Below are positions 1 to 29,586 of a stretch of 29,586 bases of DNA, piece after piece; within the stretch, counting starts at the first letter, position 1; every line of letters begins with the position of its first letter. The stretch comes from a virus, in the IMG/VR virus record IMGVR_UViG_3300042316_000346, positions 1 through 29,586 of that record; one strand, 5' to 3'. The notes below the pieces were generated by a model that saw only the letters and a program-made list of their open reading frames with translations, had not been told where the DNA came from and did no database searches. Both the position numbers and the translations under genes were made by a program.

Positions 1-786
1 CCACACGGACCTATCGCCACACTTCGGGCACCTGACATGGCGCACGTGCCCTGCGCCCTCGATGACGTCGCCGGCCATGCTGGCACCCAGCGAGACACGG
101 GCCGACGGGTCAAGGCGAAGCATCCGGGCCAGCTCTCGGTCGGCGGCGTCCCGTGTCCACGGCACGCGAGGCTCGACACGGATCGCCCGCTTCGGTGTCG
201 GCTTCGGCTTCTCCTTGACGAGCTCGAGCAACCACGCCGGGGCCTGCGCCATCTCACGCGTGAACCCTGCCTCCGTGCGCCAGGAGTAGACCACGCCCGA
301 CCGGTGGACAGTGGGCGGGGCGCAGACGTACCCACCGTCTCCACGGACATCGACCGACTTAATCCCCGCCGCCTGTAGTCCCTGTGCGTTCCGCACGACG
401 CCCTCGTCGGGCCAGCGCCAGTACATGTGGAAGCCCCTCGCCGTCTCCACACCCAGCGTCGGGGAGGGTCCGTGCTTCGCCAGCTGGCCCTCGTACCACG
501 CGCCCGCCTCGGGGCCGTCGAGGTCCAGCACCCAGACCCGCGAGGCGCTGCCGGTTGCCAGCCCGACGCCCGCGCGCGGCCAGCTGGTCCACCACGCGCG
601 CACGGTGTCCGGGTCCGTGCTCGCCTTAGTCTGCCAGCCACCGAGGCGCGGGTGCTTCCCTCGCTGCTTCTCAGGGCAGGCGGCGCCCGCTTGGCACGCG
701 CACACCTGCGTGCCGGGGTCTACCTCGTAAAGCGGGTGCACACGCAACCCCGCCGCTGCATACCGCAGCGCGTATTCTCGGTTCAT
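1..786 (-). CDS. primase-polymerase (Prim-Pol), left copy, C-terminus cut by window edge
   Basis: This is the second copy of the gene at 28692-29564. The reading frame stays open from the ATG at 786 to base 1 with no frameshift or stop, so it is cut by the edge and not decayed. It keeps the N-terminal Cys cluster followed by GKHP, the VLDLDG metal-binding motif, GFHMYWRW and the SVDVRGDGGYVCAPP segment. It runs off just after the first CPKCGDRS half of the C-terminal zinc finger. Differences from the right copy are mainly at third codon positions. The exception is a small cluster around codon 126, where the right copy has TEGE and this one PDEG. In the circular reading it is the same locus from another strain. 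Confidence 0.88.
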   Translation of the reverse strand, partial: MNREYALRYAAAGLRVHPLYEVDPGTQVCACQAGAACPEKQRGKHPRLGGWQTKASTDPDTVRAWWTSWPRAGVGLATGSASRVWVLDLDGPEAGAWYEGQLAKHGPSPTLGVETARGFHMYWRWPDEGVVRNAQGLQAAGIKSVDVRGDGGYVCAPPTVHRSGVVYSWRTEAGFTREMAQAPAWLLELVKEKPKPTPKRAIRVEPRVPWTRDAADRELARMLRLDPSARVSLGASMAGDVIEGAGHVRHVRCPKCGDRSVW

Positions 787-808
787 CCACTCGCCTGCCT
801 TCGCCGGG
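1..808. repeat. left copy of imperfect 808-bp terminal direct repeat
   Basis: This stretch matches 28779-29586 at a constant offset of 28,778 bases, in the same orientation and without indels. I count about 39 substitutions by hand, so identity is about 95 percent. The first 99 bases and the last 97 bases are identical; the differences lie between. The repeat covers most of the primase-polymerase gene and 22 bases upstream of its start. It most likely reflects contig overlap on a circular or permuted phage genome with strain variation, not a real duplication. Confidence 0.95.
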
Positions 809-937
809 GAGACGGAGGGAAGGGCATCTCTGCCCCTCCCCCCTACGGGGGATCAGCCCGCGTCCGGCGAGGACACTCCATCCCTACCGGACTGCCCGCC
901 GACGCGCCAATAGCTTTTGCCTATCGGTTCACGGGAA
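787..937. other. 151-bp non-coding gap with two small hairpins
   Basis: No gene is supported here. The gap lies between the end of a leftward HTH gene and the start of the leftward primase-polymerase gene. Two inverted repeats are visible: CCAATAG/CTATCGG at 908-928 (7 bp, one G-U pair in the leftward transcript, 7-nt loop), immediately after the HTH gene, and CCCCC/GGGGG at 839-851 with a 3-base loop. Neither has a T-tract, so they may be weak terminators or mRNA-stabilising ends. A promoter for the replication genes could lie here, but no convincing -35/-10 pair was seen. Bases 787-808 belong to the terminal repeat. Confidence 0.4.
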
Positions 938-1456
938 CTAGTAAGCAGGGCTTACAGGTTCGGCTTCGCGCTTCCGTGTTACCCGCCGCCGCGCGTTCTT
1001 CGCCTTCTCGCGTTTCCTGCTCTTCTCCACCTTAGCCCGTTCCCAATTTATCCAGCGCATTAGACACGCCCTTGGGGTGCGGCCCATCTTCGCGCCGACC
1101 TCGACGTAGGTGAGCCCCTCCTTCCGGAGCCGATAGAGCCAGCGCGTGTCGGCCTCGTTCCACCGCGTCTTCTTCGCAAGGTGGATGTCGAGGATACGGC
1201 GCACGGTCGATATGTGCCGCCCCTTAAGGTCCGCGATCTCGATGTCCGTCATGCCGCCGGCGTGCAGCTCGCGGACGTCCTGTTCCTCGTCGTCGGTCAC
1301 CTGGACGAAGAAGCGGAGCCCGAGCGTGCCCTTGAGAGTGCGAACTGCGTGAGCCGACCTGTTGAGCAGACGGGCCGTTTCCGGGGCCGGCGTGCCTAGG
1401 TCATGCAACCGGCGCAGCTCGAGGAGCTGGGAGCGCGTCCACGGTCTACCGGGCAT
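938..1456 (-). CDS. triple helix-turn-helix protein with basic tail (paralogue A)
   Basis: The protein is 172 aa from the ATG at 1456, which has GAGG nine bases upstream; longer frames start inside the upstream gene. It consists of three similar units of about 40 residues near 6-45, 54-92 and 99-138. Each has a first helix beginning WTRS, VTDDEE or WNEADT, then a G-T/L-T turn, a second helix and a recognition-like helix ending in an R-rich segment (for example GRTPRACLMRW). This pattern is that of Myb/SANT- or resolvase-type HTH units. Residues 139-172 are very basic, which suits nucleic-acid binding. It overlaps the next gene upstream, a paralogue, by 11 bases. A role as phage transcription regulator or origin-binding protein is inference; no exact family is recognised. 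Confidence 0.72.
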   Translation of the reverse strand: MPGRPWTRSQLLELRRLHDLGTPAPETARLLNRSAHAVRTLKGTLGLRFFVQVTDDEEQDVRELHAGGMTDIEIADLKGRHISTVRRILDIHLAKKTRWNEADTRWLYRLRKEGLTYVEVGAKMGRTPRACLMRWINWERAKVEKSRKREKAKNARRRVTRKREAEPVSPAY

Positions 1457-1985
1457 GTAGGTGCCTCGCCCGCTTGTACGTCGAGATGACGTACCAGTTC
1501 CTGCCGACCTGCTCCCCGATGGCGCGGACACCCAGCCCGTCGTTCAGCATGGCGTCAACCAGCCGGCGCTCGTGCTCACTTAGGGCCGCGTACTTCGCGC
1601 TCCGCTTGCCACTGACCTGCGCGATAGCCGCCTTGGCGTTCTGCACCGCGACGTACTGCGCGCAGGCTTCCGGTTGCCTCGTGAGGGCCGCGCCGACGTC
1701 GACCCATGTGTGCCCCCGTGCGCGCATCTCGCGGGCCTTGGCAAGCTCGCTGGGACGCCACACGCGGTAGGTGTGCTTGGGCACGGTGCGCTGCTTCGGC
1801 TGAGCGTCGGCCAGCATGTCCAGCGCCGACCAGTCGGACGCCTTCAGCGTCGCTAGCAGGCAGTGCATCGCGCCCTCACTGCGCCCGAGCTGCTCGCCCA
1901 CCTCGCGCCAGGTGAGGCCCGTCTCACGCAGCTGGCGTGCGCGTTCGTACTCAGAGGGTCGCCACGGGGTGTTGGTGCGGGTCAT
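1446..1985 (-). CDS. triple helix-turn-helix protein (paralogue B)
   Basis: The protein is 179 aa. Its three HTH-like units lie near residues 8-47, 76-115 and 135-175. The first two open with the same WRPSE signature followed by a G-x-T-W-x-x-V-G turn (TWREVGEQLGRS, TWVDVGAALTRQ); the third has VRAIGEQVGRNW. The same architecture recurs in the gene directly downstream, so the two look like an old tandem duplication that has diverged. The start ATG overlaps the upstream stop as ATGA. DNA binding is strongly suggested by the repeats and the Arg content; the target is unknown. It may regulate the leftward operon or assist replication, being two genes upstream of the primase-polymerase. Confidence 0.72.
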   Translation of the reverse strand: MTRTNTPWRPSEYERARQLRETGLTWREVGEQLGRSEGAMHCLLATLKASDWSALDMLADAQPKQRTVPKHTYRVWRPSELAKAREMRARGHTWVDVGAALTRQPEACAQYVAVQNAKAAIAQVSGKRSAKYAALSEHERRLVDAMLNDGLGVRAIGEQVGRNWYVISTYKRARHLHAR

Positions 1986-2188
1986 GCCCCCTCCTTGTTG
2001 CGTTGAAACACGGCGAGCATTTCGTGGAAGCGTGGATGTGTCTGCGCCTTGTTGATCGATTGAGCTACCGCAGGCATGTCCTTCTGCCGACAGAACTCAG
2101 AGACTGCGGCCATGACCGCCGCTTGGTACCAATCGAATACGTCTTGGTCTGTCGTCGGCTTCTCTTTCCCTCGCTTTGCTTTCGTCAC
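1982..2188 (-). CDS. hypothetical 68-aa basic protein
   Basis: The start is the GTG at 2188, which overlaps the upstream stop as GTGA and follows a GGGAGGG ribosome binding site; the longer open frame lacks such a site. The protein has a Lys/Arg-rich N-terminus (VTKAKRGKEKP), then predicted helices containing WYQAAVMAAVSEFC and FHEMLAVFQRN. No family is recognised. It sits in a tightly overlapping chain of small leftward genes between RusA and the HTH pair. The overlap on both sides argues that it is translated. Confidence 0.6.
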   Translation of the reverse strand: MTKAKRGKEKPTTDQDVFDWYQAAVMAAVSEFCRQKDMPAVAQSINKAQTHPRFHEMLAVFQRNKEGA

Positions 2189-2601
2189 GCGCCCTCCCCC
2201 GCACGGTGAAGCCCGCGCTCGATGATGACTGAAGCGTGGTTCAGCGCAGACCATCCCGCGGCGTCGCGGTCCCACTGGCCAGCCTGCTCCCGCAGGAACG
2301 CCACCACGGCGGCGCGCTCCTGAGCGACTGCGTCAGCGACGATCTCTGCCGTCTCGTCGTGCTCGTCTACGGGCTTTCGGCCCTCGATGACGTCGCGCCA
2401 GTCGAGGTACGCGCTCTCCGAGTGCGCCATCGCGTCCTCGATCGTCGGGTCCCAGCCCTCGGGCACGTTCTGGTCCGCGTCGTCGGTAATGACCGTCCAC
2501 GACCATCCGTCCTTGGCGTGCGGGTAGATCTCTAGGACCCACTGCGTACCGATGTCACCCGTCCATCCCTCGATGTCAGCGTCTTCCTTCCACGTGATCA
2601 T
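2185..2601 (-). CDS. hypothetical 138-aa acidic protein
   Basis: The start is the ATG at 2601, preceded by GGGGAG with six bases of spacing and overlapping the stop of a 19-codon ORF as ATGA. The ATG six bases further upstream abuts the GGGGAG and is a poorer start. The N-terminal half is rich in Trp and Asp (WKEDADIEGW, DGWSWTVITDDADQ) and looks beta-structured. The C-terminal half is helical and charged (AQERAAVVAFLREQ). No known domain is recognised. It belongs to the accessory early genes; function unknown. Confidence 0.62.
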   Translation of the reverse strand: MITWKEDADIEGWTGDIGTQWVLEIYPHAKDGWSWTVITDDADQNVPEGWDPTIEDAMAHSESAYLDWRDVIEGRKPVDEHDETAEIVADAVAQERAAVVAFLREQAGQWDRDAAGWSALNHASVIIERGLHRAGEGA

Positions 2602-2657
2602 GGCCATCTCCCCAGGAGCCGCGCGAGGGCGGCGATGATGTTGACGAGCGTGCTCAT
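2598..2657 (-). CDS. 19-aa microprotein MSTLVNIIAALARLLGRWP
   Basis: This is a 19-codon ORF. Its ATG overlaps the stop of the upstream 74-aa gene as ATGA, and its own stop overlaps the ATG of the downstream 138-aa gene as ATGA. The peptide is hydrophobic with two Arg and a Trp, and would form an amphipathic or membrane-associated helix. The double 4-base overlap is the same coupling style used by recognised genes in this genome. That is the main reason to call it: it may be a real peptide, or a coupling ORF that carries ribosomes from one cistron to the next. Confidence 0.5.
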   Translation of the reverse strand: MSTLVNIIAALARLLGRWP

Positions 2658-2878
2658 CCGAGCCGGTTCCCGATCCACTTTGCATAGGCCTTCTCGGCCA
2701 GCGCCTTCGCGGCGACGTCGGTGGGCGCCATGCCCCGCGCGTCGTCGTCTGCTGCCAGCGCGGAGAAGGTCCAGCCGTACCCGTTGCCACGGTGAGCACG
2801 GTTCACGAGGAGGAGCACCTGGCTATTCGAGGTCCCGGCCTTCCAGCCGAGGCCCGTCTCCACCCACCGGATGCTCAC
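2654..2878 (-). CDS. hypothetical 74-aa protein
   Basis: The start is taken as the GTG at 2878 because it overlaps the upstream stop as GTGA; a second in-frame GTG four codons earlier is possible. The first half is beta-like with alternating hydrophobics (VSIRWVETGLGW, SQVLLLVNRAH). The second half is an Ala-rich helix (DVAAKALAEKAYAKWIGNRLG). No family is recognised. Its stop overlaps the ATG of the 19-codon ORF, continuing the coupled small-gene chain. Confidence 0.58.
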   Translation of the reverse strand: MSIRWVETGLGWKAGTSNSQVLLLVNRAHRGNGYGWTFSALAADDDARGMAPTDVAAKALAEKAYAKWIGNRLG

Positions 2879-2997
2879 AGTGCCGCCCACACGAAGAAGA
2901 GGGCCATGATGCCCATCGCCGCGATGAGGTCGTCGTGCTCGCGGAGAAGAAACGCCGGGTCATGCCAGGCGCAGCGGATCGTGTCGTAGAGGCTCAT
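2875..2997 (-). CDS. 40-aa single-pass membrane microprotein
   Basis: The ATG at 2997 is preceded by GGGAG at good spacing. The product has a polar N-terminal half with acidic and Arg residues (LLREHDD) and ends in a hydrophobic stretch, LIAAMGIMALFFVWAAL, that could cross the membrane once. The stop overlaps the GTG of the next gene as GTGA. Small membrane proteins in early phage operons often act on host functions or on superinfecting phages, but nothing here identifies a role. Confidence 0.55.
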   Translation of the reverse strand: MSLYDTIRCAWHDPAFLLREHDDLIAAMGIMALFFVWAAL

Positions 2998-3081
2998 GTG
3001 TACTCCCTGCCGGGGTCCATCCCCGACCACAAAGGAATACCCATATCGTGCGAAGCACGCAAGGGGACCGCGCGAAGATTT
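2998..3081. other. 84-bp gap with short hairpin
   Basis: This is non-coding sequence between the RusA stop and the 40-aa gene. It holds a 5-bp inverted repeat, CGTGC/GCACG, at 3047-3059 with a 3-base loop, and the ribosome binding site of the 40-aa gene at its left end. It is the only real gap in the chain of overlapping leftward genes here, so a promoter or mRNA processing site could lie in it, but I see no clear -35/-10 pair. Confidence 0.3.
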
Positions 3082-3510
3082 CTAGCAGGGCTCCACGAAC
3101 ACATCGATGCGCGCGGTGCCCACCTCGCACCGCTTGACCACGCTGAGCTGAACCACGAACCGGTCATCCTCCAGAATGCCGGCCTCAACCATCGCGTCGA
3201 GCACGATCTTCGCCACGTTGTCGGCGTCGGGCTTCGTGGCGTAGGGGATGCCGAGGGTAGCTACGCGGTCCTTCCATCGCTCCCGCGTGCACCACGCAGG
3301 GCGCGACTTCGGCAGGGGCCAGTACGCCACGATCTCCACGGCCACAGGGCACGCGAAGGGCTCGCCCTGGCGCTGCTCACGCAGCATGACGACCGCTGCC
3401 TCCATCCACGCGCGATGCTCGGGAGGCATGTAGACGCGCCCACCTCCTCGAGCTGCTCGGGGACGGGATGCGCCGCGAGGGACGAGGCCGATGGTGTAGC
3501 CGATGGTCAC
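3082..3510 (-). CDS. rusA: RusA-family Holliday junction resolvase
   Basis: The start is the GTG at 3510, with GGAG seven bases upstream and a GTGA overlap with the preceding stop. It gives 142 aa, close to the usual RusA length; the longer open frame begins inside the neighbour. The family signature is complete: KPDADN at 93-98 with Asp 95 and Asp 97, K101, D105 in KIVLDAM, DD at 115-116 and K126 in LSVVKR. In the family these acidic residues bind magnesium and cut four-way junctions symmetrically. In a phage it would resolve branched recombination or replication intermediates before packaging. It complements the ERF annealing protein encoded about 0.8 kb away on the other strand. Confidence 0.93.
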   Translation of the reverse strand: MTIGYTIGLVPRGASRPRAARGGGRVYMPPEHRAWMEAAVVMLREQRQGEPFACPVAVEIVAYWPLPKSRPAWCTRERWKDRVATLGIPYATKPDADNVAKIVLDAMVEAGILEDDRFVVQLSVVKRCEVGTARIDVFVEPC

Positions 3511-3824
3511 GCGAGTCTCCGAGCGTCCTGAAGGACGTACATGCTCATCTCGTTCTGGACGCTGCCGGGGATGGTCTTCGGTGCCTCGCTCTCCCACCTG
3601 TCAGCCAGCCAGCCGTTGCGCCGGCGGCGTGCCTCGGCGACTGCAGTGGCGATGACCCACGCGGCCATCTTCCTCTGTCCATGCCAGCCGGCGTTCACGC
3701 GCGGGACCTCGACGACGGCCCCGGTCGCGGTGACGTAGCGGCACCCGCAGTAGAAAGCGGGCTCGTGCCAGACAAGGGCAGGCTCGTTCACGCGCGGGGA
3801 CCACTCCGCGACCAGCGAGGTCAC
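3507..3824 (-). CDS. hypothetical 105-aa protein
   Basis: The start is the GTG at 3824, overlapping the repressor stop as GTGA; the much longer open frame upstream runs antisense through the control region and is not credible. The N-terminal half has FYCGCRYVTATGAVVEVPRV, a CxC pair in a beta-like context. The C-terminal half is Arg-rich helix (VAEARRRRNGWLADRWESE). No family is recognised. Its coupling to the repressor suggests an early or regulatory accessory role. Confidence 0.62.
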   Translation of the reverse strand: MTSLVAEWSPRVNEPALVWHEPAFYCGCRYVTATGAVVEVPRVNAGWHGQRKMAAWVIATAVAEARRRRNGWLADRWESEAPKTIPGSVQNEMSMYVLQDARRLA

Positions 3825-4042
3825 GGCACATCCACGGCAGCTGCGGCCATGAGCTCCACCGCCGGGATGTCCAGCGCGCGAGCTATCGCCACCATCGCCG
3901 TGAGCGACGGCTTGTATTCGCCGGCCTCCCAGCGCGTGACCTGCGAGCCGGCGACACCGACCTGACGGGCCAGCTCCGCGCGTGACATTTCCAGCGTCTC
4001 GCGATGGACGCGGATCAAGGTGCCGAGGGTAGGGTGCAACAT
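3821..4042 (-). CDS. XRE/Cro-CI-type helix-turn-helix repressor
   Basis: The protein is 73 aa. It is a single HTH_3 domain with the typical order: an initial helix (LGTLIRVHRETLEMSRAEL), the HTH core LARQVGVAGSQVTRWEAGEY near residues 24-43, and a scaffold helix (LTAMVAIARALDIP). There is no C-terminal dimerisation or cleavage domain, so it resembles Cro or a short repressor and not full CI. It is transcribed divergently from the rightward recombination operon. Two palindromes lie only 5-35 bases upstream of its start codon, which suggests autoregulation. The start codon is so near the probable -10 box that the mRNA may be leaderless. Confidence 0.9.
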   Translation of the reverse strand: MLHPTLGTLIRVHRETLEMSRAELARQVGVAGSQVTRWEAGEYKPSLTAMVAIARALDIPAVELMAAAAVDVP

Positions 4043-4046
4043 GAAC

Positions 4047-4077
4047 CTGCACTATAGTGCAGTTGCGCTTAGCGCAA
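4047..4077. promoter_or_regulatory. divergent control region with two adjacent operator palindromes
   Basis: Two perfect inverted repeats lie side by side. CTGCACTATAGTGCAG at 4047-4062 is a 16-bp palindrome with no spacer. TTGCGCTTAGCGCAA at 4063-4077 has 7-bp arms around one central base. They sit between the leftward XRE gene and the rightward operon. TATAGT at the centre of the first palindrome can be read as a -10 box on both strands. In the leftward direction a TTGCGC at 4069-4074 (+ numbering, part of the second palindrome) lies about 15 bases upstream of it. The arrangement fits operators overlapping the divergent promoters of a phage switch; the binding protein is inferred to be the adjacent XRE protein. 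Confidence 0.72.
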
Positions 4078-4097
4078 GGCTCGCATAGGGTGGGGCC

Positions 4098-4337
4098 ATG
4101 ACACCACACGCTCTCGGCCTCTCCAACCTCCTCACCTTCCTCCTCGAGCACCACGCTGAGGACATCGGCGTAGTCAGCTACTCCATCACCGCGTCCACCG
4201 TCGCGCTGAAGGCACCGCCCAAGGGAGCCACTATGCTCGGCTGGGAGTGGGAGGCCGGCCCGATGCGCGGCCAGCTCATGCACCGCACGCCTTCGGGCAT
4301 CTTCATCTTCGCCCCCGCCACCGAGGTATCCGCATGA
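4098..4337 (+). CDS. hypothetical 79-aa protein, first gene of rightward operon
   Basis: The ATG is preceded by a GGGTGGGG stretch. The product starts with a helical segment (LGLSNLLTFLLEHHAEDIGV) followed by beta-like sequence (SYSITASTVALKAP). No family is recognised. As the first gene of the rightward operon, next to the operator palindromes, it would be the first product made on derepression. Its stop overlaps the ERF start as ATGA, which ties its translation to the recombination gene. Confidence 0.65.
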   Translation: MTPHALGLSNLLTFLLEHHAEDIGVVSYSITASTVALKAPPKGATMLGWEWEAGPMRGQLMHRTPSGIFIFAPATEVSA

Positions 4338-5071
4338 CATCGCACTCCCCCGAGCTGGACCAGCTCGCCACCGCCCTCGCCCTCGCGCAGGGCTCCATGC
4401 AGGGAGCGGTCAAGGACCGCACGAACCCCGCGTTCAAGTCGTCCTACGCTGACCTCGCGAGCACCTGGGACGCTTGTCGCGTCGCTCTGTCGTCCAACGG
4501 CCTCGCCGTCTCCCAGCATCCGGGTCGCCTGGAGGACGGCAGCGTCACGGTGACGACCTTTCTTCTTCACAAGTCGGGCCAGCACATGAGCTCGGTGTGC
4601 TCGGCACTCCCCCGCGACGCCAGCCCGGCCTCCGTGGGGTCGGTCGTGACCTACCTGCGCCGGTACGGCCTCGCTGCCGCCGTGGGCGTCTCGCCTGAGG
4701 ACGACGATGGACAGGCCGGCAGTCAGCCCGCCGCGCAATACGCGCCCGCTCAGCGCGTCCCTGCCCCTGTTCAGCGTGTGGCCGACGCTCTGGGTGGGCG
4801 TGTCGAGAGTGTCGAGCGCATCGCGCCTGCCCTGTCCAGCGTCGACCCGTCCTGCCCTACGTGCTCGGGGACGATGTGGGACAACCGCCCGAAGAAGCTG
4901 AGTGGCGACGCGAACCCGAAGTCGCCCGACTTCAAGTGCCGCGACAAGGCGTGCGGCGGGGTCATCTGGAAGTACGGGGAGAAGGCCCGCGGTCCCGTGC
5001 CTCAGACGCGCGGCCCCCTCCTTGACGCACCCGCGCCCACCGATGAAGACGCACCCGGCTTCCCGTTCTAA
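4334..5071 (+). CDS. erf: ERF-family single-strand annealing recombinase with C-terminal zinc finger
   Basis: The ATG at 4334 overlaps the preceding stop; the longer in-frame extension lies inside the upstream gene. The protein is 245 aa. ERF signatures are clear: KDRTNPAFKSSYADL near 27-41 continuing to STWDACR, then VVTYLRRYGLAAAVGV at 104-119 followed by the acidic EDDDG. In the family this core forms rings that anneal complementary single strands during phage recombination or circularisation. A Pro/Ala-rich linker (about 130-172) leads to CPTC at 174-177 and a CRDKAC pair at 202-207. Together they make a four-cysteine zinc-ribbon-like module, probably for DNA or partner binding. The tail ends in acidic residues and PGFPF, a short aromatic tip that could bind a single-strand-binding protein. 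Confidence 0.92.
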   Translation: MTSHSPELDQLATALALAQGSMQGAVKDRTNPAFKSSYADLASTWDACRVALSSNGLAVSQHPGRLEDGSVTVTTFLLHKSGQHMSSVCSALPRDASPASVGSVVTYLRRYGLAAAVGVSPEDDDGQAGSQPAAQYAPAQRVPAPVQRVADALGGRVESVERIAPALSSVDPSCPTCSGTMWDNRPKKLSGDANPKSPDFKCRDKACGGVIWKYGEKARGPVPQTRGPLLDAPAPTDEDAPGFPF

Positions 5072-5080
5072 GGAGTAGAC

Positions 5081-5584
5081 ATGTCCAGCACGTACGACCT
5101 GATGCGCGGCGCTGCCCGCGTCCAGATGGAGATCGATGAGAACTCCGGGCTCATCTCGGAGGACACCGCCGCGTTTCTCGTGGGATGGATCGAGGAGTCC
5201 GAGGACAAGGTGCTCGCCTGTATGCACCTGGTGAGGCGCATGGAGGTGGAAGCCGAGCTCCTCGAGGCGGAAGAGCGCCGGCTCCGCGCGAAGAGAAAGA
5301 CCGCCGAGAACGTGTCCGAGCACGTGAAGGCCCTTGCCACCGGCCTCCTCCTGGCGCGTGAGGCAATGGGCGAGGAGAGCAAGGTGAAGGGTCCGACCTA
5401 CAGTGCGTGGCTCGCGGAGACGGTGAGCATCGTCGGCCCCGAAGAGGTGTCCGAATGGCCCGAGCACTGGCGTCGGGTCAAGGTGGAGCCGGACCGCGCC
5501 GCCGCTCTTCGTGCTGCCAAGGGTGGCGCCGCGCTCCCCGAGGGCTTCGAGCTCAAGGCGACGCGAGGTGTGCGATGGCGTTGA
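5081..5584 (+). CDS. Gp157-like (siphovirus Gp157 family) protein
   Basis: The ATG has AGGAG eight bases upstream. The protein is 167 aa, and its layout matches the Gp157 family: an N-terminal helical part, a long Glu/Arg-rich coiled coil at about 45-105 (EAELLEAEERRLRAKRKTAE), then a short beta region with the characteristic KVKGPTYSAWLAETVSIV, and a C-terminal PEGFELKATRGVRWR. Family members are found next to single-strand annealing proteins in phage recombination operons; a link to phage resistance was reported for the founding streptococcal member, and the biochemical role is not settled. Its place directly after ERF fits. Confidence 0.82.
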   Translation: MSSTYDLMRGAARVQMEIDENSGLISEDTAAFLVGWIEESEDKVLACMHLVRRMEVEAELLEAEERRLRAKRKTAENVSEHVKALATGLLLAREAMGEESKVKGPTYSAWLAETVSIVGPEEVSEWPEHWRRVKVEPDRAAALRAAKGGAALPEGFELKATRGVRWR

Positions 5585-5778
5585 TCTCGTCGAACGCGCT
5601 GCGGCACAGGCTGAACGAGCTGCGGATCAAGTACGCGCACGGTCGTCGCATCGCTCACCAGCAAGCCGTCGAGGCGTGTATGGTCCAGCTGGACGAGGTG
5701 GAGGCGTACGCGGAGGAGCAGGAAGCCGCCCTCCTGCACGACCGCGCGCAGCTCGCCACCTTCGCGAACAAGCCCTAG
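5575..5778 (+). CDS. hypothetical 67-aa protein
   Basis: The start is the ATG at 5575, overlapping the Gp157-like stop by 10 bases, with GAGG seven bases upstream. It is wholly helical in character: a basic N-terminal half (ALRHRLNELRIKYAHGRRIAHQQ) and an acidic C-terminal half (LDEVEAYAEEQEAALLHDRAQ), so it may form a coiled coil or bind its neighbours. No family is recognised. It is the last gene of the rightward unit. Its TAG stop shares the palindrome CTAG with the stop of the converging leftward gene. Confidence 0.65.
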   Translation: MALISSNALRHRLNELRIKYAHGRRIAHQQAVEACMVQLDEVEAYAEEQEAALLHDRAQLATFANKP

Positions 5779-5783
5779 TTCGC
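5764..5783. terminator. hairpin spanning the convergent stop codons
   Basis: GCGAAC at 5764-5769 pairs with GTTCGC at 5778-5783 around an 8-base loop that contains the shared CTAG stops. The hairpin is the same on both strands, so it could end transcription from both sides. There is no T-tract, so a rho-independent terminator is not established. Confidence 0.35.
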
Positions 5784-6125
5784 CGGCTTCGCGGTCTGAA
5801 GCAAAAGCTCAATCACCACGGCGTTGTGGGACGGCGAAAAGAGAAACATCTTGGTGATGCTCGCCGCCCCGTTCGCGCCGTTTCCATTGACGTTGTAGTT
5901 TAGGTAATTGTCGATGGTCCACGCTCCGGAAGCCGGGGCCGCACCGCCGTCCGTCAGCGTCTGGTCGAAGGACACCATCGCGTGCTTCGTCGCGTTGTCC
6001 CTGTTGTGCAGGTTGAGTGCGAGGTGCGTCAGGGTCGGCAGGTTGACCTGCGTGACGATGTTTGACGTGCCCGTCGTGATGACCTGCACGTGCGGGAGGT
6101 GGGTAGGCGCGAGGGTGACGGCCAT
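5775..6125 (-). CDS. hypothetical 116-aa protein, last gene of the leftward unit
   Basis: The ATG overlaps the upstream stop as TAATG. The sequence is Thr/Asn/Ala-rich with alternating polar and hydrophobic residues (VQVITTGTSNIVTQVNLPT, IDNYLNYNVNGNGANGAAS), typical of beta-rich virion proteins, and it contains almost no Lys. It lies downstream of the lysis cassette. It could be a head-decoration or fibre-like structural protein, but no family is recognised. Confidence 0.65.
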   Translation of the reverse strand: MAVTLAPTHLPHVQVITTGTSNIVTQVNLPTLTHLALNLHNRDNATKHAMVSFDQTLTDGGAAPASGAWTIDNYLNYNVNGNGANGAASITKMFLFSPSHNAVVIELLLQTAKPAN

Positions 6126-6307
6126 TAGTCCACCGCGTCGCGCGTGAGGACGTACGCGAGGTGAAGGGCAGCCTTCACGATACGCCTACGTTCCGCGCGC
6201 GTGACCTTGGTCCCGCCGTCGCTGCTCGCACGGGTCGCGGCCCGCATCTCGGTAATCACGGCGAGCACTTCAGTAGGCAGCTCCAGGAGCTCGGCAGGGT
6301 CGTACAT
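6125..6307 (-). CDS. hypothetical 60-aa protein
   Basis: The ATG at 6307 is chosen because AGGAGG lies just upstream (three-base spacing). In-frame ATGs at 6346 and 6403 lack a good site, although the 6403 start would give 92 aa and fill part of the gap towards the endolysin. The product is helical: an acidic N-terminus (YDPAELLELPTEVLAVITEM), then a Lys/Arg segment (KVTRAERRRIVKAALHLAY). It resembles small helper proteins but no family is recognised. Confidence 0.55.
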   Translation of the reverse strand: MYDPAELLELPTEVLAVITEMRAATRASSDGGTKVTRAERRRIVKAALHLAYVLTRDAVD

Positions 6308-6464
6308 GGTCCTCCTGTTCGATGCCCCCGACTGCCCCGACACCATGCCGGAGACGCCGAGGGCATCGTGCGCCCGATTAAGCGCACCGGTAGCGTACCC
6401 CATAGCGAGACGACGCGCCGCCTCGACACCATGCCGGGGAAGCGCGTCGCCTTTCTGGGGTAGG

Positions 6465-6480
6465 GGTCCCCTAAAGGACC
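6465..6480 (-). terminator. weak hairpin after endolysin gene
   Basis: In the leftward transcript GGTCC and GGACC form a 5-bp stem with a 6-base loop immediately at the endolysin stop codon. No T-tract follows. It is a possible terminator or 3-prime stabiliser. The rest of 6308-6464 shows no gene with a usable start and binding site. Confidence 0.25.
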
Positions 6481-6929
6481 TAGTAACGCTTCGGCGTGTA
6501 GGTCTTGCCGTCGTACGCGAGGCTTTCCCCGCACTTCTTCGGGTCCCGGTAGGGCGCACCGAGGCTAATGTGCACCCAGACGCTCCCGCCTGGCTTCTCA
6601 AGGATGCACTGCCCGAAGGCGATCCCGCTCTCGCACACGATCCATCGGTGCAGCTCGTCCACCGTGACGGCAGGGCACACGATGTCCGCGGCCTCGCCTT
6701 TGGAGTGCTGGGAGGTGGCGCTCCCGCCCACGGCAGCGTTCACGGCAGGGCCTCGAAAGCCGGAGTTCACCCGCACGGCCCCAAACTTCGCCCGGATGAC
6801 CTCCAGCATCTGCGCGACCAGCTTGAGCCGGTCGTAGTAATCGCGCGCCTCGCGCCGGTTGGCGTCCTGTAGGTCCGACTTGCCCGTGCGAGTGAGCTCC
6901 TCGAAGCTGAAGTGCTCAGTGAGCGTCAT
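6480..6929 (-). CDS. endolysin, peptidase M15 (VanY/D-Ala-D-Ala carboxypeptidase-like)
   Basis: The protein is 149 aa. It has an N-terminal segment (HFSFEELTRT) common in M15_3 proteins, then the zinc site: SQHSKGEAADI gives His 75 and Asp 82, and WVHIS gives His 120. The preceding RVNSGFRGPAVNAAVGG is also typical of the fold. Family members cut peptide cross-links or stem peptides of peptidoglycan. It lies directly downstream of a membrane protein suited to be the holin and overlaps that gene by 14 bases, so it is very probably the phage lysin. There is no signal peptide and no separate wall-binding domain. Confidence 0.92.
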   Translation of the reverse strand: MTLTEHFSFEELTRTGKSDLQDANRREARDYYDRLKLVAQMLEVIRAKFGAVRVNSGFRGPAVNAAVGGSATSQHSKGEAADIVCPAVTVDELHRWIVCESGIAFGQCILEKPGGSVWVHISLGAPYRDPKKCGESLAYDGKTYTPKRY

Positions 6930-7341
6930 TCGAGGCTCCGTTGGACCGCGTCCCGAAGAAGTAAGCGAACACCATTAGGCACGTATCCTTCACGAAGCCG
7001 ACGATATCCGCGCGCTCGCCAGCCCGCAGGAGGAGCACATCCGGGCCGGCGATCAACAGGTCGCAGAGGTAGACGGCCACCAAGAAAGCAACCATCGCCG
7101 TCGCGAAGAAGGTGAGCGCCTCGATCATGGACTTTGCACGCGAGAAGATGCGCCCCACGAGGAGCTGAACGACGACGACGACGCCAAGGCCGAACACGAT
7201 AGCGGTGATGGTCCCGCTCTGCGTGTCGTAGAGAGAGCTGAACCCCTCCACGGAGGGCAGCTCGTGCGCGTCAATGCCCTCCACCAGCATGGCGTCATCA
7301 GTCACCAGGGGGACGACCTCTGGGCTAGTGTCGAGGTCCAC
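6916..7341 (-). CDS. probable holin, three membrane segments
   Basis: The start is the GTG at 7341, which shares one base with the upstream stop (TAGTG); an ATG 18 codons in is an alternative start. The protein is 141 aa with an acidic soluble N-terminus of about 40 residues. Three hydrophobic segments lie near 44-66, 75-98 and 112-130, and a short polar tail follows. Size, topology and position beside the endolysin fit a class I-like holin that makes lesions in the cytoplasmic membrane. No family motif was recognised, so the function is by context. Confidence 0.7.
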   Translation of the reverse strand: MDLDTSPEVVPLVTDDAMLVEGIDAHELPSVEGFSSLYDTQSGTITAIVFGLGVVVVVQLLVGRIFSRAKSMIEALTFFATAMVAFLVAVYLCDLLIAGPDVLLLRAGERADIVGFVKDTCLMVFAYFFGTRSNGASNDAH

Positions 7342-7649
7342 TAGCGACCGCGCTGGAGCAAGTCTACGTCCGCGCGTAGTGCGTTGACGTCCCGGCGCAG
7401 CGCCACGAGCTCGCTACCGAGGGTCGCTGCCTGACGCTCCATCCCCTCTAGACGCCCATCAATGCGCGCGAGGATGGCCCGCATATCGGTCACATCCTCG
7501 GCAGCGATAGCCGGCGCGGCCTTAGCCTCAGACAAGTAGCCGCCCGCGAGGCCGGTACCGCCGACGGTCGCAGCGCCGATAAGCATCACGGCCCACACGG
7601 GCACAGAGACTAGGCGATCGGTCCAGCGCGGCGAAGCTGAGTCAGGCAT
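7341..7649 (-). CDS. membrane-anchored coiled-coil protein in lysis cassette
   Basis: The ATG has GGGAGG upstream. The protein is 102 aa with one N-terminal hydrophobic segment near 16-38 (VSVPVWAVMLIGAATVGGTG). A coiled coil follows at about 50-100, with heptad-like Leu/Met/Val spacing (DMRAILARIDGRLEGMERQ, LVALRRDVNALRADVDLLQ). A single anchor plus periplasmic coiled coil is the architecture of inner-membrane spanins (Rz-like), which would imply a Gram-negative host. No matching outer lipoprotein was found, so an antiholin or holin-partner role remains open. Confidence 0.6.
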   Translation of the reverse strand: MPDSASPRWTDRLVSVPVWAVMLIGAATVGGTGLAGGYLSEAKAAPAIAAEDVTDMRAILARIDGRLEGMERQAATLGSELVALRRDVNALRADVDLLQRGR

Positions 7650-7671
7650 CTAGCCTCCCTTCAGAGGCCGA

Positions 7672-7866
7672 CTAACCGACGAGCCGGAACCGCGCGATAT
7701 CGCCGCCTGTCCCGTCCTCAAGCTCGCAGTAGTCCTCCGCCCAAACGTGCACCTGGACGTGCGGATACGCGGGCAGCGTCGTCACGCCACAGGTCACGGG
7801 CAGGGAGGCGAAGGCCGTCTCCGGGTAGTACACGATGTACTGCTCGATCTGCTCAGTGTAGGTCAC
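7672..7866 (-). CDS. hypothetical 64-aa protein
   Basis: The start is the GTG at 7866, one base after the stop of the upstream gene and with GGAG seven bases before it; the longer open frame lies inside the neighbouring tail gene. The product has beta-like alternation (VQVHVWAEDYCELEDGTGG) and two Cys. It is placed between fibre-type genes and the lysis cassette, so it may be a minor tail or chaperone protein. No family is recognised. Confidence 0.6.
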   Translation of the reverse strand: MTYTEQIEQYIVYYPETAFASLPVTCGVTTLPAYPHVQVHVWAEDYCELEDGTGGDIARFRLVG

Positions 7867-7867
7867 G

Positions 7868-8836
7868 TCAGTACTCCATGAGGACGGAGTCCCCGCCTGA
7901 GATGGTGGAGAAGCTGAAGACATAGCCCTTGTTCACGCCTGCCGAGTCCACGCGCTGCCCGAACGACGAAGGGCGGATCACGCGCAGCTCGCGAATACGT
8001 CCGCACCAGTTCGCCGTGCAGTTGGCGTACATGACGGTTGCGGGGAAGCGCCCGGCGCGCGTCGTGCGGGTTGCGGCGGTCTGCAAGCTAAGAACACTGT
8101 CGCGGAGCGTGGCAACCATCGTGCCGTTTCCGGGCGTAAACGTCAGGAAGTGCGCGTTGGTCGCGCTCCCACCGTGCCCCATGAACACGTTGATCACTGC
8201 GGAGTTGAGCATCGCCGTCGCCAGCGTCGAGGTGCCGACCGTCCACATGCCATACACGCGCCCGTCGCTCTCAGCATCGACGGCGTCCCCGGTGTCGGGG
8301 TCGATAAGCGCGCCGAGGCCGGCACCGTACATCGCGCCAGCAGAGCCGGTGAGCACGCCAATCTGTACCGTCTCTTCCGTCTCAAGGATGGAGAAGGCGA
8401 CCGGGAGAAGCGGGTTGGCCGCAGCGAGCGCGACGTACCCCGACCATTGGCCAGACGTAAATGGGAGCGCTGCGTTCCACGCGTTAAAGATGCCGCTATT
8501 CTTGTTGATACCAATATGCAGACGGTTTGCTACATAGGTGTCGATAATCATTGTCGGGGACGGCGAGGGTGTCGTCGTCGCGCCTGCGATGATGATGCGC
8601 TGGTTCAGCGCGCCGTTTGGCGGCGAGGCGTAGACAGCCTGCGTCACACCGGCGAGCTGGTAGCGGGACCATGTCCAGCCTGTGCCGCCCGGCGTGAACA
8701 CGCGCGTCGTACCGTCGGTGTAGGTCGTGACGCTCGGCTGGACGGCTGCCCAGATGGCGTTGAGCATGTCCACGATGCCGCCCGACGCGGCGGTCACGGT
8801 CGTGAGCTTGCGGTGATGCAGGGCGGCGAGGCTCAT
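7868..8836 (-). CDS. putative minor tail/fibre protein, 322 aa
   Basis: The ATG overlaps the preceding stop as ATGA. The sequence is rich in Thr, Ala, Gly and Ser, with few charges and many short beta-like strands (RIIIAGATTTPSPSPTMI, VQIGVLTGSAGAMYGAG). The N-terminal part starts with a helical stretch (LAALHHRKLTTV) that could dock to the tail. It follows a fibre gene with a GDHSH motif. A receptor-binding or tail-surface role is inferred from composition and position; no catalytic motif was seen. Confidence 0.62.
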   Translation of the reverse strand: MSLAALHHRKLTTVTAASGGIVDMLNAIWAAVQPSVTTYTDGTTRVFTPGGTGWTWSRYQLAGVTQAVYASPPNGALNQRIIIAGATTTPSPSPTMIIDTYVANRLHIGINKNSGIFNAWNAALPFTSGQWSGYVALAAANPLLPVAFSILETEETVQIGVLTGSAGAMYGAGLGALIDPDTGDAVDAESDGRVYGMWTVGTSTLATAMLNSAVINVFMGHGGSATNAHFLTFTPGNGTMVATLRDSVLSLQTAATRTTRAGRFPATVMYANCTANWCGRIRELRVIRPSSFGQRVDSAGVNKGYVFSFSTISGGDSVLMEY

Positions 8837-9351
8837 AGGATCGTCCCGGTGTAGACAGTTGCGCTCGTCCCGTAGAGGACGCCGCCTTCTAGAACTAGCT
8901 CGCCATCAAGGACAGACATCGCTACCAGGAGCGGCACCCACTGGAGCGTCCCGGCGCGGCGCACTAGCATCGTCTCGTTTACCGTGGCCTGTACCACGGA
9001 AGCGGCCCCGGCTGCGTCCCACGCCGCGATGGCGGTCGCGCTGCCCGTATGCCCTGCCGATGCCCACGCGAGGGCACTAAGAGCCGTGTGCGCGGGCACA
9101 GAGGGCGTACCGTGCGAGTGATCCCCGCGTGCGTAGTCTGTCGACACGCCGACCACAGGCTGGAGGCCCGGCGTCGTACCCGAAACGACCGTAGTCGCAG
9201 GCGTGCCACCGCCGCCGCCACCCGATGCGGCAACGGTCACTTCCAGCATTCCGGAGACGGTCGCCTCTGTAAAGGTGACATTCTGCCCCGCCTTCAGCTT
9301 GCCGACGACGGCGCCAGTAGAGGCCTCACGGTAGAGCGGGACGAGCGCCAT
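8833..9351 (-). CDS. tail fibre-like protein with GDHSH motif
   Basis: The protein is 172 aa. An N-terminal beta region (VGKLKAGQNVTFTEATVSG) ends in a Gly6 linker at about 44-49. Next come VGVSTDYARGDHSHGTP at 67-83 and, further on, ALAWASAGHTGS. The Y-x-x-G-D-H-S/T-H signature occurs in many phage tail fibres and collar proteins, where histidines can coordinate metal along a trimeric shaft. The C-terminal part is short, so it probably forms a small fibre or a connector for the adhesins encoded next to it. Confidence 0.78.
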   Translation of the reverse strand: MALVPLYREASTGAVVGKLKAGQNVTFTEATVSGMLEVTVAASGGGGGGTPATTVVSGTTPGLQPVVGVSTDYARGDHSHGTPSVPAHTALSALAWASAGHTGSATAIAAWDAAGAASVVQATVNETMLVRRAGTLQWVPLLVAMSVLDGELVLEGGVLYGTSATVYTGTIL

Positions 9352-9352
9352 G

Positions 9353-9550
9353 TCAGGCTACCGGCGACCACGAAAGGACGGTGTCGTACTCGTCGGTCAC
9401 AACCAGGCACGGCAGCGTCCAGCCCTGCTCCCCAGAGATGACCACCCACTTGGGCGGGGTGCCCGTATAGTAGCCAGCGCACCCGTTGGCGATCGCGAGC
9501 TCGGTCGCAGTCTCAACGGGGAAGCCGTCGGGGATGATGAGGGACGTCAT
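9353..9550 (-). CDS. small tail-cluster protein, 65 aa
   Basis: The ATG follows GGAGATCCGCC. The protein begins MTSLIIPDGFPVETATELAI and has a Gly/Tyr/Trp-rich centre (CAGYYTGTPPKWVV). The gene is one base from the fibre gene downstream and 14 bases from the glycine-rich adhesin upstream, so it is part of the host-range cluster. No known family is recognised; a fibre chaperone or a small beta-structured tip protein are possibilities. Confidence 0.6.
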   Translation of the reverse strand: MTSLIIPDGFPVETATELAIANGCAGYYTGTPPKWVVISGEQGWTLPCLVVTDEYDTVLSWSPVA

Positions 9551-9564
9551 GGCGGATCTCCAGG

Positions 9565-10449
9565 CTACGCGAGGATAAGGTAGGACACGGACCCAGCGGT
9601 TCCGGAGACACCGACGCTACCGGTGCCAGCCGCAGCGCCACCGGCCCCACCGGCTGCCGACAGGGTGCCGCCGATGGAGGCGCTAGGCGTCTGGGTGATG
9701 ATGCCCACGTGACCACCACCACCACCACCGCCACCGCCAGCCGCTCCAGTACCTGTGGCGACCGCCGCTCCACCGGCCCCGCCGATAGTGGAGATGGTGC
9801 CCGTGTTCACGATAAACCGCGCCGCGATGTAGACATCGCCGCCGCCCGACCCGCCGCCGCCGGACGTCGCGGTTCCGACGCCGACTTGGCAACCGCCAGC
9901 GCCGCCGCCTGAGCCACCGTTCACCGCCGTTGCACCGCGACCGTAGCCGAGGAGGGAGGCCCATCGGGAAGAGCCCGCAGTGGCGGACCCGCCTGCGCCG
10001 CCGAGGTTGCCGCCGTCGCCCTGCCCACCAGCGCCGCCGGTCGGCAACACACCCGTGGACTGGTAGCTGCTCGAGGTGATGGCGCCGCCAGCGGAGCCCA
10101 CGCCCGTCGTGCTTCGGCCTGTCGCGCCGACACCCGACGCCCCACCAAGGAACTGACGAGCTGTGAGCGCAAGTCCCGCCGTCGCGCCTGTCGCGGGCAA
10201 ACCATCGTCATTGAACGAGCCTGCGTTCGTGAGCGTGCCCCGCGCAAACATCCGGAAGCCTGCCGGCTTGACCGTCGCGCCCGCCTGGATGGTGAGGTCC
10301 TGGTAGTTCCACTCCCTGTTGATTGTGTAGGTACCGGGAGTGTAGGTAAAGTTGCCGTCGCTGCCATCACCGAACGCCCCGAGCATGTACTCGGCACTAG
10401 TCGAGGTGCCGCCCGTGGAGGGGACACTAGGGGATACCTGCGTCGCCAT
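9565..10449 (-). CDS. glycine-rich adhesin-like tail protein
   Basis: The protein is 294 aa. A beta-type N-terminal domain of about 95 residues (YTINREWNYQDLTIQAG, FRMFARGTLTNAGSF) reads like the start of a parallel beta structure. From about residue 100 it is dominated by Gly runs separated by Ala, Ser and Thr (GGAGGQGDGGNLGGAGG, a run of nine Gly near 240). Such Gly motifs are known to pack as polyglycine-II helices in tail-tip adhesins of the T-even gp38 type and in related tail proteins. Receptor binding at the fibre tip is therefore likely by analogy. The ATG shares one base with the upstream stop (TGATG). Confidence 0.72.
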   Translation of the reverse strand: MATQVSPSVPSTGGTSTSAEYMLGAFGDGSDGNFTYTPGTYTINREWNYQDLTIQAGATVKPAGFRMFARGTLTNAGSFNDDGLPATGATAGLALTARQFLGGASGVGATGRSTTGVGSAGGAITSSSYQSTGVLPTGGAGGQGDGGNLGGAGGSATAGSSRWASLLGYGRGATAVNGGSGGGAGGCQVGVGTATSGGGGSGGGDVYIAARFIVNTGTISTIGGAGGAAVATGTGAAGGGGGGGGGHVGIITQTPSASIGGTLSAAGGAGGAAAGTGSVGVSGTAGSVSYLILA

Positions 10450-10835
10450 CAGAGCACCTCAAGGACGAGCTCGTAGCTGAAGGCGTTGTCCGAGCCAGCT
10501 ACGGGACCGGGCTCAAGGTAGAGCTTGCCGCCGCCATCGGTGTCGAAGACAACGCCCGAGCACACGACGTCGAAGAGGTCCGCGACCGCCGTGGACGAGC
10601 CCACAAACTGCTGCGCGACCGTGCCAGCCGTACCGCCCGACGTCGAGAAGATGCGCGGCGTAAAGGTCGCGGCGGTCCCTGCGGTGCGTTGTAGCTTGAC
10701 CCGGAGGACCTGGACAAGCGATGTGCCGCCGGTCGTCTCGATAGCCAAGCGCGTGCCGGCTGCGTAGCTCGTCAGAGTGCCCGTCACGGTGAGCCGTGTA
10801 CGGCTACCAAACTGAGTGTGAGTCGCGGTCGCCAT
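10449..10835 (-). CDS. hypothetical tail-associated protein, 128 aa
   Basis: The whole protein alternates Thr/Val/Leu as beta strands (TRLTVTGTLTSYAAGTRLAI, LVQVLRVKLQRT), with a C-terminal FSYELVLEVL strand. It resembles small beta-sandwich virion proteins and lies three bases after the tail-tip protein gene. It is probably a minor tail or carbohydrate-binding-type module; no family is recognised. Confidence 0.6.
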   Translation of the reverse strand: MATATHTQFGSRTRLTVTGTLTSYAAGTRLAIETTGGTSLVQVLRVKLQRTAGTAATFTPRIFSTSGGTAGTVAQQFVGSSTAVADLFDVVCSGVVFDTDGGGKLYLEPGPVAGSDNAFSYELVLEVL

Positions 10836-10838
10836 GCC

Positions 10839-12494
10839 CTAGCCCTCCTGCACGCGCAGAGTGTATCGCACGGACCCGTCCGAGGCCCACGCGCGGGACT
10901 GCACCAGACAGAGACGCTCGGACCACGCAAGCTCCGGATCGGTGACCGTCACGAAGTCCCCCGGCTCAATCCACGCCCACCGCTGGGGACACGTGTACTC
11001 GACTACGCGCGAGGGCAGCGCCCACCGGCGAGAGCGCCACGCCAGAACGTGCTCGGCAGTCAGTACGTCCGCGACGATGGCCGTCTCAAGCGTCTCGCGC
11101 CGGATGCCGTAGCGCCCAACCGACGTCGCGAGGACGGGGTCGGCCCAGTAGCTGCGCGTGAGGGTAGCCGTGGACCCACCGAAGCGCAGACCACGAGGAC
11201 GGGAGGCAGGGTCGCCCACCGCCCAGATCTCCGCACCGTACGCCTCCGTCTGCGGGTTCCACTGATAGAGGAGCTGGAGAGTGTTCACGATGCGGTCGGC
11301 GTCTTCGTACGTGACTAGGCCCTCGCGCTCGATGTCGGGATCTTCGGTGACGTCGAAGTGCGCTACGGCGTCCTCAGAGGTCGCGTCCCAGCGCCACACG
11401 TACGGGTAGACACCGCGAGGACCTACTGCGAGCGACACGGGCACGATGTCCAGCATCGCCTCTCGGATGTAGTCCGCGATGACGGTGGACTCGTCTAGGT
11501 ACGTCCCCACCCGGAACGCACGCAGGGCATCTCGCGCCGCGTTGGTGCGCCCGTGATCGACTTGCTGCTCGGTGAGGCGCAGTAGGTACGCCAGGTAGTC
11601 GCCCGCAGTCTTCAGCACGCCGCCTGTCTCGTCCAGTAGGCCACCGCCGGTGTCCCACGTTGCCGTGATCGGGCCTAGGTAGTTCAGCGTGGCAGCAGCG
11701 AGCGCATACAAGCCGATTGCGATCTGCGTATTACTGACTGTGAGGTTCCTCACGGTTGCTACGCCGCTCGTGCCGTCGTTGGTGTTCGTCAGCGTGACGG
11801 AGGTGGCCGCGACGGCGTGGCCCGCGAGCAGAAACACGAGCGAGATTGCGCCGGTTGAAGCGTCTTCGACGTACGCGACGTACTGCGTCCTAGATCCAGA
11901 TGTTGTGCCGCCGCCTGGCGTACCAATGATGACCGGCGCAGGATGGTCATACGTCGGCGCGATTAGCCCCGCAGTCGGATCGACCACGTAGACGATGTAG
12001 GTCCCGGTAGCCACAAGGACGTCTAGAACATCCTGTCCGATGACCGTGGACACCTCAATCGTCTCATCCGACGAGAGCACATCCTGCTCGATGGACGCCC
12101 GCACGCCCTCCCCGTCGGCGCCGTACTGAGGCTCCTGGAGACGGCCCACCACGAACGGGCGACGCGCGGACCAGTCGTCCCCATCGGCCAGCTGGGCCAG
12201 CTCGGCTACGCAGCCGGCGAGGTCGTGACCCTGCTCGATAAGGGTGGCGACGTCGATCCCGAGGTCGAACTCCACGGGCACGCTGCGCCTGGGGGAGTCC
12301 GTGCTCCAGAGGTCCAGCGTCTCCGTCGTGTCGGCAAGGTCTAGCAGACCGTCCGAGATGACGATCGTCCCGCCTGTGCCGTCGTCGATCGTGATCGACT
12401 CTTGCCCTAGGTACCACGTGCCCCCGGCGTACTCGAGAGACAGGACCCACCGGAGCGTCCCCGTGAGCTGGCTAGGCGTCCATCGGTCGGTCAC
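10839..12494 (-). CDS. putative tail-tip/baseplate hub protein, 551 aa
   Basis: The start is the GTG at 12494, with AGGAGG five bases upstream and a GTGA overlap with the previous stop; the longer frame has no site. The N-terminal half has WVLSLEYAGGTWYLGQESITI and similar beta strands. The C-terminal third has WRSRRWALPSRVVEYTCP, then WIEPGDFVTVTDPE and RYTLRVQEG, a pattern typical of phage tail tip or hub proteins that build the central beta-ring. A middle section (about 200-310) is Thr/Gly-rich and may be an inserted beta domain. The gene's place after tape measure and the large Asp-box protein supports a distal tail role. Confidence 0.68.
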   Translation of the reverse strand: MTDRWTPSQLTGTLRWVLSLEYAGGTWYLGQESITIDDGTGGTIVISDGLLDLADTTETLDLWSTDSPRRSVPVEFDLGIDVATLIEQGHDLAGCVAELAQLADGDDWSARRPFVVGRLQEPQYGADGEGVRASIEQDVLSSDETIEVSTVIGQDVLDVLVATGTYIVYVVDPTAGLIAPTYDHPAPVIIGTPGGGTTSGSRTQYVAYVEDASTGAISLVFLLAGHAVAATSVTLTNTNDGTSGVATVRNLTVSNTQIAIGLYALAAATLNYLGPITATWDTGGGLLDETGGVLKTAGDYLAYLLRLTEQQVDHGRTNAARDALRAFRVGTYLDESTVIADYIREAMLDIVPVSLAVGPRGVYPYVWRWDATSEDAVAHFDVTEDPDIEREGLVTYEDADRIVNTLQLLYQWNPQTEAYGAEIWAVGDPASRPRGLRFGGSTATLTRSYWADPVLATSVGRYGIRRETLETAIVADVLTAEHVLAWRSRRWALPSRVVEYTCPQRWAWIEPGDFVTVTDPELAWSERLCLVQSRAWASDGSVRYTLRVQEG

Positions 12495-15400
12495 AGTTCC
12501 TCCTCGAGACGGATGCTGGAGGTCCGCACCATCTCGCCCGTGTTGCCCTTGCCATCCCACTCCCTGCCCTGCACCGTCTCGATACTGACGTCGGAGACGA
12601 TGCGCCCGTAGAGGTGGAGGTCGTCGTGCACCACCATCTGCGCCGTGTTCAGCGCGACGCGAGGCAGATACGCGACGTACACCACCGGCTCGGCGCTGCC
12701 GTTGAGATGGTCGACGATGCCGCGAATGAGGCCGGGGCCGTCCTTCGCCGCGGCTACCGGGTCGGGGCTAAATGTGCTCGACCCGACCACGTAGTCAGGC
12801 TGCGTCGTCGTCATGTCGAGGCCCAGCTCGCTCTGGTCCGAGGCGTCCGACCACCCGAATTCAACCGACCGCCGGGACGGCCCCGTTACCTGCGAGGTCC
12901 GGCGCCCGCTAGAGCCGGTGCGAAGCTCCGTGTTCGGCTGCGTCTGGAGCGCGCGGCCCCAGCTGTACCGGCGACCGAACACCGCGAGGTGCCCGATGAG
13001 GCACACGCCCATCTCGTAATACGCCTCGGCTACCGGCTGCACTGGGATCGTCAGACGGAACGCGGAGTAAAGAGGGTCGTTGTTCCAGACAAGCAACCCG
13101 CCGGGGGAGACGAGCGCGCCCGTCGTCCCCGAGATGCCGACTGCGGAAACGTCGCCGTACACAGCGAGGCGCGCGTGCTTCGTGTTCTGCTGGCACCACG
13201 CCCCTTCGGTCTGGTACTGGATGGTACGCACCGGCCCCGCTGCCGTGTCGAACGTGAACCGTGCGGAGTTCATCGCCGCGTGCGGGTAGAAGTAGACGCC
13301 CGAGGACGGGTTGGTAGACGAGGGGGAGACGAGGTTTCCGCGTCGGTTCCACGCGAGCGCCGCCTGCCCTGACGATGCGTCCCACGTGCCGATAGCGACG
13401 TAGACACCGAAGGCGTCCCGGCCTTCGAGCGTGGCCGTGCGGAAGTTGGCGCCGCCGATGTAGAGCGCGCCCATGCTGCCCATCGCCTGCGACACGTTGC
13501 CGGCGGTCGTGTCCGTCTCCCAGACCATCACCTGGGCGCTGAGACTGTCCACGCTACGCCAGCGCACCGACGGCGACGGCGAGTCCAGCGCATCGATGCC
13601 GTGACCGTAGCGGGCGTAGACATTCCACGAGTCGCCGAGCACGGCAGGCCCACCGACCGCACGGAGGCGCAGGCCCTGCGAGAGCGTGAGCGGATGCGTC
13701 GAAAAGTCGACGCCGTTGAGGTCGGCGGGGATGACAAGCTGATGCGGCGAGGTCATCTGCGACGACGCCTGCCACGCGACGTAGCGCCAGTTCGACACGC
13801 CCACGCCAGACTGCCCGAACCTGACCGACTGTGCTGCGGCAGTAGCGCCGCCGTCCGTCAGCGTCGTGTCCACCATGCGGACGTACCCGCGCGTGATGGC
13901 GCTGGGGCCGTCGAGCTCGTCGACCCAAACCGTGCATCGGCCCGTGCTGCCGAGGTTCGACGCGAACGCCCTGATGTGCACGTACTGCCCTGCCGTCCTC
14001 GCGTAGCTCATGAGGGTCGCGCCGGAGACATCATCGATGGCGACTACCGTCGTCGTCGTGACACGGACCCGTAGACGGTAGGACGACGTCGCGATGTGCG
14101 CCGTCAGGGTCGTCTCCGTCGCGTTGCCGCTATCGGGGTCCACCTCCCACAGACATTGCACGGTGTGCGCTACCGTGAGCGCCGTAGTGCGCGTGTCGGT
14201 GTAGGTCCGCACCTCGGCTACGCCCGCGCTGATCTGCATCGCGCCGCCTGTGAGGGTCGTCGTCGGAGCGCCTGTCGTCGCTACTGTCCACGCCAGCGTC
14301 GACGGCTCCCAGTACGGGATCCACGTCATGTAGGACCCTGCCGAGTAGTCGGTGCCGTCCTGTACGGCAGGCAGCATCGGGAGCGTCGCTGCCGTGTACC
14401 CGGCGAGCACACTGTCCGCGAGCTGCGCGTCGTAGATGGTCGTACTGTCCACCGAGTGCACGAGATGGAGTGCGCCCGCGTACCAGGCACAGGTCATGGA
14501 CGAGGGGCGCTGGCCGTCGAAGTCGAGGCTATGCACAAGGTTCGCAGCTTGTCCGAGCACAGACCACGTCACACCGTCCGAGCTACGCGCGGGACGCACG
14601 CGGGAGGAGTTCCCGGAGTTGGGCGCGAAGGCGTAGATCTGCCCGTCATCGTCCACGCTCGCGCAGAGCTCGGTGTCGTCGCTCAGCTGGTTCCCTGCGC
14701 TGAGCGTGGTGGCCGGCGCGAGGAGGCCCACCGCGACGGGGTCGATGTCCGACCACCGCGAGTAGGCGCTCCCGAGGCGCTTAGCCAGCGTCGCGGAGTT
14801 CGCACCGTAGTTCGTGCGGGAGGACCCGCAGTAGACCACCCCGAAGCCGACGTCAGGGATGGCGACAATGTCGTGCACACCGCCCGTGTGCGTGCTCGTC
14901 GCGCTGGTCCCGGCGACGGCCTCAATCAACGCGAACGACACGCCGTCATCGATGCTCGCGTACTGCCAGAGGGTGTCGGGCACAGTCGCCGCAGGCACGC
15001 GCACGGCCAGCATCATCAGGACCTGCCCACCGTAGTAGCAGGCACGGAGCCGGCGAGCCGTGACCGTGGTCGTGTCCACGTAGGCAGGCAGGCACGCGCT
15101 CGCCTGAAGGGCCCACGACACGCCGTCGTCCACACTGAGGTAGGCGCGGACCTGCGCGCCCGCGCTCGGCAGGTCGTCGTAGTACGCGAGGAGGAGCAGA
15201 CGCGACTCAGGCAGCGCCACGAGGCACGAGTGCAGAGGCTGGCCTGAGACGGCGCTCGACACAACGTCCACGCTCGTCACCGCACCCAGCTGGGTGAGGC
15301 GATGCACGCGCAGGGTCTGGAGCACGCCTATGGAGGTCGTCTTTTGGGTCGCCACGAGGCGCGTACCTGCGCTCGTGTAGAGCACGTGCGGGTAGGTGTA

Positions 15401-15757
15401 CAGGTCCGCAGTGCCGCTAGCCGACCACGTGTGCACAGTCCCGAAGCCCGCGTAGCCAAGGGGGCCATCCTTGCCCTGCCACGCCCCACCGCTCTCACGC
15501 CAGGCGAACCCGCCCGCACGGATGGCGTCCGTGGTCACGGCCCCGCCGGCTCGCGTGGTCTGGATCTCCACCGTCGTCCCGTTGACCTGCTCGCCGCTTG
15601 TCGAAAGCGTCAGCATGGACGCTGCTACGGGCTGCGGGACGCCCGGCTGGGGCACGGCCTGCGTGTAGCTAGACCCTGCCCCCGTCTTCCCTGGCGAGAG
15701 GCGAGGGTCCCGGATGAAGATCCCTCGGAGGGCGTCGGGAGTGTATGCGGTGCCCAT
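12491..15757 (-). CDS. large tail protein with Asp-box (BNR/sialidase-like) propeller segment
   Basis: At 1088 aa this is the largest gene of the window. The N-terminal 400 residues look like a beta-propeller, with three Asp-box type loops: SVDDGVSW at 208-215, SIDDGVSF at 268-275 and SSDGVTW at 392-398. Each is preceded by strands and followed by a variable linker. Asp boxes stabilise propellers in sialidases and other glycan-active or binding proteins but are not catalytic themselves, and I see no sialidase RIP motif. Residues about 500-660 look like a laminin-G/concanavalin-type sandwich, and the last 150 residues (DHLNGSAEPVVYVAYLP) resemble a tail hub segment. It lies between tape measure and tail-tip gene. 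A tail-side glycan-binding or depolymerising role is inferred. Confidence 0.72.
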   Translation of the reverse strand: MGTAYTPDALRGIFIRDPRLSPGKTGAGSSYTQAVPQPGVPQPVAASMLTLSTSGEQVNGTTVEIQTTRAGGAVTTDAIRAGGFAWRESGGAWQGKDGPLGYAGFGTVHTWSASGTADLYTYPHVLYTSAGTRLVATQKTTSIGVLQTLRVHRLTQLGAVTSVDVVSSAVSGQPLHSCLVALPESRLLLLAYYDDLPSAGAQVRAYLSVDDGVSWALQASACLPAYVDTTTVTARRLRACYYGGQVLMMLAVRVPAATVPDTLWQYASIDDGVSFALIEAVAGTSATSTHTGGVHDIVAIPDVGFGVVYCGSSRTNYGANSATLAKRLGSAYSRWSDIDPVAVGLLAPATTLSAGNQLSDDTELCASVDDDGQIYAFAPNSGNSSRVRPARSSDGVTWSVLGQAANLVHSLDFDGQRPSSMTCAWYAGALHLVHSVDSTTIYDAQLADSVLAGYTAATLPMLPAVQDGTDYSAGSYMTWIPYWEPSTLAWTVATTGAPTTTLTGGAMQISAGVAEVRTYTDTRTTALTVAHTVQCLWEVDPDSGNATETTLTAHIATSSYRLRVRVTTTTVVAIDDVSGATLMSYARTAGQYVHIRAFASNLGSTGRCTVWVDELDGPSAITRGYVRMVDTTLTDGGATAAAQSVRFGQSGVGVSNWRYVAWQASSQMTSPHQLVIPADLNGVDFSTHPLTLSQGLRLRAVGGPAVLGDSWNVYARYGHGIDALDSPSPSVRWRSVDSLSAQVMVWETDTTAGNVSQAMGSMGALYIGGANFRTATLEGRDAFGVYVAIGTWDASSGQAALAWNRRGNLVSPSSTNPSSGVYFYPHAAMNSARFTFDTAAGPVRTIQYQTEGAWCQQNTKHARLAVYGDVSAVGISGTTGALVSPGGLLVWNNDPLYSAFRLTIPVQPVAEAYYEMGVCLIGHLAVFGRRYSWGRALQTQPNTELRTGSSGRRTSQVTGPSRRSVEFGWSDASDQSELGLDMTTTQPDYVVGSSTFSPDPVAAAKDGPGLIRGIVDHLNGSAEPVVYVAYLPRVALNTAQMVVHDDLHLYGRIVSDVSIETVQGREWDGKGNTGEMVRTSSIRLEEEL

Positions 15758-15762
15758 GTGCT

Positions 15763-17730
15763 CTAGCTCCTTCGCTGGCCGGCGCGGCTACCCGCACCTA
15801 ACGCCTGCGACAGGGGCCCGCGCGTGCGAAGGTTATCGCGCACGAACGAGTCGAAGACCCGATGCCGGTAGACCTGTTGCACCACGATGGTCTGCCCACC
15901 GCCCATGCCACCGTTCGCCGCACGGATCGCATCGTCGCCCATCGCACGACGGCCAGCTGGGTTGAGGACGGCTTCGCCGCGGCGTACCGTCGCCTGTTGC
16001 TCGTCCGGCGCCATGCCACCGACGAACCCGCCGGCGTGGAAGCTAGGCTGTTGCGATGCGATAGCGGCTTGCTGGATGAGGCCCGCCGCGCCCACTGCGC
16101 CAGCCGCGATGAAGTTGAAAGGGGGCGGCGCGGACGAGAGCGCCTGCACGATGGCGAGCGCGGTCGCGGCTGCGGCGCTGGCCATCTTCGCGGCCTTGTC
16201 GATTAGGAAGGCTTTGCGGACTGCTGCGCGCGTGATCTGGAGGCGCTCGTCTGCTGCGTCCTTCTCGGCCTTCGTGGCGTTCTTGCCAAGGTTGTTGCGC
16301 GCTTCCTGCGCTTGCTCGTAGGCCGCGACGTCCTGGTCAAGGGAGTACTGCGTGTACTGCGCGACGACGTCCGCTACCTGAGCAATGGCCTGCACGCGCG
16401 ACGCGGTCGCCTCTTCTTCCGCAGCTCTAGTCTCAGCCGCTGCCTTGTCTGACTTCGCCTTCGCCTTCTCCGCGATGGCATCGATGCCCGCTTGACGCTT
16501 TGTTTCCTCCTCGAGGAGCGCCGTCGTCAGGTCGGCAGCGAGCGCCTTCTCCGTGGCGGCGAACTTCGCGCTCTCTTCCGCGCTGAGCTTGCCAGCTGCG
16601 GCGAGCTCGAGCTTGAGCGCACGCAGCTCGTCCAGCTGCTCCGCGAGCTGGCCCGACTGCTCGAGCTCGTTCACGCGCTGGCTCTCGATCTGCTTCTCGG
16701 CAGCGAGCAACGGTGCAAGCATCGCTTGGTGAGCCGCGAGGGCCTCGACCGCGCGCTGCTCTGCCTCGGCAGCGCGGCGGGTAGCTTCGGCCGCGGCCTT
16801 CTCGGAAATGGCGCGGCGCTTGGCGTTGGCGTCCGCTTGGTCGTCAGCCTTGGCCTTCGCCTTGAAGACCTCGACCGACAGTTCTACCGTCTCGTTGTTC
16901 GCCGCGATGATGGCGGTCTGCTCGTCGACCACGGCGTTCATCTTTGCGTACTGGGCGATAGCCTCGCTGCCGACCGCTTTACGGCTAGCGTCGACTAGCG
17001 CCGCGCCCTTTACCGCGGCCGACTGCGCTTTGGCCTCGTCGATGAGCGCCTGTGCCGATGCGTTCGCGGCTGTGACCTTCGCCCGCAGCGCGGCCTCTGA
17101 CTTCCTCGCGCCTTGCTCGTTCTGCGTCTCCAGCCCAAAGATGAGTTTGAGCTGGTCGTTTACGTCGCCGATAGCGGTGTCGAACTCTGCGTTCGCCGCT
17201 GCTGCGTTCTTCGTCGCTTCCTCGTACCTGCCAAGGGCTTCGGCGGCGTCGTCCGCGGCGTTCTTCTCGACCATAAACGCGAGCACGAGCGGTGAGATTA
17301 CCAGCGCGAGGAGAGCGAGCGGGCCAGCCAGCGCGGCGGCAGACCCAGCGAGGCCCGACATGCCCATAGACCCGGAGGCCACCTCGCCGACGTCCGCCAG
17401 GTCGGCGATGCCGCGACCGACTTCACCTAGTCCCGGCGCGATGAGGTCCAGCCCACCAGCGAGCTTGCTTGCCGCGCCGCCCACCTTTCCAAAGCGATCC
17501 TCTAGACCCTTGGTCGCGTCCGCAGCTCCGCGCGTGGCCTTCTCGGCCTGCTCCATGCTGGCCTTCGTGGCCTCGCCTGCCTTCTTCGCGGCGTTCTCCG
17601 CAGCCTTAAAGGACTTGTTTAGCTCCCGCGTCATGTTCCGCGCCTGTTCAGCGGTCATCCCAGGGATGGACTCAAGCTGCTTGCGGAGGCCCGCGAGGTC
17701 AGCGGCGATAGTCAGTTCTGCGGTAGGCAT
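15763..17730 (-). CDS. tail tape measure protein
   Basis: The protein is 655 aa, starting at an ATG with GGAGCTACC upstream. An N-terminal TELTI-like strand and an Ala/Lys/Glu-rich helix precede a hydrophobic segment near 124-154 (LAGPLALLALVISPLVLAFMV). A very long Ala/Glu coiled coil then covers about 155-510. A second hydrophobic stretch (about 515-560) precedes SFHAGGFVGGMAPDEQQATV, the Gly-rich C-terminal motif common in tape measure proteins. The protein sets tail length and is ejected with DNA; at about 0.15 nm per residue the tail would be near 100 nm. Position after the chaperone genes and before the tail-tip genes is canonical. Confidence 0.93.
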   Translation of the reverse strand: MPTAELTIAADLAGLRKQLESIPGMTAEQARNMTRELNKSFKAAENAAKKAGEATKASMEQAEKATRGAADATKGLEDRFGKVGGAASKLAGGLDLIAPGLGEVGRGIADLADVGEVASGSMGMSGLAGSAAALAGPLALLALVISPLVLAFMVEKNAADDAAEALGRYEEATKNAAAANAEFDTAIGDVNDQLKLIFGLETQNEQGARKSEAALRAKVTAANASAQALIDEAKAQSAAVKGAALVDASRKAVGSEAIAQYAKMNAVVDEQTAIIAANNETVELSVEVFKAKAKADDQADANAKRRAISEKAAAEATRRAAEAEQRAVEALAAHQAMLAPLLAAEKQIESQRVNELEQSGQLAEQLDELRALKLELAAAGKLSAEESAKFAATEKALAADLTTALLEEETKRQAGIDAIAEKAKAKSDKAAAETRAAEEEATASRVQAIAQVADVVAQYTQYSLDQDVAAYEQAQEARNNLGKNATKAEKDAADERLQITRAAVRKAFLIDKAAKMASAAAATALAIVQALSSAPPPFNFIAAGAVGAAGLIQQAAIASQQPSFHAGGFVGGMAPDEQQATVRRGEAVLNPAGRRAMGDDAIRAANGGMGGGQTIVVQQVYRHRVFDSFVRDNLRTRGPLSQALGAGSRAGQRRS

Positions 17731-17744
17731 GGTAGCTCCCTGTG

Positions 17745-18377
17745 CTAGAAGCGGGCGGCGCTGGCCCGTAGGGCTTTATCGAGATCGTCTAGGCGTGCCT
17801 CGATAGCCGCCTTCTTGCGGTCAATGACGAGCACCTTCCACAGGTTCTTCCCGTCGGCGTGGAAGGGGTTGTCAGTCTCCTTCGAGATGCCGATAGGGCG
17901 CTCTTTTCCCTTCGAGTCAACCATCGCGCGTGCGATGTAGCCGTCCGGTAGCCTTCCATTCGCCCGCCAGTACGACATGACCGTTGAGTACTCGGTGAAG
18001 TTGAGCCCAACAAAGATGCGCGAGAACGGCCCCGGACGACGCACGAAGTAGCCGTATTCCGTCGGCCCATACACTTTCACCGTTCCACCAGGCGCGCCGT
18101 TGAACTTCTGCCGGCGAGGCAGGTTCTTCGTGGCACCGTTGTACACGATGCCGCGCACAGAGGTCCCGCGCAGCTCCATCCGGTAGTCGTTACTGTTGCC
18201 GGACTCGCCAGACTTCCGGCGCACGTTTTTGTACCAATCGGCACGCGCGCCCTTCGCCAGGTCGTTCGCGATCTCTTCCACGATCTTGATGACGTCCCCG
18301 GCGACGTCGCGCACGAGCTCGTCCACCGCGCGTTGCAGCTCGGGACCAAGGGTCACTGTCGCCGAGCTGCTCGCCAC
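17745..18377 (-). CDS. putative minor tail protein, HK97 gp10-like, 210 aa
   Basis: The GTG start at 18377 follows the chaperone extension stop without a gap (TAGGTG) and has GGGGG upstream. The N-terminal helix (LQRAVDELVRDVAGDVIKIV) is followed by DLAKGARADWYKNV and a short basic segment. The layout recalls HK97 gp10-type proteins, small components of the head-tail joint or tail. The rest has basic and aromatic residues (GYFVRRPGPFSRIFVGLNF) and a helical C-terminus (AAIEARLDDLDKALR). Its place between chaperones and tape measure is not the usual gp10 position, so the family call is tentative. Confidence 0.55.
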   Translation of the reverse strand: MASSSATVTLGPELQRAVDELVRDVAGDVIKIVEEIANDLAKGARADWYKNVRRKSGESGNSNDYRMELRGTSVRGIVYNGATKNLPRRQKFNGAPGGTVKVYGPTEYGYFVRRPGPFSRIFVGLNFTEYSTVMSYWRANGRLPDGYIARAMVDSKGKERPIGISKETDNPFHADGKNLWKVLVIDRKKAAIEARLDDLDKALRASAARF

Positions 18378-18916
18378 CTAGATCCCCCAGAAGGCTTTCG
18401 CCGACGGGTCCCCCGTATCCTGCGGACGCGGCTTCGGTGTCCCGCGCTTCGGCTTAGCGGGAGGCGTGTGCTTCGCCCGCCACCACCCTAGCACGCGCTC
18501 TTGCGTCTCAACAGTCCACCCGTAGAACGCCTGCGGGTCGCCGCAGTACGTCAGCCCGATCTCCAGAGCTACGGAGTCGAGCCCTCCGTCGGCGGTGGCG
18601 TAAAACCCGCAGCACGCGCGACCGCTTCCTCGGTGGGGACGTCCACGCAGAGCTCCAGCGCCTTGCTCGCGGCAGCGTAGATGTCGGCCTCAGGAATGCC
18701 CAGCGCCATCAGCTCGTCGAACACCTCGCCACCGTAGGGCAGGGGCTGAAAGTTATACTTCGCCCTCAGCGCCTTGCCGCCCCAGCACACGCCCAGCGCG
18801 GCACACAGGCCACGAATAGGGTTGGTGCCGGTGGCGAGCGCGATCTCTCGCCGCACGAGGAAGGAGGCCGGGGCCTTGAGGGGGACGGTGTGCGTCCCGA
18901 GTTGTACGGTCGTCAT
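18378..18916 (-). CDS. tail assembly chaperone, -1 frameshift fusion product (G-T type)
   Basis: This entry describes the long product. It reads the 115-aa chaperone frame to Phe 105, slips -1 at GGGTTTT (18602-18608), and continues for 74 codons to the TAG at 18378-18380, giving 179 aa. The extension begins YATADGG and contains LDSVALEIGLTYCGDPQAFY followed by GWTVETQERVLGWWRAKH. This is a conserved-looking segment of the kind found in chaperone extensions of other siphoviruses, and a basic Pro-rich end follows. The extension has no start codon of its own with a binding site. The short and long forms together would coat the tape measure and recruit tail-tube subunits. Confidence 0.85.
18569..18916 (-). 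CDS. tail assembly chaperone, short form (lambda G-like)
   Basis: The protein is 115 aa. The ATG is preceded by AGGAGTAAACC. It begins with a beta-like MTTVQLGTHTVPL, then helices (FLVRREIALATGTNPIRGLC, AALGVCWGG), and ends TPPPTEGSTP. It lies between major tail protein and tape measure, the invariant place of the tail chaperone pair, and its last part overlaps a second frame that encodes the extension. A terminator-like hairpin upstream would lower its expression relative to the tail tube protein. Confidence 0.88.
   Translation of the reverse strand: MTTVQLGTHTVPLKAPASFLVRREIALATGTNPIRGLCAALGVCWGGKALRAKYNFQPLPYGGEVFDELMALGIPEADIYAAASKALELCVDVPTEEAVARAAGFTPPPTEGSTP
18602..18608 (-). promoter_or_regulatory. 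programmed -1 ribosomal frameshift site G GGT TTT
   Basis: In the leftward mRNA the heptamer GGGTTTT fits the X XXY YYZ rule in the chaperone frame (codons GGT TTT, Gly-Phe). After slipping by one base, tRNAs would re-pair with GGG TTT and continue TAC GCC ACC. The shift lies 33 bases before the zero-frame stop at 18569-18571, as in lambda-type chaperone genes. No stimulating pseudoknot was worked out. Confidence 0.85.
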
Positions 18917-18942
18917 GGTTTACTCCTGGTTGAGACGCGAAA

Positions 18943-18972
18943 GCGCCCCCCGCACCGTAGCACGGGGAGCGC
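18943..18972 (-). terminator. hairpin after major tail protein gene
   Basis: In the leftward transcript GCGCTCCCCG pairs with CGGGGGGCGC (10 bp with one G-U pair, 10-base loop), followed by TTTCG. It lies 21 bases after the stop of the major tail protein and before the chaperone start. It probably acts as a partial terminator, giving excess tail-tube protein over the downstream genes. Confidence 0.7.
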
Positions 18973-18992
18973 CTAGCTCGCACGCAGGCGTC

Positions 18993-19487
18993 TTAGGTCG
19001 TGGTGATAGCGCCGTACACGGTGCCCGAGATGCTGAAGGAGTTGGGGTCGCCTTCCGAGAAGTCGATCGTGCAGTGACACCCATTCATGATAATGACGTG
19101 GTCGGCCGTATCCCCAAAATTTGTCCCTTCAATGGTGAGGGTGATTTTGAGGCCGTAGACGTCAGAGCCGGGGATGGTTGTCAGAGCCGTGAGGAACGCG
19201 CCAGTCTTGTTGACGGCGTCCCAGATGAGTTTGTCAGTTGCATCACTCAGGTCTGCCATATGGCACGACACACTGAACGACGGGAACGAGCGTGACGAGA
19301 GCCTCACAGACCCGAGTTCCCCGCGATCGAGGTAGGTAGTTGCCTCGGTGTTGAGCTGGTTCAGACCGGTGAGCGAGAAGTCGCCCGACTCGAGGGAGAG
19401 CGTGACGGACAGGGGCGTCGGGGTGGTTCCGTCTGCGAAGAGCACGGTTGCGTCTCTGAAGTTCTTGATTACGGTCGATGCGGCCAT
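18993..19487 (-). CDS. major tail (tube) protein
   Basis: The protein is 164 aa, starting at an ATG with GAGG upstream. It has the strand-rich layout of tail tube proteins: VLFADGTTPTPLSVTLSLES, LDRGELGSVRLSSRSFPSFS, LKITLTIEGTNFGDTADHVI, and a C-terminal FSISGTVYGAI strand that fits the last strand of the tube fold. Position before the frameshifted chaperones and the following terminator hairpin, which suits a highly expressed gene, support the call. Confidence 0.88.
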   Translation of the reverse strand: MAASTVIKNFRDATVLFADGTTPTPLSVTLSLESGDFSLTGLNQLNTEATTYLDRGELGSVRLSSRSFPSFSVSCHMADLSDATDKLIWDAVNKTGAFLTALTTIPGSDVYGLKITLTIEGTNFGDTADHVIIMNGCHCTIDFSEGDPNSFSISGTVYGAITTT

Positions 19488-19495
19488 TGGCTACC

Positions 19496-19939
19496 TCACT
19501 GAAGTGGAAGAGTGTGCACTACCCGGAACTCGACGGCACCGACGACCCATTCGCCGACGTCGTTTGTTTCGCGCGTAACGCGCACGAATTGGAACTTGTA
19601 GGAGCTTGGCCACGTCGCATCGTAGACCATGAGCTTGTTTATCACCGCCTGTTCGCCGTCTAGCGCGCCGTCGTAGCTATCTGCCATCGACTTAGGCGCG
19701 AGCCGCCAGGAGTAGCGCACGAGGAGGTTCGACTCCACTAGCAGGCCCTCGGCAGGCTTGCCCCGGTAGGCCCGGAGGTCCTGCGTCTCAGACACGTGCA
19801 CGACGAACCACACGCCCGAGCTTAGGTCTGCGTCTCGCCCGAAGTTGCCCGGGGCGACGCGCGACTCCTTCCACGTAGCGAGCGTGGCGATGCGCGTCGT
19901 GACGTCCTCGCGCAGCTGGCGTACGGTCTTCGACGCCAT
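19496..19939 (-). CDS. probable tail terminator/completion protein
   Basis: The protein is 147 aa. The ATG shares one base with the preceding stop (TGATG). It begins with a helix (SKTVRQLREDVTTRIATLAT), then beta strands with a helix near the middle (SYDGALDGEQAVINKLMVYD) and ends in a strand (WVVGAVEFRVVHTLPLQ). This helix plus sheet pattern matches the lambda U-like tail terminator family. The gene lies just before the major tail protein in transcription order, the common place for that function. No signature motif proves it. Confidence 0.65.
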   Translation of the reverse strand: MASKTVRQLREDVTTRIATLATWKESRVAPGNFGRDADLSSGVWFVVHVSETQDLRAYRGKPAEGLLVESNLLVRYSWRLAPKSMADSYDGALDGEQAVINKLMVYDATWPSSYKFQFVRVTRETNDVGEWVVGAVEFRVVHTLPLQ

Positions 19940-20706
19940 CAGTAGCCCCGCAGCCCGAGGAAGTTACCGCCGCCGCGACCGTTCAGCCAGACCTGCGAGC
20001 TGCCGCTCTTCCGGTGCGTCGGGTCGACCTTGTTCGTGTCGCTCTCATCGTAGACGAAGCTGAGCTGGCCGTACGCCTCGGTGTAGGCCGCACGGTAGTA
20101 GTCCGCGAGGGCCTGCCAGCGGGAGCCGTCGCCTGCCGACGTCTGGAAGTCGAGGAAGATGAAGTGCAGCGTCAGGAGGAGATGCACGTCACGAAAGGCA
20201 GACGGCGAAATCACCAGATAGGGTCTGCGACCGTTTGCGATGACCCTCAGCATAATGGTGGCCCAGGCCTCGTCGAGGTAGTCCTGAAAGGTCGTCGCGC
20301 CCGTGGCGAGTAGCTGCGGGAGGTCCGAGTGCCGACGGATGAGGTCCGCGTCTGTGACGACGGGGGAGAGCTCGCGGCGCACCAGCGCGGCGTCCTGCCT
20401 GAACACGTGCGGCAGCGTGTCGGGCATCGTCAGTGTCCACTCGATTAGCCAGCCCTCCTCGAGCTGGAGGGGCGACGTCACGCCACCGCTAATCGTGTAC
20501 TCCGCCCAGCTACCCGGCGCGATGGAGACGGCAGCGGCGTTGACCACGACCGTCTGATCCGCACGATACACAGACACCGTACCGCTTGTGGGCGTGGCGA
20601 CCGCACCCAGCCGGTAGGTGGGGCACTCGATCGTCTGGTTCGTCGCCCGCGCGATGGTGTCCGGTGCGCGGAACCTCGCGGTGTAGAGCGTCTCCGAGAT
20701 CGTCAT
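19939..20706 (-). CDS. putative head-tail connector protein, 255 aa
   Basis: The ATG follows AGGGGGG. The N-terminal part is beta-rich (SGTVSVYRADQTVVVNAAAV). The C-terminal part is helical with many aromatics (DLPQLLATGATTFQDYLDEA, HFIFLDFQTSAGDGSRWQAL, ADYYRAAYTEAYGQL). The C-terminal part resembles gp6/gp15-type adaptor proteins, while the N-terminal beta domain may be an added decoration. It lies between the capsid and tail genes, so a role in the neck is likely. Family not certain. Confidence 0.58.
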   Translation of the reverse strand: MTISETLYTARFRAPDTIARATNQTIECPTYRLGAVATPTSGTVSVYRADQTVVVNAAAVSIAPGSWAEYTISGGVTSPLQLEEGWLIEWTLTMPDTLPHVFRQDAALVRRELSPVVTDADLIRRHSDLPQLLATGATTFQDYLDEAWATIMLRVIANGRRPYLVISPSAFRDVHLLLTLHFIFLDFQTSAGDGSRWQALADYYRAAYTEAYGQLSFVYDESDTNKVDPTHRKSGSSQVWLNGRGGGNFLGLRGY

Positions 20707-20723
20707 GTGCCCCCCTGCCTACG

Positions 20724-20867
20724 TCACCGCTTATCGCGTTCCTGACGGTCTGCCTCAGCCGCACGTTTGCGGGCTTCCTCGCGTGCACGCTGCTCCGGTA
20801 CGCCCGAGCGCACGAGCTGGCTTGTCATGCGCTCCATTGCTTCACGGTGCTTCGCGAGCTCGCTCAC
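20724..20867 (-). CDS. 47-aa highly charged helical protein
   Basis: The GTG start overlaps the upstream stop as GTGA. The product begins VSELAKHREAMERM and ends EEARKRAAEADRQERDKR, almost entirely a charged helix with alternating Arg/Lys and Glu/Asp. It lies in the head-neck region where small, easily missed genes occur; it may be a short assembly helper or bind nucleic acid. The coupling overlap is the main support. Confidence 0.5.
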   Translation of the reverse strand: MSELAKHREAMERMTSQLVRSGVPEQRAREEARKRAAEADRQERDKR

Positions 20868-21496
20868 TTCTTCGCCTTCGGTGCCGCCGGGTTCACCAGT
20901 CGGTCCTTAGCCGCGAGCATGAGGGCAAGGCGTTCCTCTTCGATGTTCAGCGAGGTCGCCACCGCCGGCTGGGTGACGGCCCGCCCACGGAGGTCGTCGA
21001 CCTTCCGGGAGTGGTCCGCGATGATGAGGTCGATGAACCGCTCGTCAGGGCGCGCGATGATGCCGTCAGCCAGGAGGCGACGACAAAACGACCAGTAGCC
21101 CGCACCGTCCGACTTGATCGTCAGCTGCCCCGCGAACACGCTCGGCTTCTCCCACTTCGACATGTGCACAGGGCCGCGATGCCCCTCGAAGGCGACGCAG
21201 TAGCCGCCCGGTTCGACGTCCCACGGGATGATCGTCCAGCCCTTGCGACGGTAGGCGAGTTCCGCTTGGTCGGTGTTCCCGTCCTTATCAACACGGTTGA
21301 CGCCGGGGTCCGAGCGCATCTCGGACAGTTGAGGCAGCCACTCACCGTCCACGAGCTGCCAGCGCGCGGGATGGTGCATGTACCAGAACGGCGGCGATGC
21401 GAGCGTCGGCAGTTGCTCCCGCATGGATCCGGGGCGTTCTGCCGCCCGGCCTTGGATGCTCGGCCCGGCTGCGGAGGTCTGAAAGGTTGCGCTCAT
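20864..21496 (-). CDS. hypothetical head-region protein, 210 aa
   Basis: The ATG at 21496 has GGAGCAACC just upstream, the same ribosome-binding context used by the scaffold gene; a longer open frame would run through the terminator hairpin of the capsid gene and is rejected. After about 35 low-complexity residues comes an aromatic segment (FWYMHHPARWQLVDGEWLPQ), then mixed structure (AYRRKGWTIIPWDVEPGGYC) and a charged C-terminal helix with Ala/Lys (AAPKAKK). It lies just after the major capsid gene; a minor head or head-completion role is possible. No family is recognised. Confidence 0.6.
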   Translation of the reverse strand: MSATFQTSAAGPSIQGRAAERPGSMREQLPTLASPPFWYMHHPARWQLVDGEWLPQLSEMRSDPGVNRVDKDGNTDQAELAYRRKGWTIIPWDVEPGGYCVAFEGHRGPVHMSKWEKPSVFAGQLTIKSDGAGYWSFCRRLLADGIIARPDERFIDLIIADHSRKVDDLRGRAVTQPAVATSLNIEEERLALMLAAKDRLVNPAAPKAKK

Positions 21497-21516
21497 GGTT
21501 GCTCCAGACGCAGAAA

Positions 21517-21550
21517 GGGCGTCGAGGTACAGGTAAGCACCCCGACGCCC
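21517..21550 (-). terminator. hairpin after major capsid gene
   Basis: In the leftward transcript GGGCGTCG pairs with CGACGCCC (8 bp, 18-base loop) and is followed by TTTCTG. It begins 28 bases after the capsid protein stop and precedes the next gene's binding site. This fits a partial rho-independent terminator that favours capsid protein over downstream genes. Confidence 0.72.
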
Positions 21551-21577
21551 TAGTGCCACCGTCAGGCGGCTAGCCGA

Positions 21578-22516
21578 CTACGGGGCCAGCTTGGACAGGA
21601 TGCCGACGGCCTTGAGGTCTTGGATCTCGGCCACCCCGGCGAAGGAGTTGCCGATCACCTTGGTGAGTCCCGAGGCTGCGTCGCGTTCCAGTTCCACGAC
21701 GACCTGCGAGCCAGCGGGGAGGATGATCGCACCGGCGCCCTGGATGGGGGCGGGGCTGCCGGTCGCGTAGCCGATGGCGCCCGTGGCGGTCATCATGCCG
21801 AGGCGGTCGGCACCGGCGTTCGCCGAAGGCACGGTAGACGACGTGTACAGAGAAACGCCGAAGAGCATACCCCGGAAGCCCTGACCCTTCGCGGCGATCT
21901 GGTCCTGCGTCGCGGCCACGTACTGACCGGGGCCGGTCTCGCTGCGGAGCGAGTTGATGAGGTGGTTGATCTGCTGAGGCGCCAACACGGCGGCGAACTC
22001 GCCGTCGTTCGACTGCAACTGAAGCTTGTAGATCGCGTCGAAGAAGGTCGACACAGAAAGAGCGACGGTCGTCGCGCCGACGCTCTGAGAGAGGCCCGAG
22101 CTGAGCGCCGTGATCATCTGGGTGAGGCGCATGCCGAAGGCGATCGCCATGCTGTTCGCGAGGCCTTCGATGCCAACGCCCGCGCCGCTGGCGAGAGGAT
22201 CGGTGAGCGACGCCAGGTCCGTGATGTCGTACCTCAAGGCTTGACGAGCGATCGTGATCGTCGCAGCGGACGAGGTGATCGAGGTGTTCGCCACGCTCGA
22301 TCCGTCGCCCACCGCCGCCATGAGGTCCGTGCCGGCGAGGCCGACGACGGGCACCTGAAGGGCGCTGGAGCCGGTACCGTTGAGGGTGCCGAAGTTGATG
22401 AACTGCGGAGCCTTGTAGAGTTCCGCACGGTCGGCGAGCTTGAGCTCGATCATGCGGTGAAGGACTGCCGAGAGACGCGCATTGCCGGAAAGTGCGGCAA
22501 AATCGATATTAGCCAT
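21578..22516 (-). CDS. major capsid protein (HK97 fold)
   Basis: The protein is 312 aa, starting at an ATG with GGAGG upstream. The layout fits HK97-like capsid proteins: an N-terminal helix (LSAVLHRMIELKLADRAELY), an E-loop and beta region (TSITSSAATITIARQALRYD), the long central helix (GIEGLANSMAIAFGMRLTQM), then FFDAIYKLQ, VLAPQQINHLINSL and C-terminal strands (IILPAGSQVVVELERDAASG). It directly follows the coiled-coil scaffold gene, and a terminator hairpin follows it. No protease domain is fused or adjacent, so assembly is likely scaffold-driven. Confidence 0.9.
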   Translation of the reverse strand: MANIDFAALSGNARLSAVLHRMIELKLADRAELYKAPQFINFGTLNGTGSSALQVPVVGLAGTDLMAAVGDGSSVANTSITSSAATITIARQALRYDITDLASLTDPLASGAGVGIEGLANSMAIAFGMRLTQMITALSSGLSQSVGATTVALSVSTFFDAIYKLQLQSNDGEFAAVLAPQQINHLINSLRSETGPGQYVAATQDQIAAKGQGFRGMLFGVSLYTSSTVPSANAGADRLGMMTATGAIGYATGSPAPIQGAGAIILPAGSQVVVELERDAASGLTKVIGNSFAGVAEIQDLKAVGILSKLAP

Positions 22517-22610
22517 GATGGCCTCCAGAGGAGTTCGATGGGTTGCCGCGCCTTTCGCTTTTTACGTGAGCTTGCCACGAGCGCGTGAAGGTATTCCCCT
22601 CACCGTCACC

Positions 22611-23138
22611 CTACCGCGTGGACGTAATCGCCGCCATGTTGGCCCGGAGTTCGGCGGCGGTCATCTTCGAGATGGACTCCATCGAGAACACGCTAGGCGC
22701 TGCCGTCGGGTTGGGAAGCGTCGTCGCGCTGGATGCCGGCAGGCGCATACGCGACGTCTCGGGAGCGGCTGCGGCAGGCGCGGCGGTCCCGGCTTCGGGC
22801 ATGTACGCGCGCACCGCACGGGGCAGCGCCTCGCGGTTGGCCAGCCACTCGCCGATGGGCGGGCGTGCGTCCGCTGCCAGCTTCGAGTAGGCGTGCTGAA
22901 CGTACTCGATGCCCTCTTCCTCGGTAATGCCCGACGCGTAGATCTCACGCTCCAGGCGCAGCGCCTCGCGCTCGGCCTTCGTCGTGCCCTTGAGCTCCTC
23001 GAGCTGGGTGCGGTAGCTGCCGACTTCAGCTGCCGCCGGCTCAAGCTCCGCGACGCGGCCTTGCAGCGCTTTGACCTGTTCGACGAGTTGACGAATGCGC
23101 GCTTCCGCGCCGCCCTGCGCTTCGATGTCCTGACTCAT
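22611..23138 (-). CDS. capsid scaffolding protein
   Basis: The protein is 175 aa. The ATG follows AAGGAGCAACC and overlaps the preceding small gene as ATGA. An N-terminal coiled coil (about 10-75: ARIRQLVEQVKALQGRVAEL, then EELKGTTKAEREALRLEREI) is followed by a helical centre. A Pro/Ala/Thr-rich linker then leads to a C-terminal helix (SISKMTAAELRANMAAI) of the kind that docks on the capsid. Position between portal and major capsid gene is canonical. The 94-bp gap after it holds the capsid gene's binding site and no clear hairpin. Confidence 0.85.
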   Translation of the reverse strand: MSQDIEAQGGAEARIRQLVEQVKALQGRVAELEPAAAEVGSYRTQLEELKGTTKAEREALRLEREIYASGITEEEGIEYVQHAYSKLAADARPPIGEWLANREALPRAVRAYMPEAGTAAPAAAAPETSRMRLPASSATTLPNPTAAPSVFSMESISKMTAAELRANMAAITSTR

Positions 23139-23242
23139 GGTTGCTCCTTGTTGGCGCCCTGGGCACGGTCCCAGATGGCGAGTTGACGTTTGGGGTGCTC
23201 GCGCTCTAGATAGCTGCGCTGCCGGTCACTCAGGAACGGCAT
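23135..23242 (-). CDS. 35-aa small head-region protein
   Basis: The ATG at 23242 lies inside the 3-prime end of the portal gene in another frame, and its stop overlaps the scaffold ATG as ATGA. GAGG is found nine bases upstream. The product begins MPFLSDRQRSYLEREHPKR and continues with QLAIWDRAQGANKEQP. It is basic and helical with aromatic anchors, unlike random GC-rich sequence. It is probably translated and may couple portal to scaffold expression or act as a small assembly helper. Confidence 0.55.
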   Translation of the reverse strand: MPFLSDRQRSYLEREHPKRQLAIWDRAQGANKEQP

Positions 23243-25022
23243 AGACGACCTCGTCCTCCACGACGTCCTCTTCCTCGCCAGCCAGCTCGGTGACGGCCTC
23301 GACTTCCTCACCCGTGAGGTAGCCCTTGGCTTCGGCGAGGCTTTCCAGAACGGCCCGCAGGATGTCGCGGGAGGCGACGTCGCGCGTCGTAGAGGCCAGC
23401 GCCTGTAGAGCAGACGTCGCGGCGTCGAGCTCCTCCACTGCGTCGTCCATCGCGCGGGCGTGGCCGTCGTCGGTTACCACCGGTGCGGGCGACGGCGTCT
23501 GCTCCGCGCTCGTCATGGTTGCCGCTCCGGTGGTCGTCGTCGCCTCTATCGGCGTGAGCTTCGCGAGCTTCGCGACGGCATCGGCTTCGCTCAGGTTGCC
23601 GAACATGCGAATAGCTTCGACCTTGTCCATTAGGCCGGCAGCTAGCATCTCGAGAGCGTGCTTCCGGCGAGCGTCCAGCTCCTCCGGCGAGAGGGGCACC
23701 TCGCGGTACAGGACCGAATAGCCGCCCTCGGGGTACGCGGAACCGGTAGCGCGGTTGAACAGGATCGCCGACTTGGCGACAAGTTCTTCGTCAGCCGACC
23801 GCATCTGCACCACGTATCGGCGTTGGGCCTGCCTTTTACCTTCGTTGGAAAGACTAATCGCATAGCCGCTCTTCGCGCTGCCCGACGTGCGCTGGATGTC
23901 CGTCTGCGAGAGGCCCGCGTCGGTCGCCAAGCGGTGGGCGATGGAGGCGATCGTCGTCTCCAGAGTGGCGACGTCCGCCCCTGCCTGGAACTGTCCGACA
24001 GTCGGTTGACTTTCCGACGCGGCATCCAGCATGAGGATCGTCGTCGGGTCGGTAACCACCTCGACACGCACGCCGCGCGTCAGACCGTCCGTCATCTCGG
24101 TACCCGCGACGCGCACGCCGATGGCGTACCGCTGCGGGAACGACGCGTCTCGCAGACAGTGAGCGAGGAAGGAGTAGAACACCGAGAGCGACAAGCTGCC
24201 CTCGAAGAGCTCGATCCCGTAGAACGGGTCAAAGAGCCGATCCCCGTAGTTGCTCGCGTGGTAGAGCACGCCCGGCAGCACAGGCGCGTCGTTGCTCGTC
24301 CGACGGTACGGGTAGTTTGCGCCCGACCATTCCGGGTCTGCCTGGTTGCGCTTCTCGTCATTCGTGCCGAGCACGTGCACGGTGACGTCCTCCCCGAAGC
24401 CGGCGCCATCGGTGGCCTTGCGGACCTCGTAGCGAGGGAAGGCAGGGTCGCGGATGTCGAGCACATCCCAGCACCAGACGGCCTCGCCGTGGAGGCTGCG
24501 GAGACGGATCTCCGCGATGGCCAGCGGGATCGTCGGGCGCTGCGGGTCGGCCTCGGCCACGATCATGTCGGGCGACACAGGCCGGTAGGTCAAGCGACCG
24601 TCCGTGACGTCGATCCGCATCCACATTTCCCGGAGCGCGATCGCCATCGCCTGCACACGGGGCATCTGCGACCAGACGCCCGACTTCGCGATTAGCCCCT
24701 CGCCACCGACCAGCGCGTCAGCCGACGACGTCCCGCCGTTTCGCGTCGCCGCATCCTCGGCGGCGTTGTGGTGCACATCCGGGGGGGCATCGTAAAGCGT
24801 CGATAGCTCGTGAGAGATGACCCGGAACGGGTTCGCGCTCAGGTCGGGCACTCCCCACGCCTGGCGGCGCGTGCTCCCGAGCTGCTGCTGGAGGCGGTCC
24901 TCGAGGAGAAGCTGCCACGTGCCCTCCATCAGCGACCGACGGTGACGCGTGTGGTTCCACCGCGCGGCTTCTTCGGGGTTGCTCGGGGCAGGAGGCGCGG
25001 GCATACGGGAGAAGGCGTACAT
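23226..25022 (-). CDS. portal protein
   Basis: The protein is 598 aa with an N-terminal wing-type region (RSLMEGTWQLLLEDRLQQQL), a beta-rich middle (YRPVSPDMIVAEADPQRPTI), and the crown/stem region with helices (ALEMLAAGLMDKVEAIRMFG) that recalls the portal stem-clip. A long C-terminal extension from about 510 is acidic and Ala-rich, ending EEEDVVEDEVVYAVPE. A 12-fold ring at one vertex, docking the terminase, is the family role. The call rests on size, layout and position between large terminase and scaffold. Confidence 0.88.
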   Translation of the reverse strand: MYAFSRMPAPPAPSNPEEAARWNHTRHRRSLMEGTWQLLLEDRLQQQLGSTRRQAWGVPDLSANPFRVISHELSTLYDAPPDVHHNAAEDAATRNGGTSSADALVGGEGLIAKSGVWSQMPRVQAMAIALREMWMRIDVTDGRLTYRPVSPDMIVAEADPQRPTIPLAIAEIRLRSLHGEAVWCWDVLDIRDPAFPRYEVRKATDGAGFGEDVTVHVLGTNDEKRNQADPEWSGANYPYRRTSNDAPVLPGVLYHASNYGDRLFDPFYGIELFEGSLSLSVFYSFLAHCLRDASFPQRYAIGVRVAGTEMTDGLTRGVRVEVVTDPTTILMLDAASESQPTVGQFQAGADVATLETTIASIAHRLATDAGLSQTDIQRTSGSAKSGYAISLSNEGKRQAQRRYVVQMRSADEELVAKSAILFNRATGSAYPEGGYSVLYREVPLSPEELDARRKHALEMLAAGLMDKVEAIRMFGNLSEADAVAKLAKLTPIEATTTTGAATMTSAEQTPSPAPVVTDDGHARAMDDAVEELDAATSALQALASTTRDVASRDILRAVLESLAEAKGYLTGEEVEAVTELAGEEEDVVEDEVVYAVPE

Positions 25023-25041
25023 AGTAGTCCCCTACAGCCGG

Positions 25042-26436
25042 CTAACCTAGCCGGACGACGGTGGGCGTGTGCATGCGGCGGGTCACTAGTTCCAGCGTGT
25101 AGCGCAGTGCGTCGATGGAGTGCTTGTGCTCGGACGCCTCGCGACCGTCCCACCGTTGCAGGTCGTCCGCTAGACGCTTGCACCGGGGATGGACGAAGAA
25201 GTCACCGCGAAGCATCGCCGCGCTGAGGACCCGGATGCCCTCGAAGACAGACCCGGCGGGTTTGTGCGCCGTCCGGATGCGGAAGGGCAGGGCACCTGTC
25301 GGCAGGCGCAGCGCCCGCTCCATCGCAGACATCAGCATCGCGTTCGACTTGAGGCTTCCGTTCCGTCGACCGTACACCCGCCGGTCACCCACCCACAGGT
25401 CGACCGACTCCCACATGAGGCCGGCGCGCTTCAGCATGTCGAGCAGCATCCGGGCGTCTTGGTCGGGCGTGGTCTGCCCGTCGGTCTGTACCTGGTCCAG
25501 CACCCACACGCGCGGCTGGCCCTCGCCACCGTCGCGCACCATCGCTACCAAGAGCCCGACCTGAGCGCCGGCCTCGGTCCCGTGGTCGATGCCGATCCCA
25601 ATCATCGCCTCGCCCGTCGGGACTTCCGGCTTCACGTGACGCGCTGGGTCGAACATCCGGAAGACGCGGCCCTCAGTCCACAGGCTTTCCCAGTCGCCGA
25701 ACACCCGTTGCGCCCGCTGCTGCGGGAGGATGGCCTCGCTGAACGACTCGATCTGCTCGGCAGACATCAGCGGACGCGAGCCGATCGGCGTCGTGTTTTC
25801 TACGGTGAGCGGAAAGCAGAAGTCGCGCACCTTCCCGTCGTCCACCAGCTTGCGGAGCCAGCCGAGCGGCGCACCCACCGGCGTCAGCGTGAACACGATC
25901 CGCCCGTGGTTGCGAAGCACGCGCGGCACGACCTCGTTGTAGATCTCTTCCGGCGGCGGCTCATCCATCATCACGTAATCGACCGTTGAGCCGGCGAGCG
26001 CGAGTGACCCTTGGTTGGAAGTTCGCACGCGGATCAAGCTGCCGTTCTTAAACCGCACCATCGGGTGACGGCCTCGGAAGCCCTTCCCGGTCGTGTACTC
26101 GGTATCGTCAGCCAGCGCGTCCTTCGGGAGCAGAGCCCAGAGCTTGCCCTGCACAGAGAGCGAGCTCTCCCAGCTCTCGACAATGACCCACGCCTCAATC
26201 GGCGCGGGGCGCACGGGCTGGTAGGGGGACCCTCCGAGGCACCGGTAGATGCAGTCGACCAGACCCATCGTGGTCTTGCCCACCTGGTTCCCGGCTCGCG
26301 CGAGGCGCATGTGAGACGGGTCGCTAAGGAACTGAAGTTGCGGTGCCGTCGGAGTCCAGTAGGCGAGGGGGTCCGCGACCGTGCGCTTTTGGAGCTGGTC
26401 GACCGCACGCGCGAGGTTCGCTAGCCCACCGGTCAC
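25042..26436 (-). CDS. terL: terminase large subunit
   Basis: The GTG start at 26436 overlaps the small-terminase stop as GTGA. The protein is 464 aa. ATPase motifs: Walker A RAGNQVGKTT at 47-56, Walker B VDYVMMDE at 152-159, and the coupling motif TLTPVG at 183-188. The nuclease half has GIGIDHGTEAG with Asp 284, a second acid in GDRRVYGRR (Asp 351) and HSIDALRY with Asp 442, consistent with an RNase H-fold metal site. It pumps DNA into the procapsid and cuts the concatemer. The coupling to a small subunit gene and the following portal gene are canonical. Confidence 0.95.
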   Translation of the reverse strand: MTGGLANLARAVDQLQKRTVADPLAYWTPTAPQLQFLSDPSHMRLARAGNQVGKTTMGLVDCIYRCLGGSPYQPVRPAPIEAWVIVESWESSLSVQGKLWALLPKDALADDTEYTTGKGFRGRHPMVRFKNGSLIRVRTSNQGSLALAGSTVDYVMMDEPPPEEIYNEVVPRVLRNHGRIVFTLTPVGAPLGWLRKLVDDGKVRDFCFPLTVENTTPIGSRPLMSAEQIESFSEAILPQQRAQRVFGDWESLWTEGRVFRMFDPARHVKPEVPTGEAMIGIGIDHGTEAGAQVGLLVAMVRDGGEGQPRVWVLDQVQTDGQTTPDQDARMLLDMLKRAGLMWESVDLWVGDRRVYGRRNGSLKSNAMLMSAMERALRLPTGALPFRIRTAHKPAGSVFEGIRVLSAAMLRGDFFVHPRCKRLADDLQRWDGREASEHKHSIDALRYTLELVTRRMHTPTVVRLG

Positions 26437-26789
26437 GAAACCTGCACGAGGCGGGGGCCGCGGCGCTTCATGTCGACGGCGTCTTCTACCTGGTCAAGGA
26501 GCGACGGCGGGAGCTGCGCGATGGCGGCGGTGATGATGCCGACCAGCTGGACGTCGCTCATGCCCTCGTCAGGCGAGGACTCCTTCGCGCGTGCGATGTC
26601 GAGCGCCTCGCGCGCCTGGAGAGCACGGAGCTTCAGAGATCCGACGGCCTGCCAGCTGCGCGAGTCGCTCGCGTCTAGGACCGCCTGCTCAAGCTGCTCC
26701 ACAGATGCCGCCAAGTACTCAGCCGTCGTGCACGTAGTCGCGTCCTTAGGGGTGAGGAACGTGGACTTCGTGTTGCTGCGGGTTCGCAT
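26433..26789 (-). CDS. terS: probable terminase small subunit
   Basis: The protein is 118 aa; the ATG follows GGAGCACC. A basic N-terminus (MRTRSNTKSTFLTPKDA) and central helices (AEYLAASVEQLEQAVLD, LKLRALQAREALDIARAK) are followed by a C-terminal part with LPPSLLDQVEDAVD and a basic end. No clear HTH can be pointed out, but size, helical oligomer-like centre and the coupled position directly before the large subunit are those of TerS. Upstream lies a 180-bp non-coding region that could hold the packaging site. Confidence 0.72.
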   Translation of the reverse strand: MRTRSNTKSTFLTPKDATTCTTAEYLAASVEQLEQAVLDASDSRSWQAVGSLKLRALQAREALDIARAKESSPDEGMSDVQLVGIITAAIAQLPPSLLDQVEDAVDMKRRGPRLVQVS

Positions 26790-26969
26790 GGTGCTCCGAT
26801 TTGGTTCAAGTCTAGCGGGGAGCGGGAGAAAGTCGACAAGCTAACGCGGTCCCGGCTTGACCCCCCTGTATACACGAGGCGGGGACGCCCGCCGGGAGCA
26901 CCATTACCCCCGGCGGGACGCTTTCCCAACGTCCGCAGGCGTCTCCCGACACCGGCGAACACCTAGTAC
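26790..26969. other. 180-bp non-coding region upstream of terminase; candidate packaging site or promoter
   Basis: No credible gene is present. The most striking element is a perfect 9-bp GC-rich inverted repeat, CCCGCCGGG at 26888-26896 with CCCGGCGGG at 26909-26917 and a 12-base loop. To its left is the short palindrome TGTATACA at 26870-26877. The right edge holds the end of the 91-aa gene. Regions just before terS often hold cos or pac sites; that is inference here. The hairpin has no T-tract on either strand. Confidence 0.45.
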
Positions 26970-27245
26970 CTAGTCAACCGTTGCGGCCGGCGCAAGGGCA
27001 CCGTGGATGTAGTCGAGCATGTCCATCACGGTCACGCCGGGCAGGTACAGGTCGGTCGAGTCGCCGTCGATGGTAATCAAGCAACCCTCTGGACCGTAGT
27101 CCGCCATGTGCGACTTGGTCACCCGCACGATGCGCCTAGCGTCCAGCGCCTCCTCCCGAACGGCCCCACCCTTGGTCACCCACATGAGGTGGAACCACGG
27201 TCCGTCACCGTACACCTGATAGTTGATCCCTACGTCATTACTCAT
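26970..27245 (-). CDS. hypothetical 91-aa protein
   Basis: The ATG is preceded by a strong AGGAGGGAAAG site. The product is beta-rich at its N-terminus (VGINYQVYGDGPWFHLMWVT), has an acidic centre and a C-terminal helix (VTVMDMLDYIHGALAPA). No family is recognised. It stands alone between two non-coding blocks, separating replication from packaging genes, and may have its own promoter in the upstream repeat block. A regulatory or packaging-related role is possible. Confidence 0.62.
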   Translation of the reverse strand: MSNDVGINYQVYGDGPWFHLMWVTKGGAVREEALDARRIVRVTKSHMADYGPEGCLITIDGDSTDLYLPGVTVMDMLDYIHGALAPAATVD

Positions 27246-27445
27246 CTTTCCCTCCTACTGGTTGGCCCGGGTGGCACCCTCCCCACCCCCAAGGGTGGGT
27301 CTCCTACCTTCCCTATAAGTCAGACATTACTTATAGTTTAGGTACTTTAAGGTTGGGGCTGGGTGTCCCGGGCGATTAGGGCAGCCTCAACCTACGTTAT
27401 TCGGGTGGCACCCTCACCTTGAAGGGTGCCACCAAGGGTGCCACC
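27246..27445. repeat. 200-bp non-coding block with four 11-bp repeats and other palindromes
   Basis: GGTGGCACCCT occurs forward at 27270-27280 and 27404-27414, and inverted (AGGGTGCCACC) at 27423-27433 and 27435-27445. The last two are direct repeats with a 12-base period, and 27404-27433 forms an 11-bp perfect hairpin with an 8-base loop. CTATAAGT/ACTTATAG at 27313-27336 is an AT-rich inverted repeat, and CCCACCC/GGGTGGG surrounds 27290. The block starts right after the helicase gene stop. It could be a terminator cluster, an operator region or an iteron-type origin beside the replication genes. Confidence 0.75.
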
Positions 27446-28681
27446 TCAGGGCACGATGACCTCGTACTTGCGGATCTTCACCCCGCTCACCTTGCGTTCG
27501 ACGCGGCGATGCGTCCCGATCCGCGCCATCATCATGCCGACGCGGGTGGACATCGTGCCCCACTGCGAGGCCGGGACCTCGTAGTCCTCGAGGAAGTCGG
27601 CGACCGTGAACTGGGGATGCGTGCGCGAGAACTCCGCGAGCCGGGGCATGAGCGGGTCCTGCGTCTCGAAGAGCGCGTTCTGCGCCTCGCGCACCGTCTC
27701 CAGCTCGGGCTCTAGCCAATGGTTCTCACCGTCACGGTGCGCCTGCATCGCCTCGGCCCAGACCTGTACGTACTCCGCGCGCACGAGCTCGATGTCCACC
27801 GTGTCGATGGACACGGCCCACCACCGGCGGTTGCCGGTCGGGTCATGCAGGGGCTCCTCGTCGTTCGTCGTTGCGATGAAGGCGCACGTGCGCGGGACCG
27901 ACACCACATGCTTCCCGTACCAAGGCCGGTACTTATCGACGGCGCTGCTGATGTAGGACTTCACGGTGTCCTGGTCTGCCTTCCGCTTCCCGGCCAGCTC
28001 GGCCAGCTCGTAGAGCCAGACGCCTTGCAGGGCGACGTACTTCTCCTTGGAGTCCCACTCGATCTTGGTATCGCAGAACCATTCCGCGTCGTGCGCCATG
28101 GTGCGGATCATGGTCGACTTGCCCTTGCCGTGACCGCCCTGCATGACGAGGACCGTGTCGAGCTTGCTCCCCGGAACCATCACGCGGCGCACCGCACCGA
28201 TGCAGGTTTTACGGGCGTAGGCACGGGTGAGCGGGGTGTCGACGACCTGCGCCCACCGGGTGAGCCACGTGGACAGTCGAGGCACGCCGTCCCACTCCAG
28301 AGACGTCAGCCACTCCCTGACGGGGTGGTACTTGTTCTTCGACGCGATGAGGGCCAGCACATCGTTCGACACGCTCTTCTCAAACTCGACATCGTGACGC
28401 TCCGCGATCTGTAGACGGATCTCCGTGACGTCGAGGTCGGAGATGCCCTTCTCATGCACCATGATGTTCTGCTGGAGCTCCGAGTAGCGGATCGCGTGCG
28501 CGAACATCGGGTCGCCTCGGAGGATCCTGTCGAGGTTCTTCAGCGTGTCGCGCGGCTTGGACGGGACGATCACGCCGTTGACTACGCGAGGCGGGAACAT
28601 TTCAAGCGCGAGGTCAAAGTCCTCTTCGTCGGACGGGGCAGCGATGTGCAGCGCGAGGCGCATCTCTTCACGGGTAGGCAT
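27446..28681 (-). CDS. VirE-family (SF3-like) P-loop helicase/ATPase
   Basis: The protein is 411 aa. The ATG follows AGGAGACACCTC; that binding site lies at the primase-polymerase stop. The PF05272-type core shows HPVREWLTSLEWDGVPRL near 119-136, Walker A GGHGKGKST at 182-190, VWLYELAEL at 221-229 as Walker B-like, FIATTND at 268-274 as sensor, and GNRRWW near 283-288 with a likely arginine finger. A C-terminal winged-helix-like part (about 350-411) may bind DNA. In phages this family acts as replicative helicase, often fused to a Prim-Pol domain; here the two are separate adjacent genes. Confidence 0.9.
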   Translation of the reverse strand: MPTREEMRLALHIAAPSDEEDFDLALEMFPPRVVNGVIVPSKPRDTLKNLDRILRGDPMFAHAIRYSELQQNIMVHEKGISDLDVTEIRLQIAERHDVEFEKSVSNDVLALIASKNKYHPVREWLTSLEWDGVPRLSTWLTRWAQVVDTPLTRAYARKTCIGAVRRVMVPGSKLDTVLVMQGGHGKGKSTMIRTMAHDAEWFCDTKIEWDSKEKYVALQGVWLYELAELAGKRKADQDTVKSYISSAVDKYRPWYGKHVVSVPRTCAFIATTNDEEPLHDPTGNRRWWAVSIDTVDIELVRAEYVQVWAEAMQAHRDGENHWLEPELETVREAQNALFETQDPLMPRLAEFSRTHPQFTVADFLEDYEVPASQWGTMSTRVGMMMARIGTHRRVERKVSGVKIRKYEVIVP

Positions 28682-28691
28682 GAGGTGTCTC

Positions 28692-29564
28692 CTAGGTACA
28701 GAGTTCGATGAGGGGAGCGACGTAGCCGCATGAGTTCACGTGCGAGCACTTGGCGTGCCCCGGTCCTGCGATGGTCCACCACACGGACCTATCGCCACAC
28801 TTCGGGCACCTGACATGGCGCACGTGCCCTGCGCCCTCGATGACGTCGCCGGCCATGCTGGCACCCAGCGAGACACGAGCCGATGGGTCAAGGCGAAGCA
28901 TACGGGCCAGCTCTCGGTCGGCGGCGTCCCGTGTCCACGGCACGCGAGGCTCGACACGGATCGCCCGCTTAGGTGGCGGCTTCGGCTTCTCCTTGACCAG
29001 CTCGAGCAACCACGCCGGCGCCTGCGCCATCTCGCGCGTGAACCCTGCGTCCGTGCGCCAGGCATACACCGCGCCCGACCGGTGGACGGTGGGCGGGGCG
29101 CAGACGTAGCCACCGTCTCCACGGACATCGACCGACTTGATCCCCGCCGCTTGTAGCCCCTGTGCGTTCCGCACGACCTCGCCTTCAGTCCAGCGCCAGT
29201 ACATATGGAAGCCCCTCGCCGTCTCCACACCCAGCGTCGGGGAGGGTCCGTGCTTCGCGAGCTGCGCCTCGTACCACGCGCCCGCTTCGGGGCCGTCGAG
29301 GTCCAGCACCCAGACCCGCGAGGCGCTGCCGGTCGCGAGGCCCACGCCCGCGCGAGGCCAGCTGGTCCACCACGCGCGCACGGTGTCCGGGTCCGTGCTC
29401 GCCTTCGTCTGCCAGCCGCCGAGGCGCGGGTGCTTCCCTCGCTGCTTCTCAGGGCAGGCGGCGCCCGCTTGGCACGCGCATACCTGCGTGACGGGGTCTA
29501 CCTCGTAAAGCGGGTGCACACGCAACCCCGCCGCTGCATACCGCAGCGCGTATTCTCGGTTCAT
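28692..29564 (-). CDS. primase-polymerase (bifunctional Prim-Pol) with zinc finger
   Basis: This is the complete copy, 290 aa, starting at the ATG at 29564. It has a Prim-Pol (PF09250-type) catalytic domain: an early Cys cluster (Cys 29, 31, 37) before GKHP, VLDLDG with Asp 88 and Asp 90, GFHMYWRW at 118-125, and SVDVRGDGGYVCAPPTVH at 144-161 with the third acid Asp 146. The C-terminus carries Cys 253, 256, 273 and 279 in a CPKC...CSHVNSC arrangement, probably a zinc ribbon for DNA. The family primes and extends DNA at phage or plasmid origins. It is coupled to the downstream helicase gene, so the pair would start replication. Confidence 0.92.
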   Translation of the reverse strand: MNREYALRYAAAGLRVHPLYEVDPVTQVCACQAGAACPEKQRGKHPRLGGWQTKASTDPDTVRAWWTSWPRAGVGLATGSASRVWVLDLDGPEAGAWYEAQLAKHGPSPTLGVETARGFHMYWRWTEGEVVRNAQGLQAAGIKSVDVRGDGGYVCAPPTVHRSGAVYAWRTDAGFTREMAQAPAWLLELVKEKPKPPPKRAIRVEPRVPWTRDAADRELARMLRLDPSARVSLGASMAGDVIEGAGHVRHVRCPKCGDRSVWWTIAGPGHAKCSHVNSCGYVAPLIELCT

Positions 29565-29586
29565 CCACTCGCCTGCCTTCGCCGGG
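28779..29586. repeat. right copy of imperfect 808-bp terminal direct repeat
   Basis: This is the partner of 1-808. It includes the primase-polymerase start codon and ends 22 bases upstream of it at the window edge. The bases from 28692 to 28778 complete the gene and have no counterpart in the left copy, because that copy is cut off. This is the expected pattern for a contig that runs past its own beginning. Confidence 0.95.

Follow-up and report, generated by a model that had tools for sequence, protein, structure and literature searches.

Two overlapping viral genes encode triple-HTH proteins that are candidate early DNA-binding regulators

Two overlapping genes in the window (the whole 29,586-nucleotide stretch of viral DNA that was analysed) encode small basic proteins, HTH1 and HTH2, each built from three HTH units. 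Both appear to be new representatives of a widespread phage class of multi-HTH DNA-binding proteins, DNA binding being read here from fold and charge, and the explanation that I favour, at about even confidence, is that they form a translationally coupled pair of early-operon DNA-binding regulators. The feature is real and its earlier description accurate, while its novelty at the family level is limited: the pair adds a coupled two-gene form to the phage multi-HTH (D5-like) proteins, a poorly characterised group. This is a modest addition and not a new kind of system. In addition, comparison between related contigs assigns a set of origin-like repeats to the helicase module instead of to the HTH pair.

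Gene pair and its six HTH units

Both open reading frames were confirmed on the minus strand within 938-1985, using the ORF list and the translations (Table 1). HTH2 has a net charge of +12 and a pI of 10.2, HTH1 a net charge of +17 and a pI of 10.9. Because conservation among relatives begins at MPGRPW, the ATG at 1456 is most likely the true start of HTH1. The resulting overlap between the two genes, which is also present in relatives (14 nt between HTH2 and the gene in the HTH1 slot of contig L008), suggests that HTH2 and HTH1 are translationally coupled.

Table 1. Positions of the gene pair, its HTH units and the neighbouring elements in the window
Feature	Position	Strand	Description	Basis or relation
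HTH2	1446-1985	-	179 aa, three HTH units; first gene of the putatively coupled pair	ORF, translation, AlphaFold2, relatives, dN/dS
HTH1	938-1456	-	172 aa, three HTH units and a basic C-terminus	
HTH2 stop/HTH1 start overlap	1446-1456	-	11 nt	Relatives also have an overlap
HTH2 unit 1 (B1)	1845-1964	-	Residues 8-47	Unit comparison, unit HMM, AlphaFold2
HTH2 unit 2 (B2)	1641-1760	-	Residues 76-115; nearest to unit 1 (z 10)	Unit HMM, AlphaFold2
HTH2 unit 3 (B3)	1464-1583	-	Residues 135-174; sequence most divergent	Unit HMM, AlphaFold2
HTH1 unit 1 (A1)	1322-1441	-	Residues 6-45	GcrA DNA-binding domain match 5yiu
HTH1 unit 2 (A2)	1181-1300	-	Residues 53-92	HTH_23-like
HTH1 unit 3 (A3)	1043-1162	-	Residues 99-138	Myb-like
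HTH1 basic C-terminal extension	941-1036	-	Residues 141-172, net +9	Length varies
Prim-Pol, cut by contig end	1-786	-	Downstream of HTH1	95% identical to the copy at 28692-29564
RusA	3082-3510	-	Upstream of the pair, presumably in the same operon	PF05866, E 6e-23
Two adjacent palindromes	4047-4077		CTGCACTATAGTGCAG (4047-4062), TTGCGCTTAGCGCAA (4063-4077)	Directly precede the XRE gene (3821-4042)
Four GGTGSCACC repeats	27270-27445		At 27270, 27404, 27425 and 27437	3' of the helicase gene

The first-pass annotation had claimed three HTH repeats per protein and six units in total, and three approaches (structure prediction, unit comparison and a unit HMM) bear this out. AlphaFold2, run with alignments of relatives, predicts three three-helix units in HTH1 (helices 8-19/24-31/35-44, 55-66/71-78/82-88 and 101-112/117-124/128-164) and three in HTH2 (10-21/26-33/37-49, 78-89/94-101/105-125 and 137-148/153-160/164-173), so that each chain has three where at least two tandem three-helix HTH units define the multi-HTH class. 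Mean pLDDT is 79 for HTH1 and 70 for HTH2, confidence being good inside most units and low between them; with pTM values of 0.42 and 0.34, respectively, the models therefore predict neither the packing between units nor their relative placement. A single-unit HMM, for which the six units and related ones were used, detects exactly six copies in the window, all of them in HTH1 and HTH2, and none in the other ORFs.

Compared without gaps over 40 residues each, the six units reach 340 in BLOSUM62 score summed over all pairs, where shuffled sequences average -555 (sd 50), and 13 of the 15 unit pairs reach p <= 0.02 against shuffles. The closest pair, B1-B2, lies inside HTH2; A3 is nearest to B2, and B3 is only weakly like any other unit (z at most 3.9). 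The genes had been called tandem paralogues, and the units are indeed alike far above chance, but unit order does not match up between HTH1 and HTH2, which is not what a clean whole-gene duplication would leave. The pattern fits repeat duplication combined with shared HTH ancestry better than duplication of an entire three-unit gene. The long basic tail that had been pointed out does exist in HTH1, and in the L004 protein as well, but it is short in L002, L003 and L011 and hence not conserved among relatives.

Family assignment and likeness to known systems

It had been proposed that the pair belongs to no described phage family. Generic HTH families of Pfam match (HTH_23, E 3e-9; HTH_38, E 2e-7), and among 38,880 PHROG profiles every member tested has phrog_323 ("transcriptional regulator, D5-like") as its best match: the window proteins P0001 (E 3e-14) and P0002 (1.6e-6), L002 (1.3e-14), the HTH2 of L003 (1.2e-8), the divergent partner in L008 (3.6e-15) and the single protein of L027 (3e-21). 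D5 of phage T5 belongs to the same PHROG (E 1.2e-71), which is partly promiscuous in that it also matches, at 1e-7, an actinophage HTH protein whose best PHROG is 664. An HMM of the D5 family (Demerecviridae D5 proteins) retrieves neither window protein at E 0.05 and reaches only L027 (2e-5) and L008 (9e-4); hhalign against D5 gives a probability of 87% for HTH1 (E 3.7e-6, 127 columns) and of 30% for HTH2. Because the D5-family HMM misses the pair and phrog_323 picks up other multi-HTH proteins, I would place the pair in a broad multi-HTH class and not file it as D5. The proposal thus stands with respect to the D5-family profile, and falls with respect to phrog_323 and the generic Pfam families.

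The likeness to T5 D5 consists of the multi-HTH build, phrog_323 and the genomic position. The T5 gene order is ligB-D5-D6-pri and that of the window HTH2-HTH1-Prim-Pol-helicase, so that D5 and the pair both lie directly upstream of a helicase and a primase, although the enzyme types differ (VapE-like and Prim-Pol in the window). On the other hand, D5 is one protein of 255 aa with an extra N-terminal region, whereas the window has two coupled genes of three units each, and the conserved D5 motifs are absent from the window proteins. In the phage collection HTH1 has a single match, gp140 of Mycobacterium phage StAugustine (PHROG 664; 31%, 126 residues), which has related HTH units but is 120 aa long, contains fewer of them and has PHROG 664, not 323, as its best.

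The nearest solved folds are DNA-binding domains: that of GcrA, Tc3 transposase, c-Myb (Myb/Cdc5) and sigma region 4. HTH1 unit 1 superposes on the GcrA DNA-binding domain (5yiu) with a Z of 9.1, at 1.3 A over 47 residues and 28% identity, and HTH2 unit 3 does so with a Z of 8.2, at 1.6 A over 48 residues. GcrA itself carries a single domain of this kind besides other regions, as opposed to three units per window protein, and its family model PF07750 has no match in P0001 or P0002 and stays below cutoff in L008 and L027. The R1R2R3 region of c-Myb is likewise a tandem of three three-helix units that contain Trp, and HTH1 unit 3 is the most Myb-like, but sequence similarity is marginal (E 0.14-1) and superposition of the whole proteins is poor (8 A), since the packing of the units differs or is not predicted by the models. 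Cbp1, the CRISPR-repeat-binding protein of the Sulfolobales, is likewise a small protein of three HTH domains; it arose by duplication and binds along DNA unit after unit (PMC10883916). Unlike the window proteins it is archaeal and not paired, and against the NCBIfam model HTH_Cbp1 HTH1 scores 16.2 bits, below the cutoff of 140. One further match, PDB chain 8vd6 ('CAP repeat', E 1e-12), was discarded: it consists of many weak repeat matches and drops to E 0.13 with a single-sequence query. A paper on protein design (PMC12339374) cites 8vd6, which I take to be a designed protein.

Conservation and genomic setting

Close relatives of the pair were found among IMG/VR contigs. Identity to the window is 52-56% for HTH1 and 67-71% for HTH2 (L003, L004 and L008 included), and 82-90% for the Prim-Pol of L002, L003 and L008; HTH1 diverges faster than HTH2 or Prim-Pol. 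Since dN/dS is about 0.05-0.45, with dS exceeding dN in every pair compared, the family is, as judged by these alignments, real coding sequence under purifying selection. The order RusA-HTH2-HTH1-Prim-Pol recurs in L003/L009, L004/L007 and L011. In L008, HTH2 is kept and a different, divergent three-HTH protein fills the HTH1 slot; L027, whose Prim-Pol is 58% identical, has one protein with two units that are clear in the unit HMM. The quick divergence of HTH1 together with this one replacement suggests a target or partner that differs from phage to phage. HTH2, by contrast, is kept alongside three helicase types and, in L011, with another Prim-Pol, and is therefore not bound to a particular replication enzyme.

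Whole-record searches, in records that may be fragments, found no homologue of the pair in L026, L028, L029, L030 and L031; if L026, L028, L030 and L031 do not encode the pair elsewhere, its function would be dispensable or replaceable. With tblastn, essentially no relatives were found in isolated phages, and deeper alignment-based scans of viruses contributed L013 alone, which is the same contig as L011. The one genome match, L032, belongs to a Chloroflexi MAG; as a contig of 3 kb it is not long enough to decide what the host is. Literature searches turned up no account of a paired triple-HTH system of this kind.

As first annotated, the pair lies between RusA and a copy of Prim-Pol. Segments 1-808 and 28779-29586 agree without gaps at 95% of their 808 bases, match exactly at their outer edges and extend exactly to both contig ends. 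The window is likely a single genome, circular or permuted, whose assembly drew on slightly different strains, and the truncated Prim-Pol and the complete one are probably one gene rather than two; the continuous order HTH1 (or its replacement)-Prim-Pol-helicase in L002, L003 and L008 agrees with the single-gene reading.

Several elements accompany these genes. A two-hairpin leader (GGACGCGGGCTGATCCCCCGT..., then a long G/C hairpin) occupies 780-870 on the minus strand, just before the Prim-Pol start. It is conserved upstream of Prim-Pol in L002, L003, L004, L008, L011, L026, L027 and L028, with compensatory changes at 5 of 21 pairs, and the copy in the window has no Rfam match at gathering score. 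This hairpin between HTH1 and Prim-Pol is unlikely to be the target of the HTH proteins, as contigs without the pair have a similar leader ahead of Prim-Pol. The core of the hairpin, CGCGGGCTGATCCCCCG, is found again in the otherwise different viral contigs L043, L046, L047, L050 and L051, where no Prim-Pol was detected and where it apparently lies upstream of other genes; no Rfam match was obtained for it in the contigs searched. In L003 (5466-5560), L002 (513-590) and L011 (5994-6070) the stop codon of HTH1 is followed by an inverted repeat, CCGTGAGACGTG ... CACGTCTCACGG, that is absent from the window.

Candidate functions of the pair

Of the roles first suggested (regulators, nucleoid-like proteins or origin-binding factors), the first remains the best reading. 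DNA-binding regulators are favoured because the pair belongs to an early block with RusA, Prim-Pol and helicase and combines basic charge, multi-HTH build and the PHROG assignment. The early operon would run from the XRE operator region through RusA and the pair to Prim-Pol and the helicase, and the pair would be made from it. Homeodomain-, Myb- or GcrA-type units, three per protein on short linkers, would enable one molecule to contact an extended asymmetric DNA site, for which Cbp1 may serve as a binding model: a three-HTH protein lying along a repeat, with each unit touching part of it. The pair would most likely regulate phage transcription, either in early shut-off or in late switch-on, with HTH2 as the conserved partner and HTH1 as the faster-evolving, replaceable one. 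By analogy, a regulatory role and a replication role may not be cleanly separable, D5 being recorded in the T5 entry as 'required for DNA replication and late transcription'. It is decidedly doubtful that HTH1 and HTH2 together form one six-unit reader of a long composite site, with the HTH1 slot swapped between phages to change that site.

The region 4043-4097 had been put forward as a target of the pair. The palindromes that it contains are more likely the XRE repressor's own operators, judging from their position, which explains them better and makes binding by the pair unnecessary. Palindromes also directly precede the XRE gene in six contigs that carry HTH2 (L003, L004, L006, L010, L011 and L012). 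Five further contigs have the same operator and no HTH unit in the sequence present; they apparently end earlier, so the two readings are not separated by them. The stretch between the XRE operator and Prim-Pol is where many related contigs end (near L010:4763 and L012:5210, and in L034, L036, L037 and L038), which suggests that it is a strain-variable region that breaks assemblies.

The main rival to the regulator reading, which I consider rather unlikely, is that HTH1 and HTH2 are abundant, weakly specific DNA-coating (nucleoid-like) proteins that organise or protect phage DNA during replication, as T5 gpD5 may do. Their strongly basic character and multi-HTH build would suit this role, and their top PHROG contains D5, which is annotated as DNA-binding and encoded beside the D6 helicase and the primase; in Yersinia phage phiR2-01 the D5 homologue was one of the major proteins associated with the virion (PMC8624392). 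The D5-family profile, however, misses the window proteins, the hhalign likeness to D5 is moderate for HTH1 and weak for HTH2, and the basic tail of HTH1 is not conserved.

By analogy, the proteins could instead be directed at the host, binding host DNA or RNA polymerase sites to shut off host expression, or countering or tripping a defence. T5 D5 is mildly toxic on expression and triggers retron-Kva2 via a predicted HTH-fold binding of msDNA (PMC13405049), and host-specific targets would agree with the rapid divergence of HTH1 and with its replacement. Since the argument proceeds by analogy and no defence-related neighbour was seen near the pair, I regard this as doubtful.

The third role, origin binding at 27246-27445, was examined by comparing repeat types at nine helicase loci (window, L002, L003, L004, L008, L025, L026, L027 and L028). 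The repeats are real, with four copies of GGTGSCACC in the window against 0.5 expected, and the pair adjoins Prim-Pol and the helicase. Repeat type nevertheless follows helicase type. The window and L002, whose helicases are 84% identical, have GGTGSCACC in common (two exact copies in L002); L003 and L008 (94% identical) and L026 (60-62%) have GGGTGTGAC; L004 and L025 (84%) have GTCGGACA and GTGGACA; L027 and L028 (76%) have GGTGGGACA. HTH2 is nearly constant across the first three of these groups, L003 and L008 have the same repeats and different proteins in the HTH1 slot, and repeats are present in L026 and L028, in which searches detected no homologue of the pair. The simplest reading of this comparison is that the helicase/Prim-Pol module, and not the HTH pair, reads the repeats, which makes binding by the pair unnecessary and origin binding quite improbable; the pattern suggests that the repeats are iteron-like origins that co-evolve with that module.

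A role as small terminase subunit or other packaging factor, to which weak Terminase_5 (gpP-like) Pfam matches in L008 and L027 might point, is hardly credible, as the pair belongs to the early/replication block and is remote from the gene of the large terminase (25042-26436), and a separate small gene (26433-26789) occupies the usual TerS place beside the latter.

A G/C-rich inverted repeat (about ...CCCGCCGGG...CCCGGCGGG...) lies at 26790-26960 in the window, upstream of the small gene that precedes the large terminase, and is also present in L002, L004 and L025. By eye, its arms appear to differ between contigs yet stay complementary.
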